Assembly (NCBI RefSeq): GCF_000155675.2 | Contig: NC_020911.1 | Location: forward strand, 3,090,501 to 3,154,500 | DNA from: Octadecabacter antarcticus 307 | Lineage (GTDB): Bacteria; Pseudomonadota; Alphaproteobacteria; Rhodobacterales; Rhodobacteraceae | DNA length: 64,000 bases | Reading direction: 5' to 3' | In this document: in pieces, positions 1 to 64,000 of the stretch | Numbering within the stretch: position 1 is the stretch's first letter | How the letters are laid out: every line of letters begins with the position of its first letter | The notes under the pieces: model-generated | What the model was told of the DNA's origin: nothing | Databases searched by the model: none | What the model saw: only the letters and a program-made list of their open reading frames with translations | Translations under genes and position numbers: made by a program

Positions 1-542
1 GTCACGACAATCGCGATCAATACGACGTTTGCAACTGCAAATGGCGTAGCATTGATAAATGTTTGGATGCGGTCATCCAGCAATCTAATGATCTGTGATT
101 TATTGATGTAAACAGCTATTCCATAAAGAACAAAACTCATCCCAAGCGTCGTGATGAATGAAGGTATCCGCAGTTTGGTGTGTATCAGCCCGGTCACCAG
201 CCCCGCCAACCCACCAATCATAATGCTGATCGGGATAACCCAAAGACCAATATCAATGGCATTAAACTTGTTGCTCGCTAACGCGCCCACGAATACCGCA
301 CAGAGTGCGATCGTTCCTTGAAGGGATAAGTCCATTCCCCCAGGAATTATTGTCAAATGAACACCAATCGCTAGAATTGCTGGAATTGCTGTGAGGCTGA
401 GAATGACTTGAATGTTCGGCCAAGTTAGGCTTTGACCCTGCGTGCCGACAACGAAGATAGCAACGATAAGAGCAAGTGATACAAGTTGGGTGGAAACCCC
501 AGATTGGCGAAGCCAACCCAGCCCAATCTTCAGTGGATACAT
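1..542 (-). CDS. Sugar ABC transporter permease, RbsC-like (partial)
   Basis: Inner-membrane permease of a ribose/xylose-type ABC importer. The leftward frame starts at the ATG at 542-540 behind an AAGGGA ribosome site and runs off the window after 180 codons, about half of the usual 320-340 residues. The translation begins MYPLKIGLGWLRQSG and has long hydrophobic segments (for example LVSLALIVAIFVVG and IPISIMIGGLAGLVTG). It also carries the family signature around PGGMDLSLQGTIAL, which matches the G-G-x-DLS stretch of BPD_transp_2 permeases. It lies downstream of the binding-protein gene on the same strand, as in rbs-type operons. The ATPase gene is not in the window. The substrate cannot be read from the sequence. 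Confidence 0.85.
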   Translation of the reverse strand, partial: MYPLKIGLGWLRQSGVSTQLVSLALIVAIFVVGTQGQSLTWPNIQVILSLTAIPAILAIGVHLTIIPGGMDLSLQGTIALCAVFVGALASNKFNAIDIGLWVIPISIMIGGLAGLVTGLIHTKLRIPSFITTLGMSFVLYGIAVYINKSQIIRLLDDRIQTFINATPFAVANVVLIAIVV

Positions 543-695
543 AGTAAAGTCCCTTTTATTTTTTTTGGCATAACACCATCGCGTGGGTACTAAGAAGCTG
601 CCTAGAACGTATTTAAAGTTGTAAATTTTGTAAGTGATTGCCCTGATAATTTGAAATAAAGCACAAACCTCTCGTCACTGACGGTCACGTGGGCA

Positions 696-728
696 ATCGG
701 CAGGCGCCAAGTAGTAGCGCCTGCCGAT
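696..728 (-). promoter_or_regulatory. Perfect 12-bp stem-loop between binding-protein and permease genes
   Basis: ATCGGCAGGCGC (696-707) and GCGCCTGCCGAT (717-728) are perfect inverted repeats around a 9-nt loop. On the coding strand no T-run follows, so full termination is unlikely. Hairpins here commonly protect the upstream binding-protein mRNA and lower permease expression; that role is inferred from position. Confidence 0.6.
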
Positions 729-750
729 GTTTTGCATCCGATCTAAAGGA

Positions 751-1797
751 TCACTCACTTGCCGAAATGCGTTGGGAATAAAAATCAGACAGATCGTACT
801 CTGGCATTACATTGAATATTTCTGCTACGAAAGCATCAACGTTATCTGCATTAACCTGAGAACCCGCGATCAGGAATTCTCGGTCTGTTGCCGACATAGC
901 CGATGGATCAAGTTCCCCATTCATTGCCGCAAGTGCCATTGTCAGCCCAAGTTGGGATTGATATCTTGAATCCTGAAACTCAGTTGATGATTGTGTGCCT
1001 TCAGAAATTGCATCAAGCGCATCTAGGGTGCCATCGACCCCCGAAACCATCACTTGACCGTCAAGGTCCAACTCCTTAAGGGCAGCAACCGCCCCTACTG
1101 CCATGTTGTCGTTGGCGGCCCAGACACCATCCACATCGGGATGTGCAGCCAAAAGCTGCTTTGTAGATTCATAGGCTCGGTTAGTGTCCCAATCAGCGGC
1201 CTCCCACTGTAATAGCTCAACACCAGGATTTTCCTCAAGCGCTTTAAGCAGACCGTTAAAACGGCCAATCGCAGCGTTGTTGGAAAGCATGCCCTGAATG
1301 GCGATAATCGTGCCTTTGTTCGGCGTTTCGAACGTCTCAAACAGTTCCGACGCACTGTAATAGCCCTGGTCAACCGCATCAAACGCAATGTGTGCGACCC
1401 AATGCGGATAGTCTTCAAGGCTGACTTGGTCAGGTTTATTCCACCAATTGACCCAGTAGATCCCAGCGTCTTCCAAAATTTTGGCGATCGGCACGACGTC
1501 TGGGCCTTCATTAGGGTCGACATTCACGACCATATTGCCGCCAGTTCTGGCGATTTGAGCGCGTAGATCTGCAAACTGCTTTTGGCTATTGCCTTCGCTG
1601 CTGAGGACCGCGACAGGAAGGCCTAATCGTTCGCCCAAAGCCTCTGCACCGGTTACGTAGTTAGCGTGATATGGATTATCCAAACCGCGGATCATGACAA
1701 CCAGCGTTGTCTCGCCGTCCGCCAGTGCCGGGCTAAGTGAAACGGCTCCTAAACCGAGACTCATAATAAATGTTGCAAGTGTCTTTTTGATGTTCAT
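751..1797 (-). CDS. Sugar ABC transporter periplasmic substrate-binding protein, RbsB-like
   Basis: Periplasmic type-1 binding protein that would deliver a sugar or sugar-like ligand to the neighbouring permease. The ATG at 1797 is preferred over an upstream in-frame start because GGGAGGAA precedes it and a clean signal peptide follows (MNIKKTLATFIMSLGLGAVS, cleavage near ALA-DG). The mature part has the Peripla_BP_4 pattern: VVMIRGLDNPYH at the start, then NVDPNEGPDVVPIAKIL, then DGVWAANDNMAVGAVAALKE. Length is about 348 residues, a little longer than RbsB. It shares strand and likely mRNA with the permease, with a stem-loop between them. The ligand is unknown. Confidence 0.85.
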   Translation of the reverse strand: MNIKKTLATFIMSLGLGAVSLSPALADGETTLVVMIRGLDNPYHANYVTGAEALGERLGLPVAVLSSEGNSQKQFADLRAQIARTGGNMVVNVDPNEGPDVVPIAKILEDAGIYWVNWWNKPDQVSLEDYPHWVAHIAFDAVDQGYYSASELFETFETPNKGTIIAIQGMLSNNAAIGRFNGLLKALEENPGVELLQWEAADWDTNRAYESTKQLLAAHPDVDGVWAANDNMAVGAVAALKELDLDGQVMVSGVDGTLDALDAISEGTQSSTEFQDSRYQSQLGLTMALAAMNGELDPSAMSATDREFLIAGSQVNADNVDAFVAEIFNVMPEYDLSDFYSQRISASE

Positions 1798-1886
1798 CAC
1801 GAACTTCCTCCCAAGTGAAATTTTAACGGCCAACTGATTTCCTCTTTCGTCAGCTCGTTTTGTAAGGATTGCGCAAACCAGCGTTT

Positions 1887-1921
1887 TTTTACACCCATCA
1901 TTTGGTATCAGATGTGTAAAA
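1887..1921. promoter_or_regulatory. Candidate operator palindrome upstream of sugar importer
   Basis: TTTTACAC (1887-1894) and GTGTAAAA (1914-1921) form a perfect 8-bp inverted repeat with a 19-bp spacer about 90 bp upstream of the binding-protein start. Its place suggests a repressor or activator site, but no regulator gene is visible beside it. Confidence 0.4.
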
Positions 1922-2327
1922 TTTTGTTACAATTAGAGCTGAAGCCTCGCTCACTTCACTTTGCCCATTAACAAATTTTTCAATCTATACCCGTACGCCT
2001 GTCCACGCAAACTGCCGTAAACAGCCGCATCTGTTTGCGGAAGATGAAGATATTTGCAGCAGGAAGCATACTTGCTTCAAAAGGAACCCTGTCCGTTATT
2101 ACGCGGGTTCTTTGTGCTATCATTTCGAATTTCGGAGGTCTCTACGGAATATGTCTCTAAGTAATTTTAAAAGGGCCGTTTCTGAGGAATTATCTGGAAT
2201 TTTTTGCATCAGACTTTTCAATCGAAGTGATCGAAACAAAAACTGTCCCCACCATAGAGGTGGTCGCAGGATTTCGGACCAGTAGTTAAGGTGGATCAAC
2301 CTGTGAAAGAGATGATCCAAAAAGACG
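1922..2327. other. Gene-poor stretch left of the IS cluster
   Basis: No convincing gene. A rightward ATG at 2151, behind GGAGG, opens a 44-codon frame (MSLSNFKRAVSEELSG...) ending at 2285. It has no recognisable family and may be the first codons of a gene cut off by the IS material that follows. Confidence 0.4.
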
Positions 2328-2393
2328 AAACGAAAAAACCATTCGCCCGATTTCAAAGCCAAGGTTGCGCTTGAAGCGATCCGCGAAGATCGG
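2328..2393 (+). pseudogene. IS3-family orfA fragment
   Basis: One frame reads KRKNHSPDFKAKVALEAIRE, the conserved N-terminal helix of an IS3-family OrfA (HTH_Tnp_1). Nothing before or after continues the gene, so this is a short remnant of an otherwise lost element. Confidence 0.7.
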
Positions 2394-2445
2394 CCACATT
2401 CAACTGTTCGAGACGATGAAAAGAGAGACGGTGCTGGCAAGCTAG

Positions 2446-2477
2446 GCTCAGGACTCATAACCAGAATATGACGGTTG
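2446..2477. repeat. Orphan end of an IS427-like element
   Basis: The stretch is nearly identical to the left end of the complete IS427-like element at 3870; 30 bases are identical (2448-2477 against 3872-3901). It also follows a CTAG tetranucleotide (2442-2445), the target found at the complete copy. The rest of this second copy is gone and IS3 sequence starts right after it. Confidence 0.75.
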
Positions 2478-2515
2478 GACTTGTCACGGTTTGGTTCCGG
2501 TCCAATGCTCTCATT

Positions 2516-3373
2516 TTACGCTGCTTTACGTTCGAAGGCCAAGGGGCTTTTGTATCCCAGCACTGAATGTCGGCGGCGCGGATTGTAAAACCCATTAATG
2601 TATTGGAAGATCGCCGCTTCTGCTTGGCGGCGGGTTTGCCACGGCTGCCGCCAGATCAGTTCCGCTTTCAAGGTCTTAAAGAAGGCCTCCGAGACAGCAT
2701 TATCCCAGCAATTTCCCTTGCGGCTCATTGATACTGTGAAGTCATGCTTTCGCAAGGTTTTCTGATAATCATGGGTGCAATATTGGCTTCCCCTGTCCGT
2801 ATGGTGAATGCACCCAGGCGCGGGTTGCCTCAAATTGATGGCCATCTCTAATGCCCTGATCGCCAAATCTTTCTTCATGCGATTGCTGACTGCTCATCCA
2901 ATGACACGCCGAGAGTATAGATCAATGATCACGGCCAGATAGAGCCAACCCTCACTTGTCCAAATATAGCTGATGTCACCCGCCCATTTCTCGTTCGGGC
3001 CACGCGCCTCAAACTTTCGATCAAGTACGTTGGGCGCTATGTTCAAGTTGTGCGCACTATCCGTAGTCGCCTTGTATTTCTGGGTTCTGGCGGCTGTAAT
3101 CCCATTATCGCGCATTAAACGCCCAACTCGACGATGACCCACTTCAAGACCCGCGTCCTTCAGCTCTACTGTCATTCGGGGCCGCCCATAGCTTTCCAGC
3201 GAAAGGCGGTGGTGTTCCCGTATATGGGCCATAAACACTAAATCGTCGCGCTGCCTTTGGCTTATTGGGCGGCCACGCCACGCGCGATAGCCACGGTCTG
3301 TGACATCCAAAAGATAACAGAGTGCGGATTGGCTCAGACACCCCTGGTATTGATCAATATACGAAAACCTCAC
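2516..3373 (-). pseudogene. IS3-family transposase OrfB with in-frame TGA
   Basis: DDE integrase-type transposase. The first part (from a GTG at 3373, MRFSYIDQYQGCLSQS) ends in SRRVIG and then TGA at 2894-2896. The frame continues without shift as AVSNRMKKDLAIRALEMAI to the normal C-terminus. Family members have Trp at the interrupted position (RRVIGWA), so TGG to TGA is the simplest explanation. DDE motifs remain on both sides: GDISYIW, HHTDRGSQY and the late E region (NAVSEAFFKTLK). It is probably inactive. Confidence 0.85.
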
Positions 3374-3647
3374 GTCTTTTGCCTCGCGAAGAAGGCTGTG
3401 GCCTTTTTAGCACCTCCCGTCCCTCCTTAAGAACACGGTTCTCGCAACGTAGACGCTCATTCTCACGCAAAAGATCGGCATCAGCCGTATCCACCAGCCC
3501 TTCATCCCCATGATTTTTAATCCACTTGTTCAGAGCCGAAAGACCGACACCTAAATCAGACGAAACTTGCCGCCGTGTCAGTCCGCTTGTCAGCGCAATA
3601 CGCACTGCGTCCTGCCTAAATTCGTCGCTTCGTCCTGTTGATGACAT
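3354..3647 (-). CDS. IS3-family OrfA (DNA-binding subunit)
   Basis: 97-residue helix-turn-helix protein followed by a leucine-zipper stretch, as in IS3 OrfA. It begins MSSTGRSDEFRQDAVRIALT and has LTRRQVSSDLGVGLSALNKW as the HTH. Near its end a CTA-AAA-AG run is a likely minus-1 slippage site. Slipping there reads LKKATAFFARQKT and leads into the OrfB frame, the usual way such elements make the OrfAB fusion. OrfB is broken by a nonsense codon, so the element should not move on its own. Confidence 0.8.
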   Translation of the reverse strand: MSSTGRSDEFRQDAVRIALTSGLTRRQVSSDLGVGLSALNKWIKNHGDEGLVDTADADLLRENERLRCENRVLKEGREVLKRPQPSSRGKRREVFVY

Positions 3648-3878
3648 AGTGAGACCTCTGCATAACTTGGGGATTCCCAGTGTTGTTTAATTTTGCTATT
3701 TTGAGCGTATGCAAAAACCCTTCACCACCCAACCTGAGCTTTTTGTCACCAGCGCGGATCTTGAGCACGCCAGCCTTCGAGGGCTGGATGGGGCCGAGAC
3801 GGTACTGGACTGGGATAAACTTGAAAACCTGATGGCCGGAATTTACGCTGGCAAGACGGGTCGCCCTAGGATCAGGAC

Positions 3879-4268
3879 TCATAACCAGAATATGACGGTT
3901 GCGGCGAGAGCGATTGCGGAGAGGAAGACTGTTGGTGATCTGTCGTAGCGAGTTGCGACGCGGCGCCAATCTTTGAGCCTTCCGAACATTCTCTCGATAC
4001 GGTTGCGTCGTTTGTAACGGCGCTTGTCGTATTTAACGGCCTTCTTGCGTGACTTGCGCCCGGGGATGCAGGGCTTTGTGCCCTTGTCTACAAGGGTTTC
4101 GCGGAACCAGTCAGCACCATATCCTCTGTCAGCAAGGAGCCACTCGGCTTCAGGCAGGCCATTCATTAGGGCAGCAGCGCCAGTATAATCGCTCACCTGA
4201 CCTGCAGTGATAAACAAGCGGACCGGGCGACCGTTGGTATCTGTAACCGCATGCAGCTTTGTGTTCAT
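3879..4268 (-). CDS. IS427-like transposase, second frame
   Basis: C-terminal half of the DDE transposase: VTDTNGRPVRLFITAGQVSD, then LLADRGYGADWF (second Asp) and KRRNRIERMFGRLKDWRR (Glu region). It ends at the left IS end in VIFWL. The true coding stretch joins the first frame by ribosomal slippage. The sequence upstream of the ATG still reads CGRLIGLTKGG in this frame, so the listed ATG is probably not a natural start. Confidence 0.85.
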   Translation of the reverse strand: MNTKLHAVTDTNGRPVRLFITAGQVSDYTGAAALMNGLPEAEWLLADRGYGADWFRETLVDKGTKPCIPGRKSRKKAVKYDKRRYKRRNRIERMFGRLKDWRRVATRYDRSPTVFLSAIALAATVIFWL

Positions 4269-4288
4269 GCCGCCCTTGGTCAGCCCGA

Positions 4289-4636
4289 TCAGGCGTCCAC
4301 ACCCCCCTTTTTTAACCGCAGGCTGGAGGCCGTACGATGTGCTTTGAGGTAGGTGGCATCGATCGAGATGGTCTTGTTATCGGGAGCCTGCTCGGCCAGC
4401 CCCATCAAGATCCGGGCAAACACGCCCATGTCACTCCAGCGCTTCCAACGATTGTACAGCGTCTTTGGCGGCCCATATTCCGCAGGAGCATCACACCACC
4501 GTAAACCATTGCGATTAATGAAAATAATACCACTCAGGACACGACGATCATCAACACGCGCACGGCCTCGGTCCTTCGGAAAATAAGGCCGCAGACGCTC
4601 CATCTGTGCCTCACTCAGCCAATATAGATTGCTCAT
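4289..4636 (-). CDS. IS427-like transposase, first frame
   Basis: N-terminal half of the same transposase: MSNLYWLSEAQMERLRPYFP, then the DUF4096-like region RVLSGIIFINRNGLRWCDAP and the first Asp in ISIDATYLKAHRTASSL. An AAAAAA-GGGGGG run close to its end (SLRLKKGG) is the likely frameshift site into the second frame. The ATG at 4636 is behind a G-rich ribosome site. Confidence 0.85.
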   Translation of the reverse strand: MSNLYWLSEAQMERLRPYFPKDRGRARVDDRRVLSGIIFINRNGLRWCDAPAEYGPPKTLYNRWKRWSDMGVFARILMGLAEQAPDNKTISIDATYLKAHRTASSLRLKKGGVDA

Positions 4637-5608
4637 CATATCCCCCTACAATTGAGGACTATGAATCATCACAACGCGACAAGCTCAATCAGTTAATGGG
4701 TCCTGACCCTAGCTATCCGTTGCTAACTTTGCTTCGGGCTTCACTGCTGGGCATTTGGTATCGCTTGAGCGATGTGGAGCTCGCACAGACCCTGTTTCGT
4801 GATTTGTTGTTTCGGAAATTTTGCCACCTCGAATTGGGCAGTGATGTCCCGGATGCCACAACTATCGGGCGATTTCGCCAGCAGTTGGCCGAGCATGATC
4901 TGTGGGATGTTTTGCTGGGTGAAGTGAACCATCAGCTTGAAGCAAAACACATCATCATGACGCAAGGGCGGATCAATATCATTGACGCTACACCGGTTGA
5001 AGCAGCGCAGTCGGGGCGTGGAAAAGACACCAATGATGAGCCCACGCGCGACCCTGAGGCAGGCTGGCACGTAAAAGCCGACAGTCGGGGCAATATGAAA
5101 TCCACCTATGGGTATTCGATCCACACTGGCGTTGACGAGGACGGTTTCATCCATCGTCAGACCGTCACGCCGGGCAACGCCCATGACAGCACCGAACGGG
5201 ACACACTTTTGCTGGGTGATGAGGTGGCGCTATATGCGGATGCTGCGTATTCCTCGCAAGCTACACGCGACAAACTGGACAGGTTTGGCATTAACGATCA
5301 GGTACAGCGCAAAGGGTATAGGGGCCGCCCCTTGTCGGATGATGACAAGCTGCGAAACGATGAAATCTCCGTGATCCGCTCCGGTGGTGAACGTCCCTTC
5401 GCCACCTACAAGTCCCGCTATGGATTGTCCCGAACACGGTTGATGGGGCTGGCGAAAAACCTGACCCTGTTTGGGTTGGCAGCTATCGCCCATAACATCG
5501 CGAAAGGCTCAAAGTTCTTGAAACTCTACGGCATTCCAAATCTAGAACCCACTGGATAGCTGTACCCAAAATCAGGGAAAACGGCCGTAACACACCAAAA
5601 TAGCCGCT

Positions 5609-5764
5609 TCAGCACGCCCAAAACTGTGATGCCAGGCACGCTAGAACAGCAACTCGAACCCCCTCTTCTGCCGCTCGCGACAGATTCACCTTCAGCTGCT
5701 TGGCTTCAATGAGCAAAGCGACATCGAGCGACAAGTTCGAAGACTTTCGGGGTTGAGCATTCAT
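5609..5764 (-). pseudogene. ccdA: Truncated CcdA-type antitoxin
   Basis: Starts at the ATG at 5764, 8 nt behind AAAGGAG. The first about 40 codons read NAQPRKSSNLSLDVALLIEA and KQLKVNLSRAAEEGVRVAV, which match the ribbon-helix-helix N-terminus of CcdA family antitoxins. At about 5641-5644 (CTAG) the sequence changes into the IS5-group element, so the toxin-binding C-terminus is lost. No ccdB follows on the strand. Confidence 0.7.
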
Positions 5765-5842
5765 GGGCAGGTCTCCTTTAAACAGGAGATCAACCAGAAA
5801 CATGAATGTTAATCATGCGCATATATAGTGCGCACACACAAT

Positions 5843-5914
5843 CTATCTTATGTTAAATTTCAGAACCCCTACAGCCACAAGCAGAGCTAAGACTGCGCCT
5901 GAACTACGATACAT
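5843..5914 (-). CDS. Possible 23-residue hydrophobic peptide at the end of the catabolic operon
   Basis: Just after the thiolase stop codon on the same strand, a GAGGAGG ribosome site stands 7 nt before an ATG. That ATG opens MYRSSGAVLALLVAVGVLKF and three more residues before TAG. The central run would span a membrane once. The strong ribosome site is the only argument for translation; no family is known to me. Confidence 0.35.
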   Translation of the reverse strand: MYRSSGAVLALLVAVGVLKFNIR

Positions 5915-5926
5915 GTTTTAGCCTCC

Positions 5927-7132
5927 TCAAATTCGCTCCAGTGCAATCGCAATGCCCTGACCCACGCCAATGCACATGGTCGCCAACGCAATTTTGCCCC
6001 CTGTTTCGCCAAGCTCGAACGCGGCTGATCCGGCGATCCGCGCGCCCGACATGCCAAGGGGGTGCCCCAAGGCAATCGCGCCGCCATTGCGGTTTACACG
6101 CTCGTCATCATCCGCGACCCCTAGCATACGCAACGATGCCAGCCCTTGAGCAGCAAAGGCTTCATTGATTTCAATCACGTCCAGCGCCGTTTGGTCGATG
6201 CCAAGACGTCTAAGAAGCTTTTGGGATGCGGGTGCTGGACCAATCCCCATTACTCGAGGTGAAACTCCTGCTGTTGCCCCGCCCATAATCCTGACAATCG
6301 GAGTAAGCCCGTGCCGCTTGGCCCCTTCTTCGGACGCCACAATCAAAGCCGCCGCACCATCGTTGACACCCGACGCGTTGCCAGCAGTAATGACTCCATC
6401 GCTGCGCACAAACGGGCGCAGAGCTTGCAAGTCTTTCAAAGTTGTTTGCGGGCGCAGGTGCTCGTCGTGCGAAACAATAACATCTGCTCCCCGCCGTTGC
6501 GGAACAGATACTTCCGTAATCTCGGAGGCAAGGCGGCCACTTTCCTGTGCTCGAGTGGCCTTTTGCTGAGACGCCAGCGCAAAGTCATCTTGGTCTGCGC
6601 GCGACACTGCATGCTCAGCAGCTACATTTTCAGCCGTTTCAGGCATACTATCGACACCATATCGCTGTTTCATCAGCGGATTGACGAACCGCCAGCCAAT
6701 TGTACTGTCGTGTACCTCGGGACGACGCGAAAAGGCTGTCTCACCTTTCGGCATGACAAGCGGTGCCCGAGACATGCTTTCGACTCCGCCCGCGATAATA
6801 ACGTCCGCTTCGCCTGATTTGATTGTGCGCGCGGCGGTTATGATTGCGTCCATACCAGATCCACAAAGACGGTTCACAGTCACGCCCGGTACCGTTACTG
6901 GCATACCGGCAAGCAACAAAGACATACGCGCCACGTTGCGATTATCCTCTCCCGCTTGATTTGCGCAGCCAAAAATCACCTCATCAATAGCCTCAAGATC
7001 AAGCCTGGAATTGCGCGCGGCAAGGGCGCGCAGTGGCACCGCGCCTAAATCATCGGCGCGCACAGACGACAAGGCACCGCCGTATTTCCCAATCGGCGTG
7101 CGGATATAATCACAAATAAATACGTCAGTCAT
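5927..7132 (-). CDS. pcaF: 3-oxoadipyl-CoA thiolase
   Basis: Cleaves 3-oxoadipyl-CoA with CoA to succinyl-CoA and acetyl-CoA, the last step of the beta-ketoadipate route, in the cytoplasm. The 401 residues are normal for the family. The nucleophilic Cys90 sits in NRLCGSGMDA, the general base His in GGAIALGHPLGMSGAR and the second Cys in ATMCIGVGQG. The start at 7132 (MTDVFICDYIRTPIGK) is chosen because it aligns with thiolase N-termini; an earlier in-frame codon would add six residues. It overlaps the CoA-transferase B gene by 8 bp, so the two are translationally coupled. A general acetyl-CoA acetyltransferase is possible, but the pcaIJ context supports PcaF. Confidence 0.88.
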   Translation of the reverse strand: MTDVFICDYIRTPIGKYGGALSSVRADDLGAVPLRALAARNSRLDLEAIDEVIFGCANQAGEDNRNVARMSLLLAGMPVTVPGVTVNRLCGSGMDAIITAARTIKSGEADVIIAGGVESMSRAPLVMPKGETAFSRRPEVHDSTIGWRFVNPLMKQRYGVDSMPETAENVAAEHAVSRADQDDFALASQQKATRAQESGRLASEITEVSVPQRRGADVIVSHDEHLRPQTTLKDLQALRPFVRSDGVITAGNASGVNDGAAALIVASEEGAKRHGLTPIVRIMGGATAGVSPRVMGIGPAPASQKLLRRLGIDQTALDVIEINEAFAAQGLASLRMLGVADDDERVNRNGGAIALGHPLGMSGARIAGSAAFELGETGGKIALATMCIGVGQGIAIALERI

Positions 7133-7811
7133 TTGACACCTCGGGTACAATCAAATCCACAATTGGCCCATCAAGATGAAGCGGCGCGTCAGTCACGCGG
7201 GCCAAGTCATCCATTGACAGTTCGGGTAGTTTTTCGCGCAGCACAAAGCCTTCTGGCTGGACGTCAATAACAGCGAGCGACGTATAAACCCGTGTCACAC
7301 AGTTCATTCCTGTGAGGGGCAGCGTGCACGCGCGCAAGAGCTTTGGTTGACCGTCTTTTGTTGTATGATCTGTTATCACTGCGACGCGCTTGGCTCCGTG
7401 TACTAGATCCATCGCACCACCCACGGCCGGCACGCCCTTCGGGCCAACACTCCAATTTGCAAGATCTCCGGTCTGGGCAACCTGATAGGCCCCAAGAACC
7501 GCAAGATCCAAATGTCCACCGCGCACCATCGCAAAACTATCGGCGTGATGAAAAAAAGACGCGCCGGGGTTAAGGGTAATAGCCTTTTTGCCCGCGTTGA
7601 TTAGGTCCCAATCTTCCTCGCCTGGGGCGGGCGCCTTTCCAAACCCTAAGACTCCGTTTTCGGTGTGATAGGTGACAGAGCGTCCGTCCGGCTGAAACTT
7701 GGCGATCAACTCCGGTAGCCCGATCCCTAGGTTCACGTAGGATCCGTCTTGAATATCTTGGGCCGCGCGCCACGCAATTTGCGCTCCGGATAGCTTTGTC
7801 GGTGTATTCAA
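7125..7811 (-). CDS. pcaJ: 3-oxoadipate CoA-transferase subunit B
   Basis: Beta subunit of succinyl-CoA:3-oxoadipate CoA-transferase. It carries the catalytic Glu in the family motif (YHTENGVLGFG, near residue 51) and GGHLDLAVLGAYQV typical of class I CoA-transferase B subunits. Length is 228 residues. It overlaps the A subunit gene by 4 bp upstream and the thiolase gene by 8 bp downstream, the usual pcaIJF order. A closely related acetoacetate transferase (ScoB/AtoA) cannot be excluded from sequence alone; the maleylacetate reductase and ring-cleavage genes upstream make 3-oxoadipate the likely substrate. Confidence 0.87.
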   Translation of the reverse strand: MNTPTKLSGAQIAWRAAQDIQDGSYVNLGIGLPELIAKFQPDGRSVTYHTENGVLGFGKAPAPGEEDWDLINAGKKAITLNPGASFFHHADSFAMVRGGHLDLAVLGAYQVAQTGDLANWSVGPKGVPAVGGAMDLVHGAKRVAVITDHTTKDGQPKLLRACTLPLTGMNCVTRVYTSLAVIDVQPEGFVLREKLPELSMDDLARVTDAPLHLDGPIVDLIVPEVSND

Positions 7812-8527
7812 TAGACCGCTCCTTCGCGCACCAAAAATTCTTCTTGTTGGGGATCGGGGACTGCAACGATCCGGTCCACGAATAGACCCGGCGTCACAAC
7901 CGCCTGAGGGTCAATCGCACCAACTGGTAAAAGGTTGCCAACCTGTACAATTGTCGTCTTAGCTGCCATCGCCATGAGCGGCGCAAAATTTCGGGCCGCC
8001 ATGCGGTATGTCAGATTGCCTGCGCTATCGCCTTGGTGAGCTTTTACAAGGGCAAAATCTGCCTTGAGGGATCGCTCTTGCACATATGTTTTACCGTCAA
8101 ACACTGCGGTCGGTTTGCCGTTTGCTAACTCAGTGCCTGCTGAAGTAGGCGTATAAAATGCAGGAATGCCTGCGCCCCCTGCCCTGATCCGTTCGGCCAG
8201 AGTACCTTGGGGAACAAGATCAAGCGTAATGTCACCAGAACGATATGCGGTATTGAATGCATCAGCATTCGAAGAACGCGGAAACGAGCAAATGATTTTT
8301 CCAACCATACCAGCCCAGATCATTGCCGCAATTCCAACCGACCCGTTACCGGCGTTGTTGTTGATCACCGTCAGGTTGCGCGGGTGACCCGTCGCACGAA
8401 ACCGATCAATCAGGGCGTGAATCAATTCGATTGGAGCACCTGAACCACCAAATCCTCCAATCATAATGCCCGCGTTGTCGTCTATGTCTTCTAACGCCTC
8501 GGCCAATGTTGTGAGCTTGTTCACCAT
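7808..8527 (-). CDS. pcaI: 3-oxoadipate CoA-transferase subunit A
   Basis: Alpha subunit of the CoA-transferase. The CoA-binding glycine stretch is IMIGGFGGSGAPIELI near residue 22, followed by NLTVINNNAGNG and the FPRSSNADAFNTAY region typical of PcaI. The ATG at 8527 is 7 nt behind GAGG and overlaps the monooxygenase stop (TGATG); a GTG one codon earlier is the alternative. Activates 3-oxoadipate with succinyl-CoA before thiolysis. Confidence 0.87.
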   Translation of the reverse strand: MVNKLTTLAEALEDIDDNAGIMIGGFGGSGAPIELIHALIDRFRATGHPRNLTVINNNAGNGSVGIAAMIWAGMVGKIICSFPRSSNADAFNTAYRSGDITLDLVPQGTLAERIRAGGAGIPAFYTPTSAGTELANGKPTAVFDGKTYVQERSLKADFALVKAHQGDSAGNLTYRMAARNFAPLMAMAAKTTIVQVGNLLPVGAIDPQAVVTPGLFVDRIVAVPDPQQEEFLVREGAVY

Positions 8528-10299
8528 CACGCCGCCTCGTGTGTAGATACGAAAGTTGGCTGAGACAGAACCTCACCGAGCACGGCGCTAAGCGCTTCGT
8601 CTGGCCGAGAAGCTATTCCTGTGGATCGCCATGCCACATAGCCATCGGGCCGCACTAGAATGCAACCAACCTCACGGACTTCGCGAAGCTGCTGCCAGTC
8701 TCCGTAGAGGTCTTGGTACTGTTGGCCGCGCCCGATCATATAAGCGCTCAAAGGCAGCTTGTGTCGCTTGGCCAGAGTATCTGCGGCGTCGACGCATGCT
8801 TCACCTTCAATACCGGTCAGCAGTGTGAATTCTTCCTGCCCCACAAGGTCGAGTGTGGAGAGGAGATTAGTCTTATCCTCAAGCCAGGCATGGGGGAGCT
8901 TTGCACCGGGGCTGGTTGTCGGAATATGAAACAACTCGGCATCGCGCGTTGAAGAGTTGGGTATTCTATCAGGTATCACGGCCCCCGAAACGTATCGTTG
9001 GTTCATTTCAACACCATGCGCATTGTATTCGTATGATTTGGCATCCAGCTCGTTGCGAAACGCTTCACGGCGTTCATGCGCCTTCGCAGAGGCGTCAGAG
9101 AGCTGTGCTATAGATTCTGTTGTGGCGTCCTTGTCCACATCAGGCCCGAGGCCCAGTGCGCCGAAGATCGGTCCATACTCTTGGATGGAACGGATCGCAC
9201 GCGAGACAATTTGGGCAGCGACAGGCGCGCGTTCTGCGTTGTAGCTGTCCAGCAGCGCGGGTGCGGCTGTGCCCTTCAAAACGAGTGCTAATTTCCAAGC
9301 AAGATTGTAGCTGTCTTGCATGGATGTGTTTGATCCCAACCCATTGGTTGGCGGATGGCGGTGCACAGCATCTCCAACGCAAAAAACGCAACCTTTGGAC
9401 AATTCCGTCTCCCAATAGTTATTCACGGTCCATAGCGAAGTGCCTGTGATCTTCGGTGCGAGATCTGGCAGGCCAGTTAGAGAGCGGATAATGCCTGTTG
9501 CGTAGTCATCCATCATTTCTGGCGGTCCAGCATCGAAGTCGTAGCCGTAAACGATCAGCCATTTATTCCATGGCCGCACCATGCGTAGAAACCCCATACC
9601 AACCCCACCAACGTCAGAGCCCGGCTGAATGACACAGTAAAGAACGCTGGGGCGATGCACCGTGAGCGCACTAAGGTCGGCTTCAAATTCAATATTCGTT
9701 GATCCGACAATGCCCATAGCACCTTCAAAGGACAGCCCTGCCTGCTCTGCCACAAGCGAATTACCACCGTCCGCACCCACAAGATACTTGGCTCTGATGT
9801 CAAAGGGAGCGCCGGTCAACCTGTCCTCGGCCTGAACGGAAATACCATCCGATGTCTCCACAAAAGGCTGAAAAAACGTGTTAAACCGAACATCTGCTCC
9901 TCGTTTGAGCGCATTAGAGACCAACAGCGGCTCCATATATGTCTGTGGCAAATCACACATCGATGTCGTGCTAAACATTGTATATTCTGCCAACCTTGCG
10001 GGGTGATTTCCCCATGGCTGAACCCTACCCAGTTCCTGTCCGGCCAAGCTGGTGCAAAACACGGTGTTGGCCATTTGCGACTGCGGGGATGCATCGGCCA
10101 GCGCCTCCTGCTCAATCCCGAAATCACGCAAGATCTCCATCGTACGCTGGTTGGTGATATGGGCACGGAGTGTCGGACTGGTCCAGCGATAGCGGCTGAT
10201 GAACGTAACTTTGATGCCATAGCTTGCCAACGCAAGCGCCATTGTACTGCCCGCTGGGCCGCTACCAACAACAGTGACGTCGGTTTCAAGAGTGTTCAT
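8527..10299 (-). CDS. FAD-dependent phenol monooxygenase, TfdB/resorcinol hydroxylase-like
   Basis: 590-residue class A flavoprotein hydroxylase. The start at 10299 follows AAGGAG and is the one that begins the domain (NTLETDVTVVGSGPAGSTMA, FAD-binding GxGxxG near residue 12). The DG fingerprint is YLVGADGGNSLVAEQAG, and the second FAD motif is FCVGDAVHRHPPTNGLGSNT. RAHITNQRTMEILRD and the C-terminal thioredoxin-like tail are like TfdB (2,4-dichlorophenol 6-monooxygenase) and GraA/resorcinol hydroxylases. With an intradiol dioxygenase and maleylacetate reductase directly upstream, it probably hydroxylates a phenol, possibly halogenated, using NAD(P)H and O2, to a catechol or hydroxyquinol. 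The exact substrate is inferred. Confidence 0.8.
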   Translation of the reverse strand: MNTLETDVTVVGSGPAGSTMALALASYGIKVTFISRYRWTSPTLRAHITNQRTMEILRDFGIEQEALADASPQSQMANTVFCTSLAGQELGRVQPWGNHPARLAEYTMFSTTSMCDLPQTYMEPLLVSNALKRGADVRFNTFFQPFVETSDGISVQAEDRLTGAPFDIRAKYLVGADGGNSLVAEQAGLSFEGAMGIVGSTNIEFEADLSALTVHRPSVLYCVIQPGSDVGGVGMGFLRMVRPWNKWLIVYGYDFDAGPPEMMDDYATGIIRSLTGLPDLAPKITGTSLWTVNNYWETELSKGCVFCVGDAVHRHPPTNGLGSNTSMQDSYNLAWKLALVLKGTAAPALLDSYNAERAPVAAQIVSRAIRSIQEYGPIFGALGLGPDVDKDATTESIAQLSDASAKAHERREAFRNELDAKSYEYNAHGVEMNQRYVSGAVIPDRIPNSSTRDAELFHIPTTSPGAKLPHAWLEDKTNLLSTLDLVGQEEFTLLTGIEGEACVDAADTLAKRHKLPLSAYMIGRGQQYQDLYGDWQQLREVREVGCILVRPDGYVAWRSTGIASRPDEALSAVLGEVLSQPTFVSTHEAA

Positions 10300-10419
10300 G
10301 TTGATCTCCTTTAGCTGCTTTTGGTGCTCGTTGATGGGTTCGCGTGGGTGTATAAGCGTGACCAGCTCTTCAGCCGCCTGATCCGCAGCCAATCACCAAC
10401 AGATTAAAGTGGGGTTCGC

Positions 10420-11475
10420 TCACGGATGGGCCCCCTCATAGGCTGCCAGCAACATGTTGCGGACACTGTCGCGCGTTATAGGCCGTGGATTGTAATAGGC
10501 CCGTTCCATCGCAAGGTCTGACGCGCGTTCAATGTCATCCAACGACATACCAAATGACTTGAGGTCTTTGGTCTTTGCAGCGGTTTGCATTAGCCCAAAC
10601 AAACCCGCGATCGGGTCGGACACACCTAGGGCCCGCGCTATCGCGGCCATCGCTTCGGGTGCGTGATCACGGTTGAACGCAGCCGTATAGGGGATCATCA
10701 AGCAATGGATATCAGCGTGATTCAAATTGAACGACCCACCAAGTGTGTGGCAAATTTTGTGATGGATCCCCATACCGACGCTGGCCAAACAAGTGCCGGC
10801 CAACCAAGCTCCATAAAACGCATCAGCACGCGCATTTTCATCAATCGCGCCAGACATTAGCCCTGACATTGATCGACCGATCGCTGCAATCGACGCCTCC
10901 GCCTGCATAGAGGTCACCGGGTTTCGGTTTTCCGCGTAAAGAGCCTCTACCGCATGGGCCAGCGCATTCACCGCCGATGGTCCAGCGATAAACGAAGGCA
11001 GCGTATATGTCAGCGCCGGGTCATAGATCACCGTTTCTGGCAAGACTTTGGATGTCGTCTGTGTGGTTTTGCGCCCAACTTCGGTCTGTCCGATGATGGG
11101 CGTCATTTCTGACCCCGCATAGGTTGTCGGAATCGCTAATTGCGGCAGATCGGTCCGAAGCGCAATTGCCTTGCCCAAACCGATCGTCGAGCCGCCACCA
11201 TAGGAAACGATTCCATCAACATTCTTCGATTGAACTTGCGCCATGGCCTGTTGCGTGACCTCAACAGGCGTGTGCATCGCGGCATCGGAAAAGACACCGA
11301 CAGCGCGAGATCCGAGTGACTTGGCAAGCGCCTCAGCTTCACCAGACTGCTGCGGCGTGCTAAGCACAAGGGCACGGTGCACCCCAAGAAACTCCAATTC
11401 TGCGCCTGTCTTTGCCAGCCCGCCTGTTTCAAATAAAACACGGGCTGGTCCGGCAGAGTATACGAACGGATCCAT
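10420..11475 (-). CDS. Maleylacetate reductase
   Basis: Reduces maleylacetate (or chloromaleylacetate) to 3-oxoadipate with NAD(P)H. 351 residues, normal for MacA/TfdF/GraC. Iron-ADH fold: GGGSTIGLGKAIALRTD (nucleotide binding), IPTTYAGSEMTPIIGQTE, and metal-site histidines in NALAHAVEALYAENRNP and GMGIHHKICHTLGGSFN. It ends 120 bp before the monooxygenase start and begins 2 bp after the dioxygenase stop. In chloroaromatic pathways this enzyme can also remove a halogen at the 2-position. Confidence 0.88.
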   Translation of the reverse strand: MDPFVYSAGPARVLFETGGLAKTGAELEFLGVHRALVLSTPQQSGEAEALAKSLGSRAVGVFSDAAMHTPVEVTQQAMAQVQSKNVDGIVSYGGGSTIGLGKAIALRTDLPQLAIPTTYAGSEMTPIIGQTEVGRKTTQTTSKVLPETVIYDPALTYTLPSFIAGPSAVNALAHAVEALYAENRNPVTSMQAEASIAAIGRSMSGLMSGAIDENARADAFYGAWLAGTCLASVGMGIHHKICHTLGGSFNLNHADIHCLMIPYTAAFNRDHAPEAMAAIARALGVSDPIAGLFGLMQTAAKTKDLKSFGMSLDDIERASDLAMERAYYNPRPITRDSVRNMLLAAYEGAHP

Positions 11476-11477
11476 CC

Positions 11478-12383
11478 CTATCGTTCCGTTGAAAATGCGG
11501 TTTGGGCACGATCGCCGGCCACAAGAACAAAATCATATGACATACGCCAAAACGGATTTTCCATGCCAGACTTAGACGCAACAGCGGGCTCATCCGCGGG
11601 TGTGAAATCGACAAGGAGGCTGTCTTTGACGCCGAAAACGGCGTCACCCTCGATGTACTCATCTTCCCGTGCGAACAACTCGGAAACGATCGTCTTGTAG
11701 CCCAGAGCCGATACAATAAAGTGGATGTGCGCCGGACGCATGTTGTGACGAGCACCGGCTTCTAGAACGTCGCCAACGGGGCCATCGGTTGGAATGGGAT
11801 AAGATTCTGGCTTTACTGTCCAAAACGAATATGTGCCCTCCCCGTCAGTACGTAATCGCGCACGCAAGTTATAGTCAGGTTGCGTATCGTCCATGTTCTC
11901 ATAGAGCCCATTGTTGTTAGTCTGCCAGATATCCAGCATTGCATTTACAACAGGATTGCCGTCGATATCCCGGACTTGCCCAGACACAAGCGCAGGACTG
12001 CCATCGTTGTCACCACGAGAGATATTATCGAAATGCGCAATTTCAGGCGAGCCTTCGCGATAAAACGGTCCCAGAACCGAGGGCTCAAACGCACCCTCTG
12101 GCAGATCATCATTCATTGTCTCGACCAGCATCGTTAGTCCAAGAATGTCGGACATTAGGATGAATTCGTGCCGCTTATGATCGCTGATTTGGCCAGTACG
12201 TGCCAAGAGCTGAGTCGCGGCGATCAATTCATCAGGCGTCAGCTTCACCGCCTTGGCAAACCCGTGCAGTGCGATGATGAGCTCCTGCAGAATTTGGTTG
12301 GTCCTTGGATCGGGAGCCTTCTCATAAGATTTTAGCACGATCTCGGTAATCATGTCGGGAGTGGTCTTTAAAGCGCCATCCAT
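11478..12383 (-). CDS. Intradiol ring-cleavage dioxygenase, hydroxyquinol 1,2-dioxygenase type
   Basis: Fe(III) enzyme that opens an ortho-diol ring; with hydroxyquinol the product is maleylacetate, the substrate of the next gene's enzyme. The 301 residues contain the four expected iron ligands: Tyr161 (NNNGLYENMD), Tyr195 (KPESYPIP), His219 and His221 (RPAHIHF). The helical N-terminal linker domain includes MSDILGLTMLVETMNDDLP and PSVLGPFYREGSPE, closest to hydroxyquinol rather than catechol enzymes. A chlorocatechol dioxygenase is the main alternative. Confidence 0.85.
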   Translation of the reverse strand: MDGALKTTPDMITEIVLKSYEKAPDPRTNQILQELIIALHGFAKAVKLTPDELIAATQLLARTGQISDHKRHEFILMSDILGLTMLVETMNDDLPEGAFEPSVLGPFYREGSPEIAHFDNISRGDNDGSPALVSGQVRDIDGNPVVNAMLDIWQTNNNGLYENMDDTQPDYNLRARLRTDGEGTYSFWTVKPESYPIPTDGPVGDVLEAGARHNMRPAHIHFIVSALGYKTIVSELFAREDEYIEGDAVFGVKDSLLVDFTPADEPAVASKSGMENPFWRMSYDFVLVAGDRAQTAFSTER

Positions 12384-12446
12384 ATCGGTTCTCCTGATAA
12401 AAGAAATGGGGTCGCAGGCAGAAGAACTGCCTGCGAAATGTTGATT

Positions 12447-13316
12447 TTAACCAAAGGCTTTTTCAGCCAGTTTCCGGATTTCATTGGCCACGAAATCAGG
12501 CTGCTCTTCGGCAACCCAATGGCCACATTCTGGGATGCCACCACCTGATACGTCCGTTGCGACATGCTGCATCGACTCAACGCACCAATCGTTCATCAAC
12601 GCAGCCCCGCCCCAAGCAATTACGGGCATCTCCAGCTTGGTCTGCATGTGCTTTTCGGCTTGCGCAGCGTGCTCCCAAAACTTTTTGTAAATCTCTAGGC
12701 CGGAACGCAACGAGCCGAACTGAGTGAAGGCCCGCTCATATTCATTCAACGCCTCAATCGTCACAGAGTAAGGATTGTAGCTGAATTCAGTGTAGTAATA
12801 GTCGAGGTATTTACGCTCGTTCCCGCGGATCAATTCTTCGGGGTAGGTCGGCACCGAATGCCAATTCATATGCCAAAAGAATTTTCCATCAGGCTTTGGT
12901 TGCATCCCCGCCTCATGGCCGCCCGTTCCGGGGATCATCATCTCGAAATTGCCAAGACCAACAACTTCATCCCGGAACTGTGCCGCGTAGTGATACGCCC
13001 AAACAGACCCCCAATCGTGCCCCACAACGACCACTTTATCAAAACCCAAATGGTCCTTCACCAATGTCCTGATATCGTCGGCAATATTATCGCCATCATA
13101 TCCGGTTTCAGGGCGGCTGGTATAACCGGCGCCGCGGATGTCTGGCGCAATAACGGTGTAGTTTTCAGCCAACTTGGCTTGTACTTTGCGCCAACCGTAA
13201 TTTGTATGTGGCCATCCGTGGATCAGCACAATCGCAGGCCCTTCACCTGCGACCGTATAGTGCATCTTAATGTCTTTGATGTCAGCCTTGTGGTTTTTGA
13301 TTGTACCCTTACTCAT
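12447..13316 (-). CDS. Alpha/beta hydrolase, epoxide hydrolase / haloacetate dehalogenase type
   Basis: 289-residue cytoplasmic hydrolase. Oxyanion-hole motif HGWP at 33-36, nucleophile Asp101 in VVGHDWGS, catalytic His266 in PECGHWVAEEQP. An Asp nucleophile followed by Trp places it with epoxide hydrolases and fluoroacetate/haloalkane dehalogenases rather than serine esterases. It lies between the TIM-barrel and dioxygenase genes in the operon. It could open an epoxide or hydrolyse a carbon-halogen bond of the pathway substrate; no residue seen here decides this. Confidence 0.75.
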   Translation of the reverse strand: MSKGTIKNHKADIKDIKMHYTVAGEGPAIVLIHGWPHTNYGWRKVQAKLAENYTVIAPDIRGAGYTSRPETGYDGDNIADDIRTLVKDHLGFDKVVVVGHDWGSVWAYHYAAQFRDEVVGLGNFEMMIPGTGGHEAGMQPKPDGKFFWHMNWHSVPTYPEELIRGNERKYLDYYYTEFSYNPYSVTIEALNEYERAFTQFGSLRSGLEIYKKFWEHAAQAEKHMQTKLEMPVIAWGGAALMNDWCVESMQHVATDVSGGGIPECGHWVAEEQPDFVANEIRKLAEKAFG

Positions 13317-13349
13317 CTTGATCTTCCTCCCCTGTTTATTGTCCGGCCA

Positions 13350-14237
13350 TTAGACCGGGCGCGCGGTGTATCCGTTCAAAGCACCTGCTTTTTCCAAGGC
13401 TTTCGGAAAAAAGTAGCGAATTGATGCGATGATCTCATCGGCTGACATTTTATCGAACTTGGCCGAGAAAATCTCGGGTCCGACATTCTTCATCCCGCCT
13501 ATCTTTTGAATTGTCTGCGTGATCTCAGTGACCGGGAACTCACCTTCTCCGCATGGAACCCGCCAATCAAGGCAATCCATAGGCGCAGGCCGGTCCGCAG
13601 GATAGGCGAGCGACGCATCGGCCAATTGTACCGATGATATCTTTTCACCCGGAATTCTGGATAGAAGATCGAGATCAGGTGTGCCGCGCATGAAATGCCA
13701 GTAATCAAAAACGATTCCGCTGTTATCCTTGTCTGCATCGCGCACAATTGTCCAAGCCATGTTCAGATCAAACAGTCCCCAGAACGGGATAAATTCAAGA
13801 TCGCAACGGACCCCGATACTGGCTGCCCGCTCGCAGATCGCCGCAAAGCTCTCTGTGTATTGCGCGCTGTTGACTGTGCCAGCGGGTGCGCTTGAAATCG
13901 TCGACATGCTTTCGACCTGAAATTCCTCAGCCAAACGCATGAAATCGTCGATCGAGAAGCCCAAGAAGTCATTAAAACCAGGGTCTACATTGTCGGGTAG
14001 CCATTTTGGCGCCCACCGCGTTAACGGGTCAAGATGCGCCAATTTCACACCGTGATCATCTGCCATCGAAAGCTGATCTTTGGCTGATAGTCCGGCCTCT
14101 TTCCATTTGGTGACATGGAGCGGAGTAATCGAGATTTTTCCAAACCCCGTTTGCTGGGCGACATGTAGCTGCTCTTTTAACGAAAGCTCCCGCATTGTTC
14201 CTTGCCAAAGCAAATAGTCATTCTTGTCGTGTGTCAT
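13350..14237 (-). CDS. Xylose-isomerase-like TIM-barrel protein (first of two paralogues)
   Basis: 295 residues, AP_endonuc_2 / sugar phosphate isomerase-epimerase fold. Likely metal ligands: Glu in RCDLEFIPFWGLFD, Asp and His in IVFDYWHFMRG, Gln in SSVQLADA and Glu in GPEIFSAKFD. It resembles the protein encoded at 19114 across the divergent promoter: both share RELS near the N-terminus, a PFWG/PMWG step and GPE(I/V)FS. It overlaps the LivM-type permease gene by 4 bp. Relatives include isomerases, epimerases and dehydroshikimate-type dehydratases; its reaction here is unknown. Confidence 0.7.
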   Translation of the reverse strand: MTHDKNDYLLWQGTMRELSLKEQLHVAQQTGFGKISITPLHVTKWKEAGLSAKDQLSMADDHGVKLAHLDPLTRWAPKWLPDNVDPGFNDFLGFSIDDFMRLAEEFQVESMSTISSAPAGTVNSAQYTESFAAICERAASIGVRCDLEFIPFWGLFDLNMAWTIVRDADKDNSGIVFDYWHFMRGTPDLDLLSRIPGEKISSVQLADASLAYPADRPAPMDCLDWRVPCGEGEFPVTEITQTIQKIGGMKNVGPEIFSAKFDKMSADEIIASIRYFFPKALEKAGALNGYTARPV

Positions 14238-15271
14238 ATCGATTCCTCAGTTTTTGGGTCATATGATGTTGAAATTTCGATGTGCCTATTGACGGGAAAG
14301 ACCGATAATCCCCAACGGTTCGCAATCAGGCCCCAAAGGCCTTGGCGTGCAAACAGCATCAAAATGATGGCGAACAGGCCGAGCGCGATGAGGTACCATG
14401 TTCCGTAATCGGACAGCAGCTCACGCAGTAAGAAGTATACGGCGACCCCGACGAAAGGGCCTTCGATGCGGCCGATCCCGCCAATAACGACCATGAAAAT
14501 CACAGCCGCCGACCATTCCATGACGTCGAATGCGGCAACGGGTGAAATCCGGAGTTTCTGTAGAAAAATCAGTGCCCCAATCATGCCGGTTATCCCTGCC
14601 ACGGCGACGAATACGCTGAACCGTAGGCGGAAGGTGTCGATCCCGATGGACGCGGATGCGACTGGATTATCACGGATAGCGGTCAATCCCAACCCGAGCC
14701 TAGACCGCAGCAACGCCCAGACGCCCAATGTAGATGCTGTCGCGATTGCGATTGCGCACAGGTAAATTGTTAGCTCACGGCCTTCGCGGCTATCGGCAAT
14801 TGATCGAACGGCATCGAGCGGCAAGGACACCCCTGACCCGCCCCCCAAGGCAGACACTTCGAAGAACGCTAGCTTAAACACTTCGGCCACAACCCACGTG
14901 CCGATGGCAAAATAGGGCCCTGCCAGTCGAAAGACGATCAGGCCCACAGGGATCGAAATCGCCGCTGTAATCAGGCCAGCTAAAGGCAGAGACCAGATCG
15001 GCGGCAAACCTGCATGTATGACAAGCGCGAACAACATGTATCCGCCAAACCCAATGAACGCGTGCTGCCCCACACTGAGTAGCCCGGCATAACCCGCCAA
15101 CAGATTCCACATTTGCGCAAGCGCCAGAAAATAGGCGATTTCGACAACAAGTCGCATGGTCCCGCGGTCACCCGTCAGCGGCAAAGCCAACAGCGCCAGA
15201 AGTCCGATAACAACTAGGCTTAGTGAAATGCGCGACCCGCGCGTCATCGTCCTGATTTGGTAAGTCGACAT
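14234..15271 (-). CDS. ABC transporter permease, LivM-like
   Basis: 345-residue inner-membrane permease of the hydrophobic amino-acid uptake family. The core reads NLLAGYAGLLSVGQHAFIGF, the hallmark of LivM, with about ten hydrophobic segments. It overlaps the LivH-type gene by one base and the TIM-barrel gene by 4 bp. In catabolic operons such importers often take up aromatic acids or amides rather than amino acids. Confidence 0.85.
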   Translation of the reverse strand: MSTYQIRTMTRGSRISLSLVVIGLLALLALPLTGDRGTMRLVVEIAYFLALAQMWNLLAGYAGLLSVGQHAFIGFGGYMLFALVIHAGLPPIWSLPLAGLITAAISIPVGLIVFRLAGPYFAIGTWVVAEVFKLAFFEVSALGGGSGVSLPLDAVRSIADSREGRELTIYLCAIAIATASTLGVWALLRSRLGLGLTAIRDNPVASASIGIDTFRLRFSVFVAVAGITGMIGALIFLQKLRISPVAAFDVMEWSAAVIFMVVIGGIGRIEGPFVGVAVYFLLRELLSDYGTWYLIALGLFAIILMLFARQGLWGLIANRWGLSVFPVNRHIEISTSYDPKTEESI

Positions 15272-16137
15272 TAGTGTGACACCTTCGGAAAGAGGCCCTG
15301 CGGGCGGATGACAAGGACCAGCAGGAACAAAAGGTGCCCGGCCAATATCTGAAATTGGGGATCAATCGCACCGCCAATGGCTTGGGCCAGTCCAAGAGCG
15401 ATGCCCCCGAAAAGGGTGCCCCAAATACTGCCTAACCCCCCGATGATGACCGCCTCGAAAGCAAACAACAGGCGTGTCGGTCCTGACAGTGGCTCGAAGG
15501 TGGTGCGCACCGCCATGAGGACACCAGCAATACCGATCACCACCAGCGCGATACCTGTTGAAATGGCAAAAATTCGCTTTGTATCAATCCCCATCATCTG
15601 TGCCGCTGCTGGGTCGTCGGATGTTGCTCGAAACTCGCGGCCCAAACGGGTCCGGTAGAACAACGTCTGCAATGCAACGATGGTGCCAACCGCAACTGCA
15701 AGAATGATCAATGGAAAGACGCCAACAGCAAGGCCCTCTGATAGAGCGAAACTTGCCGTTTCCACCTCACCCAAGGACAGCTTTCTGCTGTCGGCAGAAT
15801 ACCCCTCGAGTAAGGCGTTTTGGATGATTATCGCTAATCCGAAAGTCACAATCATGGGTGGCAAAAGGTCGTCACCAAGCGTGCGGTTTAAGATGCCCGC
15901 CTGTAAAACGTAGCCAAAGGCGAAAAACGCGGGCACGACGATGACCAGTGACACGAGCGGTCCGAGGCCGGTCATCTGTATTATGGAGTAGCTAAAGAAC
16001 CCAGCAAGAACGATCAGATCGCCATGCGCGATATTGACCAACCGCATGATCCCGAACATCAGGCTCAAACCGACCGCAAACAGGGTATAAACCCCACCCA
16101 GCAAGATGCCCTGTACCAAAATTTGAACAATTTCCAT
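15271..16137 (-). CDS. ABC transporter permease, LivH-like
   Basis: 288 residues with the LivH signature GVYTLFAVGLSLMFGIMRLV and NIAHGDLIVLAGFFSY near the N-terminus and eight or so membrane spans. It starts one base after the LivF-type gene ends and pairs with the LivM-type permease to form the membrane channel. Confidence 0.86.
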   Translation of the reverse strand: MEIVQILVQGILLGGVYTLFAVGLSLMFGIMRLVNIAHGDLIVLAGFFSYSIIQMTGLGPLVSLVIVVPAFFAFGYVLQAGILNRTLGDDLLPPMIVTFGLAIIIQNALLEGYSADSRKLSLGEVETASFALSEGLAVGVFPLIILAVAVGTIVALQTLFYRTRLGREFRATSDDPAAAQMMGIDTKRIFAISTGIALVVIGIAGVLMAVRTTFEPLSGPTRLLFAFEAVIIGGLGSIWGTLFGGIALGLAQAIGGAIDPQFQILAGHLLFLLVLVIRPQGLFPKVSH

Positions 16138-16138
16138 C

Positions 16139-16840
16139 TCAATCTATCCCGAAATATGCTTGGGTAATCTGCTCGCGGCTGATGGTGTCGACCGACCCAC
16201 CAAGCGACACGCGCCCTTCCTGAAAACAATAGACTTGGTGCGCGACCGATAACGCGCGCGCGATGTCTTGTTCGACGATGACGATCGACATGCCCTCTTG
16301 TCCCAGCGTAACAATCGTTTTGTACAGATCTTCGATGATCACTGGTGCTAGACCAAGGCTGATTTCGTCGCACAACAACACATCCGGGTTCGACATCAGC
16401 GCACGCCCTATCGACACCATTTGTTGCTGTCCGCCCGACAAGGACATCGCGGGCAGCTTTCGCCGTTCTTCAAGGATCGGGAACGTTTTATAGATCCGGT
16501 CAAGCGTCCATGGACCCGACCGCGATTGCCGTTGGCCTATCAACAGGTTTTCCTCAACAGACAGAGACCCAAAAAGCCGCCGTCCTTCAGGAGCCATCGC
16601 AATGCCGGTGTCGATGATTTGGTGTGCGGCGCGCGCCCCTGCTGGCTGGCCGTCTACTGTAATCATGCCTGCCTCAGTCTGCATCAGGCCAGTCAGCGCT
16701 TTCATGAAAGTTGACTTACCAGCACCGTTGGCACCGATTATGGCGGTCGTCTCGCCGGGCTCAAGGACTAGATCAATCCCGAACAAGGCCTGAAAATCAC
16801 CATATGACGCCGTCAGTCCGTGGGTTTCGATACGCTTCAT
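16139..16840 (-). CDS. ABC transporter ATPase, LivF-like
   Basis: 233-residue cytoplasmic ATPase. Walker A GANGAGKST, signature MSLSGGQQQMVSIGRALM, Walker B VLLCDEISLGLAP and switch His region IVEQDIARALS. It overlaps the partner ATPase gene by 4 bp. Energises the aromatic/amino-acid-type importer. Confidence 0.88.
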   Translation of the reverse strand: MKRIETHGLTASYGDFQALFGIDLVLEPGETTAIIGANGAGKSTFMKALTGLMQTEAGMITVDGQPAGARAAHQIIDTGIAMAPEGRRLFGSLSVEENLLIGQRQSRSGPWTLDRIYKTFPILEERRKLPAMSLSGGQQQMVSIGRALMSNPDVLLCDEISLGLAPVIIEDLYKTIVTLGQEGMSIVIVEQDIARALSVAHQVYCFQEGRVSLGGSVDTISREQITQAYFGID

Positions 16841-17568
16841 GTGGGTTCAACTCCCATATAAATGCGCTGTACTTCGGCGGATCGCATGACCTCGTGCGGA
16901 TCACCCTCGGCAATGATCCGGCCACCGTTTAAGACGATCAACCGATCGACTGTCGCCAACAACGCGTGAACAATATGTTCAATCCAAACAAGAGCGATCC
17001 CCGTTCTGCGAATATCCTTTATGGTGCCGATCAGGGCTTGAACCTCACCCTCGGTCAGCCCGCCTGCAATCTCGTCTAACAACAAGATGCGAGGGCTCGT
17101 CGCAAGCGAGCGTGCCATCTCAAGCCGTTTACGCTGAAGGAGCGTCAGCTTGCCGGCCGTGGTGTTGGCCTGACCAATCAAACCCGTTAACTCGAGTATC
17201 TTGACAGTCTTTGCCGCGCCCGCTTTCTCAGATTGAGCATCGCCAAAGACGCTTGCCGTTAGTACGTTCTCGAAAACGCTCATCTGTCCAAACGGATTTG
17301 GAATTTGATAGGACCGCCCAATGCCCGCACAGCAGCGCGCGTGTGGTCGGGTTCGCGTGATATCAACATCCCCTAAAAGAATTTTCCCTTTGTTCACGGG
17401 TTGGTCGCCCGTAATCAGGTTGAACAACGTTGATTTGCCCGCGCCGTTGGGTCCGATAATGCCAAGCCCCTCACCGTCAGCGACCTGAAGATCAAGATCT
17501 TCGGCGATTACGACGGCGCCGAACGACTTATTGATGCCGGTCATGCTAAGGAGGGGTGCTGGGGGCAT
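16837..17568 (-). CDS. ABC transporter ATPase, LivG-like
   Basis: 243 residues from the ATG at 17568, which follows an AGGTGA ribosome site; an earlier in-frame start would add 15 residues of no family resemblance. Walker A GPNGAGKST, Walker B ILLLDEIAGGLTE. The signature loop is LTLLQRKRLEMARSL, lacking the usual LSxGQ glycines. That loop is often degenerate in LivG proteins, where the partner supplies a canonical one. Confidence 0.86.
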   Translation of the reverse strand: MPPAPLLSMTGINKSFGAVVIAEDLDLQVADGEGLGIIGPNGAGKSTLFNLITGDQPVNKGKILLGDVDITRTRPHARCCAGIGRSYQIPNPFGQMSVFENVLTASVFGDAQSEKAGAAKTVKILELTGLIGQANTTAGKLTLLQRKRLEMARSLATSPRILLLDEIAGGLTEGEVQALIGTIKDIRRTGIALVWIEHIVHALLATVDRLIVLNGGRIIAEGDPHEVMRSAEVQRIYMGVEPT

Positions 17569-17640
17569 TTTGGTTTCACCTATCTTGTGAAGGGGCGACC
17601 AATGTCGCCCCAAGGATGTGGTTTTGGATTTTTTGGCAGA

Positions 17641-18900
17641 TCAAGAGGTCGACTGAACCTCCCCAGTCAGGTCGACACCGGGCGCTGCTACGTTTGACAC
17701 GATGACCGGTTCGAACTGATGCGGTCCATCGGACAAACGCCACTGCGCACCCGCCAACGGGGTCAAAACCGCATTCTTCACTGGGCCGGATGCGGCATCA
17801 ATTGGACCTTGGATGGTTTCCATGTTCGTCTTGAACAAAGCGTCCAAGGTCGCGTCATAGTTTTCCCCGCCCGAACGCTTGAGCGCATCAATCGCCACTT
17901 CCACGATCGCATGCATCGACCCGATCGGTTGAATCCACTGGCGGTTCTCTGATGCTTCGAATGCACTGGCGTAGGCGTCGGCCGTCTGCCCAGTGATCGA
18001 ACTGCTGTAAGGGAACGAACGGTCCCAAAACAGATCAAAACTGTGATTCTGCGCGAGCGGGCCCAGACTTTCAGCAGTGCCAGGAAACGCGAGCGCCGCT
18101 GCCGTTGTTGCCGCTTTCACACTCAACCCTTGCTGGGCAGCCTGTGTCCAAAACGTTGTCCAATCAGGCGGCAAGACGACGCCGGTAATCAATTCGACCT
18201 CTTGTTCCAGAAACATCCGGATGATCGGAGTGAAGTCATCAGTCAGATCCTGATACCGCCCGGGATCGACCACGGAATAACCATTCGCTTCAAGTACAGG
18301 AGTAAAGCCCCCTGCAAAGCCGAGGCCGTCGGGGTTGTTGGGCCAAAGGCCACCGATAACCTTGTTGGAACCAAGCTGATCCCAAATATTCATATACGTG
18401 TTGGTGATCTGCTCAAATCCCCAAAACAGGTGAAGTTGGGTTTCAAACTCGTCTCCGTCCGTGGCGCCACGTCCATAATATTGGGTCTGCCAAGGCGTAA
18501 TCGTGGACACCAGCGGGACACCGTTCAATTCGCACTGATCCGCGACGGGGCTGACGGTGAGAGGATGGATGCCCGCACACATTATGTCGACTTCGTCATT
18601 CAAGATCAGATCTACCGCAACTTCGGATGCACGGTTCGAGCTTGATTGGCTATCTTTCACGATGATTTCGACATCTCGCATCAGACCGCCATCAACAGTG
18701 ATTCCACCCGACAAGGCCTCACGCAGATTTTTAAGGACAAAGGCATCACCGCCCGCAACAGCGCCCAGAGGACCAGTCTCGGGATGTACAAATCCAATTT
18801 TCAGAGGGCGGGATTGTGCCAGTGCAGGGGCCGCAAGCGTCGCGCCAGCAGCCGCCATCGTACCAAGCAGGGTGCGTCGCGAAGGGTTCCATTTCGTCAT
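17641..18900 (-). CDS. ABC transporter substrate-binding protein, Liv/AmiC type
   Basis: 419-residue periplasmic binding protein (Peripla_BP_6), first gene of the long leftward operon. The N-terminus has a twin-arginine-like signal (SRRTLLGTMAAAGATLAAPA, ALA-QS cleavage). The ligand-binding part begins IGFVHPETGPLGAVAGGDAF. GGGAGGA lies before the ATG at 18900. The specificity is likely an aromatic or amide compound given the downstream catabolic genes, but this is inference. Confidence 0.85.
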   Translation of the reverse strand: MTKWNPSRRTLLGTMAAAGATLAAPALAQSRPLKIGFVHPETGPLGAVAGGDAFVLKNLREALSGGITVDGGLMRDVEIIVKDSQSSSNRASEVAVDLILNDEVDIMCAGIHPLTVSPVADQCELNGVPLVSTITPWQTQYYGRGATDGDEFETQLHLFWGFEQITNTYMNIWDQLGSNKVIGGLWPNNPDGLGFAGGFTPVLEANGYSVVDPGRYQDLTDDFTPIIRMFLEQEVELITGVVLPPDWTTFWTQAAQQGLSVKAATTAAALAFPGTAESLGPLAQNHSFDLFWDRSFPYSSSITGQTADAYASAFEASENRQWIQPIGSMHAIVEVAIDALKRSGGENYDATLDALFKTNMETIQGPIDAASGPVKNAVLTPLAGAQWRLSDGPHQFEPVIVSNVAAPGVDLTGEVQSTS

Positions 18901-18935
18901 GTCGAAGATCCTCCCAAATCATTCAAGGTCCTTGT

Positions 18936-18950
18936 TGGACTGATTGTTAC
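18936..18950. promoter_or_regulatory. Candidate TetR operator, leftward promoter
   Basis: TGGACTGATTGTTAC lies 36 bp upstream of the binding-protein start. It shares TGGACT plus a loosely conserved second half with sites at 19066 and 22477, all next to promoters of the catabolic region. Confidence 0.4.
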
Positions 18951-19065
18951 AATGATATAAGAAACCTAGCCTTGTCAACAACATTAAATATTTTTCGTAT
19001 TTACCAATAATAAAGGGCTAAAAGTGCTTATCTTTACAAATCTCTCAAGAATTTAAAATTTAGAT

Positions 19066-19080
19066 TGACCAAATAGTCCA
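19066..19080. promoter_or_regulatory. Candidate TetR operator, rightward promoter
   Basis: TGACCAAATAGTCCA (other strand TGGACTATTTGGTCA) is an imperfect palindrome 33 bp upstream of the rightward TIM-barrel gene. Same TGGACT core as at 18936 and 22477. Confidence 0.4.
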
Positions 19081-19113
19081 TCACTGCAATCCTCTAGGCA
19101 GGAGGACTAATAG

Positions 19114-19974
19114 ATGCGAAATTACGAACGGATATTGTGGTGGGGAAACGTACGAGAGCTGTCATTCATGCAACGAATCGCCTTCGCAAAAGACAATCGC
19201 TTCGACGCGCTCAATATTTCGCCAAACGATATCGAAAGCCTTCTCGCAGGCGGTGAGACGCTTGCTTCGATTCGCGCCATGGCAGACGATCAAGGTATTG
19301 CATTGACCTATTTGGACCCAGTCGTTGGATGGTACCCAAATTGGGAGCCGATCGGGCCTGCTGCCGAAATGTTACCCTTCTTGTCCGCAGGTTTGGGCCG
19401 AACATTCGAGTTTGCCAATGCTCTGGGAATTGATCGTATTCTAGCCATTACCCCGAGCGCCGTCGGCGCACATTCGGTTGCTGATTTGGCACCGCATTTG
19501 GCGCGTCTCGCGCAAGAGGCGCGCACGCACGGTGTCACTGTGGTTTTAGAAGCAATGCCAATGTGGGGCTTTACACGATTTTCAGATGTCGTCGCCCTTC
19601 AAGAGGCAGTGCAGGCCGATAACGTTAAACTGCTGTTTGACACATGGCACTATTGCCGCGGCGGACGCCAAGACGAAATTCTGGCGGCTGTGCCTTCTGG
19701 CATAATTGACCATGTCCAAATCGCGGACGGCACAGCGACTTGCCCAACAGGCATGTCCCTGTTCGAAGACTGCCTGCAGCACCGCCTCCCCCCTGGCGAG
19801 GGCGCGCTTCCGATTGATGATATCCTCGCATTGCTACACCGCGGCGGGCATCTGAATTCTGTTGGTCCTGAGGTTTTTTCCAGCGTGTTCGACACGATGA
19901 CAGCTGCTCAGATTCGAGATCGACTTATGCCTGCCTTCAACGCTGCGGTTGTGCACGCAAGACAAGACACATGA
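19114..19974 (+). CDS. Xylose-isomerase-like TIM-barrel protein (second paralogue)
   Basis: 286 residues; AGGAGG stands 8 nt before the ATG. Metal-site candidates: Glu in VVLEAMPMWGFTRF, Asp and His in LLFDTWHYCRGG, Gln in DHVQIADG, Glu in GPEVFSSVFD. It is a paralogue of the protein at 13350, on the opposite side of the divergent promoter. First gene of a rightward run with an SDR and the LinD-like enzyme. Isomerase, epimerase or dehydratase chemistry is possible. Confidence 0.7.
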   Translation: MRNYERILWWGNVRELSFMQRIAFAKDNRFDALNISPNDIESLLAGGETLASIRAMADDQGIALTYLDPVVGWYPNWEPIGPAAEMLPFLSAGLGRTFEFANALGIDRILAITPSAVGAHSVADLAPHLARLAQEARTHGVTVVLEAMPMWGFTRFSDVVALQEAVQADNVKLLFDTWHYCRGGRQDEILAAVPSGIIDHVQIADGTATCPTGMSLFEDCLQHRLPPGEGALPIDDILALLHRGGHLNSVGPEVFSSVFDTMTAAQIRDRLMPAFNAAVVHARQDT

Positions 19975-19993
19975 ACAAGTTAGGGAAACAGTG

Positions 19994-20785
19994 ATGACCG
20001 AACAATTCAAAGACAAAACCGTCGTCGTGACAGGCGCTGGTGTTGGAATCGGGTTAGAAATTGCCCGTCGCCTCGTAGCGCAAGGAGCATGCGTGATGTC
20101 TGCCGACATCACAGTCACACCGGAGCTAACGAAACTGACTGAAGAGAGTGGCGGCTTTGCCTTGGAGCTAGATCTGGGATCACGTGACGGCCCACCTGCC
20201 CTGATCGAAGCTGCCGTTGAACGCTCGGGTCAGCTGGACGTTCTTATCAACAATTTGGGCGCCTCTCCGGTACGAACCAGTTTTCTGACAACAACGGATG
20301 ACGATTGGGCCCGCCTGTTTGAAATCAATTTCTTTTCTATGGTCCGAGCAACCCGCAGCGCCATGCCGCACCTGATCAAGACTAAGGGCGCAGTGGTTTC
20401 GATCGCAAGTATTCTGGCGCGAGAACCGATCATTATCCAGCCGGATTACTGCGCGACCAAGGCCGCAATACTCAGCCTAACCAAAACGATTTCCAAAGAA
20501 TTTGGCCCCGATGGTGTCCGCGCCGTTTGTGTCTCACCCGGCCCGACACTTACCCCACAATGGACAGACCCTGGTGGCCAGATCGAACAATATGCCGAAC
20601 GGGCGGGCGTAAGCCCTGAAGAGGCTTTGCGCGATACGATCCCGCGTGATCTGGATTTGGACCTGCGCCGTTTTATCAGGCCGTCCGAAATTGCCGACGC
20701 CGTCCTATTCGCTGCAGGCCCACATGCCAGCGCCATCACAGGCACCGAAATTCTTGTCGACGCAGGAATGCGTGGCGCAATCTAA
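19994..20785 (+). CDS. Short-chain dehydrogenase/reductase
   Basis: 263-residue NAD(P)-dependent oxidoreductase. The start at 19994 is behind AGGGAA and directly begins the fold (TEQFKDKTVVVTGAGVGIGL). Cofactor motif TGAGVGIG, structural NNLGAS, catalytic Tyr-x3-Lys in QPDYCATKAAILS. Lies 19 bp after the TIM-barrel gene and 17 bp before the dehalogenase gene. By analogy with LinC/LinX it might oxidise a cyclic alcohol, but the substrate is unknown. Confidence 0.8.
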   Translation: MTEQFKDKTVVVTGAGVGIGLEIARRLVAQGACVMSADITVTPELTKLTEESGGFALELDLGSRDGPPALIEAAVERSGQLDVLINNLGASPVRTSFLTTTDDDWARLFEINFFSMVRATRSAMPHLIKTKGAVVSIASILAREPIIIQPDYCATKAAILSLTKTISKEFGPDGVRAVCVSPGPTLTPQWTDPGGQIEQYAERAGVSPEEALRDTIPRDLDLDLRRFIRPSEIADAVLFAAGPHASAITGTEILVDAGMRGAI

Positions 20786-20802
20786 TCAGAAAAGAGGATA
20801 TC

Positions 20803-21843
20803 ATGCAGACCCATTCCCAAACTAGCAAAATCGATACGCATACTCTCACAAAGTCGGCGCGAATTTCTGCTGTAGGCGATGCTTCGCGCCGCACAATTAT
20901 CAGCCCCGATGCCCCGACACCAACGACGCCCCGCGATGAGGCCGGGCCCGACCCGCAGATCGAATTGTTCCATTTTGTAATGTCCATCTGTTCGCAAAAA
21001 TCACGAGTTTCTCTGATCGAAGCAGGCCAAACATTTGGCAGCAACGAGTTGGTCATCATGCCACCGCTGAACGAAAACTATAACGCAGACTATGTGGCGC
21101 TGCGAATGGCGTCACCGCTTGCTCGCGCAGAGAGCATGGTTTCGTCATATTCAGGAGCGACGGGAACGACCGGCGAAGGCTTCGATCCATTGGTCGTGCC
21201 AACGTTGGTGGACCACGATAAAGGCGAGGTCGTCGCCGACAGCCGTTTGATCGCCCTTTATGCGAATGATCTTTCGGACGGCAAACTGATCCCCGATGCT
21301 GAAAAAGCGGCCGTTATGGCCGAGGTCGACGCCGTAGATGCGCTGCCACATGCTGGGTTGTTCTACGGCGCAAACCCAGATGGCGACCACCGGCCCCCAC
21401 CTATTCAGGCAGGAATGAAAGATGCACATCTTCGCAAAATTGAGCAGGTCAAGAAACACCGCGACGCTCTTCCCGACGGCTCTCCACTTCGTCAAGCATA
21501 TGATCAAAAATTAATCAAAGAAGACGCAGGGCGCAAATTCATTCATGATCCAGTGTCGATGAAGAACATCATCGCTACAACGAAATCCGGTGTAGACGCG
21601 TTTGCCAAACGCCTTTCAAATCGGTCAACCAGTTGGTCGGTGTCCAATGACTTCACGCTCGCCGATATCTTCTGGGGAGTTTCGCTCTTCAGGTTGACCT
21701 ATCTTGGGTATGCTTGGATGTGGAATGAACATCCGCATTTGGCCGAATTCGCAAAACAAACCTATGCGCGCCCATCCCTACGTGCTGGTGCGATTGATTG
21801 GCCTGGCCACCCGCCAGGCGATACCATCGCGGATATCATATAG
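20803..21843 (+). CDS. Glutathione-dependent reductive dehalogenase, LinD/PcpC-like
   Basis: 346-residue glutathione transferase-fold protein. LELFHFVMSICSQK-type start: here IELFHFVMSICSQKSRVSLI holds Ser61 and Cys63, matching the MSIC motif whose Cys attacks the glutathionyl adduct in PcpC. The stretches FGSNELVIMPPLNENYNADY, GFDPLVVPTLVDHD and IDWPGHPPGDTI are very like my recollection of LinD, the 2,5-dichlorohydroquinone dechlorinase. An N-terminal extension of about 50 residues is also LinD-like. Predicted reaction: replacement of a ring halogen of a halohydroquinone by hydrogen using two glutathiones. AGAGGA precedes the ATG. The halogen and ring pattern are not known. Confidence 0.8.
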   Translation: MQTHSQTSKIDTHTLTKSARISAVGDASRRTIISPDAPTPTTPRDEAGPDPQIELFHFVMSICSQKSRVSLIEAGQTFGSNELVIMPPLNENYNADYVALRMASPLARAESMVSSYSGATGTTGEGFDPLVVPTLVDHDKGEVVADSRLIALYANDLSDGKLIPDAEKAAVMAEVDAVDALPHAGLFYGANPDGDHRPPPIQAGMKDAHLRKIEQVKKHRDALPDGSPLRQAYDQKLIKEDAGRKFIHDPVSMKNIIATTKSGVDAFAKRLSNRSTSWSVSNDFTLADIFWGVSLFRLTYLGYAWMWNEHPHLAEFAKQTYARPSLRAGAIDWPGHPPGDTIADII

Positions 21844-21853
21844 GGTCGGTCTG

Positions 21854-22183
21854 ATGCCAAATCTCAAAATCACGGCATCAGCAGCCGCGGCCGCACGCAT
21901 AGGCCCGAAGCTGAAGCAGATCGATGCATTAATGTGCGACAGCTTAGGGGCGCCTGCGGTCAACCTTTTATTAATGCGTGCCGAAACAGGGCCAACCTCC
22001 GCCGCCGTTTACGCAGAACTTCTGTTTATGAAAAAACCGGACCGTGATGCGGAAACAATCAGGCAACTGGGCCGTGACATCGCAGCGCTATGTAATCTCG
22101 CGTCAAATGAAAGCTTTGCGCTGCGGGCGTTTGCGGTGACGACTGAGGACCTTGTGGCCGTCAACATTGCTGCGCATGGCTAA
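21854..22183 (+). CDS. Small Pro-2 protein, possible tautomerase-superfamily member
   Basis: 109 residues starting MPNLKITASAAAAARIGPKL, 10 bp after the dehalogenase stop. A proline directly after Met is the catalytic base in the tautomerase (4-OT/CHMI/MIF) superfamily, and the length fits a CHMI-like two-repeat subunit. No other motif confirms this. It overlaps the next gene by 8 bp, so the two are probably made together. Tautomerisation of a ring-cleavage or dehalogenation product would suit the operon; this is inference. Confidence 0.45.
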   Translation: MPNLKITASAAAAARIGPKLKQIDALMCDSLGAPAVNLLLMRAETGPTSAAVYAELLFMKKPDRDAETIRQLGRDIAALCNLASNESFALRAFAVTTEDLVAVNIAAHG

Positions 22184-22430
22184 GCTAGTCAATTTTGTCA
22201 GGCAAGAATCTGCAGTTGGCTTAGCACTGTTGCGTCCCGTGCGACGAAGGGCGCTTCGTATATCGTTGGCTGTGGGCACGATTCTGGCAATAATCAATCA
22301 TGGCGACACCATATTTTGGGGCTCGATTTCCCAATCTGATGCGATCCGCATCGCTGTGACTTATGTTGTACCGTATTGCGTCTCGACGCTATCGTCCGTA
22401 ATGGCTATCCGCGAACTACAAACTGTATAG
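22176..22430 (+). CDS. NrtS-like small membrane protein
   Basis: 84 residues from the ATG at 22176, overlapping the preceding gene. RISLAVGTILAIINHGDTIF and IAVTYVVPYCVSTLSSVMAI are two membrane spans with the GTxLxxINHGD and TYxVPYCVST motifs of the NrtS nitrate/nitrite transporter family. Why it sits in a dehalogenation operon is unclear; release of nitrite from a nitroaromatic substrate would be one explanation. Confidence 0.65.
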   Translation: MAKLVNFVRQESAVGLALLRPVRRRALRISLAVGTILAIINHGDTIFWGSISQSDAIRIAVTYVVPYCVSTLSSVMAIRELQTV

Positions 22431-22476
22431 TTTATGAACATATAGGCATGTGACAGTCGCTAAAGCGAAGCAATCA

Positions 22477-22491
22477 AAACTGAACAGTCCA
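22477..22491. promoter_or_regulatory. Candidate TetR autoregulatory operator
   Basis: AAACTGAACAGTCCA contains the perfect dyad ACTG-AA-CAGT and, on the other strand, the TGGACT core shared with 18936 and 19066. It ends 20 bp before the regulator's GTG start. Confidence 0.4.
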
Positions 22492-22511
22492 GAAAGAAGG
22501 AATAGTGTCCC

Positions 22512-23090
22512 GTGGCTGGAATTCGCCGATTTGATACCGAGAAAGCTCTCGATAGTGCCATGCGTGTCTTTTGGCGCAAAGGGTTTGATGCAACTTCAAT
22601 TGATGATCTGACGGATGCGACCGGGTTGGGCAGAGGCAGTCTTTATGGGGCCTTCACCGATAAGGAAACTCTGTTTCTAACGGTGTTAGAACGTTACCTT
22701 GAAAAGTCGCGCCAGAAATGGCTTGAGGCACTTGAGCATCCCGACGTAAGGACAGCGATAGAGAACGCATTAAACGTTCTAATCAATACTTTGACCGCCG
22801 AATGCGCCGAACCAGGCTGTTTTTTACTGATGGCGTCCATGAACGGCGACGAACGCACCCATAAAATTAGGCGCCGTGTTCTTAAAGCCTTTGCTGAAGA
22901 AGAGGCCGCAATATACACGCGACTTCGACAGGCGGAAAAAGATGGGCAGTTTCCAGAGGACCAAGATCCGCTGAAGCTCGCGCGTTTCTACGTCGCACAA
23001 GGCCGCGCGATCGGATTGACTGCCCGTTGGTCATCCGATCCAGAGGAACTACGCGAGATTGCAAGGACAAGTGTCATATTGTTGTCCTAG
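22512..23090 (+). CDS. TetR/AcrR-family transcriptional regulator
   Basis: 192 residues. The N-terminal HTH reads GFDATSIDDLTDATGLGRGS then LYGAFTDKETLFLTVLERYL, typical of TetR proteins; the C-terminal ligand domain resembles the TetR_C_16/YxaF-like group (ECAEPGCFLLMASMN). GTG start with AAGGA about 12 nt upstream. Likely a repressor of the divergent catabolic promoters, relieved by a pathway aromatic; three related candidate operators support this. Confidence 0.85.
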   Translation: MAGIRRFDTEKALDSAMRVFWRKGFDATSIDDLTDATGLGRGSLYGAFTDKETLFLTVLERYLEKSRQKWLEALEHPDVRTAIENALNVLINTLTAECAEPGCFLLMASMNGDERTHKIRRRVLKAFAEEEAAIYTRLRQAEKDGQFPEDQDPLKLARFYVAQGRAIGLTARWSSDPEELREIARTSVILLS

Positions 23091-23149
23091 TTCATTAAAA
23101 TGATCGGCGTACGGCGGGGCCTCGCATAATGGCCGTGCGAAACGCGGCC

Positions 23150-24082
23150 TCATGCCATGCTATATTTCTCCATCAGCTTTGCGTCCCACCAAGGCGTTTT
23201 CGTGAGATGTGATCCGATGTGTTCGATGAGCGCGCGGACACGGGCTGTTTGTGCCCGACCGGGGGGAAACACAGCATAGGCGGCATTTTCAGACCATGTA
23301 TGATCAAAAAACAGCGGCGTCAGTAGGCCATCTAATATGGCGGGGCCACAGATAAATGTCGGCTCGAATGCTACACCCAATCCAGCAATCGCGGCAGACC
23401 GCAGGACATCGCCATTGTTACAGGCCAGTGTTCCTTTAACCGTCACACTCCCTTTTCGTCCATCCGGACGCACAAACCGCCACTCTGTTCCCGGGCCACT
23501 AGAACGATACGTCAGCGCAGGAAAATCAGTGAGATCTTCGGGTCTCTCTGGCTGTCCTAACCGTTCGATCAAACTTGGCGCGACAGTGGGAACATGGCGA
23601 ATACGCGTCAAACGCTTTGCAAGAAAACTGCTGTCACTCAAGCGACCAATCCGGATCGCAAGATCAAATCCTTCGGCCACTAAATCAACCTGCCTGTCAT
23701 TTACGTCCAGATCGATCTCAACTTCGGGGTGAAGGGTCATGAACTCATTGAGGATCGGCGACAGGTGTAAGACAGAGAACGTCAGTGGCGCTGCGATGCG
23801 AATGCGCCCCGTGATGCGCCCTTTGGTGTCGCGCAGGTCAGTCTCTGCCTCTTGCAGGTCGGACAGAATTTGTTTGCACCGCAGATAAAAATCCTGACCT
23901 TCACTGGATAGGCTAAAGGTTCGGGTGGAGCGGTGGATCAGGGTTGTCCCCATCCGCGCTTCAAGGTCACGAAGACGGCGGCTGACAGCCGACAAAGCCA
24001 ATCCGCTACGCCGCGACGCTTCTGTGAGAGTCCCTGCATCGACAATCGCAACAAACGTCTCAATCTCATCCAAACGCGCCAA
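23150..24082 (-). CDS. LysR-family transcriptional regulator
   Basis: About 310 residues. The HTH reads TLTEASRRSGLALSAVSRRL, followed by RDLEARMGTTLIHRSTRTFS and a LysR substrate-binding domain. I choose the TTG at 24082 because AAAGGAG lies 5-6 nt before it; a TTG at 24100 would add six residues and cover that ribosome site. Divergent from the SDR/quinone reductase operon, so it is the probable activator of that operon. Confidence 0.82.
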   Translation of the reverse strand: MARLDEIETFVAIVDAGTLTEASRRSGLALSAVSRRLRDLEARMGTTLIHRSTRTFSLSSEGQDFYLRCKQILSDLQEAETDLRDTKGRITGRIRIAAPLTFSVLHLSPILNEFMTLHPEVEIDLDVNDRQVDLVAEGFDLAIRIGRLSDSSFLAKRLTRIRHVPTVAPSLIERLGQPERPEDLTDFPALTYRSSGPGTEWRFVRPDGRKGSVTVKGTLACNNGDVLRSAAIAGLGVAFEPTFICGPAILDGLLTPLFFDHTWSENAAYAVFPPGRAQTARVRALIEHIGSHLTKTPWWDAKLMEKYSMA

Positions 24083-24099
24083 GACTTCTCCTTTCGGCA

Positions 24100-24127
24100 A
24101 GTATGTATTGCCAAATCAACCCATACT
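24100..24127. promoter_or_regulatory. Candidate LysR binding palindrome
   Basis: AGTATG (24100-24105) and CATACT (24122-24127) form an inverted repeat in the space between the divergent lysR and SDR genes, as expected for a LysR site. Confidence 0.35.
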
Positions 24128-24190
24128 CTCATTTTCAGCAAGTGTTATCTAAGGGTCAAGCGAAATGACACACCTAAGAAGGAATGCAAA

Positions 24191-24940
24191 ATGACAGATT
24201 TCACTGGAAAAAAAGTTGTTATCACAGGCGGCACGACGGGCATCGGTTTTGCCACGGCGCAACGCTTTATCAATGATGGCGCTAAAGTTCTGATCACTGG
24301 CCAAGACAAGGCACGCGTAGCGGACGCAGCAGAAAAGCTCGGGCCAAATGCGATGGGGACTGTTGCGCGTACTGAAGTGCCCGAGGACGCAATCCACCTT
24401 GCAGAAGTTGTAGCTGCGCAGTTTTCACATGTCGATGTCCTGTTTGTGAATGCAGGCGTGACGTGGCCCGCTCCCCTTGGTTCCATCGATACAGACCACA
24501 TCCACAACCAGCTTGCGATCAATGTCGCGGGGCCGGTCTTTACGGTTCAGGCCATCGCACCACTGATGGGCGACGGCGGTTCCATCATTATGACGACCTC
24601 TTGCCTTGATGTGTTAGCCCAGCCGGGTATGGCCATCTATTCTGCGTCCAAAGCTGCTGTTCGCTCGCTTGTGCGCACATTTCAGGCAGAGCTTGGCGGG
24701 CAAGGTATTCGGGTAAACGCGATTGCGCCGGGTCCCATCAACACTCCGATTTATAGCAAACTTGAAATGTCCGAAGATGACCTGAATGCGATGGCGCAAG
24801 ATGTCGTATCCAAAGTTCCCGCAGGGCGATTTGGCGAAGCAGAGGAAATCTCAGGAGCGGTCACCTTCCTCGCGTCTTCAGATGCTTCATATATCCGTGG
24901 CGAAGAGATCGCGATCGATGGTGGTTGGTCCACACTCTAA
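24191..24940 (+). CDS. Short-chain dehydrogenase/reductase (second)
   Basis: 249 residues, ATG at 24191 with AAGGAA 6 nt upstream. Cofactor motif VITGGTTGIGFATAQ, VNAGVTWPAP, catalytic Tyr and Lys in MAIYSASKAAVRS, and PGPINTPIYSKL. Likely NADP-dependent. It heads a three-gene run with an FMN reductase and a glutathionyl-hydroquinone reductase gene, facing a LysR regulator. Confidence 0.82.
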   Translation: MTDFTGKKVVITGGTTGIGFATAQRFINDGAKVLITGQDKARVADAAEKLGPNAMGTVARTEVPEDAIHLAEVVAAQFSHVDVLFVNAGVTWPAPLGSIDTDHIHNQLAINVAGPVFTVQAIAPLMGDGGSIIMTTSCLDVLAQPGMAIYSASKAAVRSLVRTFQAELGGQGIRVNAIAPGPINTPIYSKLEMSEDDLNAMAQDVVSKVPAGRFGEAEEISGAVTFLASSDASYIRGEEIAIDGGWSTL

Positions 24941-24970
24941 ACTCCAATATTTTAAGAAAAGAGCACAAAC

Positions 24971-25555
24971 ATGAAAATTCTACGTATTGATTCCAGCGCT
25001 CAGACCGACGGCGCGCATTCCCGTGTCCTGATGGATACGTTCATTTCCAAACTGGGGAACGTTGCAACAGTTGTGGAACGCGACCTGACGGAAAGCCTGC
25101 CACATGTGGACGCCGAATGGGTAGCGGCGAACAACACCGCTGCGGATGACCGAAGCCTCGAACAGAATGCGAAGCTGTCGGTATCTAACGCCTTGATTGA
25201 TGAGCTGGAGGCCGCAGATACACTGCTGATTGGCTTGCCAATCTACAACTTTGGAGTGCCTGCTGCGCTCAAAGCATGGATTGATCAGGTCTGCCGCGCA
25301 CACCGGACATTTGCCTATTCGCAGAACGGTCCAGTTGGGCTGCTCGAAGGCAAACGCGCCATAGTCGTCTATGTTTCTGGCGGCACGCCGATCGGTTCCG
25401 ACATTGATTTTGCGAGCAATTATATCCGCCATATCATGGGCTTTATCGGCATCACTGACGTCACGTTCGTCGCCGCTGACAAACATATGATGGACGATAC
25501 GGCGTTGCTTCGTGCGACAGATGAAATCAAAGCGCTGGCGAATAAACTCAGCTAA
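24971..25555 (+). CDS. FMN-dependent NADH:quinone oxidoreductase / azoreductase (AzoR-like)
   Basis: 194-residue flavodoxin-fold protein. MKILRIDSSAQTDGAHSRVL is the FMN phosphate loop; LLIGLPIYNFGVPAALKAWI with DQVCRAHRTFAY is the FMN/active-site region of AzoR. These enzymes reduce benzoquinones to hydroquinones with NADH. In this context it could keep quinones from the monooxygenase reaction reduced, like the quinone reductases of chlorophenol pathways; this link is inferred. Confidence 0.82.
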   Translation: MKILRIDSSAQTDGAHSRVLMDTFISKLGNVATVVERDLTESLPHVDAEWVAANNTAADDRSLEQNAKLSVSNALIDELEAADTLLIGLPIYNFGVPAALKAWIDQVCRAHRTFAYSQNGPVGLLEGKRAIVVYVSGGTPIGSDIDFASNYIRHIMGFIGITDVTFVAADKHMMDDTALLRATDEIKALANKLS

Positions 25556-25591
25556 CCACACACCGTCAAGGAAGGCGCAGCCGTTGGCAAA

Positions 25592-26140
25592 ATGATTGCC
25601 GGAAAATGGACCACTGACGCAACACTTGGCAGCGTCACCGCAAAAGGCGACTGGAAAAGAACGCCCAGTGTCGTGCGCAACTGGATTGGCGGGGAGGACA
25701 CAACCTTTCCGCCGACAGCGGGCCGCTATCACCTCTATGCGGCGTGGAACTGCCCTTGGGCGCACCGCGTCTTGCTGTTGCGCGCTGTTCTTGGACTGGA
25801 AGACGCCATCTCGGTTTCTATGGTAGCTCCTCGGCGCATGGATCAGGGCTGAGTATTTAATCCATCCGAAGGGTATTTCGATGATATTGGCGACGCATCG
25901 GCCCTGCATCAGGTCTATGGACGACGCGACCCAACCCACACAGGCCGCGTCACTGTTCCTTTACTCGTAGACAAAACTGATCAGCGGCTTGTTTCTAATG
26001 AGTCTGCGGACCTGGTCCGCATGCTGCCTCAAGCCTTCAAAGGCGAAGCACACACACAAATTGATCTCTGTCCAGAAGCGTTGGCGGCTGACATCGACGC
26101 ATGGAACAACCTGATCCACCGCACCTTGAACAACGGGGTT
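25592..26140 (+). pseudogene. Glutathionyl-hydroquinone reductase (PcpF/YqjG-like), broken
   Basis: The first 86 codons show the family start: RYHLYAAWNCPWAHRVLLLR with the catalytic Cys54 in CPWAH. A TGA at 25850-25852 stands where relatives have Trp (MDQG-W-VFNPSEGY). The frame then continues as VFNPSEGYFDDIGDASALHQ and on through GRVTVPLLVDK to RTLNNGV at about 26140. There IS21 sequence cuts it off before the second half. PcpF-type enzymes recycle glutathionyl-hydroquinones formed by PcpC/LinD, so its loss beside an intact LinD-like gene is notable. Confidence 0.85.
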
Positions 26141-26142
26141 TG

Positions 26143-26553
26143 TCACCATCTTGCGCTTTTTTTTGTTTTGCGGTCTTGTCGACCGGCCTTTATTGCAGCC
26201 TTCCTTCGATAGCTTTCGACGTTCATCTCGAAGATAGTCGCATAGTGAACCAATCGATCTGGGCTGCCATGGTCATGGACGGATCTGGGAAGATCGTATC
26301 ACATGCCCCGAAGGGCTGGTTTGCTGTGATCAGCATGGATCGCCGTTCATATCTGGCGCTGATCAGTTCGAACAGCACGCTGGTCTCGGCCTGATCCTTT
26401 GTGACATAGGCAAAGTCGTCGAGGATCAACAGATCGAATTTGTCGAGCTTTGCTATGGCACTTTCAAGTGCGAGATCGCGTCTGGCCTGTTGGAGCTTTT
26501 GAACCAAGTCTGTCGTGCGTGTGAACAGGACGCGGTAGAAGCCATACGCAAAA
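26143..26553 (-). pseudogene. istB: IS21-family IstB ATPase fragment
   Basis: Lacks the N-terminal part with Walker A. What remains starts at RVLFTRTTDLVQKLQQARRD and includes LDKFDLLILDDFAYVTKDQA and RRSMLITANQPFGACDTIF. Near MTMAA the frame shifts; the other frame continues DRLVHYATIFEMNVESYRRK to a normal end at 26143. No istA is present. Confidence 0.85.
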
Positions 26554-26575
26554 AACCCCCCTTTTAGGGGGCACT

Positions 26576-26654
26576 GGCTTTGTTTCACAAATCCTCGGAT
26601 GGGATTCACTGTGTGAATCCAGCGTGATAACTGGAAGGCATGAGCAGTTGGACC
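26576..26654 (+). mobile_element. IS903-like end fragment (transposase start side)
   Basis: From GGCTTTGTTTCACAAATC to the first codons ATGAGCAGTTGGACC it matches, in reverse, the right end of the complete copy at 48399-49450 (including a TATCACGCTGGATTCA-like block). Only 79 bp remain. Confidence 0.75.
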
Positions 26655-26872
26655 GGCTTTGTTGCACAAATCGCCCTTATGGCGTGCTTCCCCTGACCCC
26701 TGACGGACTCAGCCTACAGTAACGGTGTTTGGGATGCCAAGGGCGGTGAAGCCGTTGAGTATCGCGGCACGGATTTGGACTTCCGCAACTTGCCGGTCAA
26801 AGTCTCGGGCGGCCAGGCGCTGCCCGAATAGTTTCAAACAATGCATCTTTGTCTCAACACGACTCCTGCGGT
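26655..26872 (-). mobile_element. IS903-like end fragment (transposase C-terminus)
   Basis: Starts with the terminal GGCTTTGTTGCACAAATCG and encodes on the minus strand the C-terminus VETKMHCLKLFGQRLAARDF and on to ALGIPNTVTVG (stop at 26709). It is nearly the same as the complete copy's C-terminus. Cut off at about 26872 by integrase sequence. Confidence 0.8.
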
Positions 26873-27813
26873 GGTACACTGAGGTGCACCTGCCGCACCT
26901 CTCGCCAATCAACGCCTCCGACCAGAAATCGATGCTGGCCAAGCTGGTCGCACCGGATTGGGGCAATCGACTCGTGACAGAGATTACGCCCTACGATGTG
27001 GAAAAGCTGCTGAACAAGGTGGCAGCGGGCCGCGCCCGACCCTCGAAGGTGACGCCGAACAACCGGGCGCGGAAGCTGCAAGCGGCCAAGCCGACCCCGG
27101 TGCGCGCCAACCGGACCGGTGAAGTCCTGCGCAAGATGTTCACCTATGCCGTCGGCTGGGGCTGGCGCGACGATAACCCAGCCTCAAGTTTCCGCCGTCG
27201 GATCGAAAACCCCCGCGAACGCTTTCTCTGCCATGAAGAAATCCACAAACTGGCTGAAGCGCTGGAGACTGCCGAGGATCGCCGCGCGGCCGATATCATC
27301 CGAATGTGCATGCTGACCGGCGCGCGGGTCGGTGAGGTGCGGCAGGCGCAGTTTGAACACTTCAACCTTGAACACCTGAGCTGGTCGAAACCTGCCAGCA
27401 TGACCAAGCAGCGCAAGATCCACCGCCTGCCGATTTCCGACGAGGCGGCGGCAATCGTGCGTCAGCGCCAGCTGCTGGTGCCGCGCGGCTGCGTCCTGCT
27501 GTTTCCCGGTGATGTTCCAGGCCAGCCCGTGAGGGAAATCCGCCGCTTCTGGGCCCATATCCAGAAGCAGGTCGGCATCCCAGATGTCCGGATCCACGAC
27601 CTGCGCCACACGTTTGCCTCGCTACTGGTCAGCGGCGGTGCCTCGCTGGAAATGATCGGCAAGCTCTTGGGTCATAGCCAGATGCAGACGACGCAGCGCT
27701 ACGCCCATCTGATGGACTCGCCGCTGCGTGCGGGCGTCGATGCGGTGGCAAGCGCATTCCGGCCCCGGCCAAAACTGGTGCATGACGCCGACGAGGCGCA
27801 AAAGTCGGCCTGA
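26873..27813 (+). pseudogene. Tyrosine recombinase (integrase), N-terminally truncated
   Basis: Recognisable from VHLPHLSPINASDQKSMLAK to the end. Catalytic residues remain: Arg in MLTGARVGEVRQAQ, HDLRHTFASLL, LLGHSQMQTTQRYAHL. The open frame extends leftwards into IS sequence, giving a false N-terminus, and the arm-binding domain is missing. Probably the integrase of an older island whose neighbours are at 27840-29200. Confidence 0.8.
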
Positions 27814-27839
27814 ACTTCTGCACCTCGGCGTTTTGATGA

Positions 27840-28436
27840 TCAGCAGGATCCCCGCAGTGCTTTCCAGATCGGGGTGAGCCTGCGGCGGATCGTGCGTTCA
27901 TCTGGAACCTCGCCACCTTCACTGCTGGCGACAAACCAATCCTGCACCTCACCCAACCATTCGGCCTGCGTCGCAGGAAGACCTTGATCATGGATGCGGA
28001 CCATCAGTGCGATGTACATCCCATCCCAGTCATAGCGTGCGGTTGACCCAATGTGTGATGCCGGGCGGCGCAGTAGATCACAGTCCGCCTCGAAACGGTG
28101 GACGTCCTCGGCCATGATTAGCAGGTCCGCCAGCGTGACCTTGATGCGGTCGGCCGGGTCCGCAATCATGATCCAGCCTTCTTGGTCTTTGGGCCACACA
28201 CGACGCAGAAAGCTCTCTGTGGGCCCGGTTCCGCAGCGTCGGAACATCTGCAGGATGTCCGTAACCGAGACGACAACGTATCCGGACACAATCTGTAATC
28301 CCGACGCCACCGGCGCGATTGCGGTGACGATGTCAAAGCGCCCGACCGAGGCCCAGCCTGCGATATCGGCGAGGGTGCAGTCCCAGCGGGCTGCGGCTTC
28401 ATGCAATGTAAAATAGACGCGGGGTGGTAAAGCCAT
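27840..28436 (-). CDS. Conserved-looking island protein of unknown function
   Basis: 198 residues, good ribosome site (AGGAGCTGAGGC) before ATG at 28436. Start MALPPRVYFTLHEAAARWDC resembles a helix-turn-helix entry (LHEAAARW-DCTLADIAGWAS), and the C-terminus DERTIRRRLTPIWKALRGS looks like a second DNA-binding helix. Converges on the integrase remnant with 26 bp between. Function not recognised; a DNA-binding accessory of the island is likely. Confidence 0.55.
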   Translation of the reverse strand: MALPPRVYFTLHEAAARWDCTLADIAGWASVGRFDIVTAIAPVASGLQIVSGYVVVSVTDILQMFRRCGTGPTESFLRRVWPKDQEGWIMIADPADRIKVTLADLLIMAEDVHRFEADCDLLRRPASHIGSTARYDWDGMYIALMVRIHDQGLPATQAEWLGEVQDWFVASSEGGEVPDERTIRRRLTPIWKALRGSC

Positions 28437-28772
28437 GCCTCAGCTCCTTTTCTTGTTTTATGAAACAGGCCCTAGCACCACTCACCTGATGAGAGCAGCC
28501 TGAAACCTGGCAGTCCTAAAATGGAGATCAGCCACGCGCAAAAAGTACGGTGGCGAGGGTCAGGGGAAAAATCATGGGCAGTTAAAAAAGATCTCGGTCA
28601 TTCCTGCTCCCCCTTTCTCTCCGCGCCACACGCGACTCGCCTAAAAGGAGAAAAGACGAAACAAAGAAGGATCGCAATCTGAGTCGTTCGTTGACGTCGC
28701 ATGCGGGGCCGGTGTCCAAACCGAAAAATCTCAAATCCTCAATAAAACAAAGGGTGGCATTGGTGTCATTAA
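28437..28772. other. Intergenic region without recognisable gene
   Basis: Divergent space between the island protein and the HTH gene. It should hold both promoters; I see no tRNA, repeat or clear regulatory palindrome. Confidence 0.5.
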
Positions 28773-28868
28773 ATGAGCGCCACCCTGCGCCACCCCGCCA
28801 CCCCTGTCGATCTGTTCTCGCTGCCTGACGACGATCGCCCACGCCGGGCGTCGAATAGGAGGCAATAA
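28773..28868 (+). CDS. Possible 31-codon leader peptide coupled to HTH gene
   Basis: ATG at 28773 opens MSATLRHPATPVDLFSLPDD and 11 more residues. Its TAA overlaps the next ATG (TAATG), and the codons AGG AGG near its end form the ribosome site of the next gene. The arrangement favours translational coupling; the peptide itself is not recognised. Confidence 0.3.
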   Translation: MSATLRHPATPVDLFSLPDDDRPRRASNRRQ

Positions 28869-29113
28869 TGATTCAATCACAGATTGAACCGAAGACGGTC
28901 ACCCCAGCCCTGCTGTCGGGCTGGATCAGCCGGAAGGACCTGGCCGATGCGCTGGGCGTGACAGTCGACACCTTAGGTCGATGGAAAGCGCGCCGCTTCG
29001 GGCCGCCCTGCGTAACAGCTGGTCGTATGGTGCTTTATCGGCGCAAGGCCGTGCAGGACTGGCTGGCCGCGCAGGAATTGCCAAGGACAAGAGCAGCTGG
29101 AGGTCGGACATGA
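28868..29113 (+). CDS. Helix-turn-helix (excisionase/AlpA-like) protein
   Basis: 81 residues with a MerR-like winged-helix: WISRKDLADALGVTVDTLGR, then WKARRFGPPCVTAGRMVLYR and RKAVQDWLAAQE. AGGAGG lies 6 nt before the ATG. Such proteins act as excisionases or regulators beside integrases; the truncated integrase at 26873 is the likely partner. Confidence 0.7.
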   Translation: MIQSQIEPKTVTPALLSGWISRKDLADALGVTVDTLGRWKARRFGPPCVTAGRMVLYRRKAVQDWLAAQELPRTRAAGGRT

Positions 29114-29200
29114 CCGGAATGATCTCCAACGCCCACCGCCCATCGATACACCGCATGCTCATCACCAGATACGACCAGTGGCGTCGTGACCGGTTGGCAG
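29110..29200 (+). pseudogene. Start of an island gene truncated by an IS3 element
   Basis: ATG overlaps the preceding stop (ATGA). About 30 codons (TGMISNAHRPSIHRMLITRY, DQWRRDRLAE) are followed at about 29200 by IS3 sequence. Not recognised. Confidence 0.5.
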
Positions 29201-29709
29201 AACCGCCGTCGTTCCGATGACAGATCCTTCAGGCGTGCCCGCAGGTCAGCGTCATCTGATCTGGTTGGCGACCGCCGATACACTCGCGGGTCGATCCCCG
29301 CCGAAGCGCAGGCCCGCCGCTTCCGATATCCCTTCTGGTTCATGGCCCAATCCAGGTCGCGACGCCGCGCATCAGGCCTCAGAAGTTTTTTCCCAGTATC
29401 TCTTTCAATGTCGACACGTCCATCATCTGCTCGGCCAGCAGCTTCTTCAGTTTGGCATTCTCGGCCTCCAGCGCCTTCAGCTTCCGCGCGTCCGACACCT
29501 CCATGCCGCCGAACTTGGCCCGCCATTTGTAGAAGGTCGCATCGCTGGCGCCGTGCTTGCGGCTCAGATCCTTCGCCCCAAGCCCGGCCTGGTGCTCCTT
29601 CAGAATGCCGATGATCTGTTCCTCAGTGAACCTTGATCGCTTCATCGTCTGTCTCCTTTGTAAGGAACAGACTAACCCCAAATCGCAGACTATTCAGGGG
29701 AGCAAGTCA
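29200..29709 (-). mobile_element. IS3-family element remnant
   Basis: Contains intact orfA (29379-29645) and about 60 codons of orfB (LRPDARRRDLDWAMNQKGYR to SSERRRF, 29200-29390) before the junction with the interrupted island gene. The right end is near TGACTTGCTCCCC on the minus strand (about 29697-29709). The rest of orfB and the left end are missing. Confidence 0.75.
29379..29645 (-). CDS. IS3-family OrfA
   Basis: 88 residues from ATG 29645: KRSRFTEEQIIGILKEHQAG, then the HTH LSRKHGASDATFYKWRAKFG and a leucine-rich C-terminus (LKALEAENAKLKKLLAEQMM). Ends in EILGKNF. The orfB partner is truncated, so it is no longer mobile alone. Confidence 0.85.
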   Translation of the reverse strand: MKRSRFTEEQIIGILKEHQAGLGAKDLSRKHGASDATFYKWRAKFGGMEVSDARKLKALEAENAKLKKLLAEQMMDVSTLKEILGKNF

Positions 29710-29780
29710 ACACTGGTATCGTACTTTTCACAAACGACTCGTCAAACGTTGAGGTGGCGTTGATGTGTTTTGGACGCGCA

Positions 29781-29807
29781 AAAGCCCGACTGATTAGGTC
29801 GGGCTTT
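29781..29807 (-). terminator. Rho-independent terminator
   Basis: AAAGCCCGAC and GTCGGGCTTT pair around a 7-nt loop; T-rich on the minus strand. It lies just after the tRNA 3'-half repeat on that strand and is probably the old tRNA terminator. Confidence 0.65.
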
Positions 29808-29831
29808 AAGCATTTGATATTGTTTATTATA

Positions 29832-29877
29832 TTGGTTGCGGGAGTAGGATTTGAACCTACGACCTTCAGGTTATGAG
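29832..29877 (-). repeat. attL-like repeat: tRNA (CAU) 3' half
   Basis: On the minus strand this reads anticodon loop CTCATAA, variable loop, T-arm GTAGG-TTCAAAT-CCTAC, acceptor TCCCGCA and ACCA. The 5' side of the anticodon stem (GTATCCGTC-like) does not pair, so it is not a working tRNA. Identical to 36151-36196. Confidence 0.8.
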
Positions 29878-30054
29878 ACGGTATCTGGCTGCTTCTACAG
29901 AGTGCGACCAACCACGCCTCACTACCCTATCTTATTGGTTATGAACGTTTTTAATTGACGATCACTACCCATGATTCCTACCTCTTACGCCACGGCTTGC
30001 TCTCTCCTTCTTCCACCTGACTTCCACGAGAGAGCCGTATGAGGAGTAATGACA

Positions 30055-31242
30055 ATGCCAAAGCTGACAAAACGGTTCGTCGAAAATTTGCCTATCAAAG
30101 CCACAAACTACTTTGCGTGGGATGATGAGGTGAGAGGGTTCGGGGTGCGTATCATGCCGTCCGGTGTGCGGACATATCAGGTGCAATACCTCAAAGGCGG
30201 GCGCACGCGGCGGGCTGCGATTGGTCGCCACGGTGTACTGACGGCCGAACAGGCCCGCGCCAAGGCCAAGGACCTTTTAGGCAAGGTCGCGATGGGCGGA
30301 AATCCTGTCGAGGAGATCAGCATTCATCGACGCGCTTCAACAGTCGGTGCGCTATGCGATCGGTTCTTAGAGGTTCACGTCCTCGAACGCTGCAAGCCCT
30401 CAACAGCAGCCGAATACAAGCGCGGCCTAAATATCTTCATCAAGCCAGCCTTGGGCGCTTTCAAGGTGGTGGACGTTAAGCGCAAAGATATCGCCGCGAT
30501 CCATCACAAAATGAAAGAGACACCCTATCAGGCCAACCGCGTGTTGGGTGTGCTGTCGAAGATGTTCAACCTTGCCGAAGTATGGGGTCTGCGGCCTGAC
30601 GGATCAAACCCGTGTCGCCATGTCCCGAAATATCGCGAATTGAAACGTGAGGCCTTTCTCAGCCAATCCGAGCTTCAACGACTTGGCGCAACGTTGGCTG
30701 CATGTGAACTGGACGGCTCAGAATCTCCGTACATCGTGGCTGCGTTTCGGCTGTTGATCCTGACAGGGTGTCGCTTGGGAGAGATACAGACGCTGAAATG
30801 GGAATACCTGACAGCGAAGCGCATGGAACTACCAGACACGAAGACAGGTGCGCGGCGTATTCCATTGCCAAAAGCGGCCCGTGACGTGCTTGCAGCCCTT
30901 CCCCGTGTAGTTGGTAACCCTTACGTGGTTTGCGGCGCTGTAGAGGGGCGCCACATCACCGACCTACAGCATCCATGGAGACGGGTCAGGGAACGCGCAG
31001 GATTGCCGCACACGCGTATCCATGACCTGCGGCACACCTACGCCTCAAACGCGGTGTCGTCGGGCATGCCTATTCAAATGGTTGGGAAGCTGTTGGGTCA
31101 CACGCAAATACAGACAACCATGCGCTACGCCCACCTTGCCGACGATCCCGTTTTGAAAGCCGCCGAAGAAAACGCCTCGTCATTGCAATCCGCTCTGGGC
31201 ATTGGATCGCAGCCAGTGAATTATTTGCGTGTTGTGCCGTAG
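30055..31242 (+). CDS. Tyrosine integrase, P4 type
   Basis: 395 residues. N-terminal DUF4102 arm domain (TNYFAWDDEVRGFGVRIMPS), core-binding domain, then the catalytic set: Arg in LTGCRLGEIQTLKW, Lys in DTKTGARRIPLP, HDLRHTYAS, LLGHTQIQTTMRYAHLAD with the Tyr. ATG 30055 is preferred because GAGGAG is 8 nt before it; the ATG at 30049 is too close. It reads away from the left repeat, which it probably recognises. Confidence 0.88.
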   Translation: MPKLTKRFVENLPIKATNYFAWDDEVRGFGVRIMPSGVRTYQVQYLKGGRTRRAAIGRHGVLTAEQARAKAKDLLGKVAMGGNPVEEISIHRRASTVGALCDRFLEVHVLERCKPSTAAEYKRGLNIFIKPALGAFKVVDVKRKDIAAIHHKMKETPYQANRVLGVLSKMFNLAEVWGLRPDGSNPCRHVPKYRELKREAFLSQSELQRLGATLAACELDGSESPYIVAAFRLLILTGCRLGEIQTLKWEYLTAKRMELPDTKTGARRIPLPKAARDVLAALPRVVGNPYVVCGAVEGRHITDLQHPWRRVRERAGLPHTRIHDLRHTYASNAVSSGMPIQMVGKLLGHTQIQTTMRYAHLADDPVLKAAEENASSLQSALGIGSQPVNYLRVVP

Positions 31243-31254
31243 GAGGTGAGTGAA

Positions 31255-31956
31255 ATGTCCGAGGATCAAAATAACGAACGGGTACTGTCAGCAGAGTTCG
31301 TTTCAACACTCGTCGAAACCTACAAAATTCCAACAGACCGCGTTGCGCGATTTCAATCGAACCTTGAATTGTATTGCGCCCGCTTCATCGAACGGCGGGC
31401 GATTGCAACACAGCAAGGGCCACTAACGAAACAGCGAATAACTCTCGCTAAGGTCAGCACCAATGCTGCGAAATTCAGGGACTTCATTGATACTTTACCC
31501 GATCACGTTCGAGACGTTATTGGGACCGCCACTGGCGATTTTAACGGAGAGCAGTTTGATATTGAATGTGGGGCATTCGAGACGGACAGCATGCAAACAC
31601 CGCCACCTGTCGCTGATAAGGCTTTTCTCAACGTGGAGATTTTACGTGCGCAGCTCACTTTGTTGATCCAAGGAGCTGAATACGCTCAGAAGATCGAGTT
31701 GAAGAAGCCGACGAAAGGTCCAAACATTGATAAAGATTTTGAAGACTGGATTGCCAACATGCGGCTTGTCTGGCGCACTTCGACAGGTAAGGCCTTCACC
31801 CGAGACGACTACGAGGGCGCGGCCAATTCTTTGGCGGCTGAGTTCTGTGTTCAGGTTTGTGATGAAGTAGCACCCGACATCGCCGAACAGAAAGTTCTTA
31901 ACGCGATGAAGAAGCAGATCACCAGAGACCGCCAAAGCCCCTACTGGAAGAATTAG
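31255..31956 (+). CDS. Unknown protein of the integrated element
   Basis: 233 residues; AGGAGG 8 nt before ATG 31255, 12 bp after the integrase stop, so probably co-transcribed. Charged, mostly helical, with no signal peptide or membrane span. Features such as FVSTLVETYKIPTDRVARFQ and KGPNIDKDFEDWIANMRLVW are not assignable to a family I know. Confidence 0.6.
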   Translation: MSEDQNNERVLSAEFVSTLVETYKIPTDRVARFQSNLELYCARFIERRAIATQQGPLTKQRITLAKVSTNAAKFRDFIDTLPDHVRDVIGTATGDFNGEQFDIECGAFETDSMQTPPPVADKAFLNVEILRAQLTLLIQGAEYAQKIELKKPTKGPNIDKDFEDWIANMRLVWRTSTGKAFTRDDYEGAANSLAAEFCVQVCDEVAPDIAEQKVLNAMKKQITRDRQSPYWKN

Positions 31957-32058
31957 AACGCAGTTCGCCCGTTATTTTGCCAACGTTCCAAAGGGACAAA
32001 GCAACCGTTCCTTTCTTATGGTCGCCTCAATCGCAATCAGTCGGAAAGGATCGAACCG

Positions 32059-32286
32059 ATGTCGTTCAATACACCCAACGGCGGCGCTCAAGGCCCGCTT
32101 GTCACCGAAACAGAGGCCGCCAACTTGCTTTGCCAATCAAAACGCACGCTGCAAAAGTGGCGTGTTATCGGCTACGGCCCAGATCATTACAAAATCGGGC
32201 GCAACGTCCGCTATCGGCTAGATGACCTGAATGCATGGATCAACAGCCGCCGTCGTAGCCATACATCCGAAAACGGCGGGCAATGA
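32059..32286 (+). CDS. AlpA/excisionase-type HTH protein
   Basis: 75 residues: LVTETEAANLLCQSKRTLQK, then WRVIGYGPDHYKIGRNVRYR and LDDLNAWINSRRR, a winged-helix HTH_17 domain. Typical excisionase/regulator of integrase-borne elements. Confidence 0.75.
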   Translation: MSFNTPNGGAQGPLVTETEAANLLCQSKRTLQKWRVIGYGPDHYKIGRNVRYRLDDLNAWINSRRRSHTSENGGQ

Positions 32287-32438
32287 CATCGCTTTTTGTC
32301 CTTCAACTACGCCGAAACGATACCTCCATAGAACGACTTTTGGCCCCGTCAGAAGTTAACTTGAAGCGCCAAAACCTCAGCTTTTAGACTTATGTGCCGT
32401 GAGGCGCGGACGCTGGCAGAGAAACAAGGTAAATTGCT

Positions 32439-32822
32439 ATGATAAACCCAAAAAAGAACGCCGAAATCGTGCTGTGGCTGGCAGATAATTCCAAACGTCC
32501 CAAGGTGGCCGTGAAGGTGTGGGCAGTGATTTTGTCCGAGCTTTGTCCCTATACGGGGCTCGTGAAAATCAACCGCGACTGGCTTGCAGATCGGATCGGA
32601 TGCAGAGCGGACCACGTTGGCCAAATCATGAAAGACCTCGTACAGATCGAAGCCGTGACAACGAGCCGAGGCCACGACCTTCGACGCATCTTCTACACGG
32701 TTTCAGAGGAGATTGTGCAGCGTCAAGAGCGTGAAGAGCGTGAAGAACCGGCCATGAAGCCCACAAAATATGAAGATAAAAATGGCAACATGTGTTTTAG
32801 ATTGGCGATCTTCTCAAAGTAG
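32439..32822 (+). CDS. Winged-helix protein, possible replication/regulatory protein
   Basis: 127 residues. INPKKNAEIVLWLADNSKRP, then ICRELCPY-like helix (VILSELCPYTGLVKINRDWL) and ADRIGCRADHVGQIMKDLVQ give a winged-helix domain similar to the N-terminus of small Rep or phage regulators. A Glu/Arg coiled stretch (QRQEREEREE) follows. Function is not certain. Confidence 0.5.
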   Translation: MINPKKNAEIVLWLADNSKRPKVAVKVWAVILSELCPYTGLVKINRDWLADRIGCRADHVGQIMKDLVQIEAVTTSRGHDLRRIFYTVSEEIVQRQEREEREEPAMKPTKYEDKNGNMCFRLAIFSK

Positions 32823-33578
32823 ATCAGACCCTCGTACCTCTTCCCAAAAAATGAGACTTTGACGCAAATAGGCGTTCTGACCACCGACAAAGTCCAATAC
32901 GTCACATTCATCCAAATTCTAAGGGGCCAGTGCCTTTTCTAGCAAAGAAAACTATGCAAAAGCCAACCTCGAACTAAACCCCACTGTGGGTGGTGCGGTA
33001 ATCATATTTGGGACACATGTGCAGTGATACTAAGCACAACTTGTTCTACGGCACGCCCCTCGCCGCTGGCGCGGCAGCGGTGCGCCCTCGAACAAGTCAA
33101 CAAACCAGACCCAAAATCTAATACTCAATATTGATCAGAAAGGCCCGCTCTTGCTCTCCTCTGGACAGGGCGACGTGCCTTTAAGCCGTTTGGATTGCTT
33201 TCGCTAACAAATCCCTGATCCATGCCAGAACATGCATCAACAGGCCGTGGCTCAGTCGCTTCACTCCCTGCGCCCGCACCAACCTGTTGACGCATAACCT
33301 GTCACGGCTCTTGGCGGGATTAGCGAAAGCGACCCGACGGACAGGCACTAAGACGGTCAGCTACATTCTTGTGAGGTCAGGTTTTTTGGAAGGTGATGAT
33401 TGCAACGTAGCTTTCGGCCCTGAGCGGACCTCCGTAAATGGCGCAGCGAACGGTAGCAGTGAGCCCAAACTGCTCTATGCTGCTAGTTGCACGAAGGACC
33501 GCTTTTGAGCCATAGGAAAGTTAGGCACATAACGTTACGATGAGCCGTAAGTCAGCGGATTAGGCAAAGGTGGACAAT
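32823..33578. other. 750-bp non-coding region with structured repeats
   Basis: No convincing gene. Contains a long hairpin at 33039-33097 and a distant 11-bp inverted repeat (GCTTTCGCTAA 33197-33207, TTAGCGAAAGC 33320-33330). A GCAGCGAA...GCCCAAAC block near 33443-33470 resembles non-coding blocks at 35892 and 58323. Could hold an origin, transfer site or regulatory RNA. Confidence 0.45.
33039..33097. repeat. Nested inverted repeat
   Basis: ACTTGTTC (33039-33046) pairs with GAACAAGT (33090-33097); inside, CCGCTG (33063-33068) pairs with CAGCGG (33075-33080). The whole is GC-rich. Confidence 0.5.
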
Positions 33579-34379
33579 ATGAACGATCGTTTGGGAATCC
33601 CGTTGTTTATTCATTCTGCTATAGGAAGGTCGCTTGAAGCGGCCCGCACTTTCGGTGTGACCGCTAATGATGACGTTAAAGCCACGCTTTTGCAGTTCTA
33701 CGCGTCTTTCGCGAACGGGGATGAAAGCCGATTGATGTTTCCGGCGTTCAACTATGACTACGGTAAAAGCCGCAAATTCAATGTTGATGAAGACCCAGTG
33801 CAAGTTGGATCTTTCCCAGAATATATGCGGACATCCACCTCGTTTGTTCGCAGTGAAGTTCCAATTTTCTCGTTCTTAAGCGCAACAGATTTGGGAATTA
33901 AAAATGACCGAGCGATCAATCCGTTCGGTCCGCAGTCCGGATTTCAAACACTATGCGATCTGAACGCGGATCTTATGTTCGCTGGTGCTGATCTAAAATC
34001 TATCACATTCATTCACTACATCGAAGAAATGGTCGGGCCTCCGCTATACCGTTATGCCAAATCCTTTCCTGGTCAGATAATGTCTAAATCCAGCCAAACG
34101 GACTGTGATTTTACAATGCATGTCAGGCCGTTGGGTGTGCATATGGACTACGATTGGCCCCGACTGTACGAAGAGCTTCAAGCGGAGGGGATCATGCGAC
34201 TTTCGGACTTATCCGATGCGATTTTCTTTTTGAATACACGGTCGTTGAAAGAGTTTTGGGGTAACAAGCTAACCGACGACCCCCTATGCATGCTTGACGA
34301 ACTATCTCTTGAGCATTTTAAGAAGGCGACAAATGGTGGCACGCGACGCGTCAGTATTGAGGAATATGAAAATGTCTGA
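33579..34379 (+). CDS. AAC(3)-family N-acetyltransferase-like protein
   Basis: 266 residues from ATG 33579 (AAAGGTGG upstream). Fold landmarks of the aminoglycoside 3-N-acetyltransferase family: IPLFIHSAIGRSLEAART, SRLMFPAFNYDYGKSRKF, then DPVQVGSFPEYMRTSTSFVR with the RS-x-VP-x-FS continuation. Members outside resistance settings acetylate amino sugars in cell-surface glycans. Overlaps the next gene by 8 bp, so both act together; the pair is known to me from surface-polysaccharide loci. Antibiotic resistance is not implied. Confidence 0.65.
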   Translation: MNDRLGIPLFIHSAIGRSLEAARTFGVTANDDVKATLLQFYASFANGDESRLMFPAFNYDYGKSRKFNVDEDPVQVGSFPEYMRTSTSFVRSEVPIFSFLSATDLGIKNDRAINPFGPQSGFQTLCDLNADLMFAGADLKSITFIHYIEEMVGPPLYRYAKSFPGQIMSKSSQTDCDFTMHVRPLGVHMDYDWPRLYEELQAEGIMRLSDLSDAIFFLNTRSLKEFWGNKLTDDPLCMLDELSLEHFKKATNGGTRRVSIEEYENV

Positions 34380-35667
34380 CTCTAATATGCTTGGCTGGGC
34401 CAAAGATCTGTTCCCAATCGCGCGTTCACTTACCGGCAACGGGGTGCGGCAAACTTTTGATTACCTCAAAGGCATCAATCCAGAAGTAATAACCCAGTCT
34501 TTTGAGACCGGTACGCATGTTTTTGATTGGACCATACCGCGAGAATGGAACATTGAAGACGCTTATATTGAGCACGTTGCAACAGGCGTTCGATATGCAG
34601 AGTTCAAGAGGAACAACTTGCATATACTTGGTTATTCCCTGCCGATTGATCGGCATATGGATAAGGCGGAACTCCTACCTCATATCTACACGCAAGAAGA
34701 CCAGCCTGATCTGATCCCATATGTCACCAGCTACTACAAAGATCGTTGGGGGTTTTGTATGGCGCACGATGACAAACAAACCTTACCGGATGGCGAATAC
34801 CGTGCTGTAGTGAAAAGTGCGCTCACTGATGGCGAACTGATAGTTGGCGATGCAAAAGTTCAAGGACAGCGGGACGATGAGATCATGTTTTCATCGTATA
34901 TCTGCCACCCATCGATGGCCAATAACGAGTTATCCGGCCCGGTGCTATCGATGGCGCTTTTGAAATATGTGAAAGATCATTATCCAAAACCACGTTGTTC
35001 TTATCGGTTCATTTTGGTGCCCGAAACCATCGGATCAATCGCCTATATGTCGCGCCATCTTCCTGAAATGCAGGATAGGGTGGTTTGTGGTTTTAACCTA
35101 TCGTGTGTGGGCGATGAACGCGCGTATAGCCATGTTGAAAGCCGTTACGCTAACACTCTTGCAGATAAAGCACTTTGCGCCGCACTTATCGGCTTAGATA
35201 ATGTAAGAACCTATTCGTTCCTTCAACGTGGGTCCGATGAACGTCAATATGGAGCCCCGGGAATTGATATGCCACTCTGTGGCTTTTGCCGTTCAAAGTA
35301 TGGCGAATATCCTGAGTATCACACCGATGCAGATAACTTCAACGTTGTGACACAAGCAGGACTGGATGGTGCCTTTGAAGTCATGCGGTCAGTGATTGAC
35401 GCTTTTGAGATCGGTCTCTACCCAAAGGTGCGGATTAAAGGCGAACCGCAGCTTGGCAAGCGTGGTCTGTATCCCACAATCAGCCAAAAGGGATCATACA
35501 GCAGTATCCGTACACGCATGGACTTCTTGGCTTATGCAGATGGTTCAAATACACTTTTCGACATTGCAACGCTGATCGGCGCACCTCTTTCAATGGTTTT
35601 GGATGAGGCAAGAATCATGCTGGAACATGATTTGATATCGTGCGACTCCAACAAAAATGCTTTATAA
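34372..35667 (+). CDS. DUF4910-family zinc aminopeptidase-like protein
   Basis: 431 residues from ATG 34372, 8 nt behind GAGGA. LFPIARSLTGNGVRQTFDYL is the usual family start; metal-site-like motifs follow: YICHPSMANNELSGPVLSMA, LVPETIGSIAYMSRH, and CRSKYGEYPEYHTDADN. Such M28-like proteins occur in polysaccharide or modified-peptide clusters. Cytoplasmic (no signal peptide). A C-terminal winged-helix (MDFLAYADGSNTLFDIATLI) is present. Confidence 0.7.
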   Translation: MSDSNMLGWAKDLFPIARSLTGNGVRQTFDYLKGINPEVITQSFETGTHVFDWTIPREWNIEDAYIEHVATGVRYAEFKRNNLHILGYSLPIDRHMDKAELLPHIYTQEDQPDLIPYVTSYYKDRWGFCMAHDDKQTLPDGEYRAVVKSALTDGELIVGDAKVQGQRDDEIMFSSYICHPSMANNELSGPVLSMALLKYVKDHYPKPRCSYRFILVPETIGSIAYMSRHLPEMQDRVVCGFNLSCVGDERAYSHVESRYANTLADKALCAALIGLDNVRTYSFLQRGSDERQYGAPGIDMPLCGFCRSKYGEYPEYHTDADNFNVVTQAGLDGAFEVMRSVIDAFEIGLYPKVRIKGEPQLGKRGLYPTISQKGSYSSIRTRMDFLAYADGSNTLFDIATLIGAPLSMVLDEARIMLEHDLISCDSNKNAL

Positions 35668-36150
35668 TGACTGCTGGCTGAGTAAATTCAGCCTTTTGTG
35701 TATGGAGAAATTCAAGTTTGGGTATGTAGATAAGTGTAGCTGACTAGGACACTTCAAACGCTAACAATTGAAGTAGGATCTGAATAACCAAAAAACCGCC
35801 AGCTCGAGCTCTTTGTTGAGCCTGATAGCGGCCCCTGCAAATAACATTTCGAACATCTGTAAAGTTCGCAGAGCCGCCATCCGTGCGAAGTGCAGCGAAG
35901 GTCAGCTTTCCGCCCAAAATGTGCATGGCGCAGCATCGACCGCTCTGGCCTCATGGCTGGTGTTCGTGGCATTGCGGTCACCGGTCCGCCTATGGTCTTA
36001 TTAGAACATAGTCCCGTGTCTGTGTTCGTTGCATCTGCGCCACAGTCATTTGTATCTCCCGCGATCTTCCACGGGCCTTCCACGGGCGATTTGCCAACGC
36101 CGAAAGCCACCCTAAGGTGGCTGTTAGCGCGTTGATATTGTTATGATAAT
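35668..36150. other. Non-coding right end of the integrated element
   Basis: No gene recognised. Around 35892-35920 a GCAGCGAA...CCGCCCAAAA block recurs in similar form at 33443 and 58323. Confidence 0.45.
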
Positions 36151-36196
36151 TTGGTTGCGGGAGTAGGATTTGAACCTACGACCTTCAGGTTATGAG
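36151..36196 (-). repeat. attR-like repeat: tRNA (CAU) 3' half
   Basis: Identical to 29832-29877. Here the anticodon stem can still pair (TCAGG-CTCATAA-CCTGA on the minus strand) and AGCGCC of the D-side precedes it. The expected 5' acceptor strand TGCGGGA is absent, so the tRNA is incomplete on this side too, implying a further rearrangement right of the element. Confidence 0.8.
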
Positions 36197-36247
36197 CCTG
36201 AGGCGCTATGAATTGGGATTTGGGTGCTCATTCAAAAAGAGGTTTTG

Positions 36248-37399
36248 TTACACACCCCAGGCGGTAAACGCCTTCGTCCGTTCTCCATTGTCCATCAGCC
36301 GCACCATCATCCGGTAATTCGGCATTGCGATGAGATCACGCGGTTCGACCCCGTCAAAGTGTCGGGTAAGACTGGGAGCATCCATTGGGCTGGTTCGGAA
36401 GGCAATTACTGTGCCGACGTTACCGAGGATCGAGTCCAATACATCGCCTTCGATCTGACCAAAATATTGGTTCGCCAGTGTGAGAGAAAGACCATATTTG
36501 CGCAGCTCGGACAACATTTCCACCATCGCGTCGGTAGTGAAAGAATGAAACTCATCCACATAGAGGAAAAAGGGGCGGCGCTCTGGCTCAGGGGTGCTGT
36601 GTCGACTGTAGGCGGCATGGGCCAGGCCGGATGTTATCATCCCACCCAGCACGTTGGACGTGTCACTCCCAAGCTGGCCCTTTGCGAGATTGATGATCAG
36701 GATTTGACCCTCATCCATGATCTTACGCAACCGAAGCGGGGTCTTTGGCTCACATAAGGCGCGACGCACTACAGGATGGGCCAAAAAAGCCCCGAGCTTG
36801 TTGGCAATTGGTGCCACACCATCGGCAGCATTCTTATAATTCATCGCTGGAAACTCTTTTTGCCAGAACAGTTGCACTTGTTCGTCTGTGACCTGCCTCA
36901 GGATTTTCTTGCGAAAGTCATTGTCCAGAAACATCCGCATGATGTCGCGCACATCGGTCCTCGGCTGATCCAGTAGCGCCAGTATCGAATAGCGCAAAAG
37001 ATGTTCCATACGGGCACCCCAGGCATCCGCCCATTGCTTCTTCAGTGTGTCGATCAATCCAGATGCAATCAGGGGCCGGAACCTCTCCGAAGCGCGTGTC
37101 ATTGGGTTGTAACCGTAAGGACAGTCAGGATCGGCAACATTCCAAATGACCGCATCCTCTGGCGAAACTTGCGCAATCTGCTTTGCCAAATCGCCATGCG
37201 GATCAATCAGACAAAACCCGTGGCCTTGGCGCATATCTTGGCGCATCAGGTTGCCCATCAGCGTGGATTTTCCAGTCCCAGTCTGGCCCAGGATGTAAAT
37301 ATGCTGAAGTCGGTCAGTGAGGCGAATACCGAATGGTTTGTTGCCACGTCGGCTAAAGGCGGTGCCAATCATGGTGACGCTGTGCGGGTTCCATATCAT
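36248..37399 (-). CDS. TraD/VirD4-like conjugative ATPase (TraM-recognition type)
   Basis: 383 residues. Walker A YILGQTGTGKSTL, then FCLIDPHGDLAKQI, Walker B-like RPFFLYVDEFHSF and LTLANQYFGQIEGDV. Close to the small helicase-like ATPases encoded on plasmids and ICEs beside replication-relaxation proteins. The stop lies just after RTKAFTAWGV, about where relatives end or slightly short. Start uncertain: ATG 37399 or 37369, neither with a strong ribosome site. Likely handles DNA during transfer. Confidence 0.72.
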   Translation of the reverse strand: MIWNPHSVTMIGTAFSRRGNKPFGIRLTDRLQHIYILGQTGTGKSTLMGNLMRQDMRQGHGFCLIDPHGDLAKQIAQVSPEDAVIWNVADPDCPYGYNPMTRASERFRPLIASGLIDTLKKQWADAWGARMEHLLRYSILALLDQPRTDVRDIMRMFLDNDFRKKILRQVTDEQVQLFWQKEFPAMNYKNAADGVAPIANKLGAFLAHPVVRRALCEPKTPLRLRKIMDEGQILIINLAKGQLGSDTSNVLGGMITSGLAHAAYSRHSTPEPERRPFFLYVDEFHSFTTDAMVEMLSELRKYGLSLTLANQYFGQIEGDVLDSILGNVGTVIAFRTSPMDAPSLTRHFDGVEPRDLIAMPNYRMMVRLMDNGERTKAFTAWGV

Positions 37400-37606
37400 G
37401 CCGCAAGTATGACGCTCGCTACCAAAGTAGAATACACTGCCTCCCGTGGCATTTTGGAGGTTGTCGTATCTGCAATGCAGGGGGGCTTTGTGCATCTAGG
37501 TCATCTGATAGTTTAGATACAGATCAGTTCATTGATCCCACGAATCTCCTTTCGAGGGGTGCGCCTGAAATTGTTTCGGGCGGCCACCCTACGCAAGGAG
37601 AACAAC

Positions 37607-38140
37607 ATGGGGCTTCAACAGAATATAGAGATTGAAAACCTGGTCGGAGCATACCCAATGTGCGGTAAATGCGGCCAAACCCAAATTGTACGGGATGCTT
37701 GGGCATACTGGAGCTTGCTAACACGTAGCTGGACCCTAAAGACTGTCTTTGACGGATTTTCCTGTGACAACTGCGGGGGTGAAGTCACGCCCATTTGGAA
37801 AGTCGACAAAACCTTCCGTTTGAAACGGATCGTTCGGCTCAATGATGCTTTGCGACGGGGCCAAGATAAGCACAATACCGTTGTGATTACAGCTGGCCTC
37901 CAACAATTTGGCGAAGCGTATCTGGCAAGCGTCTGCCAAGCAGTTGCTGGCTTTGATCAGTTCTGCGAGGCCAACGATCCTCACCAGGAGCATGACTTTG
38001 GCGCAATCACCATCGACGGGACAAAGTTGTTCTGGAAGATCGACTATTTCAACCTCGAGATGAACGCTCACTCTTTGGACAAGGCCAATGAGGATATCAC
38101 TCACCGGGTCCTGACGATCATGCTGGCGAGTGAGTATTGA
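37607..38140 (+). CDS. DUF3768 protein with zinc-ribbon-like N-terminus
   Basis: 177 residues from ATG 37607 behind AAGGAG. Two CxxC pairs near the start (CGKCGQTQIV and FSCDNCGGE) suggest a zinc ribbon. The DUF3768 core reads NTVVITAGLQQFGEAYLASV, then EANDPHQEHDFGAITIDG and KIDYFNLEMNAHS, ending RVLTIMLASEY. Widespread on alphaproteobacterial plasmids; function unknown. Confidence 0.8.
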   Translation: MGLQQNIEIENLVGAYPMCGKCGQTQIVRDAWAYWSLLTRSWTLKTVFDGFSCDNCGGEVTPIWKVDKTFRLKRIVRLNDALRRGQDKHNTVVITAGLQQFGEAYLASVCQAVAGFDQFCEANDPHQEHDFGAITIDGTKLFWKIDYFNLEMNAHSLDKANEDITHRVLTIMLASEY

Positions 38141-38183
38141 CGCCGCGTGACAAACGCTCACTTTTCAAACTGAAAAGGAAGAG

Positions 38184-38483
38184 GTGTTCCGCATTGCTAC
38201 GCGGGCCCTGCCGAAATGGTTTGCGGACGAGATTGCCATCGGGATGACAGACACTGCGCTGACATCCGCGCTTGAACAAGTCCTTGGGATCTTCGGTGGC
38301 AGTTGCGGGCCAGGCCGTCTGGACGTCGCGCATCAGGCGGCGGGCCTGAAAATCTGGGGTGGGTGGCGTTTCTTGAACCTCCGGACAGAGACACCACCCT
38401 TTTCAGGCGCAAAGACCCTTGCCATGGCACGGCACATCTACGGGATACCCGACCCAGACGATGAGCAGATGGCGTTGTTTTGA
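38184..38483 (+). CDS. Small unknown plasmid-type protein
   Basis: 99 residues from a GTG at 38184, with GGAAGA just upstream and 43 bp after the DUF3768 gene. Pattern TRALPKWFADEIAIGMTDTA and GPGRLDVAHQAAGLKIWGGW is not assigned. A terminator follows. Confidence 0.5.
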   Translation: MFRIATRALPKWFADEIAIGMTDTALTSALEQVLGIFGGSCGPGRLDVAHQAAGLKIWGGWRFLNLRTETPPFSGAKTLAMARHIYGIPDPDDEQMALF

Positions 38484-38490
38484 GTGACTG

Positions 38491-38518
38491 GCCTGTCCCA
38501 ATTGGGGCAGGCTTTTTC
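38491..38518 (+). terminator. Rho-independent terminator
   Basis: GCCTGTCCC and GGGGCAGGC pair around AATT, followed by a T-run. Closes the DUF3768 transcription unit. Confidence 0.75.
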
Positions 38519-38649
38519 TTTTGATGTTCGACGCGAACGCCGCACCTACCGTTCCGATATGTTCGGTTCGTCCGTAAGCGTATTAGCCACTTATCTTCGA
38601 TTCTGATTATCCGAACTCTGCACCGCTTGGTAGTTGCAACGCATGCAAT

Positions 38650-40269
38650 TCAAGGGGTGTAGGACTGAGATCGGCTGCAAGGCATAACCAACTCACATCC
38701 TTTCACGCTCCCAGTGTGTCGCAGCATAATATCGCTCAACTGAGCCACCAGGTCCTTGATCGTTGGCTCCCGCAACGTCTCAGATAGATCATCAAGTTGT
38801 CGTATCTGGGTCGCCGTGAGGGTTCGAGAAGTGGGCCGACATGGTGCACCAACGGGGGCAGCTAAGATAGAATGCCCTGCACCAAGCCAATTTGACGGCT
38901 CAAAACATACTGACTTTGAGGCTACTGTGCGGTTCGAGGTCGCCAAACGAACAAACATGCGTTTTTCTTCTGGATTTGCGGTCTGGTAAAGCGGGGCAAG
39001 GTTTTTTACCAGTTCGAGGAATTTCTTGAGATAGATGTACTCAGCTTCCTTTCCAGCGCTGTCTTTTTGGCTCTCCTTAATGCGCCTAATATCGAAGTTG
39101 AGGCCTGCCTTTTTTCTGGAATAGGCCTCGTTGTCGATCAGCCCTTCGATTAGCGCGTTCATCAGGTTGTCTAATCGCACCTCAAGCTTGCCGAGCTGCA
39201 TCTTGAGCGACGCCGCTTCGTCATGTTGATCTTGCCGGCCAACCTTCCAAGCCTCCAATTCATTAACCAACTCGGCAAAGGATTTTGGGCAAATGTTGCT
39301 TCTTTCAAATTCTGAGAATGCAGCCTGCTCAATCACTTCTTCACGGATGCCTTTGGTCGGACAGTCCAGCGTATGGCAACGATAGTACACATTCCCTTTC
39401 TGCCGTTCGGCGATCATCGCGAACAAACACAGGCCGCATTTAAACAAGCCCCTGTACGTATGCATGTGCCGGGTAGTCTTTTTTCCGCATTTCCCGGCCT
39501 TCATGTCCTGTACCCGCTGGAACAGCGAAGTTGAGATCAGCGGCTCGTGGATCCCGTCATAGGTATCTCCGGTACACTTGATCCTTATCATGCCAGTGTA
39601 AAACGGGTTTGAGAGAATGGTCTCAATCCCATGGCGGGATAAAACGCCACCGCTGTGGTTTCTGAGCCCACGCGTGCTCATCTCAGCATGCAATGAACGA
39701 ATGCCGTGATTTCCCATCCTGTAGAGCTCAAACATTTCTTGGATCAGTGGCGCTTTTGAGGGGTCTGGTATCTTGGCTTTGCCACGACCTTGATCAAGGT
39801 ATCCGATTGGTGCCCGAAACGGATAGAGCCCCTGTTTCAAGCGGCCGCGCAGACCTTTCTTAGCCTCTTCTCGCAGATTACGGATATAATCTGATGCGAT
39901 CACTGCTTGGATGTCCGCTGTCAGCCGACCACCTCGAGATTGGAAATCCAGGCTTTCGGTGACAAAGTGGATGACAACGCCCTGATCTGATAATTCACCA
40001 ATTTTAGCCCAGTCTCGAAAATTGCGCGCGGAGCGATCGATCTTGTGGACGATCAACCCATCAGCCTTGTGATTACTGAGATCGCGGATGATGGCATCAA
40101 AGATCGGTCGCCCAGATTTGGCAGCGGTTTCTTTTTCCTCAAACCAGCGCGATATCGTCAGCCCATGCTTTTCAGCGTAGCGGGCAATTTCTTCTTTTTG
40201 GACCTCCAAGGAAACCCCTTCGCCTTGTTTGGCGGTGGATACGCGGGTGTATCCAAAACATGTGGTCAT
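38650..40269 (-). CDS. Large serine recombinase
   Basis: 539 residues. Resolvase domain with the nucleophile Ser11 (FGYTRVSTAKQGEGVSLEVQ), IVHKIDRSARNFRDW and the recombinase domain (LRGRLKQGLYPFRAPIGYLD). The zinc beta-ribbon cysteines are FKCGLC and YYRCHTLDC, and a coiled coil follows (SLKMQLGKLEVRLDNLMNAL). Probably integrates or excises part of this plasmid-like segment. Its own att sites were not identified. Confidence 0.88.
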   Translation of the reverse strand: MTTCFGYTRVSTAKQGEGVSLEVQKEEIARYAEKHGLTISRWFEEKETAAKSGRPIFDAIIRDLSNHKADGLIVHKIDRSARNFRDWAKIGELSDQGVVIHFVTESLDFQSRGGRLTADIQAVIASDYIRNLREEAKKGLRGRLKQGLYPFRAPIGYLDQGRGKAKIPDPSKAPLIQEMFELYRMGNHGIRSLHAEMSTRGLRNHSGGVLSRHGIETILSNPFYTGMIRIKCTGDTYDGIHEPLISTSLFQRVQDMKAGKCGKKTTRHMHTYRGLFKCGLCLFAMIAERQKGNVYYRCHTLDCPTKGIREEVIEQAAFSEFERSNICPKSFAELVNELEAWKVGRQDQHDEAASLKMQLGKLEVRLDNLMNALIEGLIDNEAYSRKKAGLNFDIRRIKESQKDSAGKEAEYIYLKKFLELVKNLAPLYQTANPEEKRMFVRLATSNRTVASKSVCFEPSNWLGAGHSILAAPVGAPCRPTSRTLTATQIRQLDDLSETLREPTIKDLVAQLSDIMLRHTGSVKGCELVMPCSRSQSYTP

Positions 40270-40281
40270 ATGTGGTTTACG

Positions 40282-40431
40282 TTAAACTCTGGTAATAGTG
40301 CCGCTTTCTTCCAGTTCCGGCGGCTCATCGATCTCATCGTCGGGCCACGGCCAAGTGTCTTCACGCTCCATGCGCTCGAAGATGCGTTTGCACAGCTCGA
40401 TGAATTGTTCAAAGCGTTGTTCTTCAGTCAT
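40282..40431 (-). CDS. 49-residue acidic protein in front of recombinase
   Basis: MTEEQRFEQFIELCKRIFER, MEREDTWPWPDDEIDEPPEL and EESGTITRV; stop 12 bp before the recombinase start on the same strand. I know near-identical small proteins upstream of serine recombinases in Rhodobacterales, so it is probably real. Role unknown. Confidence 0.6.
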   Translation of the reverse strand: MTEEQRFEQFIELCKRIFERMEREDTWPWPDDEIDEPPELEESGTITRV

Positions 40432-40893
40432 AGCCCAAGAATACGGGCAGATGTCGGCGTCGCATACACCGACTTAGATGCGAGGACGGCAACTCAGATC
40501 GTTGACTTAGACAATGAGGGTTTGAAGCTGGTTAGGCGGCCTGCCCGCCGTTCGGCTCCATTACATATTCTACCGAGTCTTTGGCAAAGAGTCATCTTTG
40601 GTGCGTGGCAAGCTTGGAGCTAGTTGTCATCCATGCACTTTAGGTCCTGTAGCATGTGCCCTGCAATCGGCTAAGATTTCTTCTGAAAACCTTAACGCTC
40701 CAGAACAACTGCCTGCTCTGATTCCTGGCGTTCGGAATGGTTTCACCATTCCAAAACCAAACCGAACGCCAAGGGAGATCGGAGTAGGTAAGGCCGTTTG
40801 GGATGGTTGCCATTTTTGAATCTGGGCAGGGCTTTGCGATCTCTCCACTTGCTGTAAACTGGGGACATACCAGCTTCACATAAGTTCTTTTTT
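40432..40893. other. Intergenic region with hairpin
   Basis: No gene recognised. A two-part hairpin lies at 40726-40771: TGGCGTTCGG pairs with CCGAACGCCA, and inside it GGAATGG (40734-40740) pairs with CCATTCC (40746-40752). Confidence 0.45.
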
Positions 40894-41244
40894 ATGATTC
40901 AGGAATTTACTCTCGACCTGAGAGCTGCCCGGCGAAATTCGGGCCTCAGACAGGTTGACTGCGCTCACCTCATGGGCGTCAACAAAACCAAAATCTCAAA
41001 CCTTGAGAATGGCCGACAGCGCCCAAGTGTGCGCGACATCTGCACCTTGTCGATGATCTATGGCCGCAGCTTCGAAAGTCTCTTTGCCGGGATATTTGAT
41101 GAGGTCAAAGCGGATGTCTTTTGTCACCTTACGGATCTACCAGAGCCGCAAGAGCACTATGGCCCCGCAAACAACAGGAACCGGACATTGGACGGCCTGA
41201 GAGCACGTTTGGAAGGTAGTAACAGCGAGGTCTATGACGACTGA
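40894..41244 (+). CDS. XRE-family HTH regulator
   Basis: 116 residues. HTH_3 domain near the N-terminus: LRAARRNSGLRQVDCAHLMG then VNKTKISNLENGRQRPSVRD. Overlaps the next gene by 11 bp. Confidence 0.8.
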   Translation: MIQEFTLDLRAARRNSGLRQVDCAHLMGVNKTKISNLENGRQRPSVRDICTLSMIYGRSFESLFAGIFDEVKADVFCHLTDLPEPQEHYGPANNRNRTLDGLRARLEGSNSEVYDD

Positions 41245-41695
41245 GCGAAAACGCGTTCTCGCTATTGCCGTTGCCTCCGGCAAAGTGGCTTACGTTTTTC
41301 TGATCGATGGCAAACTGAAGGACTGGCATTGTTCACGGGCGGCAAGCCTGTCAGCCCCGAAGGGCCGATCCCTGTTTCGCAGAGCAGTGGCGCGATTTGA
41401 GCCGAGTTTAGTCGTGACTGAGGACCCGTTCAAACCAACGCGCAAATCGGGGATCTCACTCGAGGTTCTTAATGCCCTGGTGCAGGAATTGACCGACAGC
41501 GCCACTCCGCATCATCTGGTTCAACGCGACCAGCAGTTTGCCAATAAATATCACGAAGCTCAGTCCCTCGCCAAACGCTTTCCCGCCATCGCGCCCTGGT
41601 TGCCTAAAACCCCAAAGATCTGGGAAGCAGAGCCCGTGAGTGCCATTTACTTCGAGGCACTCTCAATGGCGGCTCTAATCATAGATGACGGCTAA
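41234..41695 (+). CDS. RuvC/RNase H-fold-like protein
   Basis: 153 residues. RVLAIAVASGKVAYVFLIDG and PSLVVTEDPFKPTRKSG look like the first and later strands of an RNase H-like fold with acidic residues. Coupled to the XRE gene by overlap. Activity unproven. Confidence 0.5.
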   Translation: MTTERKRVLAIAVASGKVAYVFLIDGKLKDWHCSRAASLSAPKGRSLFRRAVARFEPSLVVTEDPFKPTRKSGISLEVLNALVQELTDSATPHHLVQRDQQFANKYHEAQSLAKRFPAIAPWLPKTPKIWEAEPVSAIYFEALSMAALIIDDG

Positions 41696-41972
41696 GTCCT
41701 GTGGGACGCCAATCTCAGCATGATGCTCGCCGCACATATTGGATGCGATCGCAATAATACGTCGCCATTCGTTAGGTGCGCCTGACCTGTCTAGGAAATC
41801 GACCCAAGTCGAGCATCAGAAGCTATATGGTTAAAAATGGCCAGACATAATTCTTCTTTTAATCATAATTACAATGTGTTGCGGCACTTTTAACCGCTTG
41901 ACGAATTCGCGCGCTTTCCACAATAATGGTATCATCACGTGCAGTTGTTCCTCACAAAAATCGGAGACTGCA

Positions 41973-42572
41973 ATGACACGCGATATATACGCTGAAGTCA
42001 CCAATGCGTTGGTGGCATCCATCGAATCTGCCCCCGGAAGACCAATCATGCCCTGGAACCGGACTGGCACAAATGAGGTTCCGAGTAACATCGCCTCTGG
42101 CGCTGAATACAGCGGTGTAAACATCATCAACCTCTGGGTCACAGCCCGGGTGCACGGGTTCACAACCGGCACTTGGGGTACGTTTCGGCAGTGGCGCGAG
42201 AAAGGCGCGTCGGTGCAGAAGGGGCAGAAATCGAGCGCTGTTATCTTTTACAAACAGGTGACGAGAGAACGCACTGATGATGAAAATGAGACCTACGGCG
42301 TGTTGAAATACTTCAATGTCTTCAACGCCGGTCAGGTGGACGGGTATGACCCGCTCACGTTGGCGGGTTCTAACGAGCCGGTTGAACGTATCGCGGTGAT
42401 CGATGCGGTGATTGCAAAAGCCGACGCAGACATTCGGGAGGCTGGTGCGCAAGCATATTACAGCCCAACCGATGATCAGATCACCATGCCAGAGAGCCAG
42501 CGGTTTTTTGATACCGCCTCCGGCACGCGCAACGAAAACTACTATGCCGTGTTGCTGCATGAACTGACGCAT
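41973..42572 (+). pseudogene. ardC: ArdC antirestriction protein, N-terminal part (split)
   Basis: First 200 codons of an ArdC-type protein: DIYAEVTNALVASIESAPGR, the ssDNA-binding ArdC_N region (GVNIINLWVTARVHGFTTGT), then the metallopeptidase helix with HELTH. The RIT element enters right after that zinc motif. The remainder is at 46031-46279; joining CAT 42572 to TGG 46031 restores HELTH-WTGHPSRCNRDLRNRFG in frame. Confidence 0.88.
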
Positions 42573-42597
42573 AATGCCGAGCTTCGGATTATGCCGC
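42569..42597. repeat. RIT element left inverted repeat
   Basis: 29 bp from GCATAATGCCGAGC to ATGCCGC; matches the reverse complement of 45972-46000 with one mismatch. Confidence 0.85.
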
Positions 42598-42730
42598 ACT
42601 TGTTCAGGCGAGGTCTTGTTTCCTGCGGTTTTTGTCGTTTTCCGGCTGCATAAGACTGCAGCTCAGAACCGCCATGTAAGCGTGGCGATCTGCCATAGGT
42701 GCAACCTTCAACCATATGAAGGAAACACTC

Positions 42731-43978
42731 ATGGAAAATGATACGCACCCAGACCAAACGACGAAGCGGAAACTGAAAGCTGGCAGCCATGCCGGTCGCT
42801 TTGCCTTACAGATCGAGGCTGAGGGGTACAGTCTCCGTTCCATTGCCAATTACAGAACCACAGCCGAGGCGTTTTGGGCGGCGATGCTGGCAATAAATCT
42901 CCGTCCTGCTGACCTGATCGATGATCGTATGGACCAACTGGCGACGCCGATCATCAATGCGGCTTCTGCGAAAGACCAAAAGCACTGTCGGTACCGCATC
43001 AATCGGTTCAGGGACTACTTCATTGAAAACGCAGGCGCTCCGCCACGCTCAGAACCGGCGCTCGACATGTTTCCGAGGGCAGTTCTGAAAAGGGAATACG
43101 AAACCTATCTTCGCAGTCAGCGCGGCTTATCACAGGACACGATCTATCACTGCCTGCGGTTTTGCGACCGGTTCCTGACCGCGAAGTTCGGCACCGGTTT
43201 GGGTGAACTGAATACGATCAAACCCGGCGACATCACCGGGTTCATCCTTCGACTGCGGGAGGCGCAAAATGCGCCGCGCGACAAGACAGGTCCGTCACAT
43301 CTGCGTAACCTCTTCCAGTTCCTGTTCTGGAGCGGCAAAACAGAGCGTAATCTGAGCAATGCTGTGCCGAAAGCTCGACAGCCCAAGTCGACCGGCATCC
43401 CGAGATATCTGGAGCCGGAACAGGTCAACCGGCTCATTGAGGTGGTGCGCGAGCACCGGAAAACGGGCCGTCGGAACTATGCAATGCTGATGCTCATCGC
43501 CCGCCTCGGTCTTCGAGCGCCGGAAGTTACTGCGATAGAGCTGGATGATATCGATTGGCGCGCGGGCGAAATTTTGATCCGAGGCAAACGACAGCTGCAT
43601 GATCGTATGCCAATGCCGTCAGAGGTTGGCGAGGCAATTGTGGACTACATTCAGAATGAGCGACGGGGGCCAGAACGCGCGTTGTTTGTGTCAGTGAAGC
43701 CACCATTGAAGAGGTTCAAGGATGCTCAGATCCTGCGCTGGATATTGCGAGATGCCTATGACGCGACTGGTATTAGCCCTCCGCAGGCCTATATCGGCAC
43801 GCACATTTTGAGACACAGCCTTGCGACTGACATGTTGCGAAAGGGTGCATCGCTCGACGAGATTGGGGATGTGCTACGTCACCGATCTGCGATGACCACG
43901 ACCATCTATGCGCAACATGATGTCGATGCCTTGCGCACAATCTCGCGTCCCTGGCCGACGGCGGAGGAAGTGCAATGA
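42731..43978 (+). CDS. RIT tyrosine recombinase A
   Basis: 415 residues from ATG 42731 (AAGGA 8 nt upstream). Core-binding domain then the catalytic domain: Arg in LMLIARLGLRAPEVTAIELD, GTHILRHSLATDM, DVLRHRSAMTTTIYAQHD with the Tyr. Overlaps gene B by 4 bp (ATGA). Confidence 0.87.
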   Translation: MENDTHPDQTTKRKLKAGSHAGRFALQIEAEGYSLRSIANYRTTAEAFWAAMLAINLRPADLIDDRMDQLATPIINAASAKDQKHCRYRINRFRDYFIENAGAPPRSEPALDMFPRAVLKREYETYLRSQRGLSQDTIYHCLRFCDRFLTAKFGTGLGELNTIKPGDITGFILRLREAQNAPRDKTGPSHLRNLFQFLFWSGKTERNLSNAVPKARQPKSTGIPRYLEPEQVNRLIEVVREHRKTGRRNYAMLMLIARLGLRAPEVTAIELDDIDWRAGEILIRGKRQLHDRMPMPSEVGEAIVDYIQNERRGPERALFVSVKPPLKRFKDAQILRWILRDAYDATGISPPQAYIGTHILRHSLATDMLRKGASLDEIGDVLRHRSAMTTTIYAQHDVDALRTISRPWPTAEEVQ

Positions 43979-44919
43979 AGACACTGTCTCAACGGCTTGA
44001 TGAGTATCTGGTACTGCGCCGCGCGATGGGTTTTGACCTCTCCTTTGATGAAAGGGTCCTGCGCAAGTTCACGACCTATGGCGATGAAAACGGGTTCGAT
44101 CAGATCTCGACGTCCTTGTTCCTTGATTGGAAGGCAAACTACGGCAGTGCGGACAACAACACTTGGGCTCGTCGTCTTGGCATGGTCCGCAGGTTCGCCT
44201 TCTGGCTCGCGGAACACGATGATCGGACCGAAATCCCGTCCAACCAGCTCGTAATGGGCCGCTACCGAAGACGGGTGCCGTACATCTACGCGCCCAGTCA
44301 GATTGCGGATATTGTCGCGGAAGCCGGTCGGTTGCCTTCGCCCTATGGCCTCCGCGCCGCCCTGTGGCAAACCCTGTTCGGCTTGATCGCGGTGACGGGC
44401 ATGCGCGTGAACGAAGCTTTGTCATTGAACCAGCATGACGTCGATCTGGAACGGGCCGTCCTCACGCTCAGAAACACGAAGAATGGCAGGGATCGGCAGC
44501 TTCCCATCAAAGGAGACACCGTCCATCGGCTGGCCCGCTATGCCGAGTTGCGGGATCGGTTGGTCGCGCACCGGTCGTCGATGTTCTTCATCAAGGAGGA
44601 TGGTGAACCGGCGGGAGATTGCGGGGCGCGATACAACTTCGCGCAAGTTGGCAGAAATATCGGGCTGCGATCCCCGCAAGCCTTCAACCGCCACGGTCGT
44701 GGCCCTCGTATCCACGATTTGCGGCACAGTTTTGCTGTTCACACCATCCTGGACTGGTTCCGAGAAGGCCGCGACATCGAGGCCGAAATGTACAAGCTCA
44801 GCACCTATCTTGGCCATTCCGAGCCAAAGCACACATTCTGGTACATTGAGGCGGTGCCCGAGCTGATGCAGTTGGCCGCGGCGCGGGCTGAACGGCAGGT
44901 TTTGGAGGGTGCATCATGA
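43975..44919 (+). CDS. RIT tyrosine recombinase B
   Basis: 314 residues. LIAVTGMRVNEALSLNQHDV (Arg), IHDLRHSFAVHTI, YLGHSEPKHTFWYIEAVPEL (Tyr). Overlaps genes A and C by 4 bp each, so the three are translationally coupled. Confidence 0.87.
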   Translation: MKTLSQRLDEYLVLRRAMGFDLSFDERVLRKFTTYGDENGFDQISTSLFLDWKANYGSADNNTWARRLGMVRRFAFWLAEHDDRTEIPSNQLVMGRYRRRVPYIYAPSQIADIVAEAGRLPSPYGLRAALWQTLFGLIAVTGMRVNEALSLNQHDVDLERAVLTLRNTKNGRDRQLPIKGDTVHRLARYAELRDRLVAHRSSMFFIKEDGEPAGDCGARYNFAQVGRNIGLRSPQAFNRHGRGPRIHDLRHSFAVHTILDWFREGRDIEAEMYKLSTYLGHSEPKHTFWYIEAVPELMQLAAARAERQVLEGAS

Positions 44920-45914
44920 TCGCGACCTACCCATTGCCCGTATATGTGCAACGCTTCTTTACCGAACGTCTGCTGACCCAAATGCAAGCAAGCCCAAACA
45001 CAATTGCCAGCTATCGCGATACCTTCAGGCTTTTGCTGAAATACGCGGCATCGGAGACCAGACTGCCGCCGACTGAGCTGCATGTAGCCCATATTGATGC
45101 CGACATTATCGGGCAGTTCTTGATGTTTTGCGAGGAGGAACGAGGGAACAGCGCGCGAAGCCGGAACACGCGCCTGGCGGCCATTCGCTCATTCTTCAAA
45201 TATGTGGCGGGTTGTGAACCCCAATTGCTGCATCATTGCCAGAAGGTGCTGGCAATGCCGTCCAAGCGGCACGAAAAACGTGTCGTGGACTTCCTGACTC
45301 GTGACGAAATGGAAGCCTTGCTGAAGGTGCCTGACCAATCGACCTGGTTTGGTCGCCGCGACCGGGTTCTGCTCCTCACAATGCTTCAGACGGGCTTGCG
45401 TGTATCGGAATTGATCGGTTTGCGCATCAGCGATGTTGAACTCGGCACGGGACCGCATCTGAGATGTATGGGCAAAGGCTGAAAGGAACGCGCAACGCCG
45501 CTTCGCGCAGACAGCCGGGACGCGTTGCGGGCGTGGCTCGCTCGAATCGGCGCTGAACCCAGTGACCCCCTGTTCGCGACGATCCGTGGAACACCTTTGA
45601 GCCGAGACGCGGTTGAACGGATAGTTCGGAAGCATGCGGCGACGGCGGCCTCGAACAGTTCGACGTTCAGATTGAAGCGCGTCACGCCGCATGTCTTGCG
45701 CCACACTGCCGCGATGCAGCTTCTGCAAAGCGGTGTGGATCGAACAATCATCGCTCTCTGGTTGGGCCATGAATCGATTGAAACGACACAGGTCTACATC
45801 CATGCCGATATCGAACTGAAGGAAAGAGCGATGGCGCTGACGAAGCCAGTCGACGGCACAGGCGGACGCTATCGACCGGGAGATGAACTGCTGGCCTTCC
45901 TCGAAGCGCTCTGA
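44916..45914 (+). pseudogene. RIT tyrosine recombinase C with in-frame TGA
   Basis: Reads normally to LRCMGKG, then TGA at 45480-45482, then KERATPLRADSRDALRAWLA without frame change. Relatives have GKG-R-K-E-R, so CGA to TGA is likely. Catalytic residues lie on both sides: Arg in LQTGLRVSELIGLR before the stop, HVLRHTAAMQLL and LGHESIETTQVYIHAD after it. Total 332 codons. The element may therefore be immobile. Confidence 0.85.
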
Positions 45915-45971
45915 ATTATGCCGACATGCCGCGCCGGTCTTCCCTCAACGCAACAGGTTGTGAGGATCGGC

Positions 45972-46000
45972 GCGGCATAATCCGAAGCTCGGCATAATGC
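45972..46000. repeat. RIT element right inverted repeat
   Basis: 29 bp from GCGGCATAATCCG to GGCATAATGC, partner of 42569-42597. Confidence 0.85.
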
Positions 46001-46030
46001 GTCTTATGCCGACATCGGCATAATGCCCAT

Positions 46031-46279
46031 TGGACAGGACATCCGTCCCGGTGCAATCGGGATCTGCGCAACAGGTTTGGAGATGCCGCCTACGCAATGG
46101 AAGAACTGGTGGCTGAGATCGGCTCTGCGTTCTTCTGCGCCCGGCTTGGTATCTCTTCATCCCCACGCGAGGATCATGCCCAATACTTGGGAAACTGGCT
46201 GTCAGTCCTGAAGGACGACAAGAAGGCCATTTTCACAGCCGCAGCCAAGGCGCAGGCAGCGATTGATTTCGTCCTGTAG
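46031..46279 (+). pseudogene. ardC: ArdC antirestriction protein, C-terminal part (split)
   Basis: Continues the gene interrupted at 42572: WTGHPSRCNRDLRNRFGDAA, then YAMEELVAEIGSAFFCARLG and AKAQAAIDFVL. Followed by a strong terminator. Confidence 0.87.
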
Positions 46280-46635
46280 TGCCTATTCGGCCCCTCTTTT
46301 TTGAGGGGCCTTTTTTGGATCCTGCCAATGCCATCGCAAGACCCATCGGTCATCTAAGGAGGCCACCAGCTTGCGTGCATCATCCGCCACTCAGCCTTCA
46401 CTGCCCGTTGGGGATGCGATCAAGACATCCCCCGAACATCGCCTATCTCAAGCATGGCTTGGCCAACGTCTGAAACGTGATCCGGGACCACCTTTGCAAG
46501 CTTTTGGTTCCTCCGGTGACCCAATGACATACTGTCGGCCCTTCAGTGGCTTCTTAATGACCGACAATTTCGTTGACACGTTTTGATTGAACGCCGCAGG
46601 ATCGTATCAATAGGTTTTGAAAAAGGAATGTTCTG
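46280..46635. other. Intergenic region after ardC
   Basis: Terminator of ardC at its start and otherwise no recognisable gene before the membrane-protein gene. Confidence 0.5.
46289..46316 (+). terminator. Rho-independent terminator of ardC
   Basis: GGCCCCTC (46289-46296) and GAGGGGCC (46303-46310) pair around a 6-nt loop, followed by six T. Confidence 0.85.
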
Positions 46636-47259
46636 ATGAGATCTTATGAAGTTGCGCGATCGCTTTTTAGTTTCTTAGCATTCTGTGCCTGGTCAATCGT
46701 AGTCATTGGAGTTCTCGTTGCTCTTATTGGCGCAGGCGGCGGCTCACGATACGGGGGTGCGGGCGCTGGGTTGTTGGCAATGGTGCCTGGTCTTAGCATT
46801 GGAATAGCTGGTCTTCTCCTTGTGGCCTTTGTTCAGATTGGGCGGGCAACTGTTGATACTGCGGAATATTCTCAGCAGATGCTCAAAGTTTCGCGTGATC
46901 AGCTAGAAGTTTCCAAACAAAGCCTCAATCCAGGAAGTCAAAATTCCACTTCTTGGGCTACAGAAATGGATGAAGCTGACAAATCAAAAAGGCCTTCATT
47001 TGGGGAGCCGAGCGCCAGCGAGCCGCACAGGAGTGACAATGCTCCCACGACAGATGTCGGAACCCCACCAGCTAAGCTCGCAGCTTTGCCAAAGGATATA
47101 AACGGTTTCCTACCTCTAAACTCAGAGGGAACCTTGCTCGAATACAGAGGCAGGGAAATTAAATTTTCCAGTGGAAAATACGATCTTGCTGGGCAGAAAT
47201 TTTCAAACGTCAACACGCTAAAGAAATATTTGAACAATCTCAAAGATCTAAGCTCGTGA
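46636..47259 (+). CDS. Unknown membrane protein
   Basis: 207 residues, AAAGGAA before the ATG. Two N-terminal membrane spans (AWSIVVIGVLVALIGAGGG and LLAMVPGLSIGIAGLLLVAF), a soluble linker, and a C-terminal segment with LEYRGREIKFSSGKYDLAGQ. The last part looks like a small beta domain of plasmid or T4SS-accessory proteins. Not recognised. Confidence 0.55.
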   Translation: MRSYEVARSLFSFLAFCAWSIVVIGVLVALIGAGGGSRYGGAGAGLLAMVPGLSIGIAGLLLVAFVQIGRATVDTAEYSQQMLKVSRDQLEVSKQSLNPGSQNSTSWATEMDEADKSKRPSFGEPSASEPHRSDNAPTTDVGTPPAKLAALPKDINGFLPLNSEGTLLEYRGREIKFSSGKYDLAGQKFSNVNTLKKYLNNLKDLSS

Positions 47260-47331
47260 CCCCCATACAATACCCCCAACCTCTATGGGTATCGTCTATG
47301 GGTACCCAGCAATTAACATAGAGGTTCATCG

Positions 47332-47430
47332 ATGAACAAAACCAGTTGTTTTGAAGCTGTGACTTTATCCGCTTTAGCGGATGTTATTGTTGTCGTCCCC
47401 ATCGGGCACGCCAACAGCTTTCGAGATTGA
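47332..47430 (+). CDS. Possible 32-residue small protein
   Basis: AGAGG 7 nt before ATG; MNKTSCFEAVTLSALADVIV, VVPIGHANSFRD. The stop lies inside the first arm of the hairpin at 47423-47453. Weak support. Confidence 0.3.
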   Translation: MNKTSCFEAVTLSALADVIVVVPIGHANSFRD

Positions 47431-47453
47431 AACGCCATGCGTGTTTCAATCTC
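47423..47453. repeat. Perfect 11-bp hairpin
   Basis: GAGATTGAAAC (47423-47433) and GTTTCAATCTC (47443-47453), 9-nt loop. No T-run follows. May be a regulatory hairpin before the ATPase operon. Confidence 0.5.
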
Positions 47454-47511
47454 TCACCAGACTGTTCAACAGGGTTTTATCTTTAAGAAAACCTTTCATG
47501 AGGTTCACCTG

Positions 47512-47796
47512 ATGGTCGCCTTTACCCATGAAGAAAAACAGATCATCAAACAGCGCGGGCTGTTGAAAACCAAACTAATCGATCGCCGTCCTGCAGATGC
47601 TAAAAACGATGCGCGCGACGAGAAGTTCGAGTTGCGCGTTGAGCATCTGATGGACGGCAAAGCGGATACGTTTCTCTGCGCCACGCCCTCAAAATCAAAG
47701 ATCTATGAAGAAGAACTTTTGGCCGTGCTGCAGCAAATGAAAATTTGGCTTACGGACAATGCCGAAACTGGCACCCGGACCGTGGTTGAATTCTGA
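47512..47796 (+). CDS. Small unknown protein ahead of the split ATPase
   Basis: 94 residues from ATG 47512 (GAGG 8 nt upstream). VAFTHEEKQIIKQRGLLKTK, then ATPSKSKIYEEELLAVLQQM. Its stop overlaps the start of the ATPase gene, so the two are coupled. Not recognised. Confidence 0.55.
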   Translation: MVAFTHEEKQIIKQRGLLKTKLIDRRPADAKNDARDEKFELRVEHLMDGKADTFLCATPSKSKIYEEELLAVLQQMKIWLTDNAETGTRTVVEF

Positions 47797-48398
47797 TGGC
47801 GCAGTTTTCTGACGACAGTGCTGGCGCAATGATTTTTGGGTCGATTGTTGTCACCGCCATTTTGGTATTAGCGCTGATCATCACACCGTTCCTTCTCATT
47901 GGCATTCCGGCCTATGTCTTCTACCGACTCCACAAAGAAAGCCCGCGACGTCTCGAACGGCTCGCCCGCGAAGAAACAGAATTCCTCTACAATCATGCAC
48001 TGAACGGTCAGGTCCGTCTCAGCGATGCAGAAATTGATGCCGCTCTGTCGCACCATTGGCCGCCAGACACACCTGAGCCTCTTAAGATCCAATTGTTGGG
48101 TATCGGGAAGGCTTTGCTCAGTGCCGAAGGACTGAGCCCTGAAATCCCACCAATGCCTGCGCTCTGCAATACCGTTGAGGGTGCGCGGTATCGGGATATG
48201 CTGGCGCGGTCCGGGCAGGCCCGCAGCGACCGGGTGATGGTGTTGACCGCCTTGGATGTGATCTCGGACAGTCTGGGCACTATCGCACAAGCAGTTCCGC
48301 CCATTGAGGGCGACGTACTTGTCGATGTGACGCAGTTTGTGCATCCTTTAGGACAAGCTGTTCAAAACGTCATCGCGCCGTTCTTTGCAGATAATGAC
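47796..48398 (+). pseudogene. TraD-like ATPase, N-terminal part (split by IS)
   Basis: 201 codons. A membrane span near the start (AMIFGSIVVTAILVLALIIT) is followed by a charged cytoplasmic region, as in conjugative coupling proteins. The frame meets the IS at 48399. Removing the IS and one target duplication joins APFFADND to YNHFKQLRQRIDAN at 49460, giving a protein of about 691 residues. Confidence 0.85.
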
Positions 48399-49450
48399 GG
48401 CTTTGTTGCACAAATCGGGTTGAGGTCGTACTTCCCCTAAAACCGGACGGATTTAGCCTACGGCCTCTGTCTTGGGGATGCCAAGCGCTGTGAAGCCGTT
48501 TAGGATCGCAGCACGGATTTGGATCTCCGCAACCTGCCGATCAAAGTCACGCGCTGAGAGGCGCTGACCCAGTAATTTCACACAATGCATCTTTGTCTCA
48601 ACGCGGCTTCTGCGGTGATATCCGGTCACCTGTCGCCACAACGCGGAGCCTAGATACTTTGAGGCTCGCACTGCTTCGTTGCGCGCTCTGGCCCCGGGTG
48701 TGTCGTGCTTCCATAACTTGGCATTCTTGCGCGGCGGTATGACGGCGTGGGCATTTCGCGCGGCAATCGCATCGTAGCATTTGCGGGTGTCGTATGCCCC
48801 GTCGGCTGTGACGCTACCGAGTTCCTGATCAGCGGGGATCTGATTGAGCAGGTCAGGCAACATGGGCGCGTCCCCGATGCTGCTGTTAGTGACCTCGACG
48901 GCCCGTATTTCCAGCGTTTGTTCATCAATCCCAATATGTATCTTGCGCCACAACCGCCGTTTGGGTCCACCGTGCTTGCGTGCGTTCCATTCTCCTTCGC
49001 CCTCAGCCTTGATGCCTGTACTATCTATCAGCAGGTGCAGTGGTCCGGTTGAGCCCTTGTACGGGATGGCCACCGATAACGTCCTCTGACGGCGACATAA
49101 GGTACTGAAATCCGGCACTGACCAGTTCAGACCGGCAAGCTTGAGAAGGCTTTCTACAAATCCAGCCGTCTGCCTCAACGGCAAACCGAACAGCACTTTG
49201 AGGGTCAGGCAGGCTTGTATCGCCGCATCGCTGTAGGCTTGTTGGCGTCCCCGCCGCCCTGAAGGCACAGCCTCCCACGTCATCCCCGCGTCAAACCAGA
49301 TCGAAAGCGATCCCCGCATCTTCAGTGAAAAATTGTACTCAGCCCAGTTCCGGGTCTTATACTTTGTAGGTATCCAGCTGCTCATAACCGCCAGCTATCA
49401 CGCTGGATTCATACAGTGAATCCTCGTGACGCGATTTGTGCAACAAAGCC
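48399..49450 (-). mobile_element. Complete IS903-like (IS5 family) element, 1052 bp
   Basis: Terminal inverted repeats GGCTTTGTTGCACAAATCG, and a perfect 9-bp duplication GATAATGAC on both sides (48390-48398, 49451-49459). Length, 9-bp duplication and transposase fit the IS903 group. A recent insertion, since host gene and duplication are intact. Confidence 0.93.
48453..49385 (-). CDS. IS903-like transposase
   Basis: 310 residues. MSSWIPTKYKTRNWAEYNFS start; DDE residues in LHLLIDSTGIKAEGEG, SVTADGAYDTRKCYD and YHRRSRVETKMHC. No stop or frameshift, so it may be active and could move other copies such as the fragments at 26576-26872. Confidence 0.92.
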   Translation of the reverse strand: MSSWIPTKYKTRNWAEYNFSLKMRGSLSIWFDAGMTWEAVPSGRRGRQQAYSDAAIQACLTLKVLFGLPLRQTAGFVESLLKLAGLNWSVPDFSTLCRRQRTLSVAIPYKGSTGPLHLLIDSTGIKAEGEGEWNARKHGGPKRRLWRKIHIGIDEQTLEIRAVEVTNSSIGDAPMLPDLLNQIPADQELGSVTADGAYDTRKCYDAIAARNAHAVIPPRKNAKLWKHDTPGARARNEAVRASKYLGSALWRQVTGYHRRSRVETKMHCVKLLGQRLSARDFDRQVAEIQIRAAILNGFTALGIPKTEAVG

Positions 49451-49459
49451 GATAATGAC

Positions 49460-50932
49460 TACAACCACTTCAAACAATTGCGGCAACGGATTGACGCAAA
49501 CCTCAGCCGGACGCACCGCACGCAGCCCATCTTCCCAAGCGATTATAAGGGTGACGATGTTGTGGACACCTACCTGGCAGGCACCCATCTGAAAGATCTG
49601 TTCCAGCTCCGGACCCCCTTTGAAATCCCTGAGAACAGTCGGTTCGAGCACATGCACATTGTGGCCGGGTCTGGCCACGGCAAAACCCAGACCCTGCAAT
49701 ATTTTCTGAACCGGGATCTCGAAGATGTCGCACGTGGCGACAAATCCGTAGTGGTGATCGATAGCCAGGGTGATCTGATCAATACGATCCTCAAAGCTAA
49801 AACGCTTTCACCAGAACAGATCGTGCTGATTGACCCCGAGGACATCGAGTTCCCAGTCAGCCTCAACCTGTTCTCTGTCGGCCAGGACCGGCTGGCCAGT
49901 TACAACGCGCTCGAACGCGAACGACTGACCAATTCGATCATTGAACTTTATGACTTTGTTCTGGGCTCGCTGCTGTCCGCTGGAATGACGGCAAAGCAAT
50001 CCGTGGTCTTTCGTTATGTCACGCGCCTGATGTTCCACATTCCTAATGCAACGATCCACACGCTGCGTGAGCTGATGGAGCCCGGCGGCACAGAGACGTA
50101 TCGCGATCAGATCGCCAAACTGGAAGGCACGCCGCGCCGATTTTTTGAAACCGAGTTTGACAGCAAAGAATTTACCAACACCAAAACCCAGGTACTCCGC
50201 CGCCTCTATGGCGTTCTAGAAAACCAAACCTTTGAGCGGATGTTCACCAATCCGCAGTCGAAGTTTGACATGTTCACTGAACTGAATGCTGGCAAGCTGA
50301 TCCTGATCAACACATCAAAATCGCTACTGAAAGAACAAGGAACAGAAATCTTTGGTCGTTTCTTCATTGCCCTTATTACGCAGGCAGCCCAAGAGCGTGC
50401 GACATTGCCTGCCCAAGATAGGCTGCCCACTATGGTCTATATTGATGAGGCACAGGACTACTTTGACCAGAACATTGGAATTATCCTCAGTCAGGCGCGC
50501 AAATACCGGGTCGGCATGATCATGGCGCATCAGTATTTGGGCCAGCTGAGCAACGGCCTGCAGGAAGCATTTGAGGCTAACACGTCAATCAAGCTCGCAG
50601 GCGGTGTGTCTGCGCGGGACGCGCGTGCCCTGGCTGGACAATTGTCATGTGATGCCGATCTCATTCAGCGCCAACCAAAAGGCACATTCGCCACTTTCGT
50701 GCGCGGCTTGACCGATCGCGCCGTTCCAATCAGCTTTCCATTCTTTGTGATGGAAAAGCTGAAGCGCGCCACAAAAGAAGAGATAGATGCAATCCGGGAA
50801 CACAGTCGCAGCGCCTATGCGGAACCATGGCAGAGCAAGGTTGAAGACAGTGGAACATCGGATGAGGCACCGCCGGAAGCGCCGGAAGAAAACAACACGG
50901 ACGATCCCACGAATCCTTCATCAGAGCTGTAA
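49460..50932 (+). pseudogene. TraD-like ATPase, C-terminal part (split by IS)
   Basis: 490 residues with Walker A IVAGSGHGKTQTL, then SVVVIDSQGDLINTIL, Walker B TMVYIDEAQDYFDQN and MAHQYLGQLSNGLQEAF. The tail is acidic (TSDEAPPEAPEENNTDDPTN). An ATG inside the IS at 49436 keeps this part open, so a soluble fragment without its membrane anchor might still be made. Otherwise the coupling function is lost. Confidence 0.85.
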
Positions 50933-50951
50933 GCCCACCTAATCTGGCGTC

Positions 50952-51875
50952 ATGAGCCACACAGATTCACAGCCGCACAAAAAGCAAAGTGACGCTCTGG
51001 GGCGGGCAACATTCCATCACATCGCCCCCTTGGCCCATGTGCGCCCCACCGCGCGTGAAATCCGCTGGCTAAAGCATATTGAGCGTCACGGACCGCTAAG
51101 CTCTGCGTATTTACATGCTCTTTCTGAAGATACGCATCGCTGCAAGGATACGAGCCTGCGGCAATTACAGAAACTGCGGGCGGGTGGGTTTCTGATGCTA
51201 CCGCGCCAACAGCGGTTCACTGAGCACGCCGACTTCAACCCCTACATCTATGATTTAACCAAACAGGCGCACACTCATCTGATTGATCTTGCTATAGCAG
51301 AGCCCACCATGCGGCCTACTGGGCATTGGGGACATGGGGCTGACGTTGCCAGCGTGACCAGTGCGGTCGATATTGCCGCAGCGACGGAGGGCGTACGATT
51401 CATCCCCGCCCATGAGATCTTAGCTATCAAACAAGCCTCCCTCGCCATTCCTATTGGTAACCACAAACTGATTCCAGACCAGCTCTTCGCACTGGATTAC
51501 GGCGGTAGTTACCGCGCCGTAATGCTGGAAGTAGATCGCGGAACAGAACCCAAAACATCAAGTGCGGTGCGCAAGAGCTATGCCTCATCAATTGGGCTGT
51601 ACCGACAGATGATTGAGCAGAACGTTCACCAGAAGCATTATGGCCTCAAAGCAACGACATTGCTCTTATGGGTGTTCTCACGGCGCAGCAACGAGCAGCG
51701 TTTCTTGGAAATGGTTCGTCTGATTGGTGGTCCGGCGAAAAATCTGATCTGCACGCAAGTGATGCCAAGCAGCAAGGCCGCTCACGCCGCTGGAGGGCCC
51801 TACTATAAGAATAACTGGGCCAGATGCCAAAGTGGTTCAGTCCTGTTGTCTCGGGCCGGTTTGAAAACCAGCTAA
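50952..51875 (+). CDS. Replication-relaxation family protein
   Basis: 307 residues, 19 bp after the ATPase gene. N-terminal winged-helix part (REIRWLKHIERHGPLSSAYL, LRQLQKLRAGGFLMLPRQQ), then a region with DQLFALDYGGSYRAVMLEVD. That pattern is found in the replication-relaxation family that accompanies TraD-like ATPases on plasmids and ICEs. Likely relaxosome or replication role. Confidence 0.7.
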   Translation: MSHTDSQPHKKQSDALGRATFHHIAPLAHVRPTAREIRWLKHIERHGPLSSAYLHALSEDTHRCKDTSLRQLQKLRAGGFLMLPRQQRFTEHADFNPYIYDLTKQAHTHLIDLAIAEPTMRPTGHWGHGADVASVTSAVDIAAATEGVRFIPAHEILAIKQASLAIPIGNHKLIPDQLFALDYGGSYRAVMLEVDRGTEPKTSSAVRKSYASSIGLYRQMIEQNVHQKHYGLKATTLLLWVFSRRSNEQRFLEMVRLIGGPAKNLICTQVMPSSKAAHAAGGPYYKNNWARCQSGSVLLSRAGLKTS

Positions 51876-51948
51876 ACCTGTTGGTGAAAAAGCGCGTGAC
51901 CGAAGTGTGCACCTCCGGCCACCCATACTCCTACATGAGGAGTGTCGG

Positions 51949-52134
51949 TCAGGCCTCCTCGCGACCCTCCATCCGTGTTTGTAGCCAGTCCAGCACTTCA
52001 TCTTCGACCCATCCCACTCTGTTCGGGCCCAGCTGTACCCGCTTGGGGAATAGGCCTGCCTTTTCCAGACGTGCGACATGTTGCGGCGAGTACAAAACCA
52101 ACTCCTTCAGTTGGGGCTTTGAAAGTATCCTCAT
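51949..52134 (-). CDS. AlpA-family HTH regulator
   Basis: 61 residues from ATG 52134: RILSKPQLKELVLYSPQHVA then RLEKAGLFPKRVQLGPNRVG and DEVLDWLQTRMEG. Standard phage/ICE AlpA regulator; it reads toward the mobile backbone and lies 240 bp from tRNA-Phe, a common integration site. Confidence 0.8.
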   Translation of the reverse strand: MRILSKPQLKELVLYSPQHVARLEKAGLFPKRVQLGPNRVGWVEDEVLDWLQTRMEGREEA

Positions 52135-52371
52135 CACGATTTCTCCATCTCTGAAGAGCATCGCGATGCCCAAGGTTACGACAATACCTAGGCTTGCAAA
52201 GCCTAGCAGGCCGATGTGGTCTTGGCGAGTAGCCCGTTTTCTGCTCAGAACGGGTCTGTTAATCGAACCAAGCCAAAAGGCGGATCACAAATCAAAATTG
52301 TCAGGGAAAGTAAATTTTAGAGCCTATTGCGAGCCTAAGAATTTTGCTAGACTTGTAACTCTTTGTTTTAA

Positions 52372-52447
52372 TGGTGCCCAGGGGCGGAATCGAACCACCG
52401 ACACGAGGATTTTCAATCCACTGCTCTACCCCTGAGCTACCCGGGCA
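52372..52447 (-). tRNA. tRNA-Phe (GAA)
   Basis: Complete cloverleaf on the minus strand including encoded CCA: acceptor TGCCCGG, D-arm GTAGCTCAGGGGTAGAGC, anticodon arm with loop TTGAAAA (anticodon GAA), T-arm GGTGGTTCGATTCCGCC. All stems pair. Confidence 0.93.
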
Positions 52448-52543
52448 CGGGATGGGTTTTATCCCTAGGATGTGGGCGTTTTAGGCGCGCGTTGGGGGAC
52501 TGTCCAGACCCTTCTTACATTTCCCTCAAATCGCTTCTAAAAC

Positions 52544-52726
52544 CTAAGAAGGGCGTGGCAAATCTGGATCGTCGGACGCCCTCTCAAGCGCGCCCACCAA
52601 CTCATCCACATCATCAGGGTCTGTGGACGGAAACGCATAGCCACCACTTGGCCATTTCGCCAGATCAACATCCGCACAGCGCTTGGAACGAAACGGGCGA
52701 AAGTGCTGTGTGGATGGCTCCTGCAT
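52544..52726 (-). CDS. Possible 60-residue small protein
   Basis: ATG 52726; MQEPSTQHFRPFRSKRCADV, LAKWPSGGYAFPSTDPDDVD, ELVGALERASDDPDLPRPS. Composition looks protein-like (acidic helix at the end), but no family or strong ribosome site is seen. Confidence 0.4.
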   Translation of the reverse strand: MQEPSTQHFRPFRSKRCADVDLAKWPSGGYAFPSTDPDDVDELVGALERASDDPDLPRPS

Positions 52727-52779
52727 AGCAAGACATTTTTGATCAGATTTGTGTATTTGTCAGAAGCAGTCATGTGTTC

Positions 52780-52821
52780 CCGCTGCCCGGCAGTTGATTG
52801 CAAGGCAATCAATGAGAGGGG
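52780..52821 (-). repeat. Hairpin unit 1 (reverse)
   Basis: Reads in its own direction CCCTCTC, stem TTGATTGC / GCAATCAA with 3-nt loop, then CTGCCGGGCAGCGG. Same fixed ends as the other units, own palindrome. Confidence 0.8.
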
Positions 52822-52848
52822 CCTGTTTGCGCGGTTTTGACCGCTGCC

Positions 52849-52891
52849 CCCCTCTCGGCAGATTGCTACGCAATCGCCTGACGGGCAACGG
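52849..52891 (+). repeat. Hairpin unit 2
   Basis: CCCTCTC, stem GATTGC-TAC-GCAATC inside a GGC/GCC clamp, then TGACGGGCAACGG (two changes from the usual tail). Confidence 0.8.
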
Positions 52892-53557
52892 ATGGGTTCC
52901 GCAGACCAAGTCCCTTACAGCTTAACGGGCTATACCGCCCGGGACTTTCGACGGGGTGTCCTGGTTTTGGCGGCAGACTTATGTTAACTTCGTCCCGGAG
53001 ACAGGACAGTTTAGTTATTGACCCTATGCGGCCATTTTCCAAGTCATATCTTCAAATGCCTGCTGCGGTGTTTGGTAACCGATGCCGGAGTGGCGGCGCT
53101 GTCGGTTGTAGAAGACCTCGGTATATTCAAAGATTGCAGCCTTAGCTTGGGCGCGGGTTCTGAAGCCTTGGCGATGGACCAGCTCCTTTTTCAATGACGC
53201 AAAAAAGCTCTCCATCGGTGCATTGTCCAGACATTCGCCCCTGCGACTCATAGATTGTGTGAGCCCTGCTTTTTTGATCAGCTCGCGATAGTCCCCACCA
53301 GCGTACTGACTGCCGCGGTCCGAATGATGGATCAACCCAGGAACGGGCCCCCTGCGACCCAAGGCCATGTTGAGGGCATCGCAGCAAAGTTCAGCGCGCA
53401 GATGATCCTCCATCGCCCAGCCAACAATCTCACGCGTGGCCATGTCTTTCACGCCAGCCAGATAAAGCCAGCCTTCATCCGTGCCTATATAGGTGATGTC
53501 AGCAAGCCAAACGGTGTTGGGCGTCTGACTGTGGAACTTCTGCTCCAGCAGGTTTGG

Positions 53558-53630
53558 CCCCTCTCGGCAGATTGCTTCGCAATCGCCTGCCCATTGCCGG
53601 CAGCACATACGCAGTATGTGTGAGAGGGGG
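53558..53630. repeat. Composite hairpin units 3 and 4 (tail to tail)
   Basis: CCCTCTC-GGCA-GATTGC-TTC-GCAATC-GCC then a shared tail, then the reverse unit with stem CACATAC-GCA-GTATGTG ending GAGAGGG. Reverse complement of the composite at 62868-62940. Inserted in orfB. Confidence 0.85.
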
Positions 53631-53768
53631 CAATGGAAGGCTTCAGTTTATGATTGCTGTCGGTCGTGATCGGCCTTTTACGCTTGCGCAGGAGAGGAGG
53701 TATCTTGTTTTCTTTCATTATTCTCGCCACACGCCGTTCAGAAACAACTTCACCACCCGCCAGTAGAT

Positions 53769-53808
53769 CCCCCTCTCGGTGAATGTAGCATTCACCTGCC
53801 GGCAATGG
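53769..53808 (+). repeat. Hairpin unit 5 (in-frame insert in orfB)
   Basis: CCCTCTC, stem GGTGAATG-TAG-CATTCACC, tail TGCCGGCAATGG. Net addition 36 nt relative to copy 2, keeping the transposase frame. Confidence 0.85.
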
Positions 53809-54021
53809 GTGGATGCGTTTTGATCCATAGCACTTCTTGCTGGCTTTGAAGAAGATTTTGATCTTCGGCAGGACCTCCAGATCCCACTCCTCACGATCAG
53901 CTTGGCGCTGATCTCGGGCAGGCTGACTGGTCAGGAACCCGTAAAACCAGCGCCGCGATAACTCCAGAAGCCGACATAATGTAGAAACCGCATATTGCGC
54001 TTTTTGGGCAGTGATGAAAGA

Positions 54022-54439
54022 TCATTTAGAGGAATGCAATTTCAGATACTGCGTGGTGATGTCGTCAGTCACATTTCCAGAGGTGGTTGAGAAATATCCG
54101 CGTGCCCAAAACCGCCTGCCCCAGTAGCGCTTGCGCAACTCAGGGAATTCCATCTGGATGCGGCGCGACGAGCGGCCCTTTATGCGTTGCATAACGTTGG
54201 ACAGGGACAGTTTTAGTGGGATCGACAGGAACATGTGCACATGATCGCGTCCCAGCACACCTTTTGCGATACGGACCCCCATTTCGGCGCATGTTTGCAT
54301 GATAATCTCACGTATCCGCTCTCGCATCGCACCCTGCAAAACCTTGTATCTATGTTTTGTGACCCACACGACATTTTGTGACCCACACGACGTGAAATCT
54401 GTGGTAAAATCACATGTGCGCGGATGAGGAATAACGCAT
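54022..54439 (-). pseudogene. tnpA: IS200-type TnpA (Y1 transposase), broken
   Basis: Start MRYSSSAH at 54439 behind GGAGAGAAG is followed by a stop (ATG TGA). A 19-bp tandem duplication (about 54356-54393) then shifts the frame. From WVTKHRYKVLQGAMRERIRE on it is intact, with the HUH motif GRDHVHMFLSIPLK and the late Tyr helix region (DDITTQYLKLHSSK). Inactive as written. Confidence 0.8.
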
Positions 54440-54505
54440 GATCTTCTCTCCTGAATTTTGAAACCATACTGCTAATGTGGGTTTCAAAATTCAGGAGAGA
54501 AGATC
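54440..54505. repeat. 26-bp perfect inverted repeat
   Basis: 54440-54465 (GATCTTCTCTCCTGAATT...) and 54480-54505 are perfect reverse complements around a 14-nt loop. One arm is the ribosome-site region of tnpA. Confidence 0.8.
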
Positions 54506-54653
54506 AATCATAGATTCCCTGAAGCTGACCGGCTAGAAGCCGGTGGTTTCGATCCATTAGATGGAAAATGAAGGTCCTCAGTAGTGGCTATGCCTTGCAC
54601 GAATTGGTTCTGATGCCATGATAATACTTGCAGCTATCAACGAGGCACGGGAA

Positions 54654-55127
54654 ATGAATCTCAACCCAGCTTGGGAATACGTCGCTGATAATGTCATGGG
54701 CGGTGTGTCTAATGGCGGCATGCGGCAAGAGACGTATCAAAGTCGCAAGGCTGCTATCTTGTATGGGAACCTGTCGTTGGACAATAACGGGGGGTTTATC
54801 CAGATTGCTTCAGATCTGAACTCAGATGGAACCGCGTTCGATGCAAGCATGTGGACGGGTCTTGAATTGGACGTCAGCGGCAACAGCGATCGCTACGATA
54901 TTCGCCTGCGCACGGACCAACTCACCAAGCCTTGGGAATCTTTTAGAACTGAGTTCACCGCAACGCCTGATTGGCAGACGCTTCGGATACCGTTTGGCAC
55001 GTTCACATCGCACAAAACCGAAGCCATATTTGATCCTACTCAACTTCGGCGGATCGGTATTCTTGCGATTGGGCGAAAATTTCACGCTGAAGTGGCTGTT
55101 GCGGGCGTGCGATTGTATCGCATCTAA
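54654..55127 (+). CDS. CIA30-family protein
   Basis: 157 residues from ATG 54654 (an ATG at 54618 would add 12). Family pattern WEYVADNVMGGVSNGGMRQE, then GNLSLDNNGGFIQIASDLN and YDIRLRTDQLTKPWESFRTE, a galactose-binding-like beta sandwich. Named for mitochondrial complex I intermediate-associated protein 30; the bacterial role is unknown. Confidence 0.8.
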   Translation: MNLNPAWEYVADNVMGGVSNGGMRQETYQSRKAAILYGNLSLDNNGGFIQIASDLNSDGTAFDASMWTGLELDVSGNSDRYDIRLRTDQLTKPWESFRTEFTATPDWQTLRIPFGTFTSHKTEAIFDPTQLRRIGILAIGRKFHAEVAVAGVRLYRI

Positions 55128-55188
55128 TATCCTTGCCACGACGACGCGCTACACTTCACTTCAGTCGTTCAAGCTGTAAAAAACAACC

Positions 55189-56616
55189 ATGTCAAAAAAG
55201 ACCCTCAACAAAACCAACCTTGAAACACTGGGTGCCGAACAACTGGCTGCACTCCTGATGGAAGTCAGCATGGGCAGTGCTGATATAAAGCGCAGGCTGC
55301 GGTTGGAGTTAAGCCATAACCTTGGCCCAGTTGAGCTGGCTCAAGATGTGCGCAAACGGCTTACGACGCTGCGAAGGTCCACAAGTTTTGTCGGTTGGCG
55401 CAAGCGCAAGGCGTTGATCAAGGATCTTACTATTCAGGTGTCGATGATTGTCGAAAAAATCGCCCCCGAAGATCCAAACATCGCGTTTGATTTGCTCTGG
55501 CAGTTCATTGAAATCGCCCCGTCGGTGTATGGCCGCGTGGACGACAGCAAAGGCGATATCGGGGATGTGTTTCGCGCTGCAATTGATCGTTTCAACGAGA
55601 TTACGCCACGCGTGCAACTAGACCCCAATACACTGGCGGACCGAGTTTGGACCGCCATTCAGGACAACGGCTACGGCGAATGGGACGGGATCATCCCCCT
55701 GATGGCACACGCCCTCGGGGCATCAGGTCTGGCGCGGTTGGTAGCAAATGTTGAAGCCTACGGCACATCCCCGATTGAGAACGATGGCGAAGATCACGAA
55801 GCAATACAGTTTTTGCGTCGCCTGCGTGGTGGTGACGATAACGTCGCCAAACGCAAAGCCCGTTTCGTCAAATGGTGCCTGCAGGAAATAGCGGCTGCCG
55901 CAGGTGACACAAGCGCCTATATCGCCCAGTATTCCAATGCTGACCTAACGCGCAAAGATATCGCGTCTGAAGTCGCCATGCTTTTCCTCAACGATGCAAA
56001 GGCCGAAGACGCGTTAGACCTATTGTTGAATGCGCAAGACGACGAACGTGATATCGGACAGGGCGCATGGGACTCTTCTTATATCGCCAGCCTGATCGCG
56101 CTTGGGCGAATTGAAGACGTGCAAGCGCACCGCTGGGCCTGCTTCATGGCAACCCTCAACCTCAACCATCTGCGCGATTACCTCAAGCTTCTGCCCGCCT
56201 TTGACGACGTCGAAGCCGAGGACACTGCAATGAAGCATGTCTTGGACTTTCCAGACTTTTCAACCGCGTTAAAGTTCTCCCTCAACTGGCCAGACCTACA
56301 GGCGGCAGCCGCATTGGTTAAAACACGTGCCGATGAGATCAAGGTCGATTTCTACCCTCTCTTAACATCTGCCGCCGAAGCGCTCCGATCACGACATCCG
56401 CTTGCTGCGGTCTTGCTGTGGCGATCAATGATCGACGATGCCCTGCAACACGATCGGGCTTTTCGTTACGGTCACGCAGCCGAACACCTTACAGATTGCA
56501 CTGCGCTGGACGCAGAGTTGGTGGACTACGAAACATTCCCAACCCATGCGACCTACCTTCAGACCCTTCAAATTCATCATGACCAAAAATCATCATTCTG
56601 GGCTAAAACGAGTTAA
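55189..56616 (+). CDS. DUF6880-like helical protein
   Basis: 475 residues, all-helical. LRLELSHNLGPVELAQDVRK and RRSTSFVGWRKRKALIKDLT near the start, later YGHAAEHLTDCTALDAELVD. I recall this pattern from DUF6880 proteins of alphaproteobacteria; function unknown. No membrane segment. Confidence 0.6.
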   Translation: MSKKTLNKTNLETLGAEQLAALLMEVSMGSADIKRRLRLELSHNLGPVELAQDVRKRLTTLRRSTSFVGWRKRKALIKDLTIQVSMIVEKIAPEDPNIAFDLLWQFIEIAPSVYGRVDDSKGDIGDVFRAAIDRFNEITPRVQLDPNTLADRVWTAIQDNGYGEWDGIIPLMAHALGASGLARLVANVEAYGTSPIENDGEDHEAIQFLRRLRGGDDNVAKRKARFVKWCLQEIAAAAGDTSAYIAQYSNADLTRKDIASEVAMLFLNDAKAEDALDLLLNAQDDERDIGQGAWDSSYIASLIALGRIEDVQAHRWACFMATLNLNHLRDYLKLLPAFDDVEAEDTAMKHVLDFPDFSTALKFSLNWPDLQAAAALVKTRADEIKVDFYPLLTSAAEALRSRHPLAAVLLWRSMIDDALQHDRAFRYGHAAEHLTDCTALDAELVDYETFPTHATYLQTLQIHHDQKSSFWAKTS

Positions 56617-57088
56617 GGCGGTGGAAAAGGGTCAGCGCGATTGGAGCCGCCAACATTATTTATTTATGCTTATTTCGCACGTTTTCTCTTGCTGTGCGGA
56701 AGCGCCCAACGACCTTTGCAATGAAAGGGAAGATTGGCAGGAAGCCGCGATATAAGATTTCCAGAATTGGCATCACGCCGCGGATTCTGGCGAAGCGAGC
56801 GGCCCACTGCCAACCGGGCAAGGAGTCCCAAAAATCCACAAATGCGCGCGCAGAGATTGTCCACATTCTGCGCTAAATGTTGAAGGGGTCTGTAACTCTG
56901 TGATCTTCCTTTCTTAAGCAGTGTGTGGCGTATAACGGCAAGACCTGCAGCACGGGTTGGGATGAAATTTGGCGTCTTGCAGCACCTTTTTTGGATTTGC
57001 GTTTAGCAATTTTAAACTTGGATGCTGTGGCACAAATTCTGGCGCACCAAATAGCCAGCCACATTGGCTTTTTGTATAGGAGAAAGAG
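56617..57088. other. No recognisable gene
   Basis: Many stops in all frames; no tRNA, repeat or known fragment seen. Probably decayed sequence. Confidence 0.45.
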
Positions 57089-57465
57089 TTAGACGCCCGC
57101 CAGACGCACCAAGACGATTGCTAATGTGCCGATATGGACCAACGTCAGCAAAACTGACGCACCATGCAGTATTTTAAACTGCCGCTTATGCCCTGCATCC
57201 GTTGCGGCATTGATCAATGGCATCAATATTTGGCGCGCAAAACGGTGGATATGGCTATAAATAGCAACGCAGCACCTGACGTTGGATCGCCTGAAAACGC
57301 TGCCAATGCGGCTACAGTCGCTGTCACAAAGACAAAGGTGTAGAAATGAGGAAAGGCTTTTCGGATCAGTGGACTGGCGGTCTCTACGGGTAGTGCAGGA
57401 AACAGGAACGCAACAAAACCGAATGCGTATAACTGTACGTCGTCACCAAACTGGGCTCTGCCCAT
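57089..57465 (-). pseudogene. DUF4149/TMEM205-like membrane protein, frameshifted
   Basis: QLYAFGFVAFLFPALPVETA, then RKAFPHFYTFVFVTATVAAL and a stop at 57223. Another frame continues LMPLINAATDAGHKRQFKIL, then LHGASVLLTLVHIGTLAIVL to 57089. One small frameshift near 57240 separates the halves; the start at 57465 may also be disturbed. Confidence 0.65.
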
Positions 57466-57539
57466 TTTTTGACTGCGACCAGCGACCGCGCTGGACCTGG
57501 GACTGTGAACGCGTTGCGCCCAGCCACGACAGCAGTCCC

Positions 57540-57760
57540 TGCCCTTGTCTGTTGCAGCGATCAATCTCCTTAAATCGCTTCTCAATTTTGCAATGCGCAA
57601 TGCGGATGAGCTTGTGTTTCCCAATCAAGTTGGAAATCGCCTTAGAAATTGGGGTCGGATCACGAAAGCCGTTCAACGAGAGGGTGCAACAAGCGATTGG
57701 CATCGGCACGATCACGCGGTCAAACAAGGCGTCAACGCAGTTGTTCTGAACAACTTCGAA
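57540..57760 (+). pseudogene. Tyrosine integrase remnant
   Basis: LVFPNQVGNRLRNWGRITKA then SDWHRHDHAV, equivalent to the region leading to HDLRRT in phage-type integrases. The Arg motif is lost and no upstream half is seen. Confidence 0.55.
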
Positions 57761-58416
57761 ATCCTATGCATGCGGGATATTTTTGAGCATTGACAGAGCT
57801 TTCACAATCTGTCCGACAATCGCATTGGTCCCCTGCACTAAAAGAACAACTTAGCGAATGAACGTTCTGTCTGACGTGGCGACAACCTATGATCGATTGC
57901 GGGGCTGCATTTGTTATTCATGTGCCGGAAGTAGAACGCAAAAAAAATGCCCAAGAATAACTTTACCCCGCGTCCGAACTCAAGTTCCGCTATCTTACGG
58001 CAAACCCAGCGCACGTTTTTTATCGGCTGCCCATTTCTTGATCGTGAGATCGAACGTGAGCGCCATCAAAGACGCAGACAGCTTAATTAGGCTTTGACTG
58101 CAATTCCAAGGCGGGCACGCTCGAAGCGTTGAGGTCAAAAGACAATATTTTTGATTGGCTTAATAAGGAAGGCCCTCAAAAAAAAGTGGGGTCGTCATTC
58201 GATGCGCCGCAAGAAACAGTAAAATTGGGCTCACATTGGCCTTCCGCAGCACAGCACAAACCCCTGATCCGTAGCAGCTTGGATGTCGGCTCTCGCCATT
58301 GTCGAACTGCCACTTAGCACCTGCAGCGAATTCACACTTACCGCCCAAACTGACAGCCCTCGGTTCCAGACCAAAACTGACTTTGGAGTATCGCCATTAG
58401 ATGGAAAGTTAATAAG
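57761..58416. other. Non-coding or decayed region right of merA
   Basis: No gene recognised. Contains the third GCAGCGAA...CCGCCCAAAC block (58323-58350). Confidence 0.45.
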
Positions 58417-59850
58417 TTACCCCGCACAACACGACAGCTTTGTGACATCCTTCTCGAACGTCTGCGCAGCCAGTTTTAGTCCTTCTACTGTTGTGAGATA
58501 CGGAAAAATCATCGCACCCGAGTCGTTGTAGGTCATACCCATTTTAAGCGCCATTGCCACCGTCTGAATGCTATCTGCGCCTTCTGGAGCGATGATATGC
58601 GCACCAAGGAGCTTCTTGCTCTGCTTGTCCGCAATCAGCTTGATTAGACCCCGTGTATCACGCGCCGCCAAGGCCCGTGGCACGTGCTCAAGACCCAGAA
58701 CCGAAGTCACTACATCATGTCCAGCAGACTTGGCTTGGGCCTCGGTAAGACCAACACTCGCCACTTGCGGATCGGAAAAGACCACGGCAGGCATGATGCT
58801 GTTATCATAGACTAGTGTGTTTCCATTCATCGCGTTTTTAGCGGCAAGCTTTGCACCGTATGCCGCCATGTAGACGAACTGATCGGTTCCGGTCACATCC
58901 CCCGTCGCATAAACCCCGTCGCGCGTGCTTCGCATCTGCGGGTCGATTACAATTCCGCCGCGCGCATTCGTGTCGATACCGGCAATGTCGAGCGCCAATG
59001 AGCCAGTGTTTGGGACACGACCCGTGGCCAGCAAGAGTTTTTCAGCTTCTATCCTGACCGCTACGCCATTACGTGCTGCGTGAAGAATAACACCCTCGCC
59101 TGACGCCTCGAAACTGTCATAGGACAGGCCATCAAGGACTTTGATGCCTTCATTGGTGAAGGCTTTCGTCAGGGCATCACTGACTTCCGGCTCGGCTTCG
59201 GGCAGCAGTCCACGGCGCGTCACGATGGTAACTTTGACACCTGCCTGCGCGAATATCTGGGCGATTTCAACCCCGATATAGCCGCCGCCCATCACCATTA
59301 ACGATTTTGGGAGCTTTTTTTGTTCAAGAGCAGAGGTGCTGTCCAGCCAACCAACTTCACTCAGTCCGGGGATATTGGGGATATGTGGCGACGATCCTGT
59401 TGCAATGATGATTTTAGGGGCACGTATGGTGCGGTCACCAACATGCAGTGAACCATCTTTCACAAAACTTGCCTGGCCTTCAATGTAGGACACGCCCTCA
59501 TAGTTTGGCAAAACATCAACGTATTTTGCTGCGCGTAGATCATCCACCAAGGCTCGCTTTTGGGCGACCAACGCCACCCAGTCGGTCACTTGTGCGGTGG
59601 CTTCCACTCCATCAAATCGGGCCGCACCCTTGGCTGAGTGCAGCGTTCCCACTGCACGGATCATCACTTTGGATGGGACACATCCGACATTGACGCAAGT
59701 GCCGCCAATGGTTCCATATCCAATAAGCGCAACCCGTGCTCCGTCTTCGGCAGCGGTAATTGCTGCGGAAAACCCAGCAGAGCCGGCACCAATAACAGCA
59801 AGGTCAAAAGTATCGGCATCCACCAAGTCTGGCGTTTGTAAATCAAGCAT
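58417..59850 (-). CDS. merA: Mercuric reductase
   Basis: Flavoprotein that reduces Hg(II) to Hg(0) with NADPH. 477 residues from ATG 59850. FAD motif AVIGAGSAGFSAA, redox Cys52 and Cys57 in GGTCVNVGCVPSKV, NADPH motif MVMGGGYIGVEIAQI, and the C-terminal metal-binding pair in LSCCAG. It lacks the N-terminal MerP-like domain present in some MerA. Last gene of the leftward mer operon. Confidence 0.95.
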   Translation of the reverse strand: MLDLQTPDLVDADTFDLAVIGAGSAGFSAAITAAEDGARVALIGYGTIGGTCVNVGCVPSKVMIRAVGTLHSAKGAARFDGVEATAQVTDWVALVAQKRALVDDLRAAKYVDVLPNYEGVSYIEGQASFVKDGSLHVGDRTIRAPKIIIATGSSPHIPNIPGLSEVGWLDSTSALEQKKLPKSLMVMGGGYIGVEIAQIFAQAGVKVTIVTRRGLLPEAEPEVSDALTKAFTNEGIKVLDGLSYDSFEASGEGVILHAARNGVAVRIEAEKLLLATGRVPNTGSLALDIAGIDTNARGGIVIDPQMRSTRDGVYATGDVTGTDQFVYMAAYGAKLAAKNAMNGNTLVYDNSIMPAVVFSDPQVASVGLTEAQAKSAGHDVVTSVLGLEHVPRALAARDTRGLIKLIADKQSKKLLGAHIIAPEGADSIQTVAMALKMGMTYNDSGAMIFPYLTTVEGLKLAAQTFEKDVTKLSCCAG

Positions 59851-59869
59851 AATGTTTGGTCTTTCGGTA

Positions 59870-60064
59870 TCAAGGTTTCCGCGCACAGAGGATGACTGCG
59901 TAGATCGTGATCAGCACAAACACGGCAAGGGCGGACAATAGAACGTAGTCGAAGTAACTGACGACATCTGACAATCCGGCAAAGCCGAACAGAAGAGGCA
60001 TAAAGCAACACAGCGCTGTAATAACCGTGCCAACAATTCCTGTTTTAAGAAGTTTGTCGTTCAC
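59870..60064 (-). CDS. merF: Mercury transporter MerF
   Basis: 64 residues, two membrane spans. IVGTVITALCCFMPLLFGFA holds the Cys pair in the first span; DYVLLSALAVFVLITIYAVI is the second. Could supply inner-membrane Hg(II) uptake and so compensate for the broken merT. Confidence 0.88.
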   Translation of the reverse strand: MNDKLLKTGIVGTVITALCCFMPLLFGFAGLSDVVSYFDYVLLSALAVFVLITIYAVILCARKP

Positions 60065-60353
60065 TTTTTTGGTCCTCTTTGAAGAGTTGGTTATGTCTGC
60101 GCACCCGAATGAAATTTCGCGTCGCTAAAATTAAGATGCTGCCAAGCGTCACCATGAGGGTGATGATCAGCAGATTGGCACCCAGCAGAAACCCAGCCGA
60201 TCCAAAAAGAGAGGTTCCGATCAAAGTGGCCCTTCCTGCACAGCAGATCGCGACGACAGGTGCGGCGACGATGAAGGCAAGTAAACCTCCTGTTGAGTTA
60301 TCTTTCGTTTGCAGTTCAGGAATTACTATCGTCGGACACAAGCTCAGCTTCAT
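60045..60353 (-). CDS. Small mer-operon membrane protein
   Basis: About 102 residues if started at ATG 60353, which overlaps merP by 38 bp; an internal AGGAGG suggests a shorter product. GGLLAFIVAAPVVAICCAGR has a Cys pair in a membrane span like mercury transporters, and a second span is LLIITLMVTLGSILILATRN. Exact name not clear. Overlaps merF by 20 bp. Confidence 0.6.
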   Translation of the reverse strand: MKLSLCPTIVIPELQTKDNSTGGLLAFIVAAPVVAICCAGRATLIGTSLFGSAGFLLGANLLIITLMVTLGSILILATRNFIRVRRHNQLFKEDQKSERQTS

Positions 60354-60612
60354 AACCGGCAGACGTAGAGGCGAACGCAATACCGTCTGCACTGGTAATG
60401 GCATCATCAAAGACAACCAGCGCCGTTCGGGTGTCGGCATCAGCGGTCACTGTTACAACCCCATCGACGCCGCCCATTGCTGCCTCAACGATAAAGGGGC
60501 AGCTTGCGCAGGTCATGCCGGGAACTGAGAATGTCACTGTGTGCTCTGCAGCAAAGACTGGCGTGGCGGCCATGAAGCCAATCAGGGCCAAAACGGAAGT
60601 ATGGAGTTTCAT
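60316..60612 (-). CDS. merP: Periplasmic mercury-binding protein MerP
   Basis: 98 residues from ATG 60612. Signal peptide (LHTSVLALIGFMAATPVFAA) and heavy-metal-associated domain with VPGMTCASCPFIVEAA. Binds Hg(II) in the periplasm and passes it to the inner-membrane transporter. Confidence 0.93.
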   Translation of the reverse strand: MKLHTSVLALIGFMAATPVFAAEHTVTFSVPGMTCASCPFIVEAAMGGVDGVVTVTADADTRTALVVFDDAITSADGIAFASTSAGYEAELVSDDSNS

Positions 60613-60623
60613 AATATGTCCTT

Positions 60624-61028
60624 TCACAGACCAAGAAGAATCGAGGCGGCGACCGGCGCTATCCAGTTCCAGAACAACGCGATCACGATTAAAAGTGTTG
60701 ATGCCCAAAGCGCGGATTTGACCAGGCGGTTGGGAAGTGGCCGCGCACAAGTGTCGCCCACGGCGCAGACCTTGGGCTTGCGATAAACCATCCAATAGCC
60801 ATAGCCGAGAAACCCCAACGTAATCACAATGAAGATTGGCTTTTAGGGTTCGAGGGCCGTCAGATTGCCGATCCATACACCGGATACACCCAAGCTAAAT
60901 AAGATCAACGGAACGATGCAGCACGTTGAAGCTGCAAGAGCGCCAAGGATGCCCCCCGCTGCAATTATGCGCGTCTTTCGGCTGTCAGGGTCGCTCTGGT
61001 TTATGTCAACGTCTATGGCGTCAGTCAT
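60624..61028 (-). pseudogene. merT: Mercury transporter MerT with nonsense codon
   Basis: First part ASTCCIVPLILFSLGVSGVW and NLTALEP, then TAA at 60843-60845, then KPIFIVITLGFLGYGYWMVY and the second Cys pair region (VCAVGDTCARP) in the same frame. Relatives have Tyr after LEP, so a single base change (TA[CT] to TAA) explains it. The N-terminal span with its Cys pair could still be made, but the full transporter cannot. Confidence 0.88.
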
Positions 61029-61069
61029 GCAAGCACTCGCAATTTAAGTTTCTGGATGTAAGATGCGGC

Positions 61070-61084
61070 CTGTAGCCACTACAG
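61070..61084. promoter_or_regulatory. mer operator between merR and merT
   Basis: Perfect dyad CTGTAG-CCA-CTACAG. On the leftward strand TTGCTT (61090-61085) lies before it, and a 19-bp spacer leads to CATCTT, the long spacer typical of MerR-controlled promoters. Confidence 0.7.
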
Positions 61085-61102
61085 AAGCAAGAGGTTTTTT
61101 CG

Positions 61103-61522
61103 ATGTCTGAGTTCACGAACGCGCGAGGGTATCCGATTGGCGAAATGTCCAAGCATACCGGTGTGAATATCGAAACAATCCGCTACTACGAGCGCATTAA
61201 AATCATGCCGCAGCCGGATCGCACTGCGGGCGGCAACCGCCAGTATAATCACGACCAGCTTAAACGGCTGTCATTCATCAAGACATCCCGAGAACTTGGG
61301 TTCAGCATTAAAGAAATCCGGGCATTGCTTGAAATGGTGGACCGGCAAGACTTTACATGTGGTGAGGTGTATGAATTGACCATTGGGCACTTGGCTTCTG
61401 TGCGTGAAAAGATCAAAGGTCTGCGCAATTTGGAAAAAGCCCTTGTCGGCATGGCGTCAGAGTGCGGCCAAGGTGACGTGCCTGATTGCCCAATTCTAGA
61501 AACGCTATTCGAAGCTCGATGA
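61103..61522 (+). CDS. merR: Mercury-responsive regulator MerR
   Basis: 139 residues, divergent from merT. HTH PIGEMSKHTGVNIETIRYYE; Hg(II) ligands Cys86 (DFTCGEVYEL), Cys121 and Cys129 (SECGQGDVPDCP), with spacing 35 and 8 close to Tn501 MerR. Represses and, with Hg(II), activates the mer promoter through the dyad at 61070. Confidence 0.93.
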   Translation: MSEFTNARGYPIGEMSKHTGVNIETIRYYERIKIMPQPDRTAGGNRQYNHDQLKRLSFIKTSRELGFSIKEIRALLEMVDRQDFTCGEVYELTIGHLASVREKIKGLRNLEKALVGMASECGQGDVPDCPILETLFEAR

Positions 61523-61602
61523 ACTTAGGGTTTTACACCGTGAGGCAGTGAGACTTAGCGGACATTGGATATTCTAACACTGCAAATTCACCCACCCCTC
61601 CC

Positions 61603-62125
61603 TCAACGAACCACCGGCAAATCTGCAAGCCGCGTTGTATATCTTGGGCTTCGGTGATCGGACCGCAGCTGCCAAGGTCGCTTCATCCCTTCACTCGCAA
61701 CGACCAACGTTTCTTCCCAAACCGCTTATTGACTCGATCAAGTGCACTCATGAGAGCAGCAGATTTCGGCTTCTCAACGTCAAAAAGGGTCAGGGGCCGA
61801 TCCTCGAAGCGAATAAGATCAGCAAGCATTATCCCGGCTTTTGTAAAGCCATACGTCTGTCCCTGCCCCTTCGGCCATGCCGCTTGCGCGCCCCGACGCG
61901 CCGCTTCGACCAGATCGAACGTATCTGATGACATCGTTGTGATGCGCGTTGAGCGTGAACCGGAGTATTGCGGTCGGTCCAACCTGTGCCGGTTTGTGTG
62001 GAAGAACACCGTCAGCGTCCCAGCCACCAAGCCATGTTGGCGTAGCTTTTCGGCTGCGCGGGTCGCATGTGCAGTCACCGCCTGAAACAGCGGTCTGGCA
62101 TACTGTCCTTTGCAGCAAGATAATC
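61603..62125 (-). pseudogene. umuC: UmuC (Y-family DNA polymerase) C-terminal fragment
   Basis: AVTAHATRAAEKLRQHGLVA, later SDTFDLVEAARRGAQAAWPK and PKSAALMSALDRVNKRFGKK, the little-finger and DUF4113 part of UmuC. After RFGKK the frame shifts by one; the other frame ends SEGMKRPWQLRSDHRSPRYT and TTRLADLPVVR at 61603. The polymerase core is missing, cut by the IS3 end at about 62145. Confidence 0.8.
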
Positions 62126-62204
62126 GCCAGAACATGAACCCTGAACTTCGTCCCTGTTCCCGGACATTGGGGTACTTTACCCCTGTCCGTGAAAGGGGCA
62201 CCAG

Positions 62205-62501
62205 ATGGGACAACAGCGGCGGAAGTACACAGACGATTATAAGGCCGGGGCAGTTGAGTGACTGTACGCGCCTGGGGCGACGCAAGGCTGCGTTGCCAAG
62301 GAGCTCGGGATTACTGGTCCACAGCTGAAGACGTGGCGGCTTGAGATCGAGGCATTTGGCTCAGTTGAAGCCAAACTGCGTCAGCAAGCCGATGCGGCTG
62401 AATTGGTCCGCCTTCGCAAAGACAACAAGCGGCTTGCTCAGGACGTGGAGATTTTGCACAAAGCATCCGCTTTTTTCGCAACGCGGGCGGTGAACCCATG
62501 A
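62205..62501 (+). pseudogene. IS3-family OrfA with in-frame TGA
   Basis: MGQQRRKYTDDYKAGAVE, TGA, then LYAPGATQGCVAKELGITGP and a zipper region (AAELVRLRKDNKRLAQDVEI) to HKASAFFATRAVNP. Stop overlaps the orfB start (ATGA). Confidence 0.8.
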
Positions 62502-62867
62502 CAAGCAAGCGCACTTTCATCACTGCCCATAAAGCGCAATATGCGGTTTCAATATTATGCCGTCTCCTGGAGATATCCCGGGGCTGGTTCTACGGATTTC
62601 CAGCCAGTCAGCCTGCACGCGATCAACGTCAAGTTAATCGTGAGGCCCGAGATCAGGAGTTGCTTCCCAAGATTAAAACCTTCTTCAAGGTCAGTAAGAA
62701 ATGCTATGGATCAAAGCGTATTCACCAAGACTTGCTGGTGGATAGTGAGGTCGTCTCTGAACGTCGTGTTGCCAGAATAATGAAGGAAAACAAGGTGTCT
62801 TCGCTTCTTCGCAAGCGTAGAAAGCCAATCACGACGGACAGCGATCATGAGCTGAAGCCTTCCATTG

Positions 62868-62940
62868 CCCCCTCTCACACATACTGCGTATGTGCTGCCG
62901 GCAATGGGCAGGCGATTGCGAAGCAATCTGCCGAGAGGGG
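62868..62940. repeat. Composite hairpin units 6 and 7
   Basis: CCCTCTC-ACACATAC-TGC-GTATGTG-CTGCCGGCAATGG joined to a reverse unit with stem GATTGC-GAA-GCAATC ending GAGAGGGG. Net insert 71 nt, frame-breaking. Same composite as 53558-53630. Confidence 0.88.
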
Positions 62941-62990
62941 CCAAACTTGCTGGAACAGAAGTTCCACAGCCAGACGCCTAATACCGTTTG

Positions 62991-63029
62991 CCCTCTCAGC
63001 GATGCAGAGCATCGCCTGCCGGGTAATAG
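62991..63029 (+). repeat. Hairpin unit 8
   Basis: CCCTCTC, stem GCGATGC-AGA-GCATCGC, tail CTGCCGGGTAATAG. Inserted between ACCGTTTG and the codons for ADIT. Confidence 0.88.
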
Positions 63030-63055
63030 GTGGCCGACATCACCTATATCGACAC

Positions 63056-63096
63056 CCCCTCTCGGGATCATGCTTCGCATAACCCTGCCGGGCAAG
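63056..63096 (+). repeat. Hairpin unit 9
   Basis: CCCCTCTC, stem GGGATCATGC-TTC-GCATAACCC, tail TGCCGGGCAAG; 41 nt between GACAC and GGACGAGGG. Confidence 0.88.
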
Positions 63097-63255
63097 GGAC
63101 GAGGGCTGGCTTTATCTGGCTGGCGTGAAGGACATGGCCACGCATGAGATCGTCGGCTGGGCAATGGAAGATCACATGCGTGCCGAGCTTTGCTGTGCCG
63201 CCCTCGAGATGGCTCTGGGACGCAGAGGCCCTGTTCCAGAGTTAATACACCACTC

Positions 63256-63301
63256 CCCCCCCCCTCTCGGGATCATGCTTCGCATAACCCTGCCGGGCAG
63301 T
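63256..63301 (+). repeat. Hairpin unit 10
   Basis: Same stem as unit 9 but with nine leading C instead of four (46 nt); tail TGCCGGGCAGT. Inserted between CACCACTC and GGATAGGGG. Confidence 0.88.
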
Positions 63302-63690
63302 GGATAGGGGCCGCCAATATGCTGCTGGGGACTATCGCAAGTTGATCAAAAAGGCGAAGCTTACCCAATCCATGAGCCGCAAGGGCGAGTGCCTCGACAA
63401 TGCGGCTCATGGAGAGTTTCTTTGCCTCACTGAAAAAGGAACTGGTGCACCATCAGCGCTTCAAAACACGCGCCCAGGCCAAGGCTGTAATCTTTGAATA
63501 CATCGAGGTCTTCTATAACCGCCAGCGTCGCCATTCCGGCGTCGGATATCAAACGCCGCAACAGGCCTTCAATAATATGACTTGGGAAATGGCCGCATAG
63601 GGTCAATAAATAAGCCGCATAGGGTCAATAACTAAACTGTACGGTTTCAGGGACGAAGTTTACAACAGGCCATTCTTCTTTCCAGGTGTC

Positions 63691-63728
63691 CCCTCTCATC
63701 GAAACTACGTTTCGGCTGCCGGGCAATG
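63691..63728 (+). repeat. Hairpin unit 11
   Basis: CCCTCTCAT, stem CGAAAC-TAC-GTTTCG, tail GCTGCCGGGCAATG; 38 nt. Splits the orfB start of the second IS3 type between GTGTC and GATAAAGG. Confidence 0.88.
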
Positions 63729-63752
63729 GATAAAGGCAAACCTCATCCGCCG

Positions 63753-63792
63753 CCCTCTCGGGATCATGCTGCGCATAACCCTGCCGGTCAGT
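63753..63792 (+). repeat. Hairpin unit 12
   Basis: CCCTCTC, stem GGGATCATGC-TGC-GCATAACCC, tail TGCCGGTCAGT. Same stem as units 9 and 10 with a different loop base. Confidence 0.88.
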
Positions 63793-64000
63793 GGATTACC
63801 GCCTTTTTTAGCACTTCCCTCTCCTCGCGCAGAAGGCGGACTTCTTTGCGAAGGCGCGTGTTCTCCTTTTCCACGTCTTCATGCGGTCATCGCCATTGTC
63901 ACTCGGACCAATGGCGTTCCAATAGCGATCATCAAGTCATGATGTTGATGCTGATGGAACCACTTGTTAGCTGTCACATCCCGTGAGGTAGTAGGGGCTT

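Follow-up and report, generated by a model that had tools for sequence, protein, structure and literature searches.

The window analysed here is a 64-kb stretch of the genome of the marine bacterium Octadecabacter antarcticus 307, in which copies of a short hairpin unit lie in and around two IS3-type transposase genes. Each unit is 37–41 nt long and consists of CCCTCTC, a hairpin core of 17–21 nt, CTGCCGG, and then GCARTG. The core folds into a 6–9 bp stem with a loop of 3–4 nt and is free in sequence; both ends are fixed. Read on the other strand together with its target, the unit takes the form CATC^CAYTGCCCGGCAG-hairpin-GAGAGGG. Lengths of 37, 38, 39, 40, and 41 nt all occur and bear no relation to the reading frame.

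Unit 1 (52781..52820, reverse strand, core ATTGATTGCCTTGCAATCAA) has relatives of the 230159 type at other genome positions. Unit 2 (52850..52890, forward strand, core GGCAGATTGCTACGCAATCGC) carries the variant CTGACGG with a GATG target directly after it, and in another genus a comparable flank adjoins another core (locus L262). Units 3–5 are carried by an IS3-type transposase gene copy on the reverse strand (53011..54020, approximate limits). Within this copy, unit 4 (53592..53628, reverse strand, core ACACATACTGCGTATGTG) abuts unit 3 (53559..53591, forward strand, core GGCAGATTGCTTCGCAATCGC) and interrupts its 3′ tail, and unit 5 (53771..53807, forward strand, core GGTGAATGTAGCATTCAC) lies antisense to the transposase at a site that is empty in four related sequences (L061–L064). 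An IS200-type Y1 transposase gene (54040..54372, reverse strand; Pfam PF01797) represents a candidate mover, for which no link to the units was found.

The other IS3-type gene copy, 71% identical to the one above, lies on the forward strand (62500..63613, approximate limits) and carries units 6–10. Unit 6 (62870..62906, forward strand, core ACACATACTGCGTATGTG) occupies the same site as unit 4, and unit 7 (62907..62939, reverse strand, core GGCAGATTGCTTCGCAATCGC) that of unit 3. Unit 8 (62991..63028, forward strand, core AGCGATGCAGAGCATCGC) adjoins the codons of what we take to be the first catalytic Asp of the transposase (TVW-ADIT), and two IS3-type copies (L064, L066) are empty at this position. 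Units 9 (63057..63097) and 10 (63262..63302), both on the forward strand, share the core GGGATCATGCTTCGCATAACC; the site of unit 9 is empty in L066, while unit 10 precedes the second catalytic Asp (HHS^DRG) at a site empty in L062, L066, and L069/L121 (CACTCC^GATAGG). Units 11 (63691..63728, core ATCGAAACTACGTTTCGG) and 12 (63753..63793, core GGGATCATGCTGCGCATAACC) are also on the forward strand.

The first-pass annotation had proposed at least twelve units with these ends, and twelve are counted in the window. Its statement that cores differ from copy to copy holds in that they are variable, but only nine are distinct: the two IS3-type copies share one pair of units (53559/53592 in one, 62907/62870 in the other), and a single core occurs at both 63057 and 63262. 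The arms, described there as exact complements, are not so in every unit: GGGATC..ATAACCC and GGCAGATTGC..GCAATCGCC contain bulges or mismatches. The pattern CCCTCTC-N12-38-TGCC matched 12 times against 0.96 expected (maximum of 4 in 100 shuffles), with the unit at 62907 counted twice and the one at 52850 (CTGACGG) escaping the pattern. The tail sequence from the first-pass annotation, searched alone with up to three mismatches, gave 22 matches against 15.8 expected and was not significant, unlike both ends and the hairpin taken together. Rfam models searched against positions 52500–64000 (E up to 10) returned nine matches, none of them on a unit.

Mobility, target, and stem of the units

Across the 4.88-Mb genome, the exact pattern CCCTCTC-N14-34-CTGCCGG occurs 355 times (190 forward, 165 reverse; reversed-pattern control, 0 and 0), and units were found in at least 70 of 295 genomes of the family. 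The first-pass annotation had anticipated either many dispersed copies or products of local duplication confined to one IS cluster; the genome-wide count and the spread among genomes match the former. A second census gave 360 units, of which 308 had an exact CCCTCTC and sufficient flanking sequence; among these, 164 distinct sites with a recognizable tail were used. Among the sequences compared, an empty homologue was found for 85 of these 164 sites, as that annotation had also predicted. The net gap at the joint was 0 in 51, +1 in 22, and another value in 12, taking for each site the best of several homologues, which favors clean joints.

We then read the target from 46 ungapped empty sites, defined by no gap across 29 columns. 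Position +1 was G in 38, +2 was A in 38, +3 was T in 24 or C in 17, and +4 was G in 29 or A in 13. The target is thus of the type GA(T/C)G, is present on one side only, directly 3′ of the unit, and belongs to the target DNA. Left of the joint, C was commoner in filled than in empty sites, which means that some 5′ joints are inexact. Neither end is the inverted repeat of the other, and no joint that we read showed a target duplication; the units thus lack both features expected of a MITE (terminal inverted repeats, target duplication). In two other genera, a unit sits in an unrelated intergenic repeat, at C^GATGCG, and the same locus also contains empty copies of that repeat (L042, L253).

Because empty sites join without duplication, the units form a mobile family rather than products of local duplication. 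That they are ordinary terminators or local IS duplications is hardly credible: several window units are indeed copies within copied IS3-type elements, but the copies are dispersed over the genome and the family, no T-run follows the hairpins, and insertions in coding regions have empty homologues.

Among 31 distinct units, all eight stem pairs had changed on both sides, with a covariation score of 0.460 compared with 0.017–0.071 for slid registers; none of 500 shuffles reached this score. The outermost of the eight pairs forms in only 7 of the 31 units. The compensatory changes that had been predicted are therefore present, and the hairpin is kept in every subfamily and genus seen, with the ends fixed throughout. 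Whether kept pairing means that the fold matters, as first proposed, is one of two readings. Quasipalindrome correction, an established mutational process, copies one arm onto the other by template switching within the hairpin and so yields paired changes without selection on the fold, leaving mobility as described. We regard this alternative as possible, though not the favored one. Intermediates altered in a single arm (CAACCAA versus CAATCAA) speak for it, but the persistence of the hairpin across subfamilies and genera with fixed ends fits fold recognition, and the present data do not separate the two.

Host insertion sequences and the catalytic aspartate

Of 159 sites in O. antarcticus 307, 100 touch coding DNA that resembles a transposase, compared with 22% of random positions, and at least 19 of 40 sites do so in the other named genomes. 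Relative to host genes, 61 units are sense and 32 antisense overall. Broken transposase genes are abundant in O. antarcticus 307, and the units probably explain part of them.

Several hosts have been copied with their units in place. An IS481-like element of O. antarcticus 307 carries both of its units in all eight full-length copies and in four partial ones, and two shorter copies carry the one unit they reach. Units are likewise present in 9/9 IS1182-like copies of at least 77% identity, and an IS3 element in genome G031 bears the same four units, two sense and two antisense, in 6/6 copies. Relative to a neutral ratio of nonsynonymous to synonymous changes (N/S) of about 2.6–2.8, the G031 copies show 12 N to 3 S in total and 8 N to 0 S among changes common to at least two copies. 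In the IS481-like copies, 16 N and 12 S were counted (N/S 1.33), and each of two nonsense alleles occurs in three of the 12 copies. Pairs of unit-bearing copies gave N/S values of 1.03 at 97% identity or above and 0.24 at 90–97%, both below the neutral 2.7. The G031 counts and the nonsense alleles argue that elements carrying units multiplied under weak coding constraint or none, a point against both splicing of the unit from RNA and its bypass in translation. The values below neutral (1.33, 1.03, 0.24) are also predicted by a model in which the unit is removed.

Where units interrupt genes in the sense orientation, in phase 0 before an Asp codon, 16 of 29 sites precede a catalytic Asp of the DDE triad, compared with 3.9 predicted from a target-preference matrix built on 123 other sites. 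Target preference was accordingly rejected as the cause of this bias. The list of catalytic motifs was written after viewing the sites and is partly post hoc, and expectations count listed motifs only; a first list gave 13/29 against 2.3 expected, and the longer list gave the 16/29. In a second set from the named genomes, scored with a third list, 11 of 33 sites preceded a catalytic Asp against 2.5 expected. Related sites are not independent, which makes the P values too small; collapsed by eye to classes, 9 of 18 were catalytic (P = 2e-4).

Two other readings bear on this bias. In one, which we consider very unlikely, the unit resembles an intron or bypass element that is excised from the RNA or bypassed by the ribosome, and it sits at active-site codons since exact removal restores the transposase. 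The aspartate enrichment in both sets, the long frames restored on cutting the units out, the N/S of 0.24 between older filled copies, and the multiplication of three IS families in which every high-identity copy bears units would all fit. Several findings stand against it: units occur in both orientations, within one gene in G031 and overall (61 sense, 32 antisense); copies that went on multiplying carry nonsense alleles or have nonsynonymous but no synonymous changes in common (8:0); and unit lengths ignore the frame. In the other reading, itself quite unlikely, the unit would be a homing parasite that preferentially enters DDE transposase genes at the codon of a catalytic Asp and is, or was, precisely removable as RNA or DNA, switching the IS off and on; it would span the unrelated families IS3, IS5, IS66, IS256, IS481, and IS630. 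The aspartate bias is unexpected and, should it hold under a blind test, would suggest that two kinds of mobile DNA interact in a way of which we found no description.

Candidate movers

We favor, at a probability of about 0.6, a family of non-autonomous mobile DNA hairpins of about 40 bp that insert without duplication 5′ of GA(T/C)G and are moved in trans by an HUH-type enzyme. A one-sided tetranucleotide, a subterminal hairpin, and the lack of duplication together make up the anatomy of single-strand transposition (HUH, IS200/IS605/REP-like), and the mover of this selfish hairpin is thus probably an enzyme of that kind. Such an enzyme would take the folded, single-stranded unit as its substrate in trans. 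The unit inserts as a whole, directly 5′ of its target. Most insertions found lie in IS transposase genes, where they usually break the reading frame, and the units then travel with these damaged elements, whose copying presumably proceeds in trans.

The first-pass annotation had suggested movement by a Y1/REP-type enzyme; mobility is borne out, and no Y1 gene in the genome could be linked to the units. O. antarcticus 307 has 24 Y1 matches, which visual inspection assigned to two IS200-type groups or to fragments. For 23 of them, units do not lie on both sides within 700 bp; the remaining one, a truncated copy (L160), has such neighbors in a region where 13 units are densely clustered. The IS200-type Y1 transposases were rejected as movers, as their element ends differ from the unit ends.

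Co-occurrence across genomes, with overlaps counted by hand, was similar for two enzyme classes. Units are present in 14 of 31 genomes with Y1 (P 0.006) and 12 of 29 with IS91-like Y2 (P 0.036), and 56 of the 70 unit-bearing genomes have no Y1 match, the unit-rich G031 included. The enrichment is weak and similar for both, and co-occurrence was set aside as a means of pinning either. A rolling-circle HUH enzyme of the IS91-like Y2 class, or another recombinase, could move the same kind of element in place of Y1, which we judge unlikely. IS91-type elements insert without duplication beside a one-sided tetranucleotide, and the Y2 family is present in O. antarcticus 307 and enriched among unit genomes, but this enrichment is no stronger than that of Y1 and might simply reflect a high load of mobile DNA in those genomes.

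Orientation relative to replication was also examined. The forward-to-reverse ratio was 61:46 below 2.34 Mb and 129:119 in the remainder (P 0.42), as counted from listed unit places below 2.34 Mb and the totals, with the origin placed from a weak GC skew of the stretches sampled; IS movement blurs any signal. We counted several observations against the HUH-moved hairpin: 34 of 85 empty sites without a net gap of 0, no replication-strand bias, no enzyme found, the inexact 5′ joints, the outermost stem pair formed in few units, and the N/S values below neutral. The many recognizable copies and empty sites locate the ends and the target with near single-base precision, which makes the question of what moves REP-like repeats without a known transposase directly testable.

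Comparison with known systems

Y1 elements of the IS200/IS605 type use a one-sided tetranucleotide target, cause no target duplication, and carry a subterminal hairpin. The units share the hairpin, a one-sided GATG-like target, and the lack of duplication (net gap 0 in 51/85), but they contain no gene, and the IS200-type elements of this genome end differently. Integron attC sites fold as single strands, combine fixed with free segments, and are recognized by structure; in the units we saw neither a cassette nor an integron core site. Mitochondrial double-hairpin elements and byps are short hairpin insertions with free stems in coding genes, whereas the host genes of the units seem to lose constraint and give no evidence of bypass. 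Very small mobile repeats of cyanobacteria, reportedly described by Elhai in 2008, are likewise very small and mobile, but their host group differs.

Further parallels are with REPs (PMC3733652). GTAG REPs and REPINs with their RAYT (Y1) are, like the units, palindromic and non-autonomous, with a hairpin, a short unpaired tag, and proposed single-strand mobilization in trans, but they are mainly extragenic (PMC3733652); the units lack GTAG at the foot of the hairpin, and we found no RAYT gene bordered by them. CGTC-tagged REPs are mainly alphaproteobacterial and include RPE-4/RPE-6 of Rickettsia and dRS3 of Neisseria (PMC3733652). These too are short palindromes in many copies, some intragenic, for which no dedicated transposase is known, and their stems of 8–9 bp with loops of 4–5 can be likened to the unit hairpins (PMC3733652). 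High copy number, intragenic members, and the lack of an accompanying transposase are shared by the units and the CGTC REP/RPE, but are not unique to that family. CGTC REPs carry a CGTC/TGTC/CCTC tag and a CCA-like tail (PMC3733652), whereas the units have fixed CCCTCTC and CTGCCGG-GCARTG around a free stem; CGTC and TGTC are absent from the unit ends, CCTC occurs only within CCCTCTC, and the tail is GCARTG. The units further differ in showing empty sites, a target, and mainly transposase-gene hosts. No family with these ends was described in the literature searched, in agreement with the first-pass annotation, and on our best reading the units work like REPs without the tags that define REPs.

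Hairpin units in the window and in the genome

Between positions 52781 and 63793 lie twelve units. Nine different cores are found among them, since two IS3-type copies have one unit pair in common and one core is present twice. Each unit comprises CCCTCTC, a hairpin core (mostly 17-21 nt), CTGCCGG, and GCARTG, for a total of mostly 37-41 nt. At 53559-53628, two units are nested tail to tail, one lying directly against the other and interrupting its tail, and this pair recurs at 62870-62939. Exact CCCTCTC-N14-34-CTGCCGG occurs 190 times on the forward and 165 times on the reverse strand of the O. antarcticus genome (G000; 4,875,481 bases, two contigs), where a reversed-pattern control gave 0 matches. 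The density of exact matches along the chromosome is uneven, with 107 of 355 in the first 2.34 Mb and 248 in the rest. The species' genome paper counts 626 transposable-element genes and pseudogenes; its main text makes no mention of palindromes, repeats, hairpins, inverted or stem-loop elements (PMC3646047).

Covariation was examined using 31 distinct units with an 18-nt core, which align without gaps. Both-sided changes occur in 8/8 stem pairs (55 cells); this number of pairs was matched in 1/500 shuffles, and the stem covariation score of 0.460 (vs 0.017-0.071 for slid partners) was equalled in 0/500. The outermost pair forms in 7/31 units and the remaining seven in 27 to 31, while three CCC/GGG pairs around the hairpin are near-invariant and uninformative for covariation. 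Core length varies among unit subfamilies, as does the bulged base of the 5' arm. The paired changes, which the first-pass annotation ascribed to the importance of the fold, could stem either from selection for the fold or from template switching within the hairpin.

Spread, hosts, and coding constraint

Among 61 genomes, exact-pattern counts were 355 in G000, 60 in G014, 39 in G025, 15 in G031, 14 in G036 (control, 5), and 10 in G020 (control, 2), with 0-7 matches in the remainder, many without a hairpin. A covariance model built from the 18-nt cores (E ≤ 1e-4) placed units in 70 of the 295 family genomes scanned, those with units spanning 69 genera. The count is a minimum, as ~21 candidates were scored per genome and the scan misses G020, G024, and G027, in which units are clear by eye (L055, L043, and L042). 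A GTDB scan found the pattern in at least 120 stretches. Among the 80 listed, 78 bear names that we take to belong to Rhodobacterales or Alphaproteobacteria, and 2 lie on one Vreelandella neptunia contig. The units on this contig (HM116; L293, L336), which bears a gammaproteobacterial name, may represent transfer or contamination. Nine contigs of the viral collection IMG/VR also carry the exact pattern (L404-L412).

In G000, transposase-like coding DNA lies within 60 nt of 100/159 distinct sites and on both sides of 80, vs 22% and 17%, respectively, of 5000 random positions in the same stretches, as judged with a panel of 19 proteins, some drawn from unit hosts. Hosts in other genera are again often transposases. 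A Pfam scan of the longest flanking frame, covering 40 of 80 named loci in list order and skipping short frames, assigned 19/40 to transposase or integrase-core families at or above the curated cut-off (one, L342, through a neighbouring Y2 fragment), which is a lower bound because wrong frames were at times chosen; 3 more fell below the cut-off and 1 had helix-turn-helix domains only. Some sites lie outside transposases, L042, L253, and L260 being intergenic by eye. Of 162 sites, 93 have a callable long frame, relative to which 61 units are sense and 32 antisense.

As multicopy IS families keep their units, the first idea was that units might be harmless to the gene. An IS481-like element has eight full-length copies in different places, all with the identical two units, plus four partial copies with both and two shorter ones with the unit they reach. 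Nine IS1182-like copies (≥77% identity; L174-L182) each have at least one unit, and for both elements the copy numbers are minima, part of the candidates having been scored. In two of the nine IS1182-like copies, a unit from a different subfamily (GGCAGATTGC..) occupies exactly the position where seven have ATGGTTTG..; the copies are mosaic, and a breakpoint falls close to this unit. The more divergent copy L194 (66%) lacks a unit at this position. In G031, 6/6 full IS3 copies have the identical four units (two in sense, two in antisense orientation), and all other matches in this genome are at most 321 bp long. The only unit-free IS481-like relative found among scored candidates, 77% identical and with a 331-codon open frame, is located on the plasmid (L218; G000 plasmid C1:37714-38712) and could be a trans-acting source.

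The polymorphisms point the opposite way from harmlessness. Given a neutral nonsynonymous/synonymous expectation of ~2.6-2.8, the G031 IS3 copies look unconstrained (12:3 overall, 8:0 among changes common to at least two copies; one copy is without the assumed OrfA start codon) and the IS481-like copies only partly relaxed (1.33, from 16 nonsynonymous and 12 synonymous changes; two nonsense alleles, each in 3/12 copies, one possibly upstream of the true start). Across all families, filled (unit-bearing) pairs of ≥97% identity differ by 119 nonsynonymous and 116 synonymous changes and 9 stops, and pairs of 90-97% identity by 65 nonsynonymous and 269 synonymous. We take the latter as divergence predating insertion, or gene conversion; a model in which the unit is taken out of RNA or skipped, with the host transposase staying functional, would likewise predict this ratio.

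Insertion sites and joints

Filled and empty sites are visible directly in aligned IS3-type copies. From 360 units, 308 with exact CCCTCTC and enough flank gave 164 distinct sites, 85 of which had an empty homologue among the sequences compared. Once joined, the flanks showed a net gap of 0 in 51 (46 gap-free), +1 in 22, and other values in 12, the use of the best of several homologues per site favouring clean joints. No target duplication was seen at the unit insertion sites. The bases after the joint in 46 empty sites are G (38) at +1, A (38) at +2, T (24) or C (17) at +3, and G (29) or A (13) at +4; being already present there, the GATG-like sequence belongs to the target, not the element. 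The position left of the joint changed most often of all (0.48), and C occupies it in 0.76 of 123 filled sites vs 23/46 empty ones, so the CCCTCTC end is joined less exactly than the other. A cleaner case of filled versus empty sites comes from other genera, where the unit lies at C^GATGCG (^, insertion joint) in an unrelated intergenic repeat of G027 (L042) and G114 (L253), with empty copies at the same locus. This separate repeat family (..GGCGGCCCGKCGATGCGCGGCGG.. type; L042 1240-1560, L253 1190-1870) is used as a unit target in two genera.

Phase-0 sense insertions often fall directly before the codon of a catalytic aspartate, at motifs and in families that we take to be IS5 (LLI^DSTG, SI^DATYL, TA^DGAYD), IS3 (HHS^DRG, NS^DQG), IS481 (LT^DNGK), IS256 (WA^DGV), and IS66 (NA^DDTP). 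Such sites numbered 16/29 vs 3.9 predicted by a target matrix built on 123 further sites, 13/29 vs 2.3 with a shorter motif list, 9/18 classes when collapsed by eye, and 11/33 vs 2.5 in a second set from named genomes, with new families including IS630 (VFI^DETS), figures that are only indicative because the motif lists grew after the sites were seen.

Candidate movers and relation to known repeats

The one-sided tetranucleotide, the lack of duplication, and the subterminal hairpin suggest that the units may move as single strands through an HUH transposase. This reading draws on anatomy. By eye, the 24 Y1 matches in G000 fall into two groups of IS200-type genes or fragments, the first starting at TTTTC^CACCTAATGG in alignment and having its own hairpins, unlike the units, and the second having less clear limits. 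Units co-occur weakly with Y1 (14/31 genomes) and Y2 (12/29 genomes), and no replication-strand bias was found among exact matches in G000 (61:46 vs 129:119). One truncated Y1 copy (L160) is flanked on either side by units less than 700 bp away, inside a 13-unit cluster. Two Y1 matches (L158, L159; G000:C2:3617937, 3971797) fall within open frames spanning 385-390 codons, far above the usual ~150. In the window, a long palindrome at 54430-54516, upstream of an IS200-type transposase, matches microRNA models with scores below the gathering scores.

No earlier description of the units was found in the searched literature, a body that omits most subscription-journal papers. The units are without the tag features of either superfamily of REPs, a class of short palindromic repeats. 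For CGTC REPs, the published account likewise reports no dedicated transposase (PMC3733652), and it is to REP-like repeats, CGTC REPs above all, that the units come closest by function.
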